From NCBI GenBank assembly GCA_027314885.1, contig DAHUZY010000005.1:1-39623 (forward strand): a stretch of 39,623 nt of DNA, in the 5' to 3' direction. The translations under genes were made by a program, and so were the position numbers. Source of the stretch: Candidatus Saccharimonadota bacterium. Lineage in GTDB: Bacteria; Patescibacteriota; Saccharimonadia; Saccharimonadales; UBA4665. The notes beneath the pieces are model-generated. The model saw only the letters and a program-made list of their open reading frames with translations, did no database searches and was not told the DNA's origin. Positions 1-39,623 of the stretch are shown here, one piece after another (the stretch's first letter is position 1; the number at the start of each line of letters is the position of its first letter).

Positions 1-1167
1 TAGAGCAAACTCTATGGCCTCAGGGCGGTCGTGAACCAGAAACAGGTCCTTATCTCTCGTTTTACCGGACCTCTCTGCACCCAAAGCTACCGGCTCCATC
101 AAGATCTGCCCGTCTACGTCCCGATCGTCTTCTTCTGTCACCACTATCTCGTCGCAGTACTTCCCCGCGATTTCCCCCTGAACAGCACCTTTAGACTCGT
201 CCCTCCTGCCAGGGTTACCAAACAGCACAATCAGCTTGCCTTTTACAATTGGGCGGAAATCTCCGAGTAATTTCTCAAAACTATCGGGAGTATGGGCAAA
301 GTCTACTATGACGTCAAAATCCTGACCTTCTTCAATACGAGTCATTCTGCCTTCTACGCTTTTTAGAGCGGCAATCCCCTGCTCTATCTGCTCTTTTGTC
401 AGACCGAGCGAAATTCCTACACCGACCGCCGCAAGAGAGTTATACACATTAAATTCTCCGGGTAGCTGGCAATTAATCTCATACTCAACCCCCTTATATT
501 GCACCCGGTAGTGTGCGCCGCTCGGTCGCATGCGAATGTGTGCCGCTTTGAGCTCTCCTGAATTTACCCCGTAAAGAAGCGGGTGGGCAATATCGCTCGC
601 AAACCCTGCTGCATTCGGATCCTCGGCATTTATGATGCCGGTCCTTAGTCCTCTTTTATTGCGGTTGGTGAGCTTGAATAATTTACGCTTCGCCGCTACA
701 TATCTCGCAAACGTCCGGTGATAGTCCAGGTGCTCATGGGTCACATTGGTCATAACTGCAATGGAATACGGAATCCCCCATACACGGTTCTGGGCCAATG
801 CATGACTTGTGGTCTCAAGCACAAGCCATTCCACACCCTCTGTGCGCATCTGCTTAATCCGGTCAATCATTTCAGGCACACTGACGTTGGTCATATGGTG
901 TATCTGTGGCTGAATACTACCATTAACTCCGTAGCCAATGGTGCTCATAAGCCCTACCTTATACCCGGCCTCCCTGAGCATGCTATGAACAAGAAATGAA
1001 GTGGTAGTTTTACCATTTGTCCCCGTTACGCCAATTACCTTGAGGTTACGCGCCGGGAAACCGTTGAGGCTGTGGAGAATAACTGCCTCAAGAAGATGTC
1101 CATAGGGCTCTATAACCCAAAATAGGCGTTTGGGGATAAAGGCTTTCACCACTTTCCGGAAGCTCAT
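1..1167 (-). CDS. murE: UDP-N-acetylmuramyl-tripeptide synthetase (Mur ligase, MurE-like), 3' end cut off by window start
   Basis: Reverse-strand translation from ATG at 1167: MSFRKVVKAFIPKRLFWVIEPYGHLLEAVILHSLNGFPARNLKVIGVTGTNGKTTTSFLVHSMLREAGYKVGLMSTIGYGVNG..., with the Mur ligase GTNGKTTT motif and TNVxxEHLDYH. Absent from the ORF track because it is open at the window edge. Confidence 0.88.
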   Translation of the reverse strand, partial: MSFRKVVKAFIPKRLFWVIEPYGHLLEAVILHSLNGFPARNLKVIGVTGTNGKTTTSFLVHSMLREAGYKVGLMSTIGYGVNGSIQPQIHHMTNVSVPEMIDRIKQMRTEGVEWLVLETTSHALAQNRVWGIPYSIAVMTNVTHEHLDYHRTFARYVAAKRKLFKLTNRNKRGLRTGIINAEDPNAAGFASDIAHPLLYGVNSGELKAAHIRMRPSGAHYRVQYKGVEYEINCQLPGEFNVYNSLAAVGVGISLGLTKEQIEQGIAALKSVEGRMTRIEEGQDFDVIVDFAHTPDSFEKLLGDFRPIVKGKLIVLFGNPGRRDESKGAVQGEIAGKYCDEIVVTEEDDRDVDGQILMEPVALGAERSGKTRDKDLFLVHDRPEAIEFAL

Positions 1168-1275
1168 TGGTCTAAGTATAAAACCGTTTAGGCATTTGCC
1201 AAACGGAAACTCGTCTCAGTGTCTCTGCATGCTTTCGAGTGAATTAAAATAGAGCCTAGTGGTACGTACTTTTTA

Positions 1276-2640
1276 CTATTGGGGCAATTTTAGCTCGGTG
1301 CCGGCGGGAATGTGTTCGGCACTATCTCCGTAATAGCTATACACGTTCGCATTAAGTCGAGCCATGCGCTTGTCATAGGCTTCAATCTGAGCGTTCGTAG
1401 GTGCTGCATTTCCCCTGCGAATCAGCTCCTGCTTAGATAATGGCCATGGGTTCTGTCCTTCTTTCAATATAGCCTTGTGTAACTTATGTCCGGGGAAGCC
1501 CTCACCATGACGGCCGTGCGGTTGGGTTTGATGCGTAATACCGCCTCCGCTCTTTAGATCAAGATATATGCCTGCGCCTATACCGGCCAGCGCAACTGCA
1601 CCGATTACTCCACTCATGATCTTACGTTTTTTGCCCCGCTCTTCATCGCTGTAATAATTTCTGGCACGTTCCAGGCTAGTTTGAGTCTTCACTGCCACAA
1701 GCAAAGGCACGCTTCTTATGGCCTTTGCGGCCTTGCCCATTAAGCGTTTTACCCGTGCGCGTCTTCCTTCTTCCGATGTGTCTGAGAGTTCTTCGGAACC
1801 GTCGTCTTTCCCAAGCTCTTGAGTCGCAACCTCTTGGTCCTCTTCATCATCACTAACTTCTTGTTTGGAGCCCTCATCTTCAGGTTTTGCCGGTTCTTTA
1901 GCTGCCTCTTCTTCGGTGCCTTCATCAGCAGGTGGCTGCCATGACTTCAACTTATCAATCGATACATACTTAGATAAATATCTTCCGTCTTCTAACGTTT
2001 TTGTAACGATAGCAAATTCACTTCCGTCACTATTATCAGCGTCTTCCATGAAAGCTACTTCCCAATCGTCTTCCATCTCTCCAGAAGAGCGAAGTACACG
2101 AACCTTTGAACCAAGTGCTATGTTTACTTTTCGTGCCTGAATTTTCTCATGCTCTGCTTGTGTATTCTGCTTTGGCTCATCTTTTTCCTTCGCACTATCT
2201 TCCTGAAGCCGAGCCTTTTCCTTATCCTTAATGGACATGACCATGTCCCAAAGTTTTTCACTTTCTTTCTTGACGTCATGCCCTTTATTTCGCCTGCTGA
2301 GCAACTCCTCTTGTTGAGATAATTTTTCTAATATCACATCTGAGATATTCTGTTGCGACGTTTTATCTTGATTGTATTCAGCTTCCCCAAGTTTACGGGC
2401 AAGTGTGGTAACAGTCATTTTTTCGTAATCGTCTGCAGGAGAAGTGTTTTCTATCTCCTGTCTATGAGCGTCAAAAAAGCTATCAGGATTAATATATTGA
2501 CCGTTTGACGGATCATGGGCCTTGCCATCCCCATCCACATAGGGGCGACTATTTAAGTACGCATCCCATTCTTGCTGTGCTTGTCGCAATTCCGGGTTAA
2601 ATGCTTCTTGGACATCAATGTGTGAAGGCTGCTGTTCCAT
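1276..2640 (-). CDS. Hypothetical protein: long charged N-terminal region, one TM segment, short LysM-like C-terminal tail
   Basis: 454-aa ORF; TM IMSGVIGAVALAGIGAGIYL; C-terminus NANVYSYYGDSAEHIPAGTELKLPQ resembles the end of a LysM motif. Confidence 0.7.
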   Translation of the reverse strand: MEQQPSHIDVQEAFNPELRQAQQEWDAYLNSRPYVDGDGKAHDPSNGQYINPDSFFDAHRQEIENTSPADDYEKMTVTTLARKLGEAEYNQDKTSQQNISDVILEKLSQQEELLSRRNKGHDVKKESEKLWDMVMSIKDKEKARLQEDSAKEKDEPKQNTQAEHEKIQARKVNIALGSKVRVLRSSGEMEDDWEVAFMEDADNSDGSEFAIVTKTLEDGRYLSKYVSIDKLKSWQPPADEGTEEEAAKEPAKPEDEGSKQEVSDDEEDQEVATQELGKDDGSEELSDTSEEGRRARVKRLMGKAAKAIRSVPLLVAVKTQTSLERARNYYSDEERGKKRKIMSGVIGAVALAGIGAGIYLDLKSGGGITHQTQPHGRHGEGFPGHKLHKAILKEGQNPWPLSKQELIRRGNAAPTNAQIEAYDKRMARLNANVYSYYGDSAEHIPAGTELKLPQ

Positions 2641-2782
2641 AATTTTCGATATATTTTTTGTTATTTAATTATTGTTGATTACAACACATACTATAGCAAA
2701 AGAAATATATATTGTCAACTGTTTTACTTTCATTTTGTTGTTTCTGCAAATAATATGTACTGCTTAATGTTATGCTATGGTC

Positions 2783-3841
2783 ATGATACTACTGGGCATA
2801 GAAAGCAGTTGCGACGAAACCGCTGCTGCAGTAGTAGAAAATGGCACGACACTACATAGTTCAGTTGTAGCTTCAAGCCTTGCTCTGCACGCAAGACACG
2901 GGGGTGTTGTGCCAGAGATTGCCGCCCGTAGTCATATAGAGGTCATATTGCCCGTTATCCAGCAAGCACTCGACAATGCCCACTATACTTGGGAGCAGAT
3001 TGATGCAATAGCCGTGACAATGGGGCCCGGTCTGGAAGGAAGCCTTCTCATTGGCGTCATGACTGCCCGCACACTCGCCATCATTCACAACAAATCGTTA
3101 ATAGGTGTTAACCATGTAGAGGCACACGTCTATGCAAACTTTATAAGCAAATCTCTCTTCCCTGGGGTCACCGTAAGCACTAAACCACCAACATTTCCAC
3201 TACTTGCAGTAATTGTCTCTGGTGGACACACCGAACTTGTACTATTTCACAGTCACGGCACCCACCAAGTACTTGGGCAAACTCTCGACGATGCGGTTGG
3301 CGAAGCATTTGACAAGGTTGCTAAGATGCTCGGCCTCCCCTACCCCGGCGGCCCATCTGTTTCAGAAGCAGCCAAACACGGCAATCCCCGGGCCTTTTCG
3401 CTCCCAAAGCCACAGGTTAGTCCCTATGACTTTAGTTTTTCGGGCCTCAAAACGGCTGTTTTAAGACTTGCGCAGGCCCAAGTTGGCGAAGAATACGACT
3501 TTCCTTCTATAAAGCTAGCTGAGCGCCTCTCTGAAGCTCAGAAACGCAACATTGCGGCTAGCTTTGAGCATACAGCAGCTGAAATAATTGTTAGTAAAGC
3601 GAAGAAAGCATTTGATGCCTATCATCCAAAAAGCGTGGTACTCGCTGGTGGCGTTGCAGCCAATAATGAACTGAGGCGACAGCTTATAAGTACTTTTGAT
3701 CTTCCTATTGCCTTCACTGATCCGGTACTCTGTACCGACAATGCTGCCATGGTAGCAAGCCTCGGATACTTTCAGATCGCTGATCAGCAACCCCTGTCAG
3801 ACCCCTTTAGTTTGGTTGTGGCACCCCATCTTTCACTGTAA
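2783..3841 (+). CDS. tsaD: tRNA N6-adenosine threonylcarbamoyltransferase TsaD
   Basis: LGIESSCDETAAAVV, HGGVVPEIAARSHIE, VNHVEAHVYAN, VLAGGVAANNELRRQL motifs. ATG 2783 preferred to 2777 because -10-like TATGCT lies 6 nt upstream. Confidence 0.95.
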   Translation: MILLGIESSCDETAAAVVENGTTLHSSVVASSLALHARHGGVVPEIAARSHIEVILPVIQQALDNAHYTWEQIDAIAVTMGPGLEGSLLIGVMTARTLAIIHNKSLIGVNHVEAHVYANFISKSLFPGVTVSTKPPTFPLLAVIVSGGHTELVLFHSHGTHQVLGQTLDDAVGEAFDKVAKMLGLPYPGGPSVSEAAKHGNPRAFSLPKPQVSPYDFSFSGLKTAVLRLAQAQVGEEYDFPSIKLAERLSEAQKRNIAASFEHTAAEIIVSKAKKAFDAYHPKSVVLAGGVAANNELRRQLISTFDLPIAFTDPVLCTDNAAMVASLGYFQIADQQPLSDPFSLVVAPHLSL

Positions 3842-3891
3842 ACCTCTCGGTTTTTTTCAAGAGGTACTCTTGAGCTGATATTATAGTCGTT

Positions 3892-6531
3892 GTGAAGCTA
3901 CCAAAACAGTATGACGCAAAGCAATATGAGACAGATATCTATATGCTCTGGGAGCAAAGTGGTGTATTCACCGCTGACCCAACAAGCTCAAGAGAACATT
4001 ATGCAATCAGTATGCCACCCCCTAACGAAACGGGGACGTTAAGCATTGGGCATGCACTGTTTATCACCCTTCAAGATATACTGGCCAGGCATGCCCGACA
4101 GCAGGGCAAAGACGTGCTCTGGCTGCCCGGTACCGACCACGCCGCACTGCCTGTTAATGCCATCATCGAGAAACAACTGCTCAAAGAAGGCACGACCAAA
4201 CACGCCATTGGGCGCGAAGAGTTCCTGCGCCGGACCCGCGAGTTTGTCGGCAATAGCCGCCAGACCATGCTTGGGCAGATGAGAATGATGGGCGCTAGCG
4301 CTGACTGGACAAGACTGCGCTACACCTTGGATGAGGCGCTGAATCGCTGCGTCAACGAAACTTTCGTCAAGATGTATCATGACGGCCTCATTTATAGAGG
4401 TAATCGGATTGTGAATTGGGACCCAGAACTGGAAACCAATGTTTCTGATGATGAGGTTATGTACGAGGAAGAGCAGGGGACGTTTTATACCTTTCGTTAC
4501 GGGCCCTTCGAGATCGGTACCGCACGTCCGGAGACCAAGTTTGCCGACAAATATGTGGTCATGCATCCGAGCGATAAACGTTACGCCCAGTATAAACACG
4601 GTGATACACTCAAGGTTGAGTGGATTAATGGACCGGTTACTGCGACCGTTATCAAAGATGAGGCTGTTGATCCGAGTTTTGGCACGGGAGTTATGACAAT
4701 TACCCCTTGGCATAGTCTGGTTGACTTCGAGATCGCTGAACGACACGGACTAGACAAAGAACAGATCATTGACCTTCACGGGAACCTGTTGCCGGTAGCA
4801 GGGGAGTTCGCTGGCATGAGTATTGCAGAAGCACGCCCGCGCATCGTCGAGAAGCTCAAAAATAAGGGCTTACTCATTAAGACAGACACCGACTATGTAC
4901 ATCATGTGGCAATTAACGAACGGGGCAGGGGGGTAATTGAACCACAAATCCGTTTACAGTGGTTTGTTGACGTCAATAAGCCTGTCGTTCCCTGGAAAGG
5001 AAAGAAGCAATCTCTTAAAGCGGTATTGCAGCAGGTGGTCAGAGACAAAGAAGTCCAGATAATTCCGCCTCGCTTTGAAAAAATCTATTTTAACTGGATA
5101 GATAATCTGCGCGATTGGTGTATTAGTCGTCAAATCTGGTGGGGACACCGCATTCCTGTTTGGTATCGCACTGACCCAAACGGACAACAGGCAACCTATG
5201 TTGGCATCCAGCCACCAACGGACAGCGGTGAAGGCGAGCACAATTGGAGACAAGACCCAGATACACTTGATACCTGGTTTAGTTCTGCGCTCTGGACTTG
5301 GAGTACCTTAATAGATCCCGAGCTCGCGCTGGATTACAACCTGCCGTTTGAAGAACTCTTGAAAAATAGTCCGGATTTTCAGGCGTATCATCCTACCAAC
5401 GTCATGGAAACCGGATGGGACATTCTCTTTTTCTGGGTTGCCCGCATGATTCTTGCTACTACTTATATGACCGGCCAAATACCCTTTAGAGATGTGTACT
5501 TACATGGCTTGGTACGGGCCGAGGACGGCAAGAAAATGAGCAAGAGCCGTCCAGAGTCCATCATTGAACCCCAAACCGTCATAGACACATATGGCACCGA
5601 CGCGCTCAGAATGGCCCTCATCATGGGAGTCAGCCCAGGCAATGATCAAAGCTGGGGCAGGGGAAAGGTCGAGGCTAACCGAAACTTCTGCAATAAGATT
5701 TGGAATATAGCCCGCTATTGCGAGACGGTGGTTGGTTCCAGCTGGTCAAACGAAAACCCCGTGCCCGCCAGCCCTGCCGATCACTGGATACTTGCTCGGC
5801 TTGCCACTATCCAAAGCGGCATCGGCTCAGACCTCGATAAGTACCGTTTTAGTGAAGCCTACGACAAGCTTTATCACTTCATCTGGAACGACCTGGCTGA
5901 TTGGTACATTGAGGCCAGCAAAACTGATCCGAATAACCAACTACTTTCATATTTACTAAAAGCTATATTAATACTGGCTCATCCGTTTGCTCCCTTTGTC
6001 ACTGAAACTATATGGCAGACATTACCTGCAAGAGACGGCACTCTGGCAAGCCAACCGCTTGTCACTTTGGTTACCGGAGACAAGAAACAGGCGACAGCAT
6101 TTGAGAAAGTCCAGGCAATTGTGGGCGAAGCGCGTTTTATAATGAAGTCGCTTCATGCCCAAAGGCCGTCGCTCTTTTATGCTGACAACCTATTCATGAC
6201 ACATAATGGTGCCGTTATCCAGCACCTGGCACGACTTAACAAGGTAGCCATAGGAGATCCGGATTCAGCTCAAGATAATATCCACCTTACAACGAGTAAA
6301 TTTAATTGCTGGCTTGATATTCCCAAGCATAAGGCACACAGCTATCTTGATAACCTCACAAAAAAACAAGCTACTGAAGCAGCTACAATTAAACAACTCA
6401 AGCAACGTCTCGCCAACGAAGCATATGTGAAAAACGCTCCGGAGCACGTGGTAATGCAGACCAGGGAACAGCTTAAGACAGCCGAGGAAGCTCTTGAGAG
6501 TCTACAGCAAGAAGCTGCCCGCTTTCGCTAA
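3892..6531 (+). CDS. valS: Valyl-tRNA synthetase (GTG start)
   Basis: 879 aa; PPPNETGTLSIGHAL (HIGH-like), GTDHAALPV, GKKMSKSRPESIIEP (KMSKS), C-terminal coiled coil. Confidence 0.94.
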   Translation: MKLPKQYDAKQYETDIYMLWEQSGVFTADPTSSREHYAISMPPPNETGTLSIGHALFITLQDILARHARQQGKDVLWLPGTDHAALPVNAIIEKQLLKEGTTKHAIGREEFLRRTREFVGNSRQTMLGQMRMMGASADWTRLRYTLDEALNRCVNETFVKMYHDGLIYRGNRIVNWDPELETNVSDDEVMYEEEQGTFYTFRYGPFEIGTARPETKFADKYVVMHPSDKRYAQYKHGDTLKVEWINGPVTATVIKDEAVDPSFGTGVMTITPWHSLVDFEIAERHGLDKEQIIDLHGNLLPVAGEFAGMSIAEARPRIVEKLKNKGLLIKTDTDYVHHVAINERGRGVIEPQIRLQWFVDVNKPVVPWKGKKQSLKAVLQQVVRDKEVQIIPPRFEKIYFNWIDNLRDWCISRQIWWGHRIPVWYRTDPNGQQATYVGIQPPTDSGEGEHNWRQDPDTLDTWFSSALWTWSTLIDPELALDYNLPFEELLKNSPDFQAYHPTNVMETGWDILFFWVARMILATTYMTGQIPFRDVYLHGLVRAEDGKKMSKSRPESIIEPQTVIDTYGTDALRMALIMGVSPGNDQSWGRGKVEANRNFCNKIWNIARYCETVVGSSWSNENPVPASPADHWILARLATIQSGIGSDLDKYRFSEAYDKLYHFIWNDLADWYIEASKTDPNNQLLSYLLKAILILAHPFAPFVTETIWQTLPARDGTLASQPLVTLVTGDKKQATAFEKVQAIVGEARFIMKSLHAQRPSLFYADNLFMTHNGAVIQHLARLNKVAIGDPDSAQDNIHLTTSKFNCWLDIPKHKAHSYLDNLTKKQATEAATIKQLKQRLANEAYVKNAPEHVVMQTREQLKTAEEALESLQQEAARFR

Positions 6532-7370
6532 TCGCTGAGCGCTTCTGGCTCGAGCGCTTTTTTTACTCGTGCCAGAGACTCGCCAAGACGAGAATCATCA
6601 AACCATAGTACGTGCCAGCCAAGCCTGTTAGCCGCTGCTAGATTTGCATTGTTATCATCAATCAGGAGAATCTCCTCCGGCGAACAGCCTGCCTTTTCTT
6701 CAGCAATCTCATAAATCTTCTTTTCAGGCTTAATCGCGCCCACCACGGAAGAATCGACAATAGCGCTGTAGTGAATAGTCGGCAACTGCCGGCTACGGCG
6801 CATGCTCTCTATAAGGCCTGGCATAGTGTTGGTCAGCAACCCTACTTTATAGTGCTCACTGGCCCACACAAGCAGCTCTTGCATATCGGTAATTGGCTCT
6901 ACGCTATCCAGGTAATAATCCTGCCAGCTTAGTTCTTTTAATCCTACCTGCTTAGCTAATATGGCATTGAACTGCTCTACGCTCATCTCCCCTCGGCAAA
7001 CCTCATCGTTATAACGCCAGAAAGTTGATTCGATAATCTCAATGTCAATTCCGGTCGCGAGCGATAATTTGTCGAAGGCATGTTGCCAAAAATAGATAAG
7101 GCAGCCATTCACATCAAAATATACAAACTTGGCGCCCCCCTTAGTTCTACCGAGTGCATTCGGACTCCTGCCTACTAAATCATCTAAACTGACTCCGAGT
7201 GCAGCTGCAATTGCTTGAACAGTAAAAATAGAAGGGGCTTTGATTGCGCCACGCTCAATTTTAGTTAGAGTAGAGAAGCTTAAGTCAGCTTTGTGACATA
7301 ACTGCTGCTGAGTCAAACCTGCCGTTAAACGGGCTGATTGCAACCGTTTCCCCAACCCTCGCTCATCCAT
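6528..7370 (-). CDS. XRE-family helix-turn-helix domain fused to a HAD-superfamily hydrolase
   Basis: N-term LGKRLQSARLTAGLTQQQLCHKADLSFSTLTKIERG (HTH_XRE); C-term VYFDVNGCLIYF, LLTNTMPG, IKPEKKIYEIA, ILLIDDNNANLAAANRLGW (HAD motifs I-IV). Confidence 0.85.
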   Translation of the reverse strand: MDERGLGKRLQSARLTAGLTQQQLCHKADLSFSTLTKIERGAIKAPSIFTVQAIAAALGVSLDDLVGRSPNALGRTKGGAKFVYFDVNGCLIYFWQHAFDKLSLATGIDIEIIESTFWRYNDEVCRGEMSVEQFNAILAKQVGLKELSWQDYYLDSVEPITDMQELLVWASEHYKVGLLTNTMPGLIESMRRSRQLPTIHYSAIVDSSVVGAIKPEKKIYEIAEEKAGCSPEEILLIDDNNANLAAANRLGWHVLWFDDSRLGESLARVKKALEPEALSD

Positions 7371-7418
7371 TGCGGAATCATATCATAATTAACTTGCTAA
7401 GCAATATTATCCTGGCTT

Positions 7419-7610
7419 TTACAGATGAAAAGTAGTCAAAACGGTCCAGAACACAATTGTACTAAGTATAAAAACAACAGCCACAATAATTGCTACATTT
7501 TGGTTATTCCCATATCCTACGCGGCGACCCAAGCGCGAGTATGCAAAGGCTGCTACACCGGCACCGAAAAAGAGGGAATATAGAAATATCATTGCATAGC
7601 TATTGTACAA
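7419..7610 (-). CDS. Small two-TM membrane protein
   Basis: 63-aa ORF directly downstream of the HIT gene on the same strand; two hydrophobic segments. Confidence 0.55.
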   Translation of the reverse strand: MYNSYAMIFLYSLFFGAGVAAFAYSRLGRRVGYGNNQNVAIIVAVVFILSTIVFWTVLTTFHL

Positions 7611-8009
7611 CTAAAACGCAAGCTTCTTGGCCATATCTGCCAAAGCGACATGGTTTGGTTGCTGGTTTTGGTCTGGCACATACAGCGACTCTGCCAAGGT
7701 TGAAAACGGATATACATGTACATGGGCGTGGGGAACATCGATACCAACAACAGAAATACCTACATACGGTGGGCTCAGTACTGTGCGGATTCTGCGTCCG
7801 ACCTTCTGGACAGTTGCCATAACCGCCTGGTAATCTGCTTCGTTGAGGTCCCAGAGGAACTCCACCTGTCTTTTGGGTATAACCAAGGTATGTCCCGATT
7901 GCTTTGGGTGAATGTCTAAAAAGGCAAGTGTCTTTTCATCTTCATACACCTTATGGGCCGGTATTTCCCCTTTGATGATTTTTGTGAAGATGCTGTCATT
8001 CATACACAC
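7611..8009 (-). CDS. HIT family hydrolase (start may be ATG near 8003)
   Basis: DSIFTKIIKGEIPAHKVYEDEKTLAFLDIHPKQSGHTLVIPK...VPHAHVHVYPF with HIT triad HAHVHVYP. Confidence 0.93.
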   Translation of the reverse strand: MCMNDSIFTKIIKGEIPAHKVYEDEKTLAFLDIHPKQSGHTLVIPKRQVEFLWDLNEADYQAVMATVQKVGRRIRTVLSPPYVGISVVGIDVPHAHVHVYPFSTLAESLYVPDQNQQPNHVALADMAKKLAF

Positions 8010-8054
8010 AGTATAGCTTTTTTTAGCAGAGCAGGGCAGAGTACAATTAAGGAT

Positions 8055-9194
8055 ATGAGCGGGGCTCGTAAGCTGGCGGCAATCATTTTCTCAGTTGTTC
8101 TCGTGCTCGGTTTGCTCGGTGTTGCATTGGGGTTCAGCATTCGGCCGCTGACACAGCCCAAAACGGTGCAAAGTTGGCTCAGTCAAAGCAACTTATATTC
8201 CCACATAACTGACGTAGTCGCGCAAAAGGCACAGAGAGCCATTTACAGCAACGTTCCTGGCGGAATAGGCATAAGCAGCACAATTATCCAAAAAGCCGCT
8301 TCTGAGGCCTTTCCTGCGTCTTCAGTAGACCATGATGTCCAGAAGTTTATTGCTAGCAATTACGCCTGGCTTGGCGGAGCTGTCCAAAAGCCAACTTTTA
8401 TGATCGACTTATCCAAACAAAAGCAACAGTTTGTTACTTCGATTGCTGAACAGGCTATAGCCACCCATTTTAAGGGGTTGCCTCCGTGCAGCCTGGCCCA
8501 GATGCTGCAGCTTCAGAGCCCCAATCCGCTGCTACTGAGCTGTCTCCCGGCCGGTATTAGCGTTCAGACCGCTACAACATACGCCAGTCAGCAACTGGGT
8601 AATGTCGGCGGATATTTAGATAGCCCGATCATCACCGCAGACTCTGTCAGCACAAAAGGCATCAATAAGGGCGGAGAGCCGTATTATAAAGAGCTCTCTT
8701 TTCTGCCTTCTGCTTATCAATGGGGGAGGCGTCTAATCTGGATCTCCATTGTTTGTATAGCTCTGAGCGTCACTATTTTGCTGCTGGCAACCAGAAAACG
8801 GCGATACGGCATAGGACTGATCGCCGCAGCAACAGCTATGAGCGGGGCATTACTTTTCGTTGCCGGGGCACTGACAGGAAACATCCTCCTTTCAACCCAA
8901 AAGAGACTACTTCAACACATAAGCGACAAGCCCTTCCAGCAGAGCGTTGTCGCATTTTTCCACCTATTTCGCACTGAGCTCAACCACACATATGAGCATT
9001 TTGCAGAGATCTACCTATCTCTAGCTATTGTCTTGTTCATATATCTCCTCGTGGCACATATACGGACAAAGCGGCAAATTAAAACCGCGAGAGGGCCGCT
9101 CAACTCTTCCCAACAGCAATCTTCAGATAGTAATCAGGGTGCATCAAATATCAAACGGCGGCCACCCGCTAAACCACCGAGGCTTATACAGTAG
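8055..9194 (+). CDS. Multi-TM hypothetical membrane protein
   Basis: ORF track begins at 7953, but ATG 8055 follows TACAAT by 7 nt and avoids overlap with the divergent HIT gene; N-terminal TM and several C-terminal TMs. Confidence 0.7.
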   Translation: MSGARKLAAIIFSVVLVLGLLGVALGFSIRPLTQPKTVQSWLSQSNLYSHITDVVAQKAQRAIYSNVPGGIGISSTIIQKAASEAFPASSVDHDVQKFIASNYAWLGGAVQKPTFMIDLSKQKQQFVTSIAEQAIATHFKGLPPCSLAQMLQLQSPNPLLLSCLPAGISVQTATTYASQQLGNVGGYLDSPIITADSVSTKGINKGGEPYYKELSFLPSAYQWGRRLIWISIVCIALSVTILLLATRKRRYGIGLIAAATAMSGALLFVAGALTGNILLSTQKRLLQHISDKPFQQSVVAFFHLFRTELNHTYEHFAEIYLSLAIVLFIYLLVAHIRTKRQIKTARGPLNSSQQQSSDSNQGASNIKRRPPAKPPRLIQ

Positions 9195-9216
9195 TCTGCA
9201 TGACTGGTCATAAAAC

Positions 9217-9309
9217 TGGCGGAGAGGGAGGGATTCGAACCCTCGCGGGAGATTGCTCCCCCCTATCGATTTAGCAAACCGACCCCTTCAGCCTCTTGGG
9301 TACCTCTCC
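9217..9309 (-). tRNA. tRNA-Ser (anticodon GCU), CCA encoded
   Basis: Reverse strand GGAGAGGTACCCAAGAGGCTGAAGGGGTCGGTTTGCTAAATCGA...GGGTTCGAATCCCTCCCTCTCCGCCA; 7-bp acceptor, long variable arm, GCT anticodon. Confidence 0.93.
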
Positions 9310-9640
9310 GTAAACAAGCCTACTACAAGACTATAGTATAGCTCATCTAGTTAATTGGCGGAACACTCGGGTCTGGAACTTTCCAGGGTTTTCGCCAGCT
9401 TATTCGCTCCGCCTTTTCAAAAAACGGGACACTTTGGCTGGACATGTCCCATTTCTGAAAGCATTATATCTGAAAAATGGCACAAATGGGACACGGGTTG
9501 CCTTAAAAAAGCTGTCCCGTTTTAATAACGTCAACACCTTAAAATGAGACAAATGAGACACTTTAAAAGGGTTTAGCGGATGGCGTAAATTAAACCAAAA
9601 TTAATTTGATTTATCTACAAGCTTATGTTAATATAATGAT

Positions 9641-11053
9641 ATGTCTGAACTTCAGGGACCACCATCTCCTACTCCCGAAGGTCAACCCATAATTGACCAT
9701 GTTCCTGGTTTAAGCCCTGAATCCTTTGCCCAGCTTGGCCGTATCGGTCTGACTGATCTATATCAAGAGAGGTTAAACTTTGATAGCCCAGTAAAACTAT
9801 GGGAAACAGTCCAAGTTAGTAATTATTACGACCTTCAAAATAGGGTTACCTCCAATCCTACCCCGATCCAAGAAGAATTAGATATGGGTTCATATATAGA
9901 AGAGGTTGAGCCACAGTCTCGATTCGCTGTCTTACAGATGAGAGAAAAAGGATATAACGTAAATCGTGCAGGGTTTTCTTCCGATCCAGAACGTATAACC
10001 CAGAGGCTAGATCTAGACAAACCCCTTACTCCAGACGTTGTAGAAACACTTCAAAAGGAGGGGTTTGAACTAGGCACGGCGTATTTATATGATACGGACA
10101 ACCCAGATAGAGGTACATGGCAGGGTGAATGGGCAGGCAGTATTGTTTTTCGACCTGAAAATCCTACCGATTTATTTTCTATTACGCAAAGATGGGATAA
10201 ATTAGCAAGCCTTTTGCCAGATCTTGGCTCGCCTGCACCACCCGCAAATTATGGCAACGCTGTTAAGTTCCGTGAGGCTGCTGAAGCAGGAACGCTGCTT
10301 GACTACTACATGCCTAATGGACAATTTGACCCAGTAGGCACAAAGTACAGCAGAGCTAGAGACCCCTTTGCCGATAGTGAACTACTTCTTTCGGAAGACC
10401 CCGTTTTTGCTATGCGAGAACTGGTATTTATTGACCAATACCATGAATTAAAAGATAGGCTAGCAAAAAACCCTGAGCCCTCGGACGAAGAAGTTAGTAT
10501 GGGTGTTTACGTGGAGGAACTAGAGCCCCAAATTCGCGATGCCGTGTTGGAACTGAGGAGAAAAGGCTACAACACGGGTTCTTCTGGGTTTTGGGGGTAT
10601 GACCATGCTGGTCAAGCAATGGACATTGCTACACCTATTGACGACAAAACTAAAGCCAGACTAGCAGAGCATATGGTAGATGTAACAGATATGGGAATAC
10701 GCTTTAACCCTGATAACCCAAGCAATGTTGATGAAATTAAGAAGACGTGGGACTTGATAGCCAATATTTTGCCAGACCTAGGCAGGCATGCTGAGCCAGC
10801 CGAAAATATGGGCGCAGAAATCTTTAGGTATGCCACAAAACATAAAATGTACGATTTTTATCTTAAGGATTGGCTATATCAACATGGGGCTTTCAGCAGC
10901 AACGATCCATTGGGAATGACGTTGATACATGAAGGATTTAGTTTTGGCAAAGACGTTTATGCCCCTCAGCGAGAAGCAGAAGCTCGGCATAGACAGGTGG
11001 TCAGGCGCATATACCAAGAATATATGAAAGAGCCACAAACGAAGCTAATATAG
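9641..11053 (+). CDS. Hypothetical protein with two copies of an unrecognised ~150-aa domain
   Basis: 470 aa; copy A NRVTSNPTPIQEELDMGSYIEEVEPQSRFAVLQMREKGYN..., copy B DRLAKNPEPSDEEVSMGVYVEELEPQIRDAVLELRRKGYN...; promoter TTGATT-17-TAATAT ends 6 nt before ATG. Confidence 0.8.
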   Translation: MSELQGPPSPTPEGQPIIDHVPGLSPESFAQLGRIGLTDLYQERLNFDSPVKLWETVQVSNYYDLQNRVTSNPTPIQEELDMGSYIEEVEPQSRFAVLQMREKGYNVNRAGFSSDPERITQRLDLDKPLTPDVVETLQKEGFELGTAYLYDTDNPDRGTWQGEWAGSIVFRPENPTDLFSITQRWDKLASLLPDLGSPAPPANYGNAVKFREAAEAGTLLDYYMPNGQFDPVGTKYSRARDPFADSELLLSEDPVFAMRELVFIDQYHELKDRLAKNPEPSDEEVSMGVYVEELEPQIRDAVLELRRKGYNTGSSGFWGYDHAGQAMDIATPIDDKTKARLAEHMVDVTDMGIRFNPDNPSNVDEIKKTWDLIANILPDLGRHAEPAENMGAEIFRYATKHKMYDFYLKDWLYQHGAFSSNDPLGMTLIHEGFSFGKDVYAPQREAEARHRQVVRRIYQEYMKEPQTKLI

Positions 11054-11127
11054 CCCAGCATAATCTTGACCTAATTACATAAATGTGCTATCATGAATAT
11101 AGTTAGCTAAAATAAAAAGCACTAAAA

Positions 11128-12483
11128 ATGAGCGAACAACTAGCCCCACCCGCTGCAGCACCACAAGGATTACCGCCTGGAATGGAGGCATTACCTCCTG
11201 GGTCTATGATGAACGCCCTACCTGAGCATGGTATCAATTTACCTGAACATGGTGTAGGGCTACCAGAACATGGCGTGGATCTGCCTGAATATGGAGTAGC
11301 TGAAATACCAGGGAGTAGCATGGGCAATGAAGCCAGCCTTAATTCAATCGCTCCTGGATATGAGCAGATGGCTATGCAGTGTGAAACGCCTGGTCAGCTA
11401 AGAGATGGTTTGTATCAGGGTATGTATTCTGAACTTCAAGATAGAGTCGCTAGCAACCCCACGCCAACTAACGAAGAACTGCGAATGGGGGCATACAAAG
11501 AAGAAATTGAGCCTCAGGCCCGTGATGCGGTAATGAACATGCGGGACAAAGGCTACAACACGAGCTCCTCTGGGTTTGGAGACCCCGCTGATGGCTATGA
11601 AACCCAACAACTAACATTGCGCACCCTGCTAACAAGTGAATCCGAAACCGCATTAAGGCAACAGGGTTTTTCGGTAGAAAACATTTCAGTCAAGCAGGGC
11701 AATACTGAAAGTAATCTTACAAACATTACCTTTCGGCCAAACAATCCTATGGATTTAGGTGAAATGAAGTCACGCTGGGATCAGCTGGCAGGTATGCTTC
11801 CCGATCGAGGCGAACCCGCACCTCCCGCTACTCATGGTAGCGCTGAAAGTTTTAGACAAGCAGCAAGGTCAAACACATTAAATGATTATGTGCAGAACTG
11901 GGAGTATAAACCAACCCAAGCCCAGAACGGGCTTAACCAGGAAGGTGCTTTCGGTACTAAAAACACAGCTCCTGAAGTAAAACCAACGGAAGATATGGGC
12001 AAACGCGAAGATGTAGGTACACATAGAGAGGCTCAGCCAGATCGCCCGAATTCGCTTCGAGAAAAAATACAATCAAGGGTAGAAAAAGAAGTCGAGGGCT
12101 TGATAACAAAAATAGGAGATAAAGCAGTTGAAGCTGTCATAAAAGCTGAGCTGGGTGAAGCGGGTATAGTGATGGAGCTAGCAAAGTTAGATGGTGAATC
12201 TAAGCAAGCTGGCCGTGTAGATGACCCTGCTAAGGCAGAAGTAATGGCCCATGCTTCTAAAGCTCAAGAGGAAGAGTTAGTGAAAGCTAATTCTGCGGCC
12301 GAAGAGGCTTCTAGACACATTGGCGTAAATGATGGCTGGCGTTCAGGCCGCTATATGACAGCAGAGAGCGAGCATCATTTTCAGCAACAAAGGGCTGAAA
12401 GAGCAAGGCAGGCTGCCGACCAGCTAGCCCAGGAAGCTGGTGAAACTTTTGAAAAAATGAAAAAGCTTGGTGAATCATCTTAA
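11128..12483 (+). CDS. Hypothetical protein with one copy of the same domain, an LPEHG heptad repeat and a charged coiled-coil C-terminus
   Basis: 451 aa; LQDRVASNPTPTNEELRMGAYKEEIEPQARDAVMNMRDKGYNTSSSGF; ALPEHGINLPEHGVGLPEHGVDLPEYGVAE. Confidence 0.8.
   Translation: MSEQLAPPAAAPQGLPPGMEALPPGSMMNALPEHGINLPEHGVGLPEHGVDLPEYGVAEIPGSSMGNEASLNSIAPGYEQMAMQCETPGQLRDGLYQGMYSELQDRVASNPTPTNEELRMGAYKEEIEPQARDAVMNMRDKGYNTSSSGFGDPADGYETQQLTLRTLLTSESETALRQQGFSVENISVKQGNTESNLTNITFRPNNPMDLGEMKSRWDQLAGMLPDRGEPAPPATHGSAESFRQAARSNTLNDYVQNWEYKPTQAQNGLNQEGAFGTKNTAPEVKPTEDMGKREDVGTHREAQPDRPNSLREKIQSRVEKEVEGLITKIGDKAVEAVIKAELGEAGIVMELAKLDGESKQAGRVDDPAKAEVMAHASKAQEEELVKANSAAEEASRHIGVNDGWRSGRYMTAESEHHFQQQRAERARQAADQLAQEAGETFEKMKKLGESS
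11215..11300 (+). repeat. In-frame 21-nt tandem repeat (LPEHGxx/LPEYGxx, four units)
   Basis: ctacctgagcatggtatcaat/ttacctgaacatggtgtaggg/ctaccagaacatggcgtggat/ctgcctgaatatggagtagct; many unit differences are synonymous. Confidence 0.85.
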
Positions 12484-12525
12484 TTCTCTAACAGATAGCT
12501 AAAATCTCCTAGACTTCCTACCCCA

Positions 12526-13911
12526 TTGCGGTACCTTGTCCTTACTATGCCGCCATCAGACCAACTGACCAATACCGCACCATACTTATTGCCAGAGGAA
12601 CAAGATGGCAAACCAATTCATACAGCCAATACTAAAATTATAAAAGTCGACTATTGTCTCTATGCTCGTAAATCCAGCGAGGATGATGAGCGGCAAGCGT
12701 TATCAATCGATTCCCAGACTAAAGAGATGACCCTGCAGGCTCAAGCCCAAAGCCTTAGCATAACGGACATCCGCAAAGAGAGTCATTCGGCCAAGATATC
12801 AGGTCGCAGGCCGGTATTTGAGCAAATGATTTCTGACGTCCGAACGGGGTTATTCAACGGAATTCTCAGCTGGGCTCCAGATAGGTTAAGCAGAAATGCC
12901 GGTGATTTAGGCGTTTTAGTAGATTTAATGGACCAGGGTAAACTAGTTGAGATACGAACTCACGGCCAAATATTCACTAATTCACCAAACGATAAGTTCC
13001 TTCTGATGATCTTATGCTCCCAGGCCAAACTTGAGAACGATAATCGGGGCATAAATGTAAAACGAGGTATGAAAACGAAGTGCGAGCTTGGCTTTAGGCC
13101 GAATATGACCCCGCTCGGTTATTTAAATGACCATTACTCCGGTAAGGGGCAAAAGAAGGTCTTTGTAGATAAAAAGCGAGCACCCATTATTAAACAAGCC
13201 TTTGAAAAAGTAGCAGATGGAGCTAGCGGCCGTGAAGCATACGACTTTATGAGATTAGCTGGCTTTAAAACAAAATCTGGTAAGGAATTTACAGTAAGCG
13301 GTGTCTATCGCATGCTTAATAACCCTTACTACTGCGGGATCTTTGAATTTCCAGTTGGTAGTGGTAAGTGGTATAAGGGCTCGTATAAACCAATTATTAC
13401 TAAAGAACTATTCGCTGCAGTTCAGCAGAAAATGACAGTAGCCCCTAAGAGCAAGCCGGGCACCAAACAATTCGACTATATCAAGCTCTTTAAGTGTGGT
13501 CGTTGCGGTTCTGGCATCACTGCCCAGGATAAGTACAAAAAACATAAGAAAACTGGGCTCACCGCCAGATATGTTTACTATCACTGTACACAAGGCAGAG
13601 ACTTTTATTGTCCAGAGCCATATATCCGTGAAGAAAAGCTAGTTGAATCCCTACTGGGGCTGCTGAGCGGGCTCACAATTGAACAAATTGAAAGCCAAGA
13701 AGCTTTACATAACGAATTGGATAAATTTAGAAGATTATCCTCTGCAGTACTAGGCTACAGCGGTAGCGCGGAACAGCAGTCGGAGATCAACTTGCATAAC
13801 TTTGCTAAATACATCTTGACAGAAGGCACAACAGCAGAAAAACGAGCCTTAGTCTCCTGCATACAAGCCACGATCTATCTTAGAAATAAAGAGTTATTTG
13901 TAGAGCTTTAG
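12526..13911 (+). CDS. Large serine recombinase / site-specific resolvase
   Basis: YCLYARKSSEDDERQALSIDSQTKEM (catalytic Ser region), SWAPDRLSRNAGDLGVLVDLMD, recombinase zinc-ribbon FKCGRCGSGITAQ...YYHCTQGRDFYCPEPYI. ATG 12547 is an alternative start. Confidence 0.93.
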   Translation: MRYLVLTMPPSDQLTNTAPYLLPEEQDGKPIHTANTKIIKVDYCLYARKSSEDDERQALSIDSQTKEMTLQAQAQSLSITDIRKESHSAKISGRRPVFEQMISDVRTGLFNGILSWAPDRLSRNAGDLGVLVDLMDQGKLVEIRTHGQIFTNSPNDKFLLMILCSQAKLENDNRGINVKRGMKTKCELGFRPNMTPLGYLNDHYSGKGQKKVFVDKKRAPIIKQAFEKVADGASGREAYDFMRLAGFKTKSGKEFTVSGVYRMLNNPYYCGIFEFPVGSGKWYKGSYKPIITKELFAAVQQKMTVAPKSKPGTKQFDYIKLFKCGRCGSGITAQDKYKKHKKTGLTARYVYYHCTQGRDFYCPEPYIREEKLVESLLGLLSGLTIEQIESQEALHNELDKFRRLSSAVLGYSGSAEQQSEINLHNFAKYILTEGTTAEKRALVSCIQATIYLRNKELFVEL

Positions 13912-13968
13912 CCCCCGCCTAAGGCTGGTTTGAGATTTATTCAGTTAGGGATTTAACAAGCAGGTACG

Positions 13969-14125
13969 AAAAGTTCCAAAGTTACGAGCTTTTCAGGGTT
14001 AATTGCGCAGTTCCACACCGAAGTGGGGTCGGATCAAAACTGAGCCCGTGAGACAAAATTGAGACTTCTGAAGGACTTTTCACACCTCTTTCATTGTCTT
14101 TGACCTCTGTAAAAAGTTCCAAAGT
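13969..14125 (+). repeat. Two copies of the direct repeat AAAAGTTCCAAAGT (13969-13982 and 14112-14125)
   Basis: 14-nt exact match; the second copy ends 5 nt before the encoded CCA of tRNA-Ser(UGA). Confidence 0.8.
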
Positions 14126-14130
14126 CTATC

Positions 14131-14220
14131 TGGCGGAGAGAGTGGGATTCGAACCCACGGTACCGTTGCCGGTACGGCACTTTTCAAGAGTGCTACCTTC
14201 AACCACTCGGTCATCTCTCC
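14131..14220 (-). tRNA. tRNA-Ser (anticodon UGA), CCA encoded
   Basis: Reverse strand GGAGAGATGACCGAGTGGTTGAAGGTAGCACTCTTGAAAAGTGCCG...GGGTTCGAATCCCACTCTCTCCGCCA; anticodon loop CTTGAAA. Confidence 0.94.
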
Positions 14221-14253
14221 AATGCAGAAAATTATAGCATAGGGGATGTACTT

Positions 14254-14280
14254 GAATGGTATAGCATACCATTCTATACT
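14254..14280 (+). promoter_or_regulatory. Promoter with perfect 9-bp operator palindrome between -35 and -10
   Basis: GAATGGTAT-AGC-ATACCATTC (14254-14274) fills the 17-bp spacer of TTGAAT-17-TATACT; ATG of the endonuclease candidate at 14290. Confidence 0.75.
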
Positions 14281-14289
14281 TTACCTTGC

Positions 14290-14658
14290 ATGAAAAATAC
14301 GCAGCATAAGGCCGAAATTGCCGTCGCACAGGCCATAGCAACTTTCACCAAACTTGGTTATGGCGTTGCCCTTCCTCTCACGGAATCCGCTGCGTACGAC
14401 ATACTACTAGATGATGGACTGAAGATATATAGGTTGCAAGTTCGTTACAGTAAGGAACGTGACGTAGAGCTAAGAAAAATCCGCTCTAATGCAAGTGGCT
14501 ATATAGTAAAAAAGGTGAAGGCTCAGTCTTATGACTGGCTATATATATTTAGGCCGACGGGAGAAGAATATTTAATAAAGAAATGCTTAATAAATAGAAG
14601 GGCAATCAGACCGCTGGAAAAGCACCGGATAAACTCAACCGTAAAACATGAAGCCTAA
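14290..14658 (+). CDS. PD-(D/E)XK endonuclease candidate (PDDEXK_5 / group I intron endonuclease-like)
   Basis: MKNTQHKAEIAVAQAIATFTKLGYGVALPLTESAAYDILLDDGLKIYRLQVRYSKERD: E...YDILLDDG...LQVRY pattern of the family. Confidence 0.65.
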   Translation: MKNTQHKAEIAVAQAIATFTKLGYGVALPLTESAAYDILLDDGLKIYRLQVRYSKERDVELRKIRSNASGYIVKKVKAQSYDWLYIFRPTGEEYLIKKCLINRRAIRPLEKHRINSTVKHEA

Positions 14659-14841
14659 AAATCTTAACGAGACCGAGCGTGCACAGCGTTAAATTTTATC
14701 CATACTGACTTTGTTTGAGTGCACCGCTTAGAGCTGCAAGTGCCTATCATCTAACGGGCGATCATGCCTCGACCTCGTCTATCCACTCAATTAAGGGGCA
14801 GCTTTAATGAGCCACGGGCGATAGAGTACAATAAAGCTATC

Positions 14842-15465
14842 ATGGACGAAGTACCTGGGGGCCAGCAACAGCCCGATAAGACAAGCGAGACCGGTTCTGC
14901 CATAACCGCAGAAGCCCCACAAGCCCCGCCACCTCAATCGGTTGCCTCGGCTCCTGAAGGAGAAAAGTCATTTTTTAAGCCCGACTCCACGTCCCAGCCC
15001 TCAGACAACGAGCGTCTCTCCTGGTCTACCTCAGAGTTTCATGAGCATGAGAAAACAGCCAGTTGGTATCTAAAGCTGGCGCTGGCAACCGTTATAATTG
15101 CTGCGGCATTCTATTTCCTGACCAGAAGCCTGCTCACTCCGGTAGTAATTGTAATAAGCGGGCTCGTAATCGGTATTCTCGGGCAAAAAAAACCAAGCCA
15201 GCGCGAATACGACCTAAGCAATCAAGGTATTCGTATTGGCCATAAACTCTACCTATACGATGAGTTTCGGCTATTTATTGTTACCCCCTCATCTGCCTTG
15301 CCCGAGGTGACACTTGTCCCCGCAAAACGCTTTCAGTTACCCGTCAGCCTTCGCTACACGCCCGAGCTTGAGGACAAGGTGATCAGCAAACTTTCGGATT
15401 ATCTACCATTCGAAGAGCGCCGACCAGACCTAGTTGACAGCTTGATGCAACGAATTAAATTTTAG
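14842..15465 (+). CDS. Membrane protein, hypothetical
   Basis: ORF 14764-15465, but MDEVPGGQQQ at 14842 is preceded by TACAAT; one hydrophobic hairpin near the middle. Confidence 0.7.
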   Translation: MDEVPGGQQQPDKTSETGSAITAEAPQAPPPQSVASAPEGEKSFFKPDSTSQPSDNERLSWSTSEFHEHEKTASWYLKLALATVIIAAAFYFLTRSLLTPVVIVISGLVIGILGQKKPSQREYDLSNQGIRIGHKLYLYDEFRLFIVTPSSALPEVTLVPAKRFQLPVSLRYTPELEDKVISKLSDYLPFEERRPDLVDSLMQRIKF

Positions 15466-15479
15466 TCTATTCCCATATA

Positions 15480-15602
15480 CTAATGGGTCTGTTCCTTGCG
15501 ATTAAGTTTGCGCTCCATGCGATGCAAGAACTCTTGTTTTGCTTGTTTGCGATCCCATTTTTCAAAATCTGACATAAGTGCTTCTGCTTCTTCTATAGAC
15601 AT
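15480..15602 (-). CDS. Small 40-aa charged protein (not in ORF track)
   Basis: MSIEEAEALMSDFEKWDRKQAKQEFLHRMERKLNRKEQTH* with GGAGAACC Shine-Dalgarno-like sequence upstream. Confidence 0.55.
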   Translation of the reverse strand: MSIEEAEALMSDFEKWDRKQAKQEFLHRMERKLNRKEQTH

Positions 15603-15690
15603 ACTTGGTTCTCCTTTTACCCGTAGTCAATATTATTAAGCGTGAGCCTAAAAGCCAGCTGTAAACTTTCTCACTAATTGACTAGAATAA

Positions 15691-16608
15691 ATGGCGATGG
15701 GTAGTATCAAAAAGTTCGCTCGGACTGTAGACCGCTATCAGCAAAAGCATAAACATGCCGCAATTATTTACGCTGTCATAAAGAAATATGGGGAAGACAG
15801 CGCTGGCAACCAGGCGGCACTTACTACGTATTATGGCTTCTTGGCACTCTTCCCTCTGTTGATGGTAGCAACCACGCTGACTAATACCCTACTGATTGGT
15901 CACCCGCAGTTGCAGACTACGGTACTGAACAGCATAACGAGTTATTTCCCTTTACTCGGCAGTGGGCTAGCACATCACGTGCATGCTCTTAGGAAAAGTG
16001 GCGTAGCGCTTTTTGTTGGCTTACTCTTCACGCTCTATGGAGCCCGTGGTGTGACAAACGCTTTTATGAGCAGTGTGCAGCACATCTGGCATGTTCCTGA
16101 AGACATTCGCCAGGGATTCCCTAAATCTTATCTTAAGAGTCTGCTCTTATTGATTATTGGCGGTCTCGGTTTTATTGTTGCGGCCATGCTGGCCGGTCTG
16201 GCAGCTTCAGCCGGGCATAGTATTTGGTCTCGCATTCTCTCTCTTGCAATCAATATCTTGATACTTTATTTGCTTTTTGCCCTACTGATCAATCTCAGCT
16301 TGCCCAAACGTATTCCGCTAAGAGATGTAAGGGTAGGGGCGAGATTTGCCGCAATCGGTATTGTTATTCTGCAACTACTCGGAGGGTATTTATTGGTTAG
16401 TGAGTTGAAGAATCTCAGTGCGCTATACAGTTATTTCGCTATACCCCTTGGGCTGCTTTTTTGGATCTATTTACAGACACAGGTACTGTTCTACGCCATA
16501 GAGCTTTCCTCAGTTACTGCTAAAAAATTATGGCCTCGTAGTCTAGACGCCCAGTCACCTACGTCCATCGATAAAAAGATTATGAGAGAGCAGCAAGTTG
16601 AATTTTAA
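15691..16608 (+). CDS. YihY/virulence factor BrkB family membrane protein
   Basis: AALTTYYGFLALFPLLMVATTL...LYGARGVTNAFMSSVQHIWHVP...FRFAAIG-type region and multiple TMs typical of YihY/UPF0761. Confidence 0.85.
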   Translation: MAMGSIKKFARTVDRYQQKHKHAAIIYAVIKKYGEDSAGNQAALTTYYGFLALFPLLMVATTLTNTLLIGHPQLQTTVLNSITSYFPLLGSGLAHHVHALRKSGVALFVGLLFTLYGARGVTNAFMSSVQHIWHVPEDIRQGFPKSYLKSLLLLIIGGLGFIVAAMLAGLAASAGHSIWSRILSLAINILILYLLFALLINLSLPKRIPLRDVRVGARFAAIGIVILQLLGGYLLVSELKNLSALYSYFAIPLGLLFWIYLQTQVLFYAIELSSVTAKKLWPRSLDAQSPTSIDKKIMREQQVEF

Positions 16609-16886
16609 GCAGCTGCTCTTGAAGGAAACGCTTCGCCTTCAGATTCCCCCGCACGAGGATAATATTCAAGCCTGACCAACCCGCTCAATGGCACCTGGCT
16701 GCCATTTAATTCTCGTTGTTGGTCATGTGCTTCCTGAGATTCAGTTCCAGCAGTTACATTCGCGTCACCTGTTGGCAGTGGACTCTCTGCTGCACGCATA
16801 GTCTGCAATACCGCATTGAACAAGCTAGAGTCGCGTAACGACTCCATGCGATTCGTTCTGCCAGCTTCTACTCCTGGGGTTTTCAT
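16605..16886 (-). CDS. Hypothetical protein
   Basis: 93-aa ORF, convergent with and overlapping the YihY stop by 4 nt. Confidence 0.5.
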   Translation of the reverse strand: MKTPGVEAGRTNRMESLRDSSLFNAVLQTMRAAESPLPTGDANVTAGTESQEAHDQQRELNGSQVPLSGLVRLEYYPRAGESEGEAFPSRAAA

Positions 16887-16970
16887 AGTTTCCCTATAGT
16901 ACAGAAAGGGGGCCGACGGCTCTGTGAAATTTGTTACATCTTTCCACAGGTACTGTATGTGTTAGTGCTC

Positions 16971-17360
16971 TTATTTAATTTCTGGGTAGCGATCGGGATG
17001 AGCACGATAATATGTCACCCACGGGTCGTTATCGTTGATCTCTACATAATCAATATATAGACCCTCTCTAAATGCACCGTTTTTATCTCGTTTTGCGTAT
17101 TGTGCGTTCTCGACGTCTTTATCCGTAAGATGGCACTGTTCTTTGAGGTCATCCAGGGCTTGCTGCACATCAGCAATTTCGTTTGCGCGGTCCTGGGTAG
17201 GAGCATCAGCAATTTCTTGAGCCTCCTCAATTATTTTCTCGACCAGCGCTTGAATATGTTCCGGCTCTTGAAGCCTTTTGTAGTGCGGTTTGGCTCCAGC
17301 CGCTAATTGCTGTGCAACGATTTTGTCTCTCACCAGCTTTTTAAATACAAACTTCGCCAT
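16971..17360 (-). CDS. MazG-like / phosphoribosyl-ATP pyrophosphohydrolase-like protein
   Basis: FKKLVRDKIVAQQLAAG...LVEKIIEEAQEIADAPTQDRANEIADVQQALDDL (ExxE...ExxD metal-binding pattern); TATAGT 6 nt before ATG. Confidence 0.82.
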   Translation of the reverse strand: MAKFVFKKLVRDKIVAQQLAAGAKPHYKRLQEPEHIQALVEKIIEEAQEIADAPTQDRANEIADVQQALDDLKEQCHLTDKDVENAQYAKRDKNGAFREGLYIDYVEINDNDPWVTYYRAHPDRYPEIK

Positions 17361-17372
17361 ACACGCACTATA

Positions 17373-19085
17373 TCACTTCTGATTAACCGAGCGTGTGCTC
17401 ACGGGGCATAGCTGAGTTCCTGCTGCGAAGATAAGATACTTTGCTTGTTTGCATTGCAGCGGATGGTTTACGACAATCATGTGTACATGGTGCACCGTAA
17501 GCTCGGTGTAAGCTGGATAAAATGTACTTGAATACACATCATATGTTTTGTGTGATGCCTCCAGTGATGAGAGCTGTGAATCTATACGCTGAAAGGCACT
17601 CTCTTTGATGGCAAAGGAAGGTATCATGTCGAAATAAAAGTTGGTAAGTACGAGAGCTATTAGTGCCACCAGTAGCGTTCTGTCATAGATGTTCTTCTTT
17701 TTGATCAGACTTAATGCGACCATAATGACTACTGGTAGTAAATACAGTTGACTGTTATATCGTGCGTAGTTCGGTATCGGCCATACAAAAGCATCTAGTA
17801 TTATTGCAACCACTCCGAGATGCACCCACCACATCCGTATTGCCGTGGATCGTTTTTTGCTTCGAAGTATTAAGTATAGGTAGCCGGCGATGGATATTAT
17901 GAATATCCCGCTATAAAGTACGCCGTATCCGCCCACTAACTTTGCGGTGCTCTGCGATTCAATAAGCAACTCACGTAGCGAGAACGTCAATGGCGCCTTA
18001 AGCCTGGCATAGGCATACGGAGCGCTACTATTACTAATTTCGCTTGATGAAAATATGCCATAGAAAAATAACTCGAGTTTTGAATCGTGTCTAATATTGG
18101 CAGGCACCCCTGTTTCTCGAAACGAACGGGTAAAGCCGCTCTCATTATAGGGAAAGGTTATTGCATGGAATTGCGTGACGTTAGTTACCAGCGGATTAAA
18201 TAGCAATAAAAGGGCAGCCAGCAGGAGACCGGCGACCATGACATAAAGATACTTTGCGTAATACAGCTTCAGACGCCAGAAAGAATAAATGCCTAACCCA
18301 ACCAGAAAGAGGGCAAAATATAAATTGCTGAACTTAGAACCCGCCAAAAGCAGCCCAGCGCCAAACAAGCATCCTACGTACAGCGAGATATGTTTTTTCT
18401 TATTAATTTGGATGATAGACGCTAAGGCTATGAGGAGGCAATCATAACCGAAACTATCTTCCATTGTGGAGAATATCTGGGCCAAAAACAGGGGAGTCAG
18501 CACAGCGCATAAGGCAATACTTACAGCTAGTTTTTGTTTAATACCCAGTGATAACAAACTTGCGCTCACAAATACAAAAGCAATAAAAGCAAAGATAAGA
18601 TTTATTAAGGTAGCCGAGTCGATATTATTGGCAACTTTATAAATGCTTGCATCAATTGCCCAAAGCACTTTTGGATTACCTTCTGCGAGCTGCCTGCTAC
18701 CGATTTGCGGGGTCCTCAAAGGGAATGTCGGATGATATATAGGATTCCAATTGTCCGCTAAAGCCATTATTGCCGGCTCATGATAATATAGCCCGTCATA
18801 ATTGGTGTCGTACGTTCGGCCAAACAAATTTGTACCCCCCAGAAATATGAGCGGTGTAGCTACCGCAAATAGAGCCAGCACTAGCAAATGAGATTTAGCG
18901 GGGTATTTAATTATTATGGTTATTGTCAAAGCAAGGACGTAGCTTAAAAATGCCACAACTAGTGTCCAGCTGTTAACAGATACGTGCAGCCAAAAGGAAA
19001 GAAAGATAAATAAAGCAAGAAAGACAATAAACAGAAATAGAAACTGACAGAACAGGAGGAGATACTTTATTTTAGAATTTATCAC
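17373..19085 (-). CDS. Multi-TM protein, glycosyltransferase-family-39-like topology (GTG start)
   Basis: ORF-track start at 19214 runs through tRNA-Ser(CGA); realistic start GTG 19085 (VINSKIKYLLLFCQFLF...). About 10+ TM segments. Confidence 0.65.
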   Translation of the reverse strand: MINSKIKYLLLFCQFLFLFIVFLALFIFLSFWLHVSVNSWTLVVAFLSYVLALTITIIIKYPAKSHLLVLALFAVATPLIFLGGTNLFGRTYDTNYDGLYYHEPAIMALADNWNPIYHPTFPLRTPQIGSRQLAEGNPKVLWAIDASIYKVANNIDSATLINLIFAFIAFVFVSASLLSLGIKQKLAVSIALCAVLTPLFLAQIFSTMEDSFGYDCLLIALASIIQINKKKHISLYVGCLFGAGLLLAGSKFSNLYFALFLVGLGIYSFWRLKLYYAKYLYVMVAGLLLAALLLLFNPLVTNVTQFHAITFPYNESGFTRSFRETGVPANIRHDSKLELFFYGIFSSSEISNSSAPYAYARLKAPLTFSLRELLIESQSTAKLVGGYGVLYSGIFIISIAGYLYLILRSKKRSTAIRMWWVHLGVVAIILDAFVWPIPNYARYNSQLYLLPVVIMVALSLIKKKNIYDRTLLVALIALVLTNFYFDMIPSFAIKESAFQRIDSQLSSLEASHKTYDVYSSTFYPAYTELTVHHVHMIVVNHPLQCKQAKYLIFAAGTQLCPVSTRSVNQK

Positions 19086-19108
19086 GCTGTTGGGTGCTTT
19101 GTTTAGAT

Positions 19109-19198
19109 TGGCGGAGAGAGTGGGATTCGAACCCACGGTACAGTTGCCTGTACACTGCTTTTCGAGAGCAGCACCTTCAACCACTCGGTCATCTCTCC
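19109..19198 (-). tRNA. tRNA-Ser (anticodon CGA), CCA encoded
   Basis: Reverse strand GGAGAGATGACCGAGTGGTTGAAGGTGCTGCTCTCGAAAAGCAGTG...CTCTCTCCGCCA; anticodon loop CTCGAAA. Confidence 0.94.
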
Positions 19199-19339
19199 TT
19201 AGATAAGGCTGCATATGGAGTATATCCTTCCGGGCGCCATAATACTACTTTCGGTGTTGGACTCGGCAGCGACCCAAATGAACTAGAGTAATATCAAATA
19301 CTATGCTAAAATTACCTCTGTTTAACTTCCGCTCTGTAT

Positions 19340-19416
19340 GCGCGTGTAGCTCAGCTGGATAGAGCGTTGGCTTGCGGAGCCAAAGGTCGTAGGTTCGAAT
19401 CCTGCCACGCGTACCA
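19340..19416 (+). tRNA. tRNA-Arg (anticodon GCG), CCA encoded
   Basis: GCGCGTGTAGCTCAGCTGGATAGAGCGTTGGCTTGCGGAGCCAAAGGTCGTAGGTTCGAATCCTGCCACGCGTACCA. Confidence 0.95.
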
Positions 19417-19418
19417 AA

Positions 19419-19462
19419 ATAGTAATTGACGTCCTGGTATAACTTTTGTTATACTTCCTTGT
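19419..19462 (+). promoter_or_regulatory. TA1 promoter/operator
   Basis: TTGACG and TATACT with inverted repeat GTATAAC-TTTT-GTTATAC (19437-19454) over the -10; ATG follows 7 nt after TATACT. Confidence 0.7.
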
Positions 19463-19699
19463 ATGAAAACTGCTGTTTCTATTCCAGATAATGTATACAC
19501 TTCGGCTGAAAAGCTTGCAAGACGATTAGGCAAATCACGCAGCCAGCTCTACTCTCAAGCCATAAGTAGCTACTTATCTAAACACCAAAAAGAAGGCTTA
19601 ACAGCAAAATTGAATGAGGTCTACTCTGATGGCGATTCAAAGGTTGATCCCTTGCTTATAAATCTGCAAACTCGTTCTCTGTCAAAGGAAGAGTGGTGA
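19463..19699 (+). CDS. TA1 antitoxin, ribbon-helix-helix MazE-like
   Basis: MKTAVSIPDNVYTSAEKLARRLGKSRSQLYSQAISSYLSKH; overlaps downstream MazF. Confidence 0.85.
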   Translation: MKTAVSIPDNVYTSAEKLARRLGKSRSQLYSQAISSYLSKHQKEGLTAKLNEVYSDGDSKVDPLLINLQTRSLSKEEW

Positions 19700-20034
19700 A
19701 ACGTGGCCAGATATGGTGGGCGGAATTACCAGAACCTACCGCTTCAGAGCCAGGTTATAAGCGACCAGTAATTGTTGTGCAAGCGGACGAGTTTAATAAT
19801 AGTCTCATTAACACAGTAATAGTAGTAGCAATAACTTCTAATTTGAGGCTTGCCGATGCGCCTGGCAATTTGTATATCCCAAAGTCAAAAACTGGACTAG
19901 GAAAAGATTCGGTTGCTAATGTATCCCAGGTAGTTACTCTCGACAAGAGTTTCTTAAAGGAACAGATCAGTCAGCTTGATAGAGTAACTATTCAGCAGCT
20001 AGATGAAGGATTACAACTAGTCCTATCTTTATAA
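19693..20034 (+). CDS. TA1 toxin, MazF/PemK endoribonuclease
   Basis: VKRGQIWWAELPEPTASEPGYKRPVIVVQADEFNNSLINTVIVVAITSNLRLADAPGNLYIP. Confidence 0.93.
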   Translation: MVKRGQIWWAELPEPTASEPGYKRPVIVVQADEFNNSLINTVIVVAITSNLRLADAPGNLYIPKSKTGLGKDSVANVSQVVTLDKSFLKEQISQLDRVTIQQLDEGLQLVLSL

Positions 20035-20042
20035 AACGATGC

Positions 20043-20070
20043 GGTTCGAATCCTGTCAGGTCAATTCTCA
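20043..20070 (+). repeat. tRNA 3'-end-like fragment, copy 1 (25-bp exact direct repeat at 20046-20070)
   Basis: GGTTCGAATCCTGTCAGGTCAATTCTCA; TCGAATCCTGTCAGGTCAATTCTCA is repeated at 21121-21145; T-loop TTCGAAT; no tRNA body upstream. Confidence 0.85.
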
Positions 20071-20113
20071 AAATTTACAACAATTCTCTCCAAGGTATTA
20101 AAAATCGTGGCTA

Positions 20114-20153
20114 TTGACATATGTTACACTTTTGGCGTACACTAAAAGTGTAA
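20114..20153 (+). promoter_or_regulatory. TA2 promoter with 10-bp operator palindrome
   Basis: TTGACA-18-TACACT; TTACACTTTT-ggcgtacact-AAAAGTGTAA at 20124-20153. Confidence 0.75.
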
Positions 20154-20169
20154 GTTAAAGGACAAGACC

Positions 20170-20442
20170 ATGACAACTACTACAGCTAAAAAATTAAGGG
20201 ACAATCTTAGTGAATACCTCGATAGATTACAAAGGGGTGAGGAAATTGTCATCATACGCCACTCAGAAATTATTGGCGTTCTCAAGCCTGCACAAAACTT
20301 ACATACCAATAATGGCTCTGCTTTGGCAGCAATGTTTAACCGAAACAAAGACTTTTTCAGTAGCAATAAAGGTAAAGTAAACGCATCAATACCTACCGAG
20401 GAACTGTACCATCACTCCCTGAACGAGTCGTATCAGCAATGA
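20170..20442 (+). CDS. TA2 antitoxin, Phd/YefM family
   Basis: MTTTTAKKLRDNLSEYLDRLQRGEEIVIIRHSEIIGVLKPAQ; overlaps toxin start by 4 nt. Confidence 0.85.
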   Translation: MTTTTAKKLRDNLSEYLDRLQRGEEIVIIRHSEIIGVLKPAQNLHTNNGSALAAMFNRNKDFFSSNKGKVNASIPTEELYHHSLNESYQQ

Positions 20443-20819
20443 ATCGCACACTGGTAGACGCAAATGTTTTACTTGAAATTCTATTTTCCCGCAAGCTTTT
20501 AGATGTATGCCAGAAATTGCTGAGCGACCCAGCAAAAGAGTATGCGATTAGCGCATTGACTCTTCATATTATTTGGTACATGGCTGAAAGGTACAAATTA
20601 TCACCTGAGCATATAAACGATGTGCTATCGGTACTTATAGTCTTACCCTTAAGTTATCAAGCTATTAAACTTGCTAATAAGCGCTATGATAATAAAGATT
20701 TTGAAGACTGCTTACAGGCAGCTTGTGCAGAGGAAAACGACTGCCAAGAAATAATCACTATTGACAGGCATTTTCAAGAATATAGCCATACATTATTGTC
20801 GGTTACTATTGTTGAGTAG
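20439..20819 (+). CDS. TA2 toxin, PIN-domain (VapC-like)
   Basis: RTLVDANVLLEILF...KDFEDCLQAACAEENDCQEIITIDRHF (PIN acidic residues). Confidence 0.85.
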   Translation: MNRTLVDANVLLEILFSRKLLDVCQKLLSDPAKEYAISALTLHIIWYMAERYKLSPEHINDVLSVLIVLPLSYQAIKLANKRYDNKDFEDCLQAACAEENDCQEIITIDRHFQEYSHTLLSVTIVE

Positions 20820-20906
20820 TTTTTACTGTGTTTTACTCAGCGCCCAAACCTAATTGATTAAGTAGCCATAACTTTACATTCGCATCCTATAATCACTGTA
20901 TATATT

Positions 20907-21029
20907 GGTTCTAATCCAGCACGGTAGTTACTGTGCTGGACTTGACGAGGGGTGACACTTCAAATGTTTCGTGCCAGCGGAGCAACTCACTCTTAAGGCG
21001 GTTCCAAGCGGAAACAGGAAGTTGCACCA
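20907..21029 (-). repeat. Interspersed repeat R1 (123 bp) encoding MVQLPVSAWNRLKSELLRWHETFEVSPLVKSSTVTTVLD* (20911-21030, minus)
   Basis: Aligns with R2 and R3 from ggttctaat to caCCA; open minus-strand frame. Confidence 0.9.
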
Positions 21030-21120
21030 TCAAGACTTTTTCAAAAATCATCTCTGTTTACAAAGATCTAAAAAATTGACGATTCTGACCAACAAAGAAC
21101 ATTTACTTCTTAAAACCGGC

Positions 21121-21145
21121 TCGAATCCTGTCAGGTCAATTCTCA
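21121..21145 (+). repeat. tRNA 3'-end-like fragment, copy 2
   Basis: TCGAATCCTGTCAGGTCAATTCTCA, identical to 20046-20070. Confidence 0.85.
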
Positions 21146-21255
21146 GGGTGTAATTGTTTAAGCTGCTAACTGCAGACTAGTAACTGAGGGTCGATTAAGA
21201 TTAATTTTATTGGCGATTTTATATAAAGCAATTCACCCCTGTTTGTTTACAAAAG

Positions 21256-21291
21256 TGTCAACTTGACAACTTCTATTCAGTTTGCTAATAT
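21256..21291 (+). promoter_or_regulatory. TA3 promoter/operator
   Basis: TGTCAA-C-TTGACA palindrome (21256-21268) overlapping -35; TTGACA-17-TAATAT, 7 nt before ATG 21299. Confidence 0.75.
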
Positions 21292-21298
21292 AGTTTAT

Positions 21299-21541
21299 AT
21301 GAAAACAATGACTACCGCAGATTTCAAAGCCAACTTTTCATCCGTTGTAGATGAGCTTAAGCATGGAAATAAAGTTGTAATTACTTATGGTCGCAAAAAA
21401 GCACCGTTAGCGACAATTATTCCGCAAAGCCAACTAGAAAAGCCAGACCACTCTGTAAAGATAGGCGACCTAAAGTCTCAAGGCTGGACATATGCGTTAA
21501 ACGGCTTTGAAATAACAGAAGAAGAGCTTATTAATTCGTGA
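21299..21541 (+). CDS. TA3 antitoxin, Phd/YefM family
   Basis: MKTMTTADFKANFSSVVDELKHGNKVVITYGRKKAPLATIIP; track start 21263 lies inside the promoter. Confidence 0.87.
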   Translation: MKTMTTADFKANFSSVVDELKHGNKVVITYGRKKAPLATIIPQSQLEKPDHSVKIGDLKSQGWTYALNGFEITEEELINS

Positions 21542-21936
21542 ATTATCTACTGGATACTCATATTCTGCTTTGGCTTAGACTAAGCCCTGAGAAGTTGAGT
21601 CCGGAACACAAAAAAATCATTGAGTCATCTGAAAATGAAAAGTTTGTTAGTTCTATAACCCAATGGGAGATTAGCTTAAAATATGCTATAGGTAAGTTAG
21701 AACTTGGCAGCCACACTCCAGACGAATTCCTGGCCGGAATATATAAAATTGGGCTAAAGGATATCACGCCCTCTTCCGAACAATGGTCCACCTATTACTT
21801 ACTGCCCAAGATAAAAGATCACAGAGACCCTTTTGACAGGATGATCATTTGGCTCGCTATGCAGAGCGGCATGACCTTACTCTCTAGAGATAACAAGTTT
21901 GGTGAATATAAACCTCATGGGCTTAGCGTAATTTAG
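21538..21936 (+). CDS. TA3 toxin, PIN-domain (VapC-like)
   Basis: MNYLLDTHILLWLRLSPEKLS...DPFDRMIIWLAMQSGMTLLSRDNKF. Confidence 0.92.
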   Translation: MNYLLDTHILLWLRLSPEKLSPEHKKIIESSENEKFVSSITQWEISLKYAIGKLELGSHTPDEFLAGIYKIGLKDITPSSEQWSTYYLLPKIKDHRDPFDRMIIWLAMQSGMTLLSRDNKFGEYKPHGLSVI

Positions 21937-21941
21937 TTTTT

Positions 21942-22063
21942 GGTTCTAATTCAGCCCGGTAGTTCTTGTACTAGACTCGGCAGAGGTGATACTTCAAAAG
22001 TTTCATGCCACCGCAATAGTTCACTCTTGAGACGGTTCCAAGCCGAAACCGGAAGGAGTACCA
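21942..22063 (-). repeat. Interspersed repeat R2 (122 bp) encoding MVLLPVSAWNRLKSELLRWHETFEVSPLPSLVQELPG* (21951-22064, minus)
   Basis: About 87% identical to R3 (16 differences in 122 by eye); intact minus-strand frame. Confidence 0.9.
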
Positions 22064-22193
22064 TATTTGTTACAGACTCATACTTTCTACCTAAACAGAT
22101 TGCTTGTTATACTTTGCTTATGAGAAAAACAAAAACTACTGTCTCTGGTGTTGAAGCCTTATTTGTAGCAGCTTTCTTCTATGCAGGCTAATG

Positions 22194-22234
22194 CAGTAGT
22201 TAGGTATATGTCCCCGATGTGGGGACAACTACTG
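22194..22234. terminator. Nested hairpin at the 3' end of TA4 (candidate bidirectional terminator)
   Basis: CAGTAGTT...GTCCCC-gatgt-GGGGAC-AACTACTG. Confidence 0.5.
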
Positions 22235-22621
22235 AAGCTGTTTAAAACAATCCTTGACGGTCAAAATCTTTATATCTTCATAAGTTTTCTGAGCTAGTAG
22301 TGGTTTATCACCAGTTACGATGGCGTCGGCCTGACCTTTTACCGCTGTTTCAAGTACTCGGTTATCTGGTTCGTCCGCCAGAATATGTAAGAATGGCTCG
22401 AAGTAGGAAACTTCGCCCTCGCCTAGCAGTTGTTGAAGTAGCTTTAGACTTTCTGGCTGTACGCCAAACTTATTTTCTAAGACACGCTGGATTTCGGCAA
22501 TAATGTAAGGTGACAATATAAGGTCATGTCTGCCACTCAGAGCAGCTAGGACTAGTTGTTCGGGCAAGCCATCAAAAAGAAGCGCAGATATAATGACATT
22601 GGTATCGACTACCAGACGCAT
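22229..22621 (-). CDS. TA4 toxin, PIN-domain
   Basis: MRLVVDTNVIISALLFDGLPEQLVLAAL...DEPDNRVLETAVKGQADAIVTGDKPLL. Confidence 0.92.
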   Translation of the reverse strand: MRLVVDTNVIISALLFDGLPEQLVLAALSGRHDLILSPYIIAEIQRVLENKFGVQPESLKLLQQLLGEGEVSYFEPFLHILADEPDNRVLETAVKGQADAIVTGDKPLLAQKTYEDIKILTVKDCFKQLQ

Positions 22622-22857
22622 TATTTACTTCGCTCAGTTCGAACGATCTCCGCCACCTCGGCTTCCGTGTATACCTTACCTTTGTACTGATTACGCACCT
22701 GCTTGGTCAGACTATCCCAGCGCTCCATAACGGCCAGTTGCTTGCGCACGGCTTGGCGGACAAAATCACTGCGGCTACTGCCTTGCTGCTTCGACTGAGC
22801 ATCAATCCGCTCAACAAGCTGCTTAGGCATTGAAATATTGAATGTTTGAGACTTCAT
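22621..22857 (-). CDS. TA4 antitoxin, CopG/ribbon-helix-helix
   Basis: MKSQTFNISMPKQLVERIDAQSKQQGSSRSDFVRQAVRKQLA; track start 22923 translates the upstream tandem repeat. Confidence 0.88.
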   Translation of the reverse strand: MKSQTFNISMPKQLVERIDAQSKQQGSSRSDFVRQAVRKQLAVMERWDSLTKQVRNQYKGKVYTEAEVAEIVRTERSK

Positions 22858-22863
22858 ACAAAC

Positions 22864-22949
22864 ATTGTATGGATTTACTGACAGATTGTCAATCCTGTTA
22901 CTGCACATCCTGTTACTGCACATCCTGTTACTGCACTCTGTTACTGCAA
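22864..22949 (-). promoter_or_regulatory. TA4 promoter, operator palindrome and upstream 15-bp tandem repeats
   Basis: Minus strand TTGACA-17-TACAAT, 6 nt before ATG; TGACA-ATC-TGTCA over the -35; TGCAGTAACAGGATG/T repeated about 3.5 times upstream. Confidence 0.75.
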
Positions 22950-22981
22950 TCCATATTCGCCTATAACATATTTGGCCGTTA

Positions 22982-23103
22982 GGTTCTAATCCAGCCCGGT
23001 AGTTATTGCGCTAGACTTGGCAGAGGCTATACTTTAAGCGTTTCGTGCCACCGTAATAGTTCGTTTTTGAGGCGGTTCCAAGCCGAAACCGGAAGGAGTA
23101 CCA
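22982..23103 (-). repeat. Interspersed repeat R3 (122 bp), frame truncated: (L)VLLPVSAWNRLKNELLRWHETLKV* (23027-23104, minus)
   Basis: Aligns with R1/R2; in-frame TAG interrupts the conserved frame. Confidence 0.9.
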
Positions 23104-23288
23104 ATTCCTTGTTTCAGCCATGTCTTTAATACATCTTTTAGACTGGATCTTGGTTATCTTTAGCTCTTTCAGAGCACGCTCTAACTAACAGGTTTATGTT
23201 TGTTCTGTTTCGTTAAACTACTAGGTAATGAAGTATCTATTTGTACTACCTATTGCATTTAGTAATGGATTTTGCTACAGTAATGAAT

Positions 23289-23537
23289 ATGAAAACTACA
23301 CTTACCATTACCCGCAAGGGCCAAACTACAATACCAGCTCCTGTGCGCCATAAGATGGGATTAAATAATAGCGGTGGAATTTTACAGATGAGCTTCAATG
23401 AGAAGAAGGGTGAGCTTGTGATATCAAAGTTTACCAATATAGATGAGCTGAGCAAAAAGTTAAGTGGATATATTAAGCCTGGGGTAAAGCCTCTCGTTGA
23501 TGCAGATGCATTTTACCAAGCAAACAGGTCTATATAA
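23289..23537 (+). CDS. TA5 antitoxin, AbrB/SpoVT-like
   Basis: MKTTLTITRKGQTTIPAPVRHKMGLNNSGGILQMSF; -10-like TACAGT 7 nt upstream. Confidence 0.88.
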   Translation: MKTTLTITRKGQTTIPAPVRHKMGLNNSGGILQMSFNEKKGELVISKFTNIDELSKKLSGYIKPGVKPLVDADAFYQANRSI

Positions 23538-23538
23538 G

Positions 23539-23943
23539 ATGAAATATGCAGGCTCTCTAGATACAAACGTCTTACTACGCTTATTGCTTAATGATATAGC
23601 TGAGCAGCACACTGCTACAAAAAGACTATTAGGCCAAGCCCCTAATCAATTTGCTGTTGCCGATACAGCGATAGTTGAATTGGTATTTGCACTTAACCGA
23701 TACTATGGATTTAGTCGCTCACAGACCGCAGAAGCAGTAGAAGGCCTCATGAGCTTAAAGGAAATAAACTGTAACAGGGCTCTTTTTGAACGAGCTATAC
23801 CTTTTTATGTTACGCATACTGGTTTATCATTCGAGGATTGCTGTTTATCTGTATATACGCAGCTCAATGATGCTGAACCCTTATGGACATTTGATAAAAA
23901 ATTAGCTAATCAAGCTCTTAACTCAAAGTTGGTTGTAGCGTAG
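23539..23943 (+). CDS. TA5 toxin, PIN-domain
   Basis: MKYAGSLDTNVLLRLLLNDIAEQHTATKRLL...FEDCCLSVYTQLNDAEPLWTFDKKLA. Confidence 0.9.
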   Translation: MKYAGSLDTNVLLRLLLNDIAEQHTATKRLLGQAPNQFAVADTAIVELVFALNRYYGFSRSQTAEAVEGLMSLKEINCNRALFERAIPFYVTHTGLSFEDCCLSVYTQLNDAEPLWTFDKKLANQALNSKLVVA

Positions 23944-24063
23944 CCCTCCATTATAGAGTTTTTGACTTCTGGGACTACGGTGTACCAGATACAATTTTGG
24001 TTTCTAACAATCTGTAAGGTTTATTTTGGTATTTACTGTATTTTGCTACTTGTTTTTACTTAA

Positions 24064-24210
24064 CAGATAGGAATTTCATCGACATTTTATATATTTGCCA
24101 GAGGGCAACACATCTACTTGCTACATGGTTTCCTTAAAAAGAGACAGGCAACCCCTAAGAAAGAACTAAGTATAGCTATAGAGCGTAAGAAAGAACTGGA
24201 AAGACTATAG
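24064..24210 (+). pseudogene. C-terminal remnant of a HigB/RelE (Gp49-like) toxin
   Basis: Frame reads QIGISSTFYIFARGQHIYLLHGFLKKRQATPKKELSIAIERKKELERL*; LLHGFxKKxQxTPKKE is the Gp49 C-terminal signature; stop at 24061-24063 and no start. Confidence 0.8.
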
Positions 24211-24253
24211 ATTGGTCTTGATATAATTATTGCATATATGCTATAATTTAGTC

Positions 24254-24526
24254 ATGAAGAGTTTCAAAGAATACAAGAAACAGGCACTTAGAGACCCTGG
24301 GTTAAAAAAGGCTTATGATGATTTAGAGCCAGAATACAGGTTGGCTAGTAGTCTTATTGAAGCACGTCTTAATAAAAACTTAACTCAAGAAGAATTAGCT
24401 AAAAAAGCCGGTGTTACACAGAATACTATCACAAGACTAGAGAGTGGCGTTAATAACCCTACATTCGCTACCGTTAATCGTGTTGCAAACGCATTAGGAA
24501 AAGAACTAAAGTTAGTTAGTAGTTAA
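24254..24526 (+). CDS. HigA-type XRE antitoxin (partner toxin decayed)
   Basis: LIEARLNKNLTQEELAKKAGVTQNTITRLESGVNNPTFATVNRVANALGKEL; TTGATA-18-TATAAT, 6 nt before ATG 24254. Confidence 0.88.
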   Translation: MKSFKEYKKQALRDPGLKKAYDDLEPEYRLASSLIEARLNKNLTQEELAKKAGVTQNTITRLESGVNNPTFATVNRVANALGKELKLVSS

Positions 24527-24635
24527 TAAAAAGACCTCGCGAGAACTTGCGTCCAAACGGGGTGCAGTACATTAATCATACCAAAGTTAACAATTTAGTT
24601 AATGTATTCTGTGGTAATCGTAATAATTCGTTAGG

Positions 24636-25043
24636 TTATAACCGTTTATCTCTTAACCAGTAATGAGTATGGGTTAGGCTGAATCCACCGTCAACAACTA
24701 CTGTTTCACCGGTAATAAATCTGGCTTTATCTGATACCAAGAATTCTACCACTTCACCGATATCTAATGGTTGCTGATTTACCCCGAGAGGTACAAGGTT
24801 GTTCGGCTCAGGATTTTCTGAGTCCACAACTATACCTGGAGCAACTGCATTGACCTTAATCCCATATTTAGCAAGCTCTAATGCCGATTCTTTAACAAAC
24901 ATTTCTATTCCGGCCTTGGACACAGAGTACATTGGGTGAGTTCTTACTACCTTACTGTGGGTAGAAGAAATAAAGACTATATTGCCCTTAAGTTTGTTTT
25001 GAACCCAATCTTTAGCAAACAATGAAGTTAAGTAAAATCTCAT
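24636..25043 (-). pseudogene. 5'-truncated SDR oxidoreductase
   Basis: Has NIVFISSTHS, YSVSKAG, VNAVAPGIV, ITGETVVVDGGF but lacks the N-terminal Rossmann GxxxGxG; in-frame stop just upstream. Confidence 0.75.
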
Positions 25044-25061
25044 TCGTTATTGACGTAACGT

Positions 25062-25128
25062 AAACCCCTCAGCTCATCTGCTCATACCGGTAGACACGTG
25101 TTTGAACAGATACGGACTGAGGGTTTTT
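25062..25128 (+). terminator. Inverted repeat AAACCCCTCAG...CTGAGGGTTTTT
   Basis: Stem with 3' T-run, long loop. Confidence 0.35.
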
Positions 25129-25291
25129 GCGTACATAACCTCGTCATAGATTGACCCCACTGACTGGGAGGGAGCCACAGTCTGTTAAAGAAGAAAACAG
25201 TAATTACTGCCTCCTAAGATGCAAATGGTAGACTCCCATGCCAGTCTTTATTGTAGTCCTCTAGTGTATTAGGGGACTAGAGGTAGGATAT

Positions 25292-25771
25292 ATGAGACTA
25301 AAATTAATTCGAATCCCGCTAGTATTAATCTTTCATACAATAACTGTTTATTCTGTTAAAGTATTGCTTATGTTAGTATACGTACCTTTCATTTTGTTAT
25401 TTATAGTTGTTCTAATTGCGATTGGCGTATTTGGCAGAAAGCTACTGGCGAAACATAGTAACAAAGGACAGCTTAAAGTTGCAACAACAATAGGGACTCT
25501 AGCCGAAATTCTGCTATTTGTATTTGGAGTTATGGGAGCTGATTACATTCATCAATCCCAAAACGTTGGCGCTGGCTGTCCATCTCATTATCCCTATATA
25601 ACAGCAGTAGTAATTACTGGAATAATCGGCTTTTTTTCTTTCTTGTTTGCCACCTATCAGAGTTTCGCTTGGAACAAGAAAAATAGTTTTGTTTTTTTAA
25701 TAGCTACTATAACTTTATTGGTAACTACAATAATAACTTTGTTTTACGCTAGCTTTTGTCTAACGTGGTAA
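25292..25771 (+). CDS. Small multi-TM membrane protein
   Basis: 159-aa ORF, four hydrophobic segments. Confidence 0.6.
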   Translation: MRLKLIRIPLVLIFHTITVYSVKVLLMLVYVPFILLFIVVLIAIGVFGRKLLAKHSNKGQLKVATTIGTLAEILLFVFGVMGADYIHQSQNVGAGCPSHYPYITAVVITGIIGFFSFLFATYQSFAWNKKNSFVFLIATITLLVTTIITLFYASFCLTW

Positions 25772-25866
25772 CGGAGTAGCACTAAATGAATTACTCATTA
25801 TTGCGTTTCTGACTTCTCGTACTACGCTGTGCTGAATATAGTTACATTGACAGCTGAGGAACGTAA

Positions 25867-27102
25867 TTATAAAAGAAGAGACATGAGTAAGTAGAAATTG
25901 AGCACGCCCGAGGCAATAAGAGTAAACTTCATGCCAGTTGAAAGTCTTCGGTGATTCTTGAAGTACACCAGCATAAATAAGACGAAAAGTTCAGGCAAAA
26001 AATCTAGCGTATATCTGGAGCCAAGCTGTATCATGCCCAAACCAAAAAAGGCAAACACAAACAGAGCACACACAACTGCAGTTAAAAGAAGGTGTCGCGC
26101 CCGCCGGTCAAACGAAGACCACTTGTTGAAGAAAAGTGCAAGCAGGTATGGCGAGGTGATGAAAATACTCATGCCGTAGATATTGTTCTTTATAAAAGGA
26201 AACTTCAACGTCCAAGAGCCGCTATTGACCAACACGGGAGTGGGTGCTCGCAATAGTGCGCTGTAGAGACCAGCTGGTATGTGCGCTAGGCTAAATAACC
26301 CGTAATCTCTCGATGCAATTGCAGACGGATAGAGCAATTGGTACATGTACCCTCCATTTAGGGGATTGTGGAAGCGCAAGAAGTTATATAGACCGAGAAA
26401 AGCGCCTGCGGCAATCACCGGCAGACAAAGTTCAGCGAGTTTTTTCAGTTTATGTCCCTTTATAACCACTTTGCCTCTCCAAAGTTCTAGCAAGAAGAAA
26501 AGCAATAATACAGCAGCCGTACCTCTTGTCATTAGCAAAAGACCACAAATTATCCCGAGGAGCCACCAACGCCTGCTACCTCTGAAATACTCATAGAGAC
26601 CTGCAAACAGCAACAAGGTGGTTAACACTTGCGCAAAGAACCAGCTGCTGGACACTGAGGAGACGCCGATAAAAACACTGCCCAGGCAGAACCCAAACAT
26701 TAAGAACAGGCTATCCTCTTTAGAAAAACCAATCTTGCGGGCAAGTCTGAATACAAAGAAAGCTACGCCGAGGATCAGAAGCCAGGTGAGATAGCCTTGC
26801 CAAAAGAAATAGTGAAAGGCCTCAAATACCGCCATGAAAGGAGTAATTAATATGGCTGGAAGTGGCCCCTCGTCCCAATAGATTTTTCCGTGATAAAGCA
26901 CCGGATCCTGGCCCAGACCCCCGATCCATTGGCGAAAATTAAGCTGCCCATGCAGGAACGATTGAGCAAGTAAAGAAAATTGCTGGCTACCTTCCAGCGA
27001 AAAACTCAGCACAATAATCCACAGCAACAAAAGTACGGGCACAATGAATATAAGGACCTCCCGATAAAGACCCCTAAGTAGTTTTTCCTTTATTTTATCC
27101 AC
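25867..27102 (-). CDS. Polytopic membrane protein, glycosyltransferase-like (GT39/ArnT-type)
   Basis: 411 aa, about 10 TMs; WIGGLGQDPVLYHGKIYWDEGPLPAILITPFM between TMs. Confidence 0.6.
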   Translation of the reverse strand: MDKIKEKLLRGLYREVLIFIVPVLLLLWIIVLSFSLEGSQQFSLLAQSFLHGQLNFRQWIGGLGQDPVLYHGKIYWDEGPLPAILITPFMAVFEAFHYFFWQGYLTWLLILGVAFFVFRLARKIGFSKEDSLFLMFGFCLGSVFIGVSSVSSSWFFAQVLTTLLLFAGLYEYFRGSRRWWLLGIICGLLLMTRGTAAVLLLFFLLELWRGKVVIKGHKLKKLAELCLPVIAAGAFLGLYNFLRFHNPLNGGYMYQLLYPSAIASRDYGLFSLAHIPAGLYSALLRAPTPVLVNSGSWTLKFPFIKNNIYGMSIFITSPYLLALFFNKWSSFDRRARHLLLTAVVCALFVFAFFGLGMIQLGSRYTLDFLPELFVLFMLVYFKNHRRLSTGMKFTLIASGVLNFYLLMSLLL

Positions 27103-27212
27103 TAAGTAAGTACTATACGGTCTGTGTATTAAAATTAATAGTCTCCCATTTTGTTGTGATTAATGTGTTGTAAATATGTAAATCATGCATTGCACAAGAT
27201 TCAATTGCTAAG

Positions 27213-27303
27213 CTATACTGCTACTAACATAAAAATGCAAGGCGTTCATCCATAAAGTTAGGATGAAGGTTACATAAAAACCAACTAACTTGGAGGGATA
27301 CTT
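27213..27303 (+). promoter_or_regulatory. Hsp20 promoter and structured 5' UTR
   Basis: TATACT at 27213; hairpin TTCATCC-9-GGATGAA (27245-27267); CCAActaacTTGG next to Shine-Dalgarno GGAGGG. Confidence 0.5.
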
Positions 27304-27783
27304 ATGGCGCGACGCAATAACGATGACGATCTACTGTTAGAAGAAGACGAGCTTACTGCTGCTTTTCTGGGCGACGACACAACGATACCTGCTGAGGAAT
27401 CAGCTCAAAGCCCTGCTGCACCAGCAGAAGACGAATGGGATGACGAAGAGAATATTGTGCCCGGGCAATTAGCAGTTGATGTATACGAAACTAAGGAAAA
27501 GCTGATTGTAAAAGCCCGTACTGCCGGTGTCAATAAGAATGACCTTGACGTGAGCATCTCTGATAACCAGCTGACAATACGCGGCACGCTAACTTCTGGT
27601 GCTGAAGATGGGGTAGAGAACTACTTCTTGCAAGAATGTTATTGGGGCGAATTCTCCCGCACCATAGCTTTGCCGGTACCGGTCAAAGAAGAGGAGATTG
27701 AGGCCGTATTAAAAGATGGTGTACTTACTATTAGCTTCGGCAAGGTCCAGCAGGATACGGTCAAGAAAATCCAGGTCATGTAG
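27304..27783 (+). CDS. Hsp20/alpha-crystallin small heat shock protein
   Basis: LAVDVYETKEKLIVKARTAGVNKNDLDVSISDNQLTIRGTL...YFLQECYWGEFSRTIALPVPVKEEEIEAVLKDGVLTISF. Confidence 0.93.
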   Translation: MARRNNDDDLLLEEDELTAAFLGDDTTIPAEESAQSPAAPAEDEWDDEENIVPGQLAVDVYETKEKLIVKARTAGVNKNDLDVSISDNQLTIRGTLTSGAEDGVENYFLQECYWGEFSRTIALPVPVKEEEIEAVLKDGVLTISFGKVQQDTVKKIQVM

Positions 27784-27786
27784 ACA

Positions 27787-27808
27787 GAGAAGCAATTACC
27801 CGCTTCTC
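27787..27808 (+). terminator. Hairpin downstream of hsp20
   Basis: GAGAAGC-aattaccc-GCTTCTC. Confidence 0.5.
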
Positions 27809-27836
27809 CCTTATTTATAACGGGGTTTTCTCTTCA

Positions 27837-28283
27837 CTAGCTACCCGAGTTGATAGTATTCGTTTGGTTTAAGACAAAGTGAATAATGAGTTGGGCAAGT
27901 GCCACTACAATAAGTCCAATGATAGCGTAGAGAAGGGTCTTCTTCGCATTACCAACCCCTTCACTCGCGCCACCTGAGGTTATGTAGCGGAAACCTCCGT
28001 AGATGATCATGATGACGGAGATGGCACCGACTACTATAGAGAAGATGTTGACTACCTGCTTGGCAAGCTTTGTGATGGAACTCGTTCCCACGTTAGTACT
28101 ACTACAAGAAACCGGCCCAGAGCTACCCAGATTAGCGCCCTGCGCCACGCTATTTGCAGTAGTTGACGAACAACTAGAAGCATACACCGCTGCCGGGACT
28201 GCTATAGGAGCTAGTAAAGTAAGTAACGCTACAAGACCAAGAGCATGACTTTTAAGCTTATTGATTATCATGGCTGCGTGCAC
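27837..28283 (-). CDS. VirB2/TrbC-like pilin paralog 7
   Basis: Signal peptide, GGFRYITSGGASEGVGNAKKTLLYAIIGLIVVALAQLIIHFVL. Confidence 0.8.
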   Translation of the reverse strand: MHAAMIINKLKSHALGLVALLTLLAPIAVPAAVYASSCSSTTANSVAQGANLGSSGPVSCSSTNVGTSSITKLAKQVVNIFSIVVGAISVIMIIYGGFRYITSGGASEGVGNAKKTLLYAIIGLIVVALAQLIIHFVLNQTNTINSGS

Positions 28284-28362
28284 CTCTCTTTTTGTTAGCC
28301 TTCATCACTATTAACTTATACTACAAGCATTAGCGAGAAGCAAGCACCGTTGTCATGCTTCA

Positions 28363-28830
28363 CTAGCTACCCGAGTTGATAGTATTCGTTTGGTTTAAGA
28401 CAAAGTGAATAATGAGTTGGGCAAGTGCCACTACAATAAGTCCAATGATAGCGTAGAGAAGGGTCTTCTTCGCATTACCAACCCCTTCACTCGCGCCACC
28501 TGAGGTTATGTAGCGGAAACCTCCGTAGATGATCATGATGACGGAGATGGCACCGACTACTATAGAGAAGATGTTGACTACCTGCTTGGCAAGCTTTGTG
28601 ATAGCCTTATTACCCACATTCTTTTTACCACAATTAACTACATGGTTTGTGCTACCCAAGTTCGCACCTGTTTGCAAGCCACTCGTTGTGGCGCCGGTGC
28701 AATCTTTGACGGCGTAGACCGTCATGGGAACCAGTACTGGTGCAAGTAACGTTAATATTGTGACGATACTCAGTAAGTAGGGTCTAATTTGCACAAAGCG
28801 GGTCTCTGGTTTCTTGTATATACGTATCAT
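28363..28830 (-). CDS. VirB2/TrbC-like pilin paralog 6
   Basis: C-terminal ~80 aa identical to paralog 7; different N-terminus. Confidence 0.8.
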   Translation of the reverse strand: MIRIYKKPETRFVQIRPYLLSIVTILTLLAPVLVPMTVYAVKDCTGATTSGLQTGANLGSTNHVVNCGKKNVGNKAITKLAKQVVNIFSIVVGAISVIMIIYGGFRYITSGGASEGVGNAKKTLLYAIIGLIVVALAQLIIHFVLNQTNTINSGS

Positions 28831-29270
28831 TATTTCTTCTTATGGTGCTTTGGCGGTGGTGGCGGATTCACCACCTGATTTGCATTATATAACACAAAAT
28901 GCACAAATAGTTGGGCAAGGGCAGCTATAGCAACCCCGATCAGCGCATAGACAAGCGCATTCTTGGCGCTGGATACTTTATTGGAATCCCCGCCCGATGT
29001 TATATACCGCATTCCACTTACAACGATCATGATTACTGCCGCTGCGCCGGCTATGATACTTAAAATATCCACCGCCGCGCTGAGGGCGTCAGTGACCCCA
29101 TGGCCACTACAACCCACACCAGTCTGGCCAACACCTTGCAGCACCTGCCCCTGGGAGCAATTTACAGAACCGTTCTGGCAGTTTGTGGTGCAACTAACCG
29201 CCAGAGCTAAACCAGATTGAGCAAAGAAGAAAGTAATCGAAACAACGAGGGCCAGGAAAATCTTTTTCAT
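28830..29270 (-). CDS. VirB2/TrbC-like pilin paralog 5 with PPPPPKHHKKK tail
   Basis: SGMRYITSGGDSNKVSSAKNALVYALIGVAIAALAQL. Confidence 0.8.
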   Translation of the reverse strand: MKKIFLALVVSITFFFAQSGLALAVSCTTNCQNGSVNCSQGQVLQGVGQTGVGCSGHGVTDALSAAVDILSIIAGAAAVIMIVVSGMRYITSGGDSNKVSSAKNALVYALIGVAIAALAQLFVHFVLYNANQVVNPPPPPKHHKKK

Positions 29271-29689
29271 AATTTACCTACTACAAAGTTTATCAGGCTA
29301 CGGGCTAATACAATAACCGCTATACCAATTAGTGCAGCAATTATGGTGCGCTTTGAGCCCTTTGCTTTCTCCGCATCACCCCCGGAAGTAATATAGCCAA
29401 CTCCGCTAACAACAATGAGAAGTACGGCTGCCCCGCCTGCAATCCATGCAATAAGGTTAGTGATGTTCTCGATGAGACCACCGTTGCCATATATATTTGA
29501 GGGATTTTTATTGTCTGTACAGATTGCTGAGTTAGAGGCGTTTTTACAGATAGGACCACTGTTCGTTAGAACGTCTACTCCAAAGCCTGTTGTAGAAAGC
29601 GCAAATACCGGCTGGGCCATTGTTAAAGATCCGCATAGTACTATCAAAATGCTCACGAACCAGCGTTTAATAAGTAGTTGAATCTTCAT
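29267..29689 (-). CDS. VirB2/TrbC-like pilin paralog 4
   Basis: SGVGYITSGGDAEKAKGSKRTIIAALIGIAVIVLARSLINFV. Confidence 0.8.
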   Translation of the reverse strand: MKIQLLIKRWFVSILIVLCGSLTMAQPVFALSTTGFGVDVLTNSGPICKNASNSAICTDNKNPSNIYGNGGLIENITNLIAWIAGGAAVLLIVVSGVGYITSGGDAEKAKGSKRTIIAALIGIAVIVLARSLINFVVGKL

Positions 29690-29692
29690 AGA

Positions 29693-29992
29693 CTATAAGT
29701 ACCCTGCCGCAAAACCGATAATAGCCTCGGCTGTAATGGCTATCGTTAAACCAACCAACGCATAGATAATGCCGTCTCTAGCCTGCTTCATTCTATCCGG
29801 ACTTCCCCCAGAAATAACGTAACGTAACCCTGAAAGAACTATCATGAGAAGCGCTATGGCACCTATGATCCCAAAGGCGACACTGAGGATTGTTTCAATA
29901 GCATTGCTGCTTGCCGGCGCTTTGGGTAAATTACTCGGTGGATGTATGGCTAGCGACATTGCCATGCGTGATATAAGTACTGTAATGTCCAT
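29693..29992 (-). CDS. VirB2/TrbC-like pilin paralog 3
   Basis: SGLRYVISGGSPDRMKQARDGIIYALVGLTIAITAEAIIGF. Confidence 0.78.
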   Translation of the reverse strand: MDITVLISRMAMSLAIHPPSNLPKAPASSNAIETILSVAFGIIGAIALLMIVLSGLRYVISGGSPDRMKQARDGIIYALVGLTIAITAEAIIGFAAGYL

Positions 29993-29995
29993 AGT

Positions 29996-30421
29996 CTAGG
30001 CCCCTGATAGTTTACTGCCAATTAAGCTGACGATGCTTATGGCTGCTATAGAAATTGCGAGTCCAATAAGAGCGTCAGTGATGGTGTTCTGGGCTTTTGA
30101 GGTTTTATCTGGAGAACCTTGGCTCGCTACATACTGAATGGCCCCGTATATTACAAATCCCAGAGCCACTAACCCAGCTATGCGCAATAGATCGTCAACA
30201 ACAGCTATAAGGATATACATTATATCAGCCGGATGCCCGTTTTGGGGTAACAAAGTGAAGTTAACAATGCTGCAAGTCTTCGCGTTAAAATCATGGGTTG
30301 GTAAATACTTATACCAGGGTTCAAGTCCAAAAAATGAATGACTTGCACAATGGGAACCTGGCGGCGGATATATGGCAAATCGAGACAATAGTGAGCTTAG
30401 CATCTTAGTGGAATAGTCCAT
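29996..30421 (-). CDS. VirB2/TrbC-like pilin paralog 2
   Basis: GAIQYVASQGSPDKTSKAQNTITDALIGLAISIAAISIVSLIG. Confidence 0.75.
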   Translation of the reverse strand: MDYSTKMLSSLLSRFAIYPPPGSHCASHSFFGLEPWYKYLPTHDFNAKTCSIVNFTLLPQNGHPADIMYILIAVVDDLLRIAGLVALGFVIYGAIQYVASQGSPDKTSKAQNTITDALIGLAISIAAISIVSLIGSKLSGA

Positions 30422-30764
30422 TAGGTATCAAAAACTGCAAGAACGCATATAGGAAAAAGTAGGCTACGAGCGCCATTAAAGTATTGACTATTCTCGCCCG
30501 GGCCTTACCTGATTTCTGCGGGTCTCCTTCAGAAGTAGCGTGCATAATACCGGCTGATATGAGAGAAATAACTGCTACTATGCCCACAAGTCCGGACAAT
30601 AATGTCAGGGTTGGTTGAATATACTTTGCAATAAGATTACAACCATTTATATTACAGGTCGTTGATGTATAAACATACGGAAGGTGGTGTGTCGTTAGTA
30701 ATGCCGCCGAAAACACATACGGTACTTTTTGGCTTGTGCTTGTTTGTTTGACTTTCCATGTCAT
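30405..30764 (-). CDS. VirB2/TrbC-like pilin paralog 1
   Basis: AGIMHATSEGDPQKSGKARARIVNTLMALVAYFFLYAFLQFL. Confidence 0.72.
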   Translation of the reverse strand: MTWKVKQTSTSQKVPYVFSAALLTTHHLPYVYTSTTCNINGCNLIAKYIQPTLTLLSGLVGIVAVISLISAGIMHATSEGDPQKSGKARARIVNTLMALVAYFFLYAFLQFLIPNGLFH

Positions 30765-30871
30765 GATGTTTTCTATAACTATATTGCTTTCGCTTAATCA
30801 TATCAAGTGACTTGTCTTTTAGGTCCTTAGACTTGTGTTATAGTGATTAAGGTAATAGATAGAAGATAAAA

Positions 30872-33800
30872 ATGAAGCGTGGGCTAATTGCAATAGGTTT
30901 TATATCGCTCCTTCTTGCGAGTATTGTTTTCCCATTATTCAATATCAGCACCCATAAGGTCGGTGCTTCTTCTAGTTATCCGTTCAGCTTCAAGAATCAA
31001 GCAACTATTAGTGGAAATGTTGGTATGAGTGGCATAGGTAATGTAACCTTTGTTGATAAAAATGTTTATAACAACATTAAATACGTCTACACCCCAACCT
31101 CAAATACTGTATGCAAGCCCCCCAGTGTCTCTGGCCAGCAATATGGCATTACTTTAACCAACTCACCGAATTTCTCCAAGACAACCATTAAAGCGACTGT
31201 TGACATAGGTGTTCAGATTGGTCAAAACTGTACCCCTATCAGCCTTGTTTCGCCGGAGTATATTAACAATCCGGTTGATTCAACTACTGGGATACGAGCA
31301 GCTGAAATAAATTTTACATGGAATGGTAGTACTATTTCCACGCTTTATGGAGAGCAGGACAACGTTAATAGTTGGATAAGCGGAGATTCGGGCTCTATAG
31401 ATAGCTGGCAATCTGAACGTAATGCGCCAGGTGTTTATTCTGCCAGAACTTCAAACAACGGGTCCTGTGGCTCTTACAGTGCGGTGCTTCTAGGGAAAGG
31501 CAGTACACACCGCGGAACTCAATACTGGTTTGCCCCTAGTGGAACAACTGGTGTTGGCCCCACAAAACCCGCAAGTTCAGTTCCTGCTCTGGCGCCAGCG
31601 TACAATTCTGGCTCAGGTTGCTTGATAGTGACAGGCTCAACAACTCATATAGGTATAGGGGGCAGCCAAGGCGCACCTGCACCAGGAGGCGGTGGAGGCG
31701 GTTCCGGTCCTTCTTTAAGCTGCACTTTTGGGCTTAATATTAGCACCGGCAGCGCTGGCAGTTTTTTTGGGAGCATACTTAACGACGTTAATCCCTTGAA
31801 TTGGTTGTTGTGTGGATTAATAGACGGAATGAGTACAATCGTTCAGACGCTTGACGGTCAAATTAACAGCTGGCTCGTTATAGGCACTGGCGGCAGCACT
31901 AGTACAGATAATCCGAATACCGTCTTTTCTGACAACGGTAAGTGTGGTCAAACATTCACGACTAGTAACGGCACCGAGTCTGCCTGCTATGCGTATCACC
32001 AGGCTTTTAGCAAGCTGGCTGATTTGGCGCTTGGTCTTTTAGTTATAGTGACATTAATTGTCATACTTGCCCAGATTATAGGAAGCGATATATTGGACGC
32101 GTACACCATACGCAAGATGTTGCCCAGAGTGATTGCCGGTGCCATAATCTTGACTCTTCTTTGGCCTATTTTGCAGTTCTTCGTCACGCTAAGCAACGAT
32201 CTGGGATACGGAATTGGTTCCTTGTTATGGGGCCCTTTTAAGGGCCTAACTAACCATATTAATATATTTAATGACAGCTTTGGGTCTTCAATTTTGCAAG
32301 GCGTCGTAGAATCGCTTACGATAGGCGCCTTGGGCTTTATGGGCCTACTCACATTCTTTGGCATCGCTGCGCTAGCTGTCTTTGTCGCATTTGTGACACT
32401 CGTTTTTAGGCAACTTATTGTTATCCTCTTCATAATTTTTGCACCGGTGGCAATTCTAGCTTTTATACTGCCCATGCAATCTGCTCAGAGATTATATAAA
32501 TTCTGGTCAGACAATCTTATTAAAATGTTACTCATGTTCCCCATGATCGTCGGGATAATCGAAATAGGTCACATTTTTTCAGCGATCACGGACAATGCGG
32601 CAGGTGGGGGAGGAGGGCACCCTACCTTTATTATGATGATTATTTCTTTAATTGCATACTTTGGTCCGTACTTTGCGATACCAGCTACGTTCAAGTTCTC
32701 GGGTAGCATCATGAGTGGGGTGGGTAATCTCGTGAATTCTCAGGCTGCTCCACTAAGAGGAGCTCTTAGCAAGGCGCGTCAGAATAGGACGGCCCAAAAC
32801 TTGGCCAATCTGAAAAATGGTACACGATATAAAGGTGTTTCTTATTTGCCCTTCACTCAACGAGCCGCCCAAAGATTCGGCACCGTAACCAGAGGAGCTA
32901 GTACTGGCATGCGGGGGCACTTCGGTCTTCCGACAACTACAGGTAAGGCTGCACGGGCTCAGATTGAGGAAGTTGCCGCTGACGAAGCGATGAAAGACCA
33001 CAACATGGCTGCTCATAGAGGGGACGATAACTTCCTACGCGCACAGGTTGCAGGCAGTGCCGATAGAGCAAGAGCGGCAATTATTCAACACATGACTGAG
33101 CAAGCTCGTGAAAAGGGGGAACTCGGCGAGAACGAAAGTCTTACCGGCAAGAAGCTTGCTGAAGCCCAAGCTGAAGCAAATCGAGCTGTCTCGGTAGTAA
33201 ATGCATCTGGCGGCTTCAGCACCCCAAGAAGAATTGCTGCTTTTAAGATGATTGCTGCCGGCGGAACAGGAATACGGGACTTAGAAGACATGACAGACCT
33301 TGCAGTAACCGCAGCTCATGGCGACGGCCACCTATCTGGCATGTTGATGGCCCAAGGCGTAGGCGCTAATCCTGGTCGCTTTGACCTTAACCCAGGCAGT
33401 GGCGACGCCTTTAAGTTGGGCCACGAGGCTGCCGAGAAAGGCATCAACGACGAAGACGTCCAGCTTCAGATCGCAAGGTCTAAGATTAAGGCCGCAGGCA
33501 GTCAAAGCATGTACCAGATAAAAAACTCTGCCAAAGGTGCTGCTATTAAGGGCGTACACAGAGATATGGTCAAAGCCCTTAGCGATAACCGCCTCTCGTC
33601 TCAAGAGAGACTTGATGCGTATAGATTCTTAAGGCGCTACCAAATGTCTGGGAGCCTTGGGGGGCAAACGGCCGAGAATTATGCAAAAGAGGGGCTAAGC
33701 TCCTTGAGTGATGAGCTTGCCGATAGTGGTGGCATTCAAGACGTTGCAGCTTCAGCGATTCGTAACTTTGCGGCCGACCCAAATAATAAATATTCTATCT

Positions 33801-33904
33801 CCCAAATTGATACAGAACTAGATAGAGAAAGAAGATTGACAGAAGATCAAATAAACGCACAGCAGCAAGGGGGAGCACCGTCTGGAGAAGAGGGTGAGGG
33901 TTAA
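30872..33904 (+). CDS. TrbL/VirB6-like T4SS membrane protein, 1010 aa
   Basis: Signal/anchor, Gly/Ser-rich secreted-type N-terminal region, central cluster of 6-7 TMs (LALGLLVIVTLIVILAQIIG...), long soluble C-terminus. Confidence 0.75.
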   Translation: MKRGLIAIGFISLLLASIVFPLFNISTHKVGASSSYPFSFKNQATISGNVGMSGIGNVTFVDKNVYNNIKYVYTPTSNTVCKPPSVSGQQYGITLTNSPNFSKTTIKATVDIGVQIGQNCTPISLVSPEYINNPVDSTTGIRAAEINFTWNGSTISTLYGEQDNVNSWISGDSGSIDSWQSERNAPGVYSARTSNNGSCGSYSAVLLGKGSTHRGTQYWFAPSGTTGVGPTKPASSVPALAPAYNSGSGCLIVTGSTTHIGIGGSQGAPAPGGGGGGSGPSLSCTFGLNISTGSAGSFFGSILNDVNPLNWLLCGLIDGMSTIVQTLDGQINSWLVIGTGGSTSTDNPNTVFSDNGKCGQTFTTSNGTESACYAYHQAFSKLADLALGLLVIVTLIVILAQIIGSDILDAYTIRKMLPRVIAGAIILTLLWPILQFFVTLSNDLGYGIGSLLWGPFKGLTNHINIFNDSFGSSILQGVVESLTIGALGFMGLLTFFGIAALAVFVAFVTLVFRQLIVILFIIFAPVAILAFILPMQSAQRLYKFWSDNLIKMLLMFPMIVGIIEIGHIFSAITDNAAGGGGGHPTFIMMIISLIAYFGPYFAIPATFKFSGSIMSGVGNLVNSQAAPLRGALSKARQNRTAQNLANLKNGTRYKGVSYLPFTQRAAQRFGTVTRGASTGMRGHFGLPTTTGKAARAQIEEVAADEAMKDHNMAAHRGDDNFLRAQVAGSADRARAAIIQHMTEQAREKGELGENESLTGKKLAEAQAEANRAVSVVNASGGFSTPRRIAAFKMIAAGGTGIRDLEDMTDLAVTAAHGDGHLSGMLMAQGVGANPGRFDLNPGSGDAFKLGHEAAEKGINDEDVQLQIARSKIKAAGSQSMYQIKNSAKGAAIKGVHRDMVKALSDNRLSSQERLDAYRFLRRYQMSGSLGGQTAENYAKEGLSSLSDELADSGGIQDVAASAIRNFAADPNNKYSISQIDTELDRERRLTEDQINAQQQGGAPSGEEGEG

Positions 33905-33967
33905 ACGGCACATAAGACGTTCTCTTAAAATACTTGCGCCCCTATCTCTGATATAATTTAAGGCATA

Positions 33968-34987
33968 ATGGCAACATATAAACTCATACAGGATATTGAA
34001 GCCGAAGACAAGATCCTTGGACCCCTTACTTTCCGCCAGTTTGTCTTTGCGCTAGTCGCCGCCTTTTTGGGCTACCTCTGCTTTATATCCATTGCAAACC
34101 ATCTATGGCCTTTGCTTGTTCTATTCTTTCCGCCATTTTTGCTGACTGTTTTTTTTGCGTTTCCTTTTGGTCGCGATCAGCCTACAGAAGTTTGGGCGCT
34201 GGCAATCATGCGGTTTTGGTTTAAGCCGCATAAACGCATCTGGGACCAAAGTGGTCTTAAAGAACTTGTTACGATAACAGCTCCGAAAAAAATCGAGCAC
34301 ACCTATACTGACGGCTTAAGTCAAACAGAGGTACAGAGCAGGCTAAAAGCACTTGCCAACACCCTCGATACTCGTGGGTGGGCCATAAAAAATCCTAACC
34401 TCGCAAGCTATGTTGCCAATCCTCTCGCTGTAAATAGTTCTGAGCGGCTTTTTGACATCGCTGCCGTGCCTACTTCTGTGCAGGATACAGGGTTGCGGCC
34501 AAGCGACGATATGCTTGACGAGGAACACAACCCCGTAGCCCAACAGTTCGACAACATGATAAATCGCTCCGCTGAACAGCGCAGAACACAACTCATCAGT
34601 GAGCTAAACTCCTCGGGCCCCCAGCCGGCTGCTCCAACTTTGCCAACCACAAACTGGTTTATCGGTAGTAGCGCCCCGGGCCAGGCCCAAGCAGCTGCCC
34701 CCATCACACCCGTTGCTCCAGATGATGCCGCATTGTCTGCCCAGATACACGCCAATGCCGCCCTAGGACATTCAAGCTACGGTAATCTTCGTACCCTCAA
34801 ACCGCAAGATAACCGCTCGCAAACCCCCATGCAGCCCACGTCTCAGACAAGCTTAACCACTGTGACAACACCTTCACACCCTGCTATACTAGCCTTGGCA
34901 ACCAATAATGACCTTAATGTTTCAACGATTGCTCGTGAAGCAAAAAAGGCTACAGGCGAGGAAGAGGTTGTTATTTCACTTCACTAG
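33968..34987 (+). CDS. PrgI-family T4SS protein
   Basis: YKLIQDIEAEDKILGPLTFRQFVFALVAAFLGYLCF...FAFPFGRDQPTEVWALAIMRFWFKPHKRIW. Confidence 0.83.
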   Translation: MATYKLIQDIEAEDKILGPLTFRQFVFALVAAFLGYLCFISIANHLWPLLVLFFPPFLLTVFFAFPFGRDQPTEVWALAIMRFWFKPHKRIWDQSGLKELVTITAPKKIEHTYTDGLSQTEVQSRLKALANTLDTRGWAIKNPNLASYVANPLAVNSSERLFDIAAVPTSVQDTGLRPSDDMLDEEHNPVAQQFDNMINRSAEQRRTQLISELNSSGPQPAAPTLPTTNWFIGSSAPGQAQAAAPITPVAPDDAALSAQIHANAALGHSSYGNLRTLKPQDNRSQTPMQPTSQTSLTTVTTPSHPAILALATNNDLNVSTIAREAKKATGEEEVVISLH

Positions 34988-35020
34988 CCATTAGAACTGC
35001 AACAAACAAGGTGGGCACAC

Positions 35021-36121
35021 ATGAATCCCTCAAATAACACAACAGATCCATCGACTGCCGGGCAAGCCCCGGTTGAGCCCGCATACGACCCCTCTCAAGT
35101 CACTATTGTTAGTGCCGGCGAACCACGCTACGGACTCGCACCGGAACCTATGCAATACGGGGCACCTCCGGACCAGCAACCACAACCACAGCCAGTTATG
35201 ACTCCTCAGCCGGCTGCTCCACCTCCACCACCAGCCATCACCCAGCCACAGCCCCCTTTAACCTATCAGCCTCCTCAGCCCACACCTGCCGCCGTAGCAC
35301 CCAACCCTTTGCCACCGCCAGCTCCTAGTCCAGATGCCCCCGTTGTTGCGTCCAAAACAAATACTGCCGCCAAGGCGGTAACCCTGGCCAAAACCAATCC
35401 GAATAGCACCCAAAACGCTCTCCAAATGGCAGAGGTGCGCGACGGCATAGTCATTATGAATGACGGCTCTTACCGTTCGGTGGTGATGGTTAAAAGCATC
35501 AACTTTGATCTCATGAGTCCCCAGGAGCAGGAAGCAGTTGAGTTCAGCTATCAGGGCTTTTTAAACTCCCTTTTTTTTCCTGTTCAGATATTTATCCGCT
35601 CACGCAAAGTGGATCTACGACCATATCTAGAGAGACTAGACAAAATCCGTTCCGAACACGATAACATGCTCCTCGCCATGCTTATGGAGGACTACATAGC
35701 TTACATGAACGATCTCAGTCAGCAAACCAACATAATGGATAAGAATTTTTATCTGGTTATACCGTTTTTCCCGGTAGTTGAGGTTCAGAAAGTGCTCACG
35801 CAGAATAAGAATTTTTTGTCAGGTGTCACCAAGCTATTTGGTAAAAACGAGCAGCATGTTGTCATCAACGAACAGGATCTTGAAGATGCTAAAACCGAGC
35901 TGCGCAACAGGGTCCAAGCCGTTCTAGCCGGGTTGCAGCAGTGCGGCATTCAGGGGCTCCCACTTGATACACAGGAACTCATTGAGCTCTACTACGATAG
36001 CTACAATCCCGATACAGCTACTCGGCAAAAGCTAAGGGAATTTAATGGCCTAACTGCTGATGTAGTTACAAAAGGGCAGGGCGCCGCTCCGCAGCCGCAC
36101 CTGCAGCGGGAGTTACAGTAA
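35021..36121 (+). CDS. T4SS protein with Pro-rich N-terminus (TraC/VirB4-N-terminal-like)
   Basis: EVRDGIVIMNDGSYRSVVMVKSINFDLMSPQEQEAVEFSYQGFLNSLFFPVQIFIRSRKVDL; Shine-Dalgarno AAGGTGGG. Confidence 0.75.
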   Translation: MNPSNNTTDPSTAGQAPVEPAYDPSQVTIVSAGEPRYGLAPEPMQYGAPPDQQPQPQPVMTPQPAAPPPPPAITQPQPPLTYQPPQPTPAAVAPNPLPPPAPSPDAPVVASKTNTAAKAVTLAKTNPNSTQNALQMAEVRDGIVIMNDGSYRSVVMVKSINFDLMSPQEQEAVEFSYQGFLNSLFFPVQIFIRSRKVDLRPYLERLDKIRSEHDNMLLAMLMEDYIAYMNDLSQQTNIMDKNFYLVIPFFPVVEVQKVLTQNKNFLSGVTKLFGKNEQHVVINEQDLEDAKTELRNRVQAVLAGLQQCGIQGLPLDTQELIELYYDSYNPDTATRQKLREFNGLTADVVTKGQGAAPQPHLQRELQ

Positions 36122-38058
36122 TGGCATTTGGTAAGAAGAAGCGACAGGCAGGCGACGACGCATCGGCACAAGCACAAAAGCAACAAGAAGCACAAGAGGT
36201 GCAAGCTGCCTTCCAAAAAGGAATTACCGCGCTTAGGGACTTTATTGCTCCCAGTTCGCTCGAATTCAGCAGCACCCATTTTCAGCTTGGCACCCGTTAT
36301 GCTCGCACCTATTATGTCTATGGCTACCCCCGGCAGGTCTACACAGGTTGGCTGAGTGGTATGGTCAACCTCGATGAAGTTGTTGATATAAGTATGTATG
36401 TGTATCCGGTTGAGAGTCAGGTTGTGTTAGAAAACCTCCGCAAGAAGGTGACACAGCTGGAGGCCGGTATCCAAATTGACGCCGAGAAGGGCCGTGTACG
36501 TGACCCCAGCAAGCAGGCGGCCATACTCGATGCCGAGGAGATGCGTGACAAGCTCCAGGTCGGCGAAGAACGTTTCTTTAGGTTCGGCCTCTACTTTACT
36601 ATCTATGCGGGCAGTATGGATGAGTTAGACTTCATTTCTCACAAAGTCGAGTCCATGCTTGGCCAGCAATTGGTGTACAGCAAACCCGCTTCGTCCCAGC
36701 AAGAACAAGGTTTTAATAGCACCATACCCCAACTCGTTGACCAGCTGCAAATAAGACGTAATATGAGTACCGGCGCACTTAGCACCAGCTTCCCGTTCAC
36801 CAGCGCCGATCTCAGCCAAGATAATGGTATCCTCTACGGCATTAACATGCATAACTCCGGTCTGGTAATCTTTGACCGCTTCTCCCTCGAAAACGGTAAT
36901 TCTGTTGTCTTTGCTAAGTCTGGTGCCGGCAAGAGCTTCTTAGTGAAATTGGAGACCCTAAGAAGCATGATGTTCGGTACTGACATCTTTATTATTGATC
37001 CAGAAAATGAGTATCAGCGCATGTGCGAGGCGGTGGGGGGTGCCTATGTCCGCCTAAGCCTGACCTCCAATACTCGCATTAACCCCTTTGATTTGCCTAA
37101 GGTAGTTGACAGTGAGGAGGCAGATAATGCCCTGCGCTCTAACCTCATTACTCTACACGGCCTCCTGCGACTTATGATGGGTGGCGCTGAAAGCGAGATA
37201 CAGGGCGGCAACCAGTTTATGATGCCTGCCTTAGCGCCGAGCGAAGAGGCCGACCTTGATGCCGCCTTGATCGATACATACGGCAAGGCAGGTATTACCA
37301 ATGACCCGCTCACGCATACCAGCCCGCCGCCAACGATTAATGATCTGTACGACACGCTGCTTCATATGGGCGGCACGGGGCCACAACTTGCCCAGCGCTT
37401 GCGTAAGTATACCAGCGGTACGTTTGCAGGAATCTTTAGTCAGCAGAGCAACATAGACATCAATAACCCTATGGTGGTCTTTAACCTAAGAGATCTTGAG
37501 GATGAGTTACGTCCTGTTGCTATGTACATAGTGCTGAACTATATATGGAACAAGACGAAGACCGATCAAAAACGCCGCATTCTCGTGGTTGATGAGGCCT
37601 GGCAGCTGATGAAATATGAGGACTCAGCGAACTTTTTGTTTAGCCTCGCCAAAAGAGCCCGCAAATACAATCTTGGCATTACCACCGTCACCCAAGACGT
37701 TGAGGACTTCATGGGCTCACGTATGGGCAGAGCTATTGTGGCAAATGCCTCGATGCAGTTTTTGCTCAAACAGTCTCCGACTGCTGTTGATGTGCTGACG
37801 GATGTCTTTAAGCTAACAATTGAAGAGAGGAAGCGCCTGAGCCAGTTTCCTGTCGGTCAAGGGCTATTCTTCGCTGGACAAAACCATGTACACATCCAGG
37901 TCATCGCCAGTCCCACTGAAACCGAGCTCATAACTACTAACCCTGAGCAGGTGCAGGCTATGAACGCAGCTACAGAAACTGGTGGTGAACTTGACCAACC
38001 ACAAGGCACTATTGATCTAAACAACCGTTTGGTCCCCGGTAGTACTAATACCGTATAA
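36121..38058 (+). CDS. virB4: VirB4/TraC-family T4SS ATPase
   Basis: Walker A VVFAKSGAGKSFLVKLE, Walker B RRILVVDEAWQLMK, ITTVTQDVEDF. Confidence 0.9.
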   Translation: MAFGKKKRQAGDDASAQAQKQQEAQEVQAAFQKGITALRDFIAPSSLEFSSTHFQLGTRYARTYYVYGYPRQVYTGWLSGMVNLDEVVDISMYVYPVESQVVLENLRKKVTQLEAGIQIDAEKGRVRDPSKQAAILDAEEMRDKLQVGEERFFRFGLYFTIYAGSMDELDFISHKVESMLGQQLVYSKPASSQQEQGFNSTIPQLVDQLQIRRNMSTGALSTSFPFTSADLSQDNGILYGINMHNSGLVIFDRFSLENGNSVVFAKSGAGKSFLVKLETLRSMMFGTDIFIIDPENEYQRMCEAVGGAYVRLSLTSNTRINPFDLPKVVDSEEADNALRSNLITLHGLLRLMMGGAESEIQGGNQFMMPALAPSEEADLDAALIDTYGKAGITNDPLTHTSPPPTINDLYDTLLHMGGTGPQLAQRLRKYTSGTFAGIFSQQSNIDINNPMVVFNLRDLEDELRPVAMYIVLNYIWNKTKTDQKRRILVVDEAWQLMKYEDSANFLFSLAKRARKYNLGITTVTQDVEDFMGSRMGRAIVANASMQFLLKQSPTAVDVLTDVFKLTIEERKRLSQFPVGQGLFFAGQNHVHIQVIASPTETELITTNPEQVQAMNAATETGGELDQPQGTIDLNNRLVPGSTNTV

Positions 38059-38089
38059 TTTGTGGTAGATGTCGTAGCTGGAACAAAAA

Positions 38090-39623
38090 ATGGAAAATGA
38101 AGTATATGACAAAGGGGCTGATGAAGAGAACACGAGATCTGGTGGGCCCAGTAGTTTAAACAGCAATCAGGTAGGCCAGTCCGGGGGTGGGGCAACCAGT
38201 CCCTCTACGGGCGGTTATGAGCCCGCCATAGACCATATTCGACAATCAGAGCGTAGTGGAGCAAGTGGTTCAAGTATCCCAAGCCTACCGCCTGGCCAGG
38301 CTCGGCAAGCTTCCCGTGTCCCTACTTCTGAGCTGCGCGCCGCTGAAAATCCCGGGACTAGCAGAAGTGAGTTGCGTAAGGCTGCAAAAATTCCAAACAG
38401 CGATCCTCGGGGCGTCCCTAGTCATGAATATGATGGCGAGGCAAAAAGGATACCTTTTGCAAACGCCCGCGGTTCTCAAAATAGATTCTCTCCCTTTACC
38501 CGTCTTTCTAGAACTATGAAGAAGCGTCTCATCCTTTTGGTGGCTCCAGTTGCAGGCATCTTTGCTATCATTATTGTCTTCCTTTTAATACTGGGTGGCT
38601 CCTTGAAGTTGCCTACTCTCATGCAGAACATCATAGGATATCAGTTCGCTCGGGCGACAAGTCAATTTGCAAGCGACTCCGCTCTAGCGACAGACGAATC
38701 CTTAGCACTTGATGCAACCAGCAAGAGCGTGTTTGGCGCCTTGAAACAGAGGTTCACTACTGGCGTTTCAAATATTAGAGAAAGCACGTGGGGAAAGCTG
38801 GACAATTATCGGCCAGAGAAAGTGCTTCAGACTCTTAGTGAAGATAAAGGGCTAAAATTTAACTATGAAGCCACCCGCATTAGCGGACGACCCGTATTGA
38901 GATCGATTGAGTATGGCGGAAATGTGTATGAGGTCCCCGAGGTTACCGGTATTGCTAAGTGGGTGCCTGGGTTAAATAAGCTTCTTGAGACCAAGAACAA
39001 TACCGCAACCCTTGCTACGAGCGATATCCTTTCGCAAGCCAACAAAGACATGGGGGTAGGTGTCCCAGACATAGTAAGAGGTAGCGTGATGAATAAAATT
39101 ATCAGCCTTGCCGATAGTAGCAGAATTGGACTTATACTAAGAAATTTTAAGGGAATGAACAGTGAAGACGCCCAAACCGAAGCAAGCATACAGATGTACG
39201 ATGCCACCCAAGCGGGTGCAACCATCTCGGACAATGCCGTAACGGGCGAGATAATTAGCGCCGACAGTGCAGTATCAAATGCCACAAAGACTGAAGTACA
39301 AGGTTGGGTACCAACCTGCACTGGTGGTTATTCTGCGGTTGCGTTTTCTAGTTCGGCTGGTTCAGCTACCTGCTCTTCTTCGTCTAGCTCAACAAGCACC
39401 TCTCCAGGCTCAACGCCGGCCACATCAAGCAGCACCAGCGAGCTAGAGCATACTATTTCCACCGGCATTGACCTACCTGCAGAGCAAGCATTGAAAAGTT
39501 CCGTTGGCGGAGGCATATTTAAAACCGCACTAGATTTCGTCGATCCAGTTTATAGCATTGCCACCCCTCTCTGCTTAATTTATGATGGCTCGGTAAAAAA
39601 CTCCCAGCCCTCGATAGATAACC
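38090..39623 (+). CDS. T4SS-associated hypothetical membrane protein, 3' end beyond window
   Basis: MENEVYDKGADEENTRSGGPSSLNS...RTMKKRLILLVAPVAGIFAIIIVFLLILGGSLKLP... open to the window end. Confidence 0.7.
   Translation, partial: MENEVYDKGADEENTRSGGPSSLNSNQVGQSGGGATSPSTGGYEPAIDHIRQSERSGASGSSIPSLPPGQARQASRVPTSELRAAENPGTSRSELRKAAKIPNSDPRGVPSHEYDGEAKRIPFANARGSQNRFSPFTRLSRTMKKRLILLVAPVAGIFAIIIVFLLILGGSLKLPTLMQNIIGYQFARATSQFASDSALATDESLALDATSKSVFGALKQRFTTGVSNIRESTWGKLDNYRPEKVLQTLSEDKGLKFNYEATRISGRPVLRSIEYGGNVYEVPEVTGIAKWVPGLNKLLETKNNTATLATSDILSQANKDMGVGVPDIVRGSVMNKIISLADSSRIGLILRNFKGMNSEDAQTEASIQMYDATQAGATISDNAVTGEIISADSAVSNATKTEVQGWVPTCTGGYSAVAFSSSAGSATCSSSSSSTSTSPGSTPATSSSTSELEHTISTGIDLPAEQALKSSVGGGIFKTALDFVDPVYSIATPLCLIYDGSVKNSQPSIDN

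Follow-up and report, generated by a model that had tools for sequence, protein, structure and literature searches.

We report an array of small cassettes behind a tRNA-Arg gene in a Saccharibacteria-type genome. In our judgement it is probable that the right arm shared by these cassettes (designated A) is the attR-side end of an element that a large serine recombinase (LSR) integrates at tRNA-Arg, and that the cassettes were moved as passengers of this LSR. The anatomy of the array, the boundaries of its units, the in-frame split of the LSR gene and the reappearance of individual cassettes at more than one site are established at the level of sequence comparison.

The window is the whole stretch of 39,623 nucleotides that was analysed. 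Its source genome (G000) comprises 928,885 bases (~929 kb) and is 91.5% complete; the array is on contig C55. The region of A and of a repeated 25-mer served as the query in a search of 199 related genomes, which returned many matching copies in the same family as the window's genome. All compared loci are assemblies, mostly MAGs. A and the left arm B1 (described below) recur at tRNA-Arg genes with four anticodons in ~30 genomes of the family, and the array sits 3' of tRNA-Arg in every case where its tRNA end is on the contig. In a literature search confined to open-licence papers, this arrangement is not described. The features of the array are given in Table 1.

Table 1. Target tRNA, TA modules, arms and recombinase tails of the array (window coordinates)
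Feature	Position	Strand	Basis and comparison
tRNA-Arg (GCG), intact; integration target (attB core) is CGCGTACCA at its 3' end	19340-19416	+	ARAGORN, Rfam; cassette boundaries of relatives at GTACCA
TA1: RHH antitoxin 19463-19699, PemK/MazF toxin 19693-20034	19463-20034	+	Pfam; homologous cassette in L037 with the same GTACCA-type start
B1, truncated (last 29 nt), holding the first 25-mer	20042-20070	+	Homology switch from L037 to L045 within GGTTCGAATCC
TA2: Phd/YefM antitoxin 20170-20442, PIN toxin 20439-20819	20170-20819	+	Pfam; single behind tRNA-Arg(CCG) and B1 in L045, 91%
A copy 1, ending GCACCA; minus-strand LSR tail frameshifted	20907-21029	+	Repeat
B1, complete, left arm of the TA3 cassette	21030-21145	+	13 B1 copies; inner end is the second 25-mer
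TA3: Phd/YefM antitoxin 21263-21541, PIN toxin 21538-21936	21263-21936	+	Pfam; 87-89% in L029, L036, L038, L040
A copy 2, ending GAGTACCA	21942-22063	+	Repeat
LSR tail MVLLPVSAWNRLKSELLRWHETFEVSPLPSLVQ on A copy 2, beginning at the junction	21966-22064	-	Coding analysis
TA4: PIN toxin 22229-22621, RHH antitoxin 22621-22923	22229-22923	-	Pfam
A copy 3, ending GAGTACCA; minus-strand LSR tail with one stop	22982-23103	+	Repeat
TA5: PrlF/AbrB-like antitoxin 23241-23537, PIN toxin 23497-23943	23241-23943	+	Pfam
Type-2 right end GGTGTACCA, with the tail W-YTVVPEVKNSI encoded on the minus strand	23910-23987	+	LSR remnant of L049 at tRNA-Arg, matching frame
Type-2 tail, decayed, HSVVREVRNAIM, core lost; presumed outer end of the array	25760-25834	-	Sequence comparison

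A preliminary description of this DNA was built on two copies of the 25-mer TCGAATCCTGTCAGGTCAATTCTCA at 20046-20070 and 21121-21145, both on the plus strand. Sequence search finds both, and the order given there (tRNA, TA1, first copy, TA2, second copy) holds, the tRNA-Arg being intact. The repeat extends to 29 nt at 97% identity (20042-20070 and 21117-21145). The window has no further match at up to three mismatches (shuffled sequences predict none), and the whole genome has no third copy, so that the suggested genome-wide check for another tRNA or a dispersed repeat returned the two copies only. The 25-mer had been taken for an att core; it is instead the inner end of the left arm B1 (~116 nt, TCAAGACTTTT…CGGTTCGAATCCTGTTAGGTCAATTCTC). 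The units are bounded by GTACCA: the crossover position is the tRNA's own CCA end, 90-100 bp from the 25-mer. At 20907-21145, A is followed directly by B1, which the second 25-mer closes.

Nine of the 13 copies of B1 stand directly behind an intact tRNA-Arg (anticodons GCG, TCG, CCG and TCT) and the other four behind A. Three more families of left ends (8, 5 and 3 copies) behave in the same way, and many left ends are unique. A palindrome resembling a T-arm, GGTTCGAATCC, opens the 25-mer, and a similar one opens A; the T-arm-like part GGTTCGAATCCTGTYRGGT differs at one position from tRNA-Arg 3' ends in relatives. A separate parent tRNA, which the preliminary description had considered, is ruled out by the absence of the 25-mer elsewhere in the genome and by the B1 copies that abut tRNA-Arg genes; the parent is tRNA-Arg itself. 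The proposal of repeated tRNA-targeted integration is retained as regards site-specific insertion of TA cargo at the tRNA 3' end, but not as regards the 25-mers as att copies.

The first 25-mer had also been considered a mark of integration. The homologies on its two sides are best explained by a ~210-bp deletion (A and most of B1) that joined two cassettes and left this truncated B1 as a scar. In L037, a TA1 homologue of 82% identity is followed by A, which starts GGTTCTAATCC; the window has GGTTCGAATCC, from the inner end of B1, at the corresponding position after TA1, and TA2 beyond it. We favour the fusion because the homology passes from L037 (TA1-A) to L045 (B1-TA2) inside this motif. 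The deletion would have taken place between two GGTTC(T/G)AATCC motifs, either through a recombinase or through short-homology recombination.

A cassette thus delimited runs from GTACCA through a left sequence (often B1) and the cargo to the right arm A, which ends in GTACCA. In the window A follows TA2, TA3 and TA4 once each, and in its genome A is confined to this array. The cargo is mainly TA modules, mostly one per cassette; relatives also carry Fic, methyltransferase, nucleotidyltransferase, deacetylase, kinase and other genes. The same cassettes are found at different sites. A 701-bp cassette, 91-92% identical in L040, L053 and L056, has three different left neighbours (A, tRNA-Arg(GCG) and a third type of end), and both its ends are within a few bases of GTACCA in all three. 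The TA3 cassette (21030-22063) stands, at 87-89% identity, behind A in L029, as it does in the window, behind tRNA-Arg(GCG) in L036 and behind tRNA-Arg(TCG) in L038. By inspection, the first unit of L040 contains an AbrB/PIN pair resembling TA5. A second type of tail (W-YTVVREVRN…), unrelated to that of A, closes TA5 and recurs in decayed form further on; it presumably belongs to another tRNA-Arg LSR. The presumed array also includes a short-chain dehydrogenase gene truncated to its C-terminal half (24636-25043; Pfam profile from about position 113). Upstream, three tRNA-Ser genes (GCT, TGA, CGA) and tRNA-Arg are spread over 10 kb (9217-19416), with at least two apparent integration hot spots.

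The repeat called R1 beside TA2 in the preliminary description does exist; it is A (GGTTCTAATCCAGC…GGAAGGTGTACCA, 122-125 nt), present in three copies and more informative than the 25-mers. Copies of A are mostly 75-90% identical to each other. From the junction onward, their minus strand encodes a conserved peptide of ~33 residues, (N)TG-VHLPVSAWNRLKSELLRWHETFEVSPLPSLAQ-stop, in which the initial NTG corresponds to CCA and the next base. Across 34 copies the ratio of synonymous to non-synonymous changes on this strand is 5.7 in the frame of the peptide, whereas the remaining frames give 0.85 and 0.59; changes are strongly biased towards synonymous ones in one frame only, and we therefore consider the strand coding. 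Some copies, including the first and third of the window, have frameshifts or stops, which indicates decay. No Rfam family matches A, and RNAalifold finds 0 conserved pairs in the 34 aligned copies; an RNA element or attC was rejected on these grounds. The peptide could not be assigned to a known protein family: it has no Pfam match, and its pattern has no match in phage, plasmid or IMG/VR sequences. On the evidence of the rejoined reading frames described below, it is the C-terminal tail of an LSR.

A family profile search identified LSR genes that overlap tRNA-Arg in three of the 93 family genomes searched (G083, G084, G031); all three genomes carry A arms, and all three proteins end in NSA(L/M)VHP. 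No such gene is present in the window's own genome at its 91.5% completeness. In G083 the LSR gene lies antisense over tRNA-Arg, and its frame runs via the core into the tail encoded by the A at the far end; joined, the LSR, the core and the tail form one ORF of 548 aa ending ENSALVHLPVMAWNKLKDELLRWHETFEVTPLPSLAQ. Pfam assigns Resolvase, Recombinase and zinc-ribbon domains to the LSR (PF00239/PF07508). This element measures 14.4 kb from tRNA-Arg to A and, besides the LSR, encodes a restriction-type helicase, a DNA methylase and a tyrosine recombinase; more A-ended cassettes lie beyond it on the contig. G001, of the same genus as the window's genome, has a related element ending in A, then a unit A, B1, cargo, A. 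The LSR remnant of L049 was tried as the source of A and rejected, its frame being wrong; it fits the type-2 tail.

The same organization is seen at other tRNAs. Distant relatives of the tail occur in other families at the far ends of LSR elements at tRNA-Glu, tRNA-Leu and tRNA-Gln, where the LSR genes overlap the tRNA 3' end antisense. The far-end cores copy the terminus of the target tRNA: the Glu core is GGTCACCA, G106 having a single mismatch, and the Leu core is GGGCACCA. When the LSR, the core and the far end were joined computationally, as they would be in the circle, a single open frame resulted in all tested elements (Glu three, Leu one, Gln one), and G077 has an unsplit LSR gene with the core within the ORF and no adjoining tRNA. 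Since the LSR frame rejoins across the core, these comparisons place attP inside the LSR gene, with the C-terminal tail severed on integration, and identify A as the attR-side end. The TA cassettes of the window are therefore to be regarded as non-autonomous units bounded by such tail-bearing ends.

Several related observations were made on LSR genes and tRNAs. LSR genes with tRNA targets form a broad set: their 3' ends overlap tRNA-Gln, -Leu, -Lys, -Asn, -Pro, -Gly, -Glu and -Met in antisense (L188, L189, L190, L191, L193, L196, L200-L205 and L212-L217); far-end tails were examined for the Arg, Glu, Leu and Gln elements only. The window contains another LSR gene (12526-13911, 461 aa) ~220 bp from tRNA-Ser(TGA) (14131-14220), and similar LSRs are found near tRNA-Ser elsewhere. 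On contig C39 of the same genome an LSR element (L089, 1439-5084) overlaps tRNA-Pro(GGG); it also contains a tyrosine recombinase and a partner gene (317 aa) that such elements have in common. In L136, L137, L140, L141 and L252, as judged by eye, the integrated LSR end places a hairpin and a T-run beside the tRNA 3' end; an LSR element may for this reason give the tRNA a new terminator.

We propose the following mechanism. As long as the element is a free circle, its LSR gene would read through attP (TGGTACACC, complementary to the tRNA 3' end) into the tail of ~33 codons. On integration at tRNA-Arg the LSR body would come to lie antisense to the tRNA at attL, with tRNA-encoded residues as its new C-terminus, and the severed tail would remain at the far end as A. 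Cassettes would have lost the LSR and kept the tail-bearing end. An LSR element that is first in an array could recombine its attL with any A that serves as a more distant attR, leave along with the intervening cassettes and integrate with them at another tRNA-Arg; if it later left alone, through attL and the proximal attR, the tRNA would remain joined to a cassette. We infer from the sequences both this LSR as the catalyst of cassette movement and the passenger route; alternatively, the tRNA-Arg LSR might act on the cassettes in trans. The passenger route would explain the common orientation of the cassettes, the leading position that the LSR element has in G083, and left ends unlike the LSR side. 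The left sequences (B1, B2, B3 and others) show no resemblance to the LSR-coding left end, and the junction of A with any of them is therefore not a normal attP; a by-eye comparison of B1 and B2 with the LSR-side arm established no shared half-site motif. Most arrays may be fossil, or reliant on rare visits by an LSR, considering that the tRNA-Arg LSR is in so few of the family genomes and not in that of the window. The varied cargos behind B1, and the T-arm-like sequence at its inner end, may reflect a second site of recombination outside this model. A wider scheme is conceivable, and we offer it tentatively, as somewhat less probable than its negation: a family of LSRs in Saccharibacteria, each specific for one tRNA 3' end and with attP in its own gene, in which the tail swap switches activity or direction, the tails anchor open-ended, integron-like arrays at tRNA-Arg, visiting LSR elements mobilize the cassettes in trans, and a second recombinase swaps cargo at T-arm-like motifs.

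Natural transformation with homologous recombination between copies of A and the tRNA-Arg flanks, no site-specific recombinase being active today, seems to us unlikely as an explanation of the arrays. The copies of A are similar enough to provide homology, and most array genomes are without the LSR; however, the left boundary is exactly GTACCA, with 6-9 bp in common, at four tRNA-Arg genes, and site-specific recombination is therefore needed, at least at the founding of the arrays.

A tyrosine integrase is the usual expectation at tRNA genes, and the preliminary description recommended a search for integrases. The genome does contain two tyrosine recombinases (on C34 and C39), but the array contig has neither. 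Integration by a conventional enzyme of the phage or ICE type through the tRNA T-loop, with the 25-mers as its att copies, would agree with the palindromes that open the 25-mer and A, with the two T-arm-like motifs between which TA1 and TA2 were fused, and with the tyrosine recombinase genes inside the G083 element, on the G001 array contig and on C39. We nevertheless regard it as improbable: the units are bounded by the CCA end and not by the T-loop, most array-bearing genomes have a chromosomal Xer-like enzyme alone, and the far ends encode an LSR tail. The tyrosine recombinase is present within LSR elements, while the tRNA junctions bear the LSR tail; the recombinase tied to these ends is a serine one. 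As particular candidates, the C39-like recombinase was rejected as the cassette integrase (it occurs sporadically, most array genomes lack it, and it belongs to LSR elements), and Xer as the cassette mover (it is found nearly everywhere, with no specific link). An integron-like system, with A as a folded single-strand site of the attC type and tRNA-Arg as attI, would suit the array form, the small cassettes of one or two genes in one orientation, the many TA modules and the varied accessory genes, yet it is hardly credible: it is largely refuted by the lack of conserved pairs in A, and A codes for protein on the opposite strand while both tyrosine recombinases of the genome lie off the array contig.

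Saccharibacteria are tiny-genome symbionts whose gene traffic is little known, and they gain here a concrete cassette system and a new view of gene shuffling. A tail at a tRNA-like CCA core is a simple diagnostic for true ends of LSR elements in this group, and LSRs with clean tRNA targets are of interest as tools for genome insertion.

Among known systems, tycheposons are likewise islands of streamlined genomes that are anchored at tRNAs and exchange their cargo, but they use tyrosine recombinases and the cargo is larger; we know of no split recombinase in them. Integron cassettes are similar in being tandem, small, TA-rich and of one orientation, with a conserved 3' site; here, however, there is no folded attC, the associated enzyme is a serine recombinase and the anchor is tRNA-Arg. 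The pdif (Xer-dif) modules of Acinetobacter plasmids (PMC6449649) also place TA modules between short recombination sites, which are dif sites served by XerCD there and tRNA ends with an LSR tail here. LSR integrative elements (phage, ICE, IME) have the same Resolvase, Recombinase and zinc-ribbon LSR, a fixed target, and a short core that is identical in attL and attR. In the present case the junction of tRNA with left end and A have GTACCA in common with attB. The differences are that the target is the CCA end of a tRNA, that attP is in the LSR gene and the tail is removed on integration, and that non-autonomous cassettes build up behind tail-bearing ends. The cassettes of the window encode no LSR, whereas the putative parent element in G083 does; the array is a derivative of an LSR element and not a full element. 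Finally, the 'suicidal' integrases of the SSV type belong to the tyrosine recombinases and, according to a review (PMC8371274), are confined to Archaea. They also have the att site within the recombinase gene, which integration splits; the enzyme considered here is a bacterial serine recombinase that loses the C-terminal tail only and keeps its catalytic domain. Such an attP suggests a built-in integration switch and, if true, a bacterial serine recombinase whose gene contains attP would represent another solution, independent of that of the SSV type.
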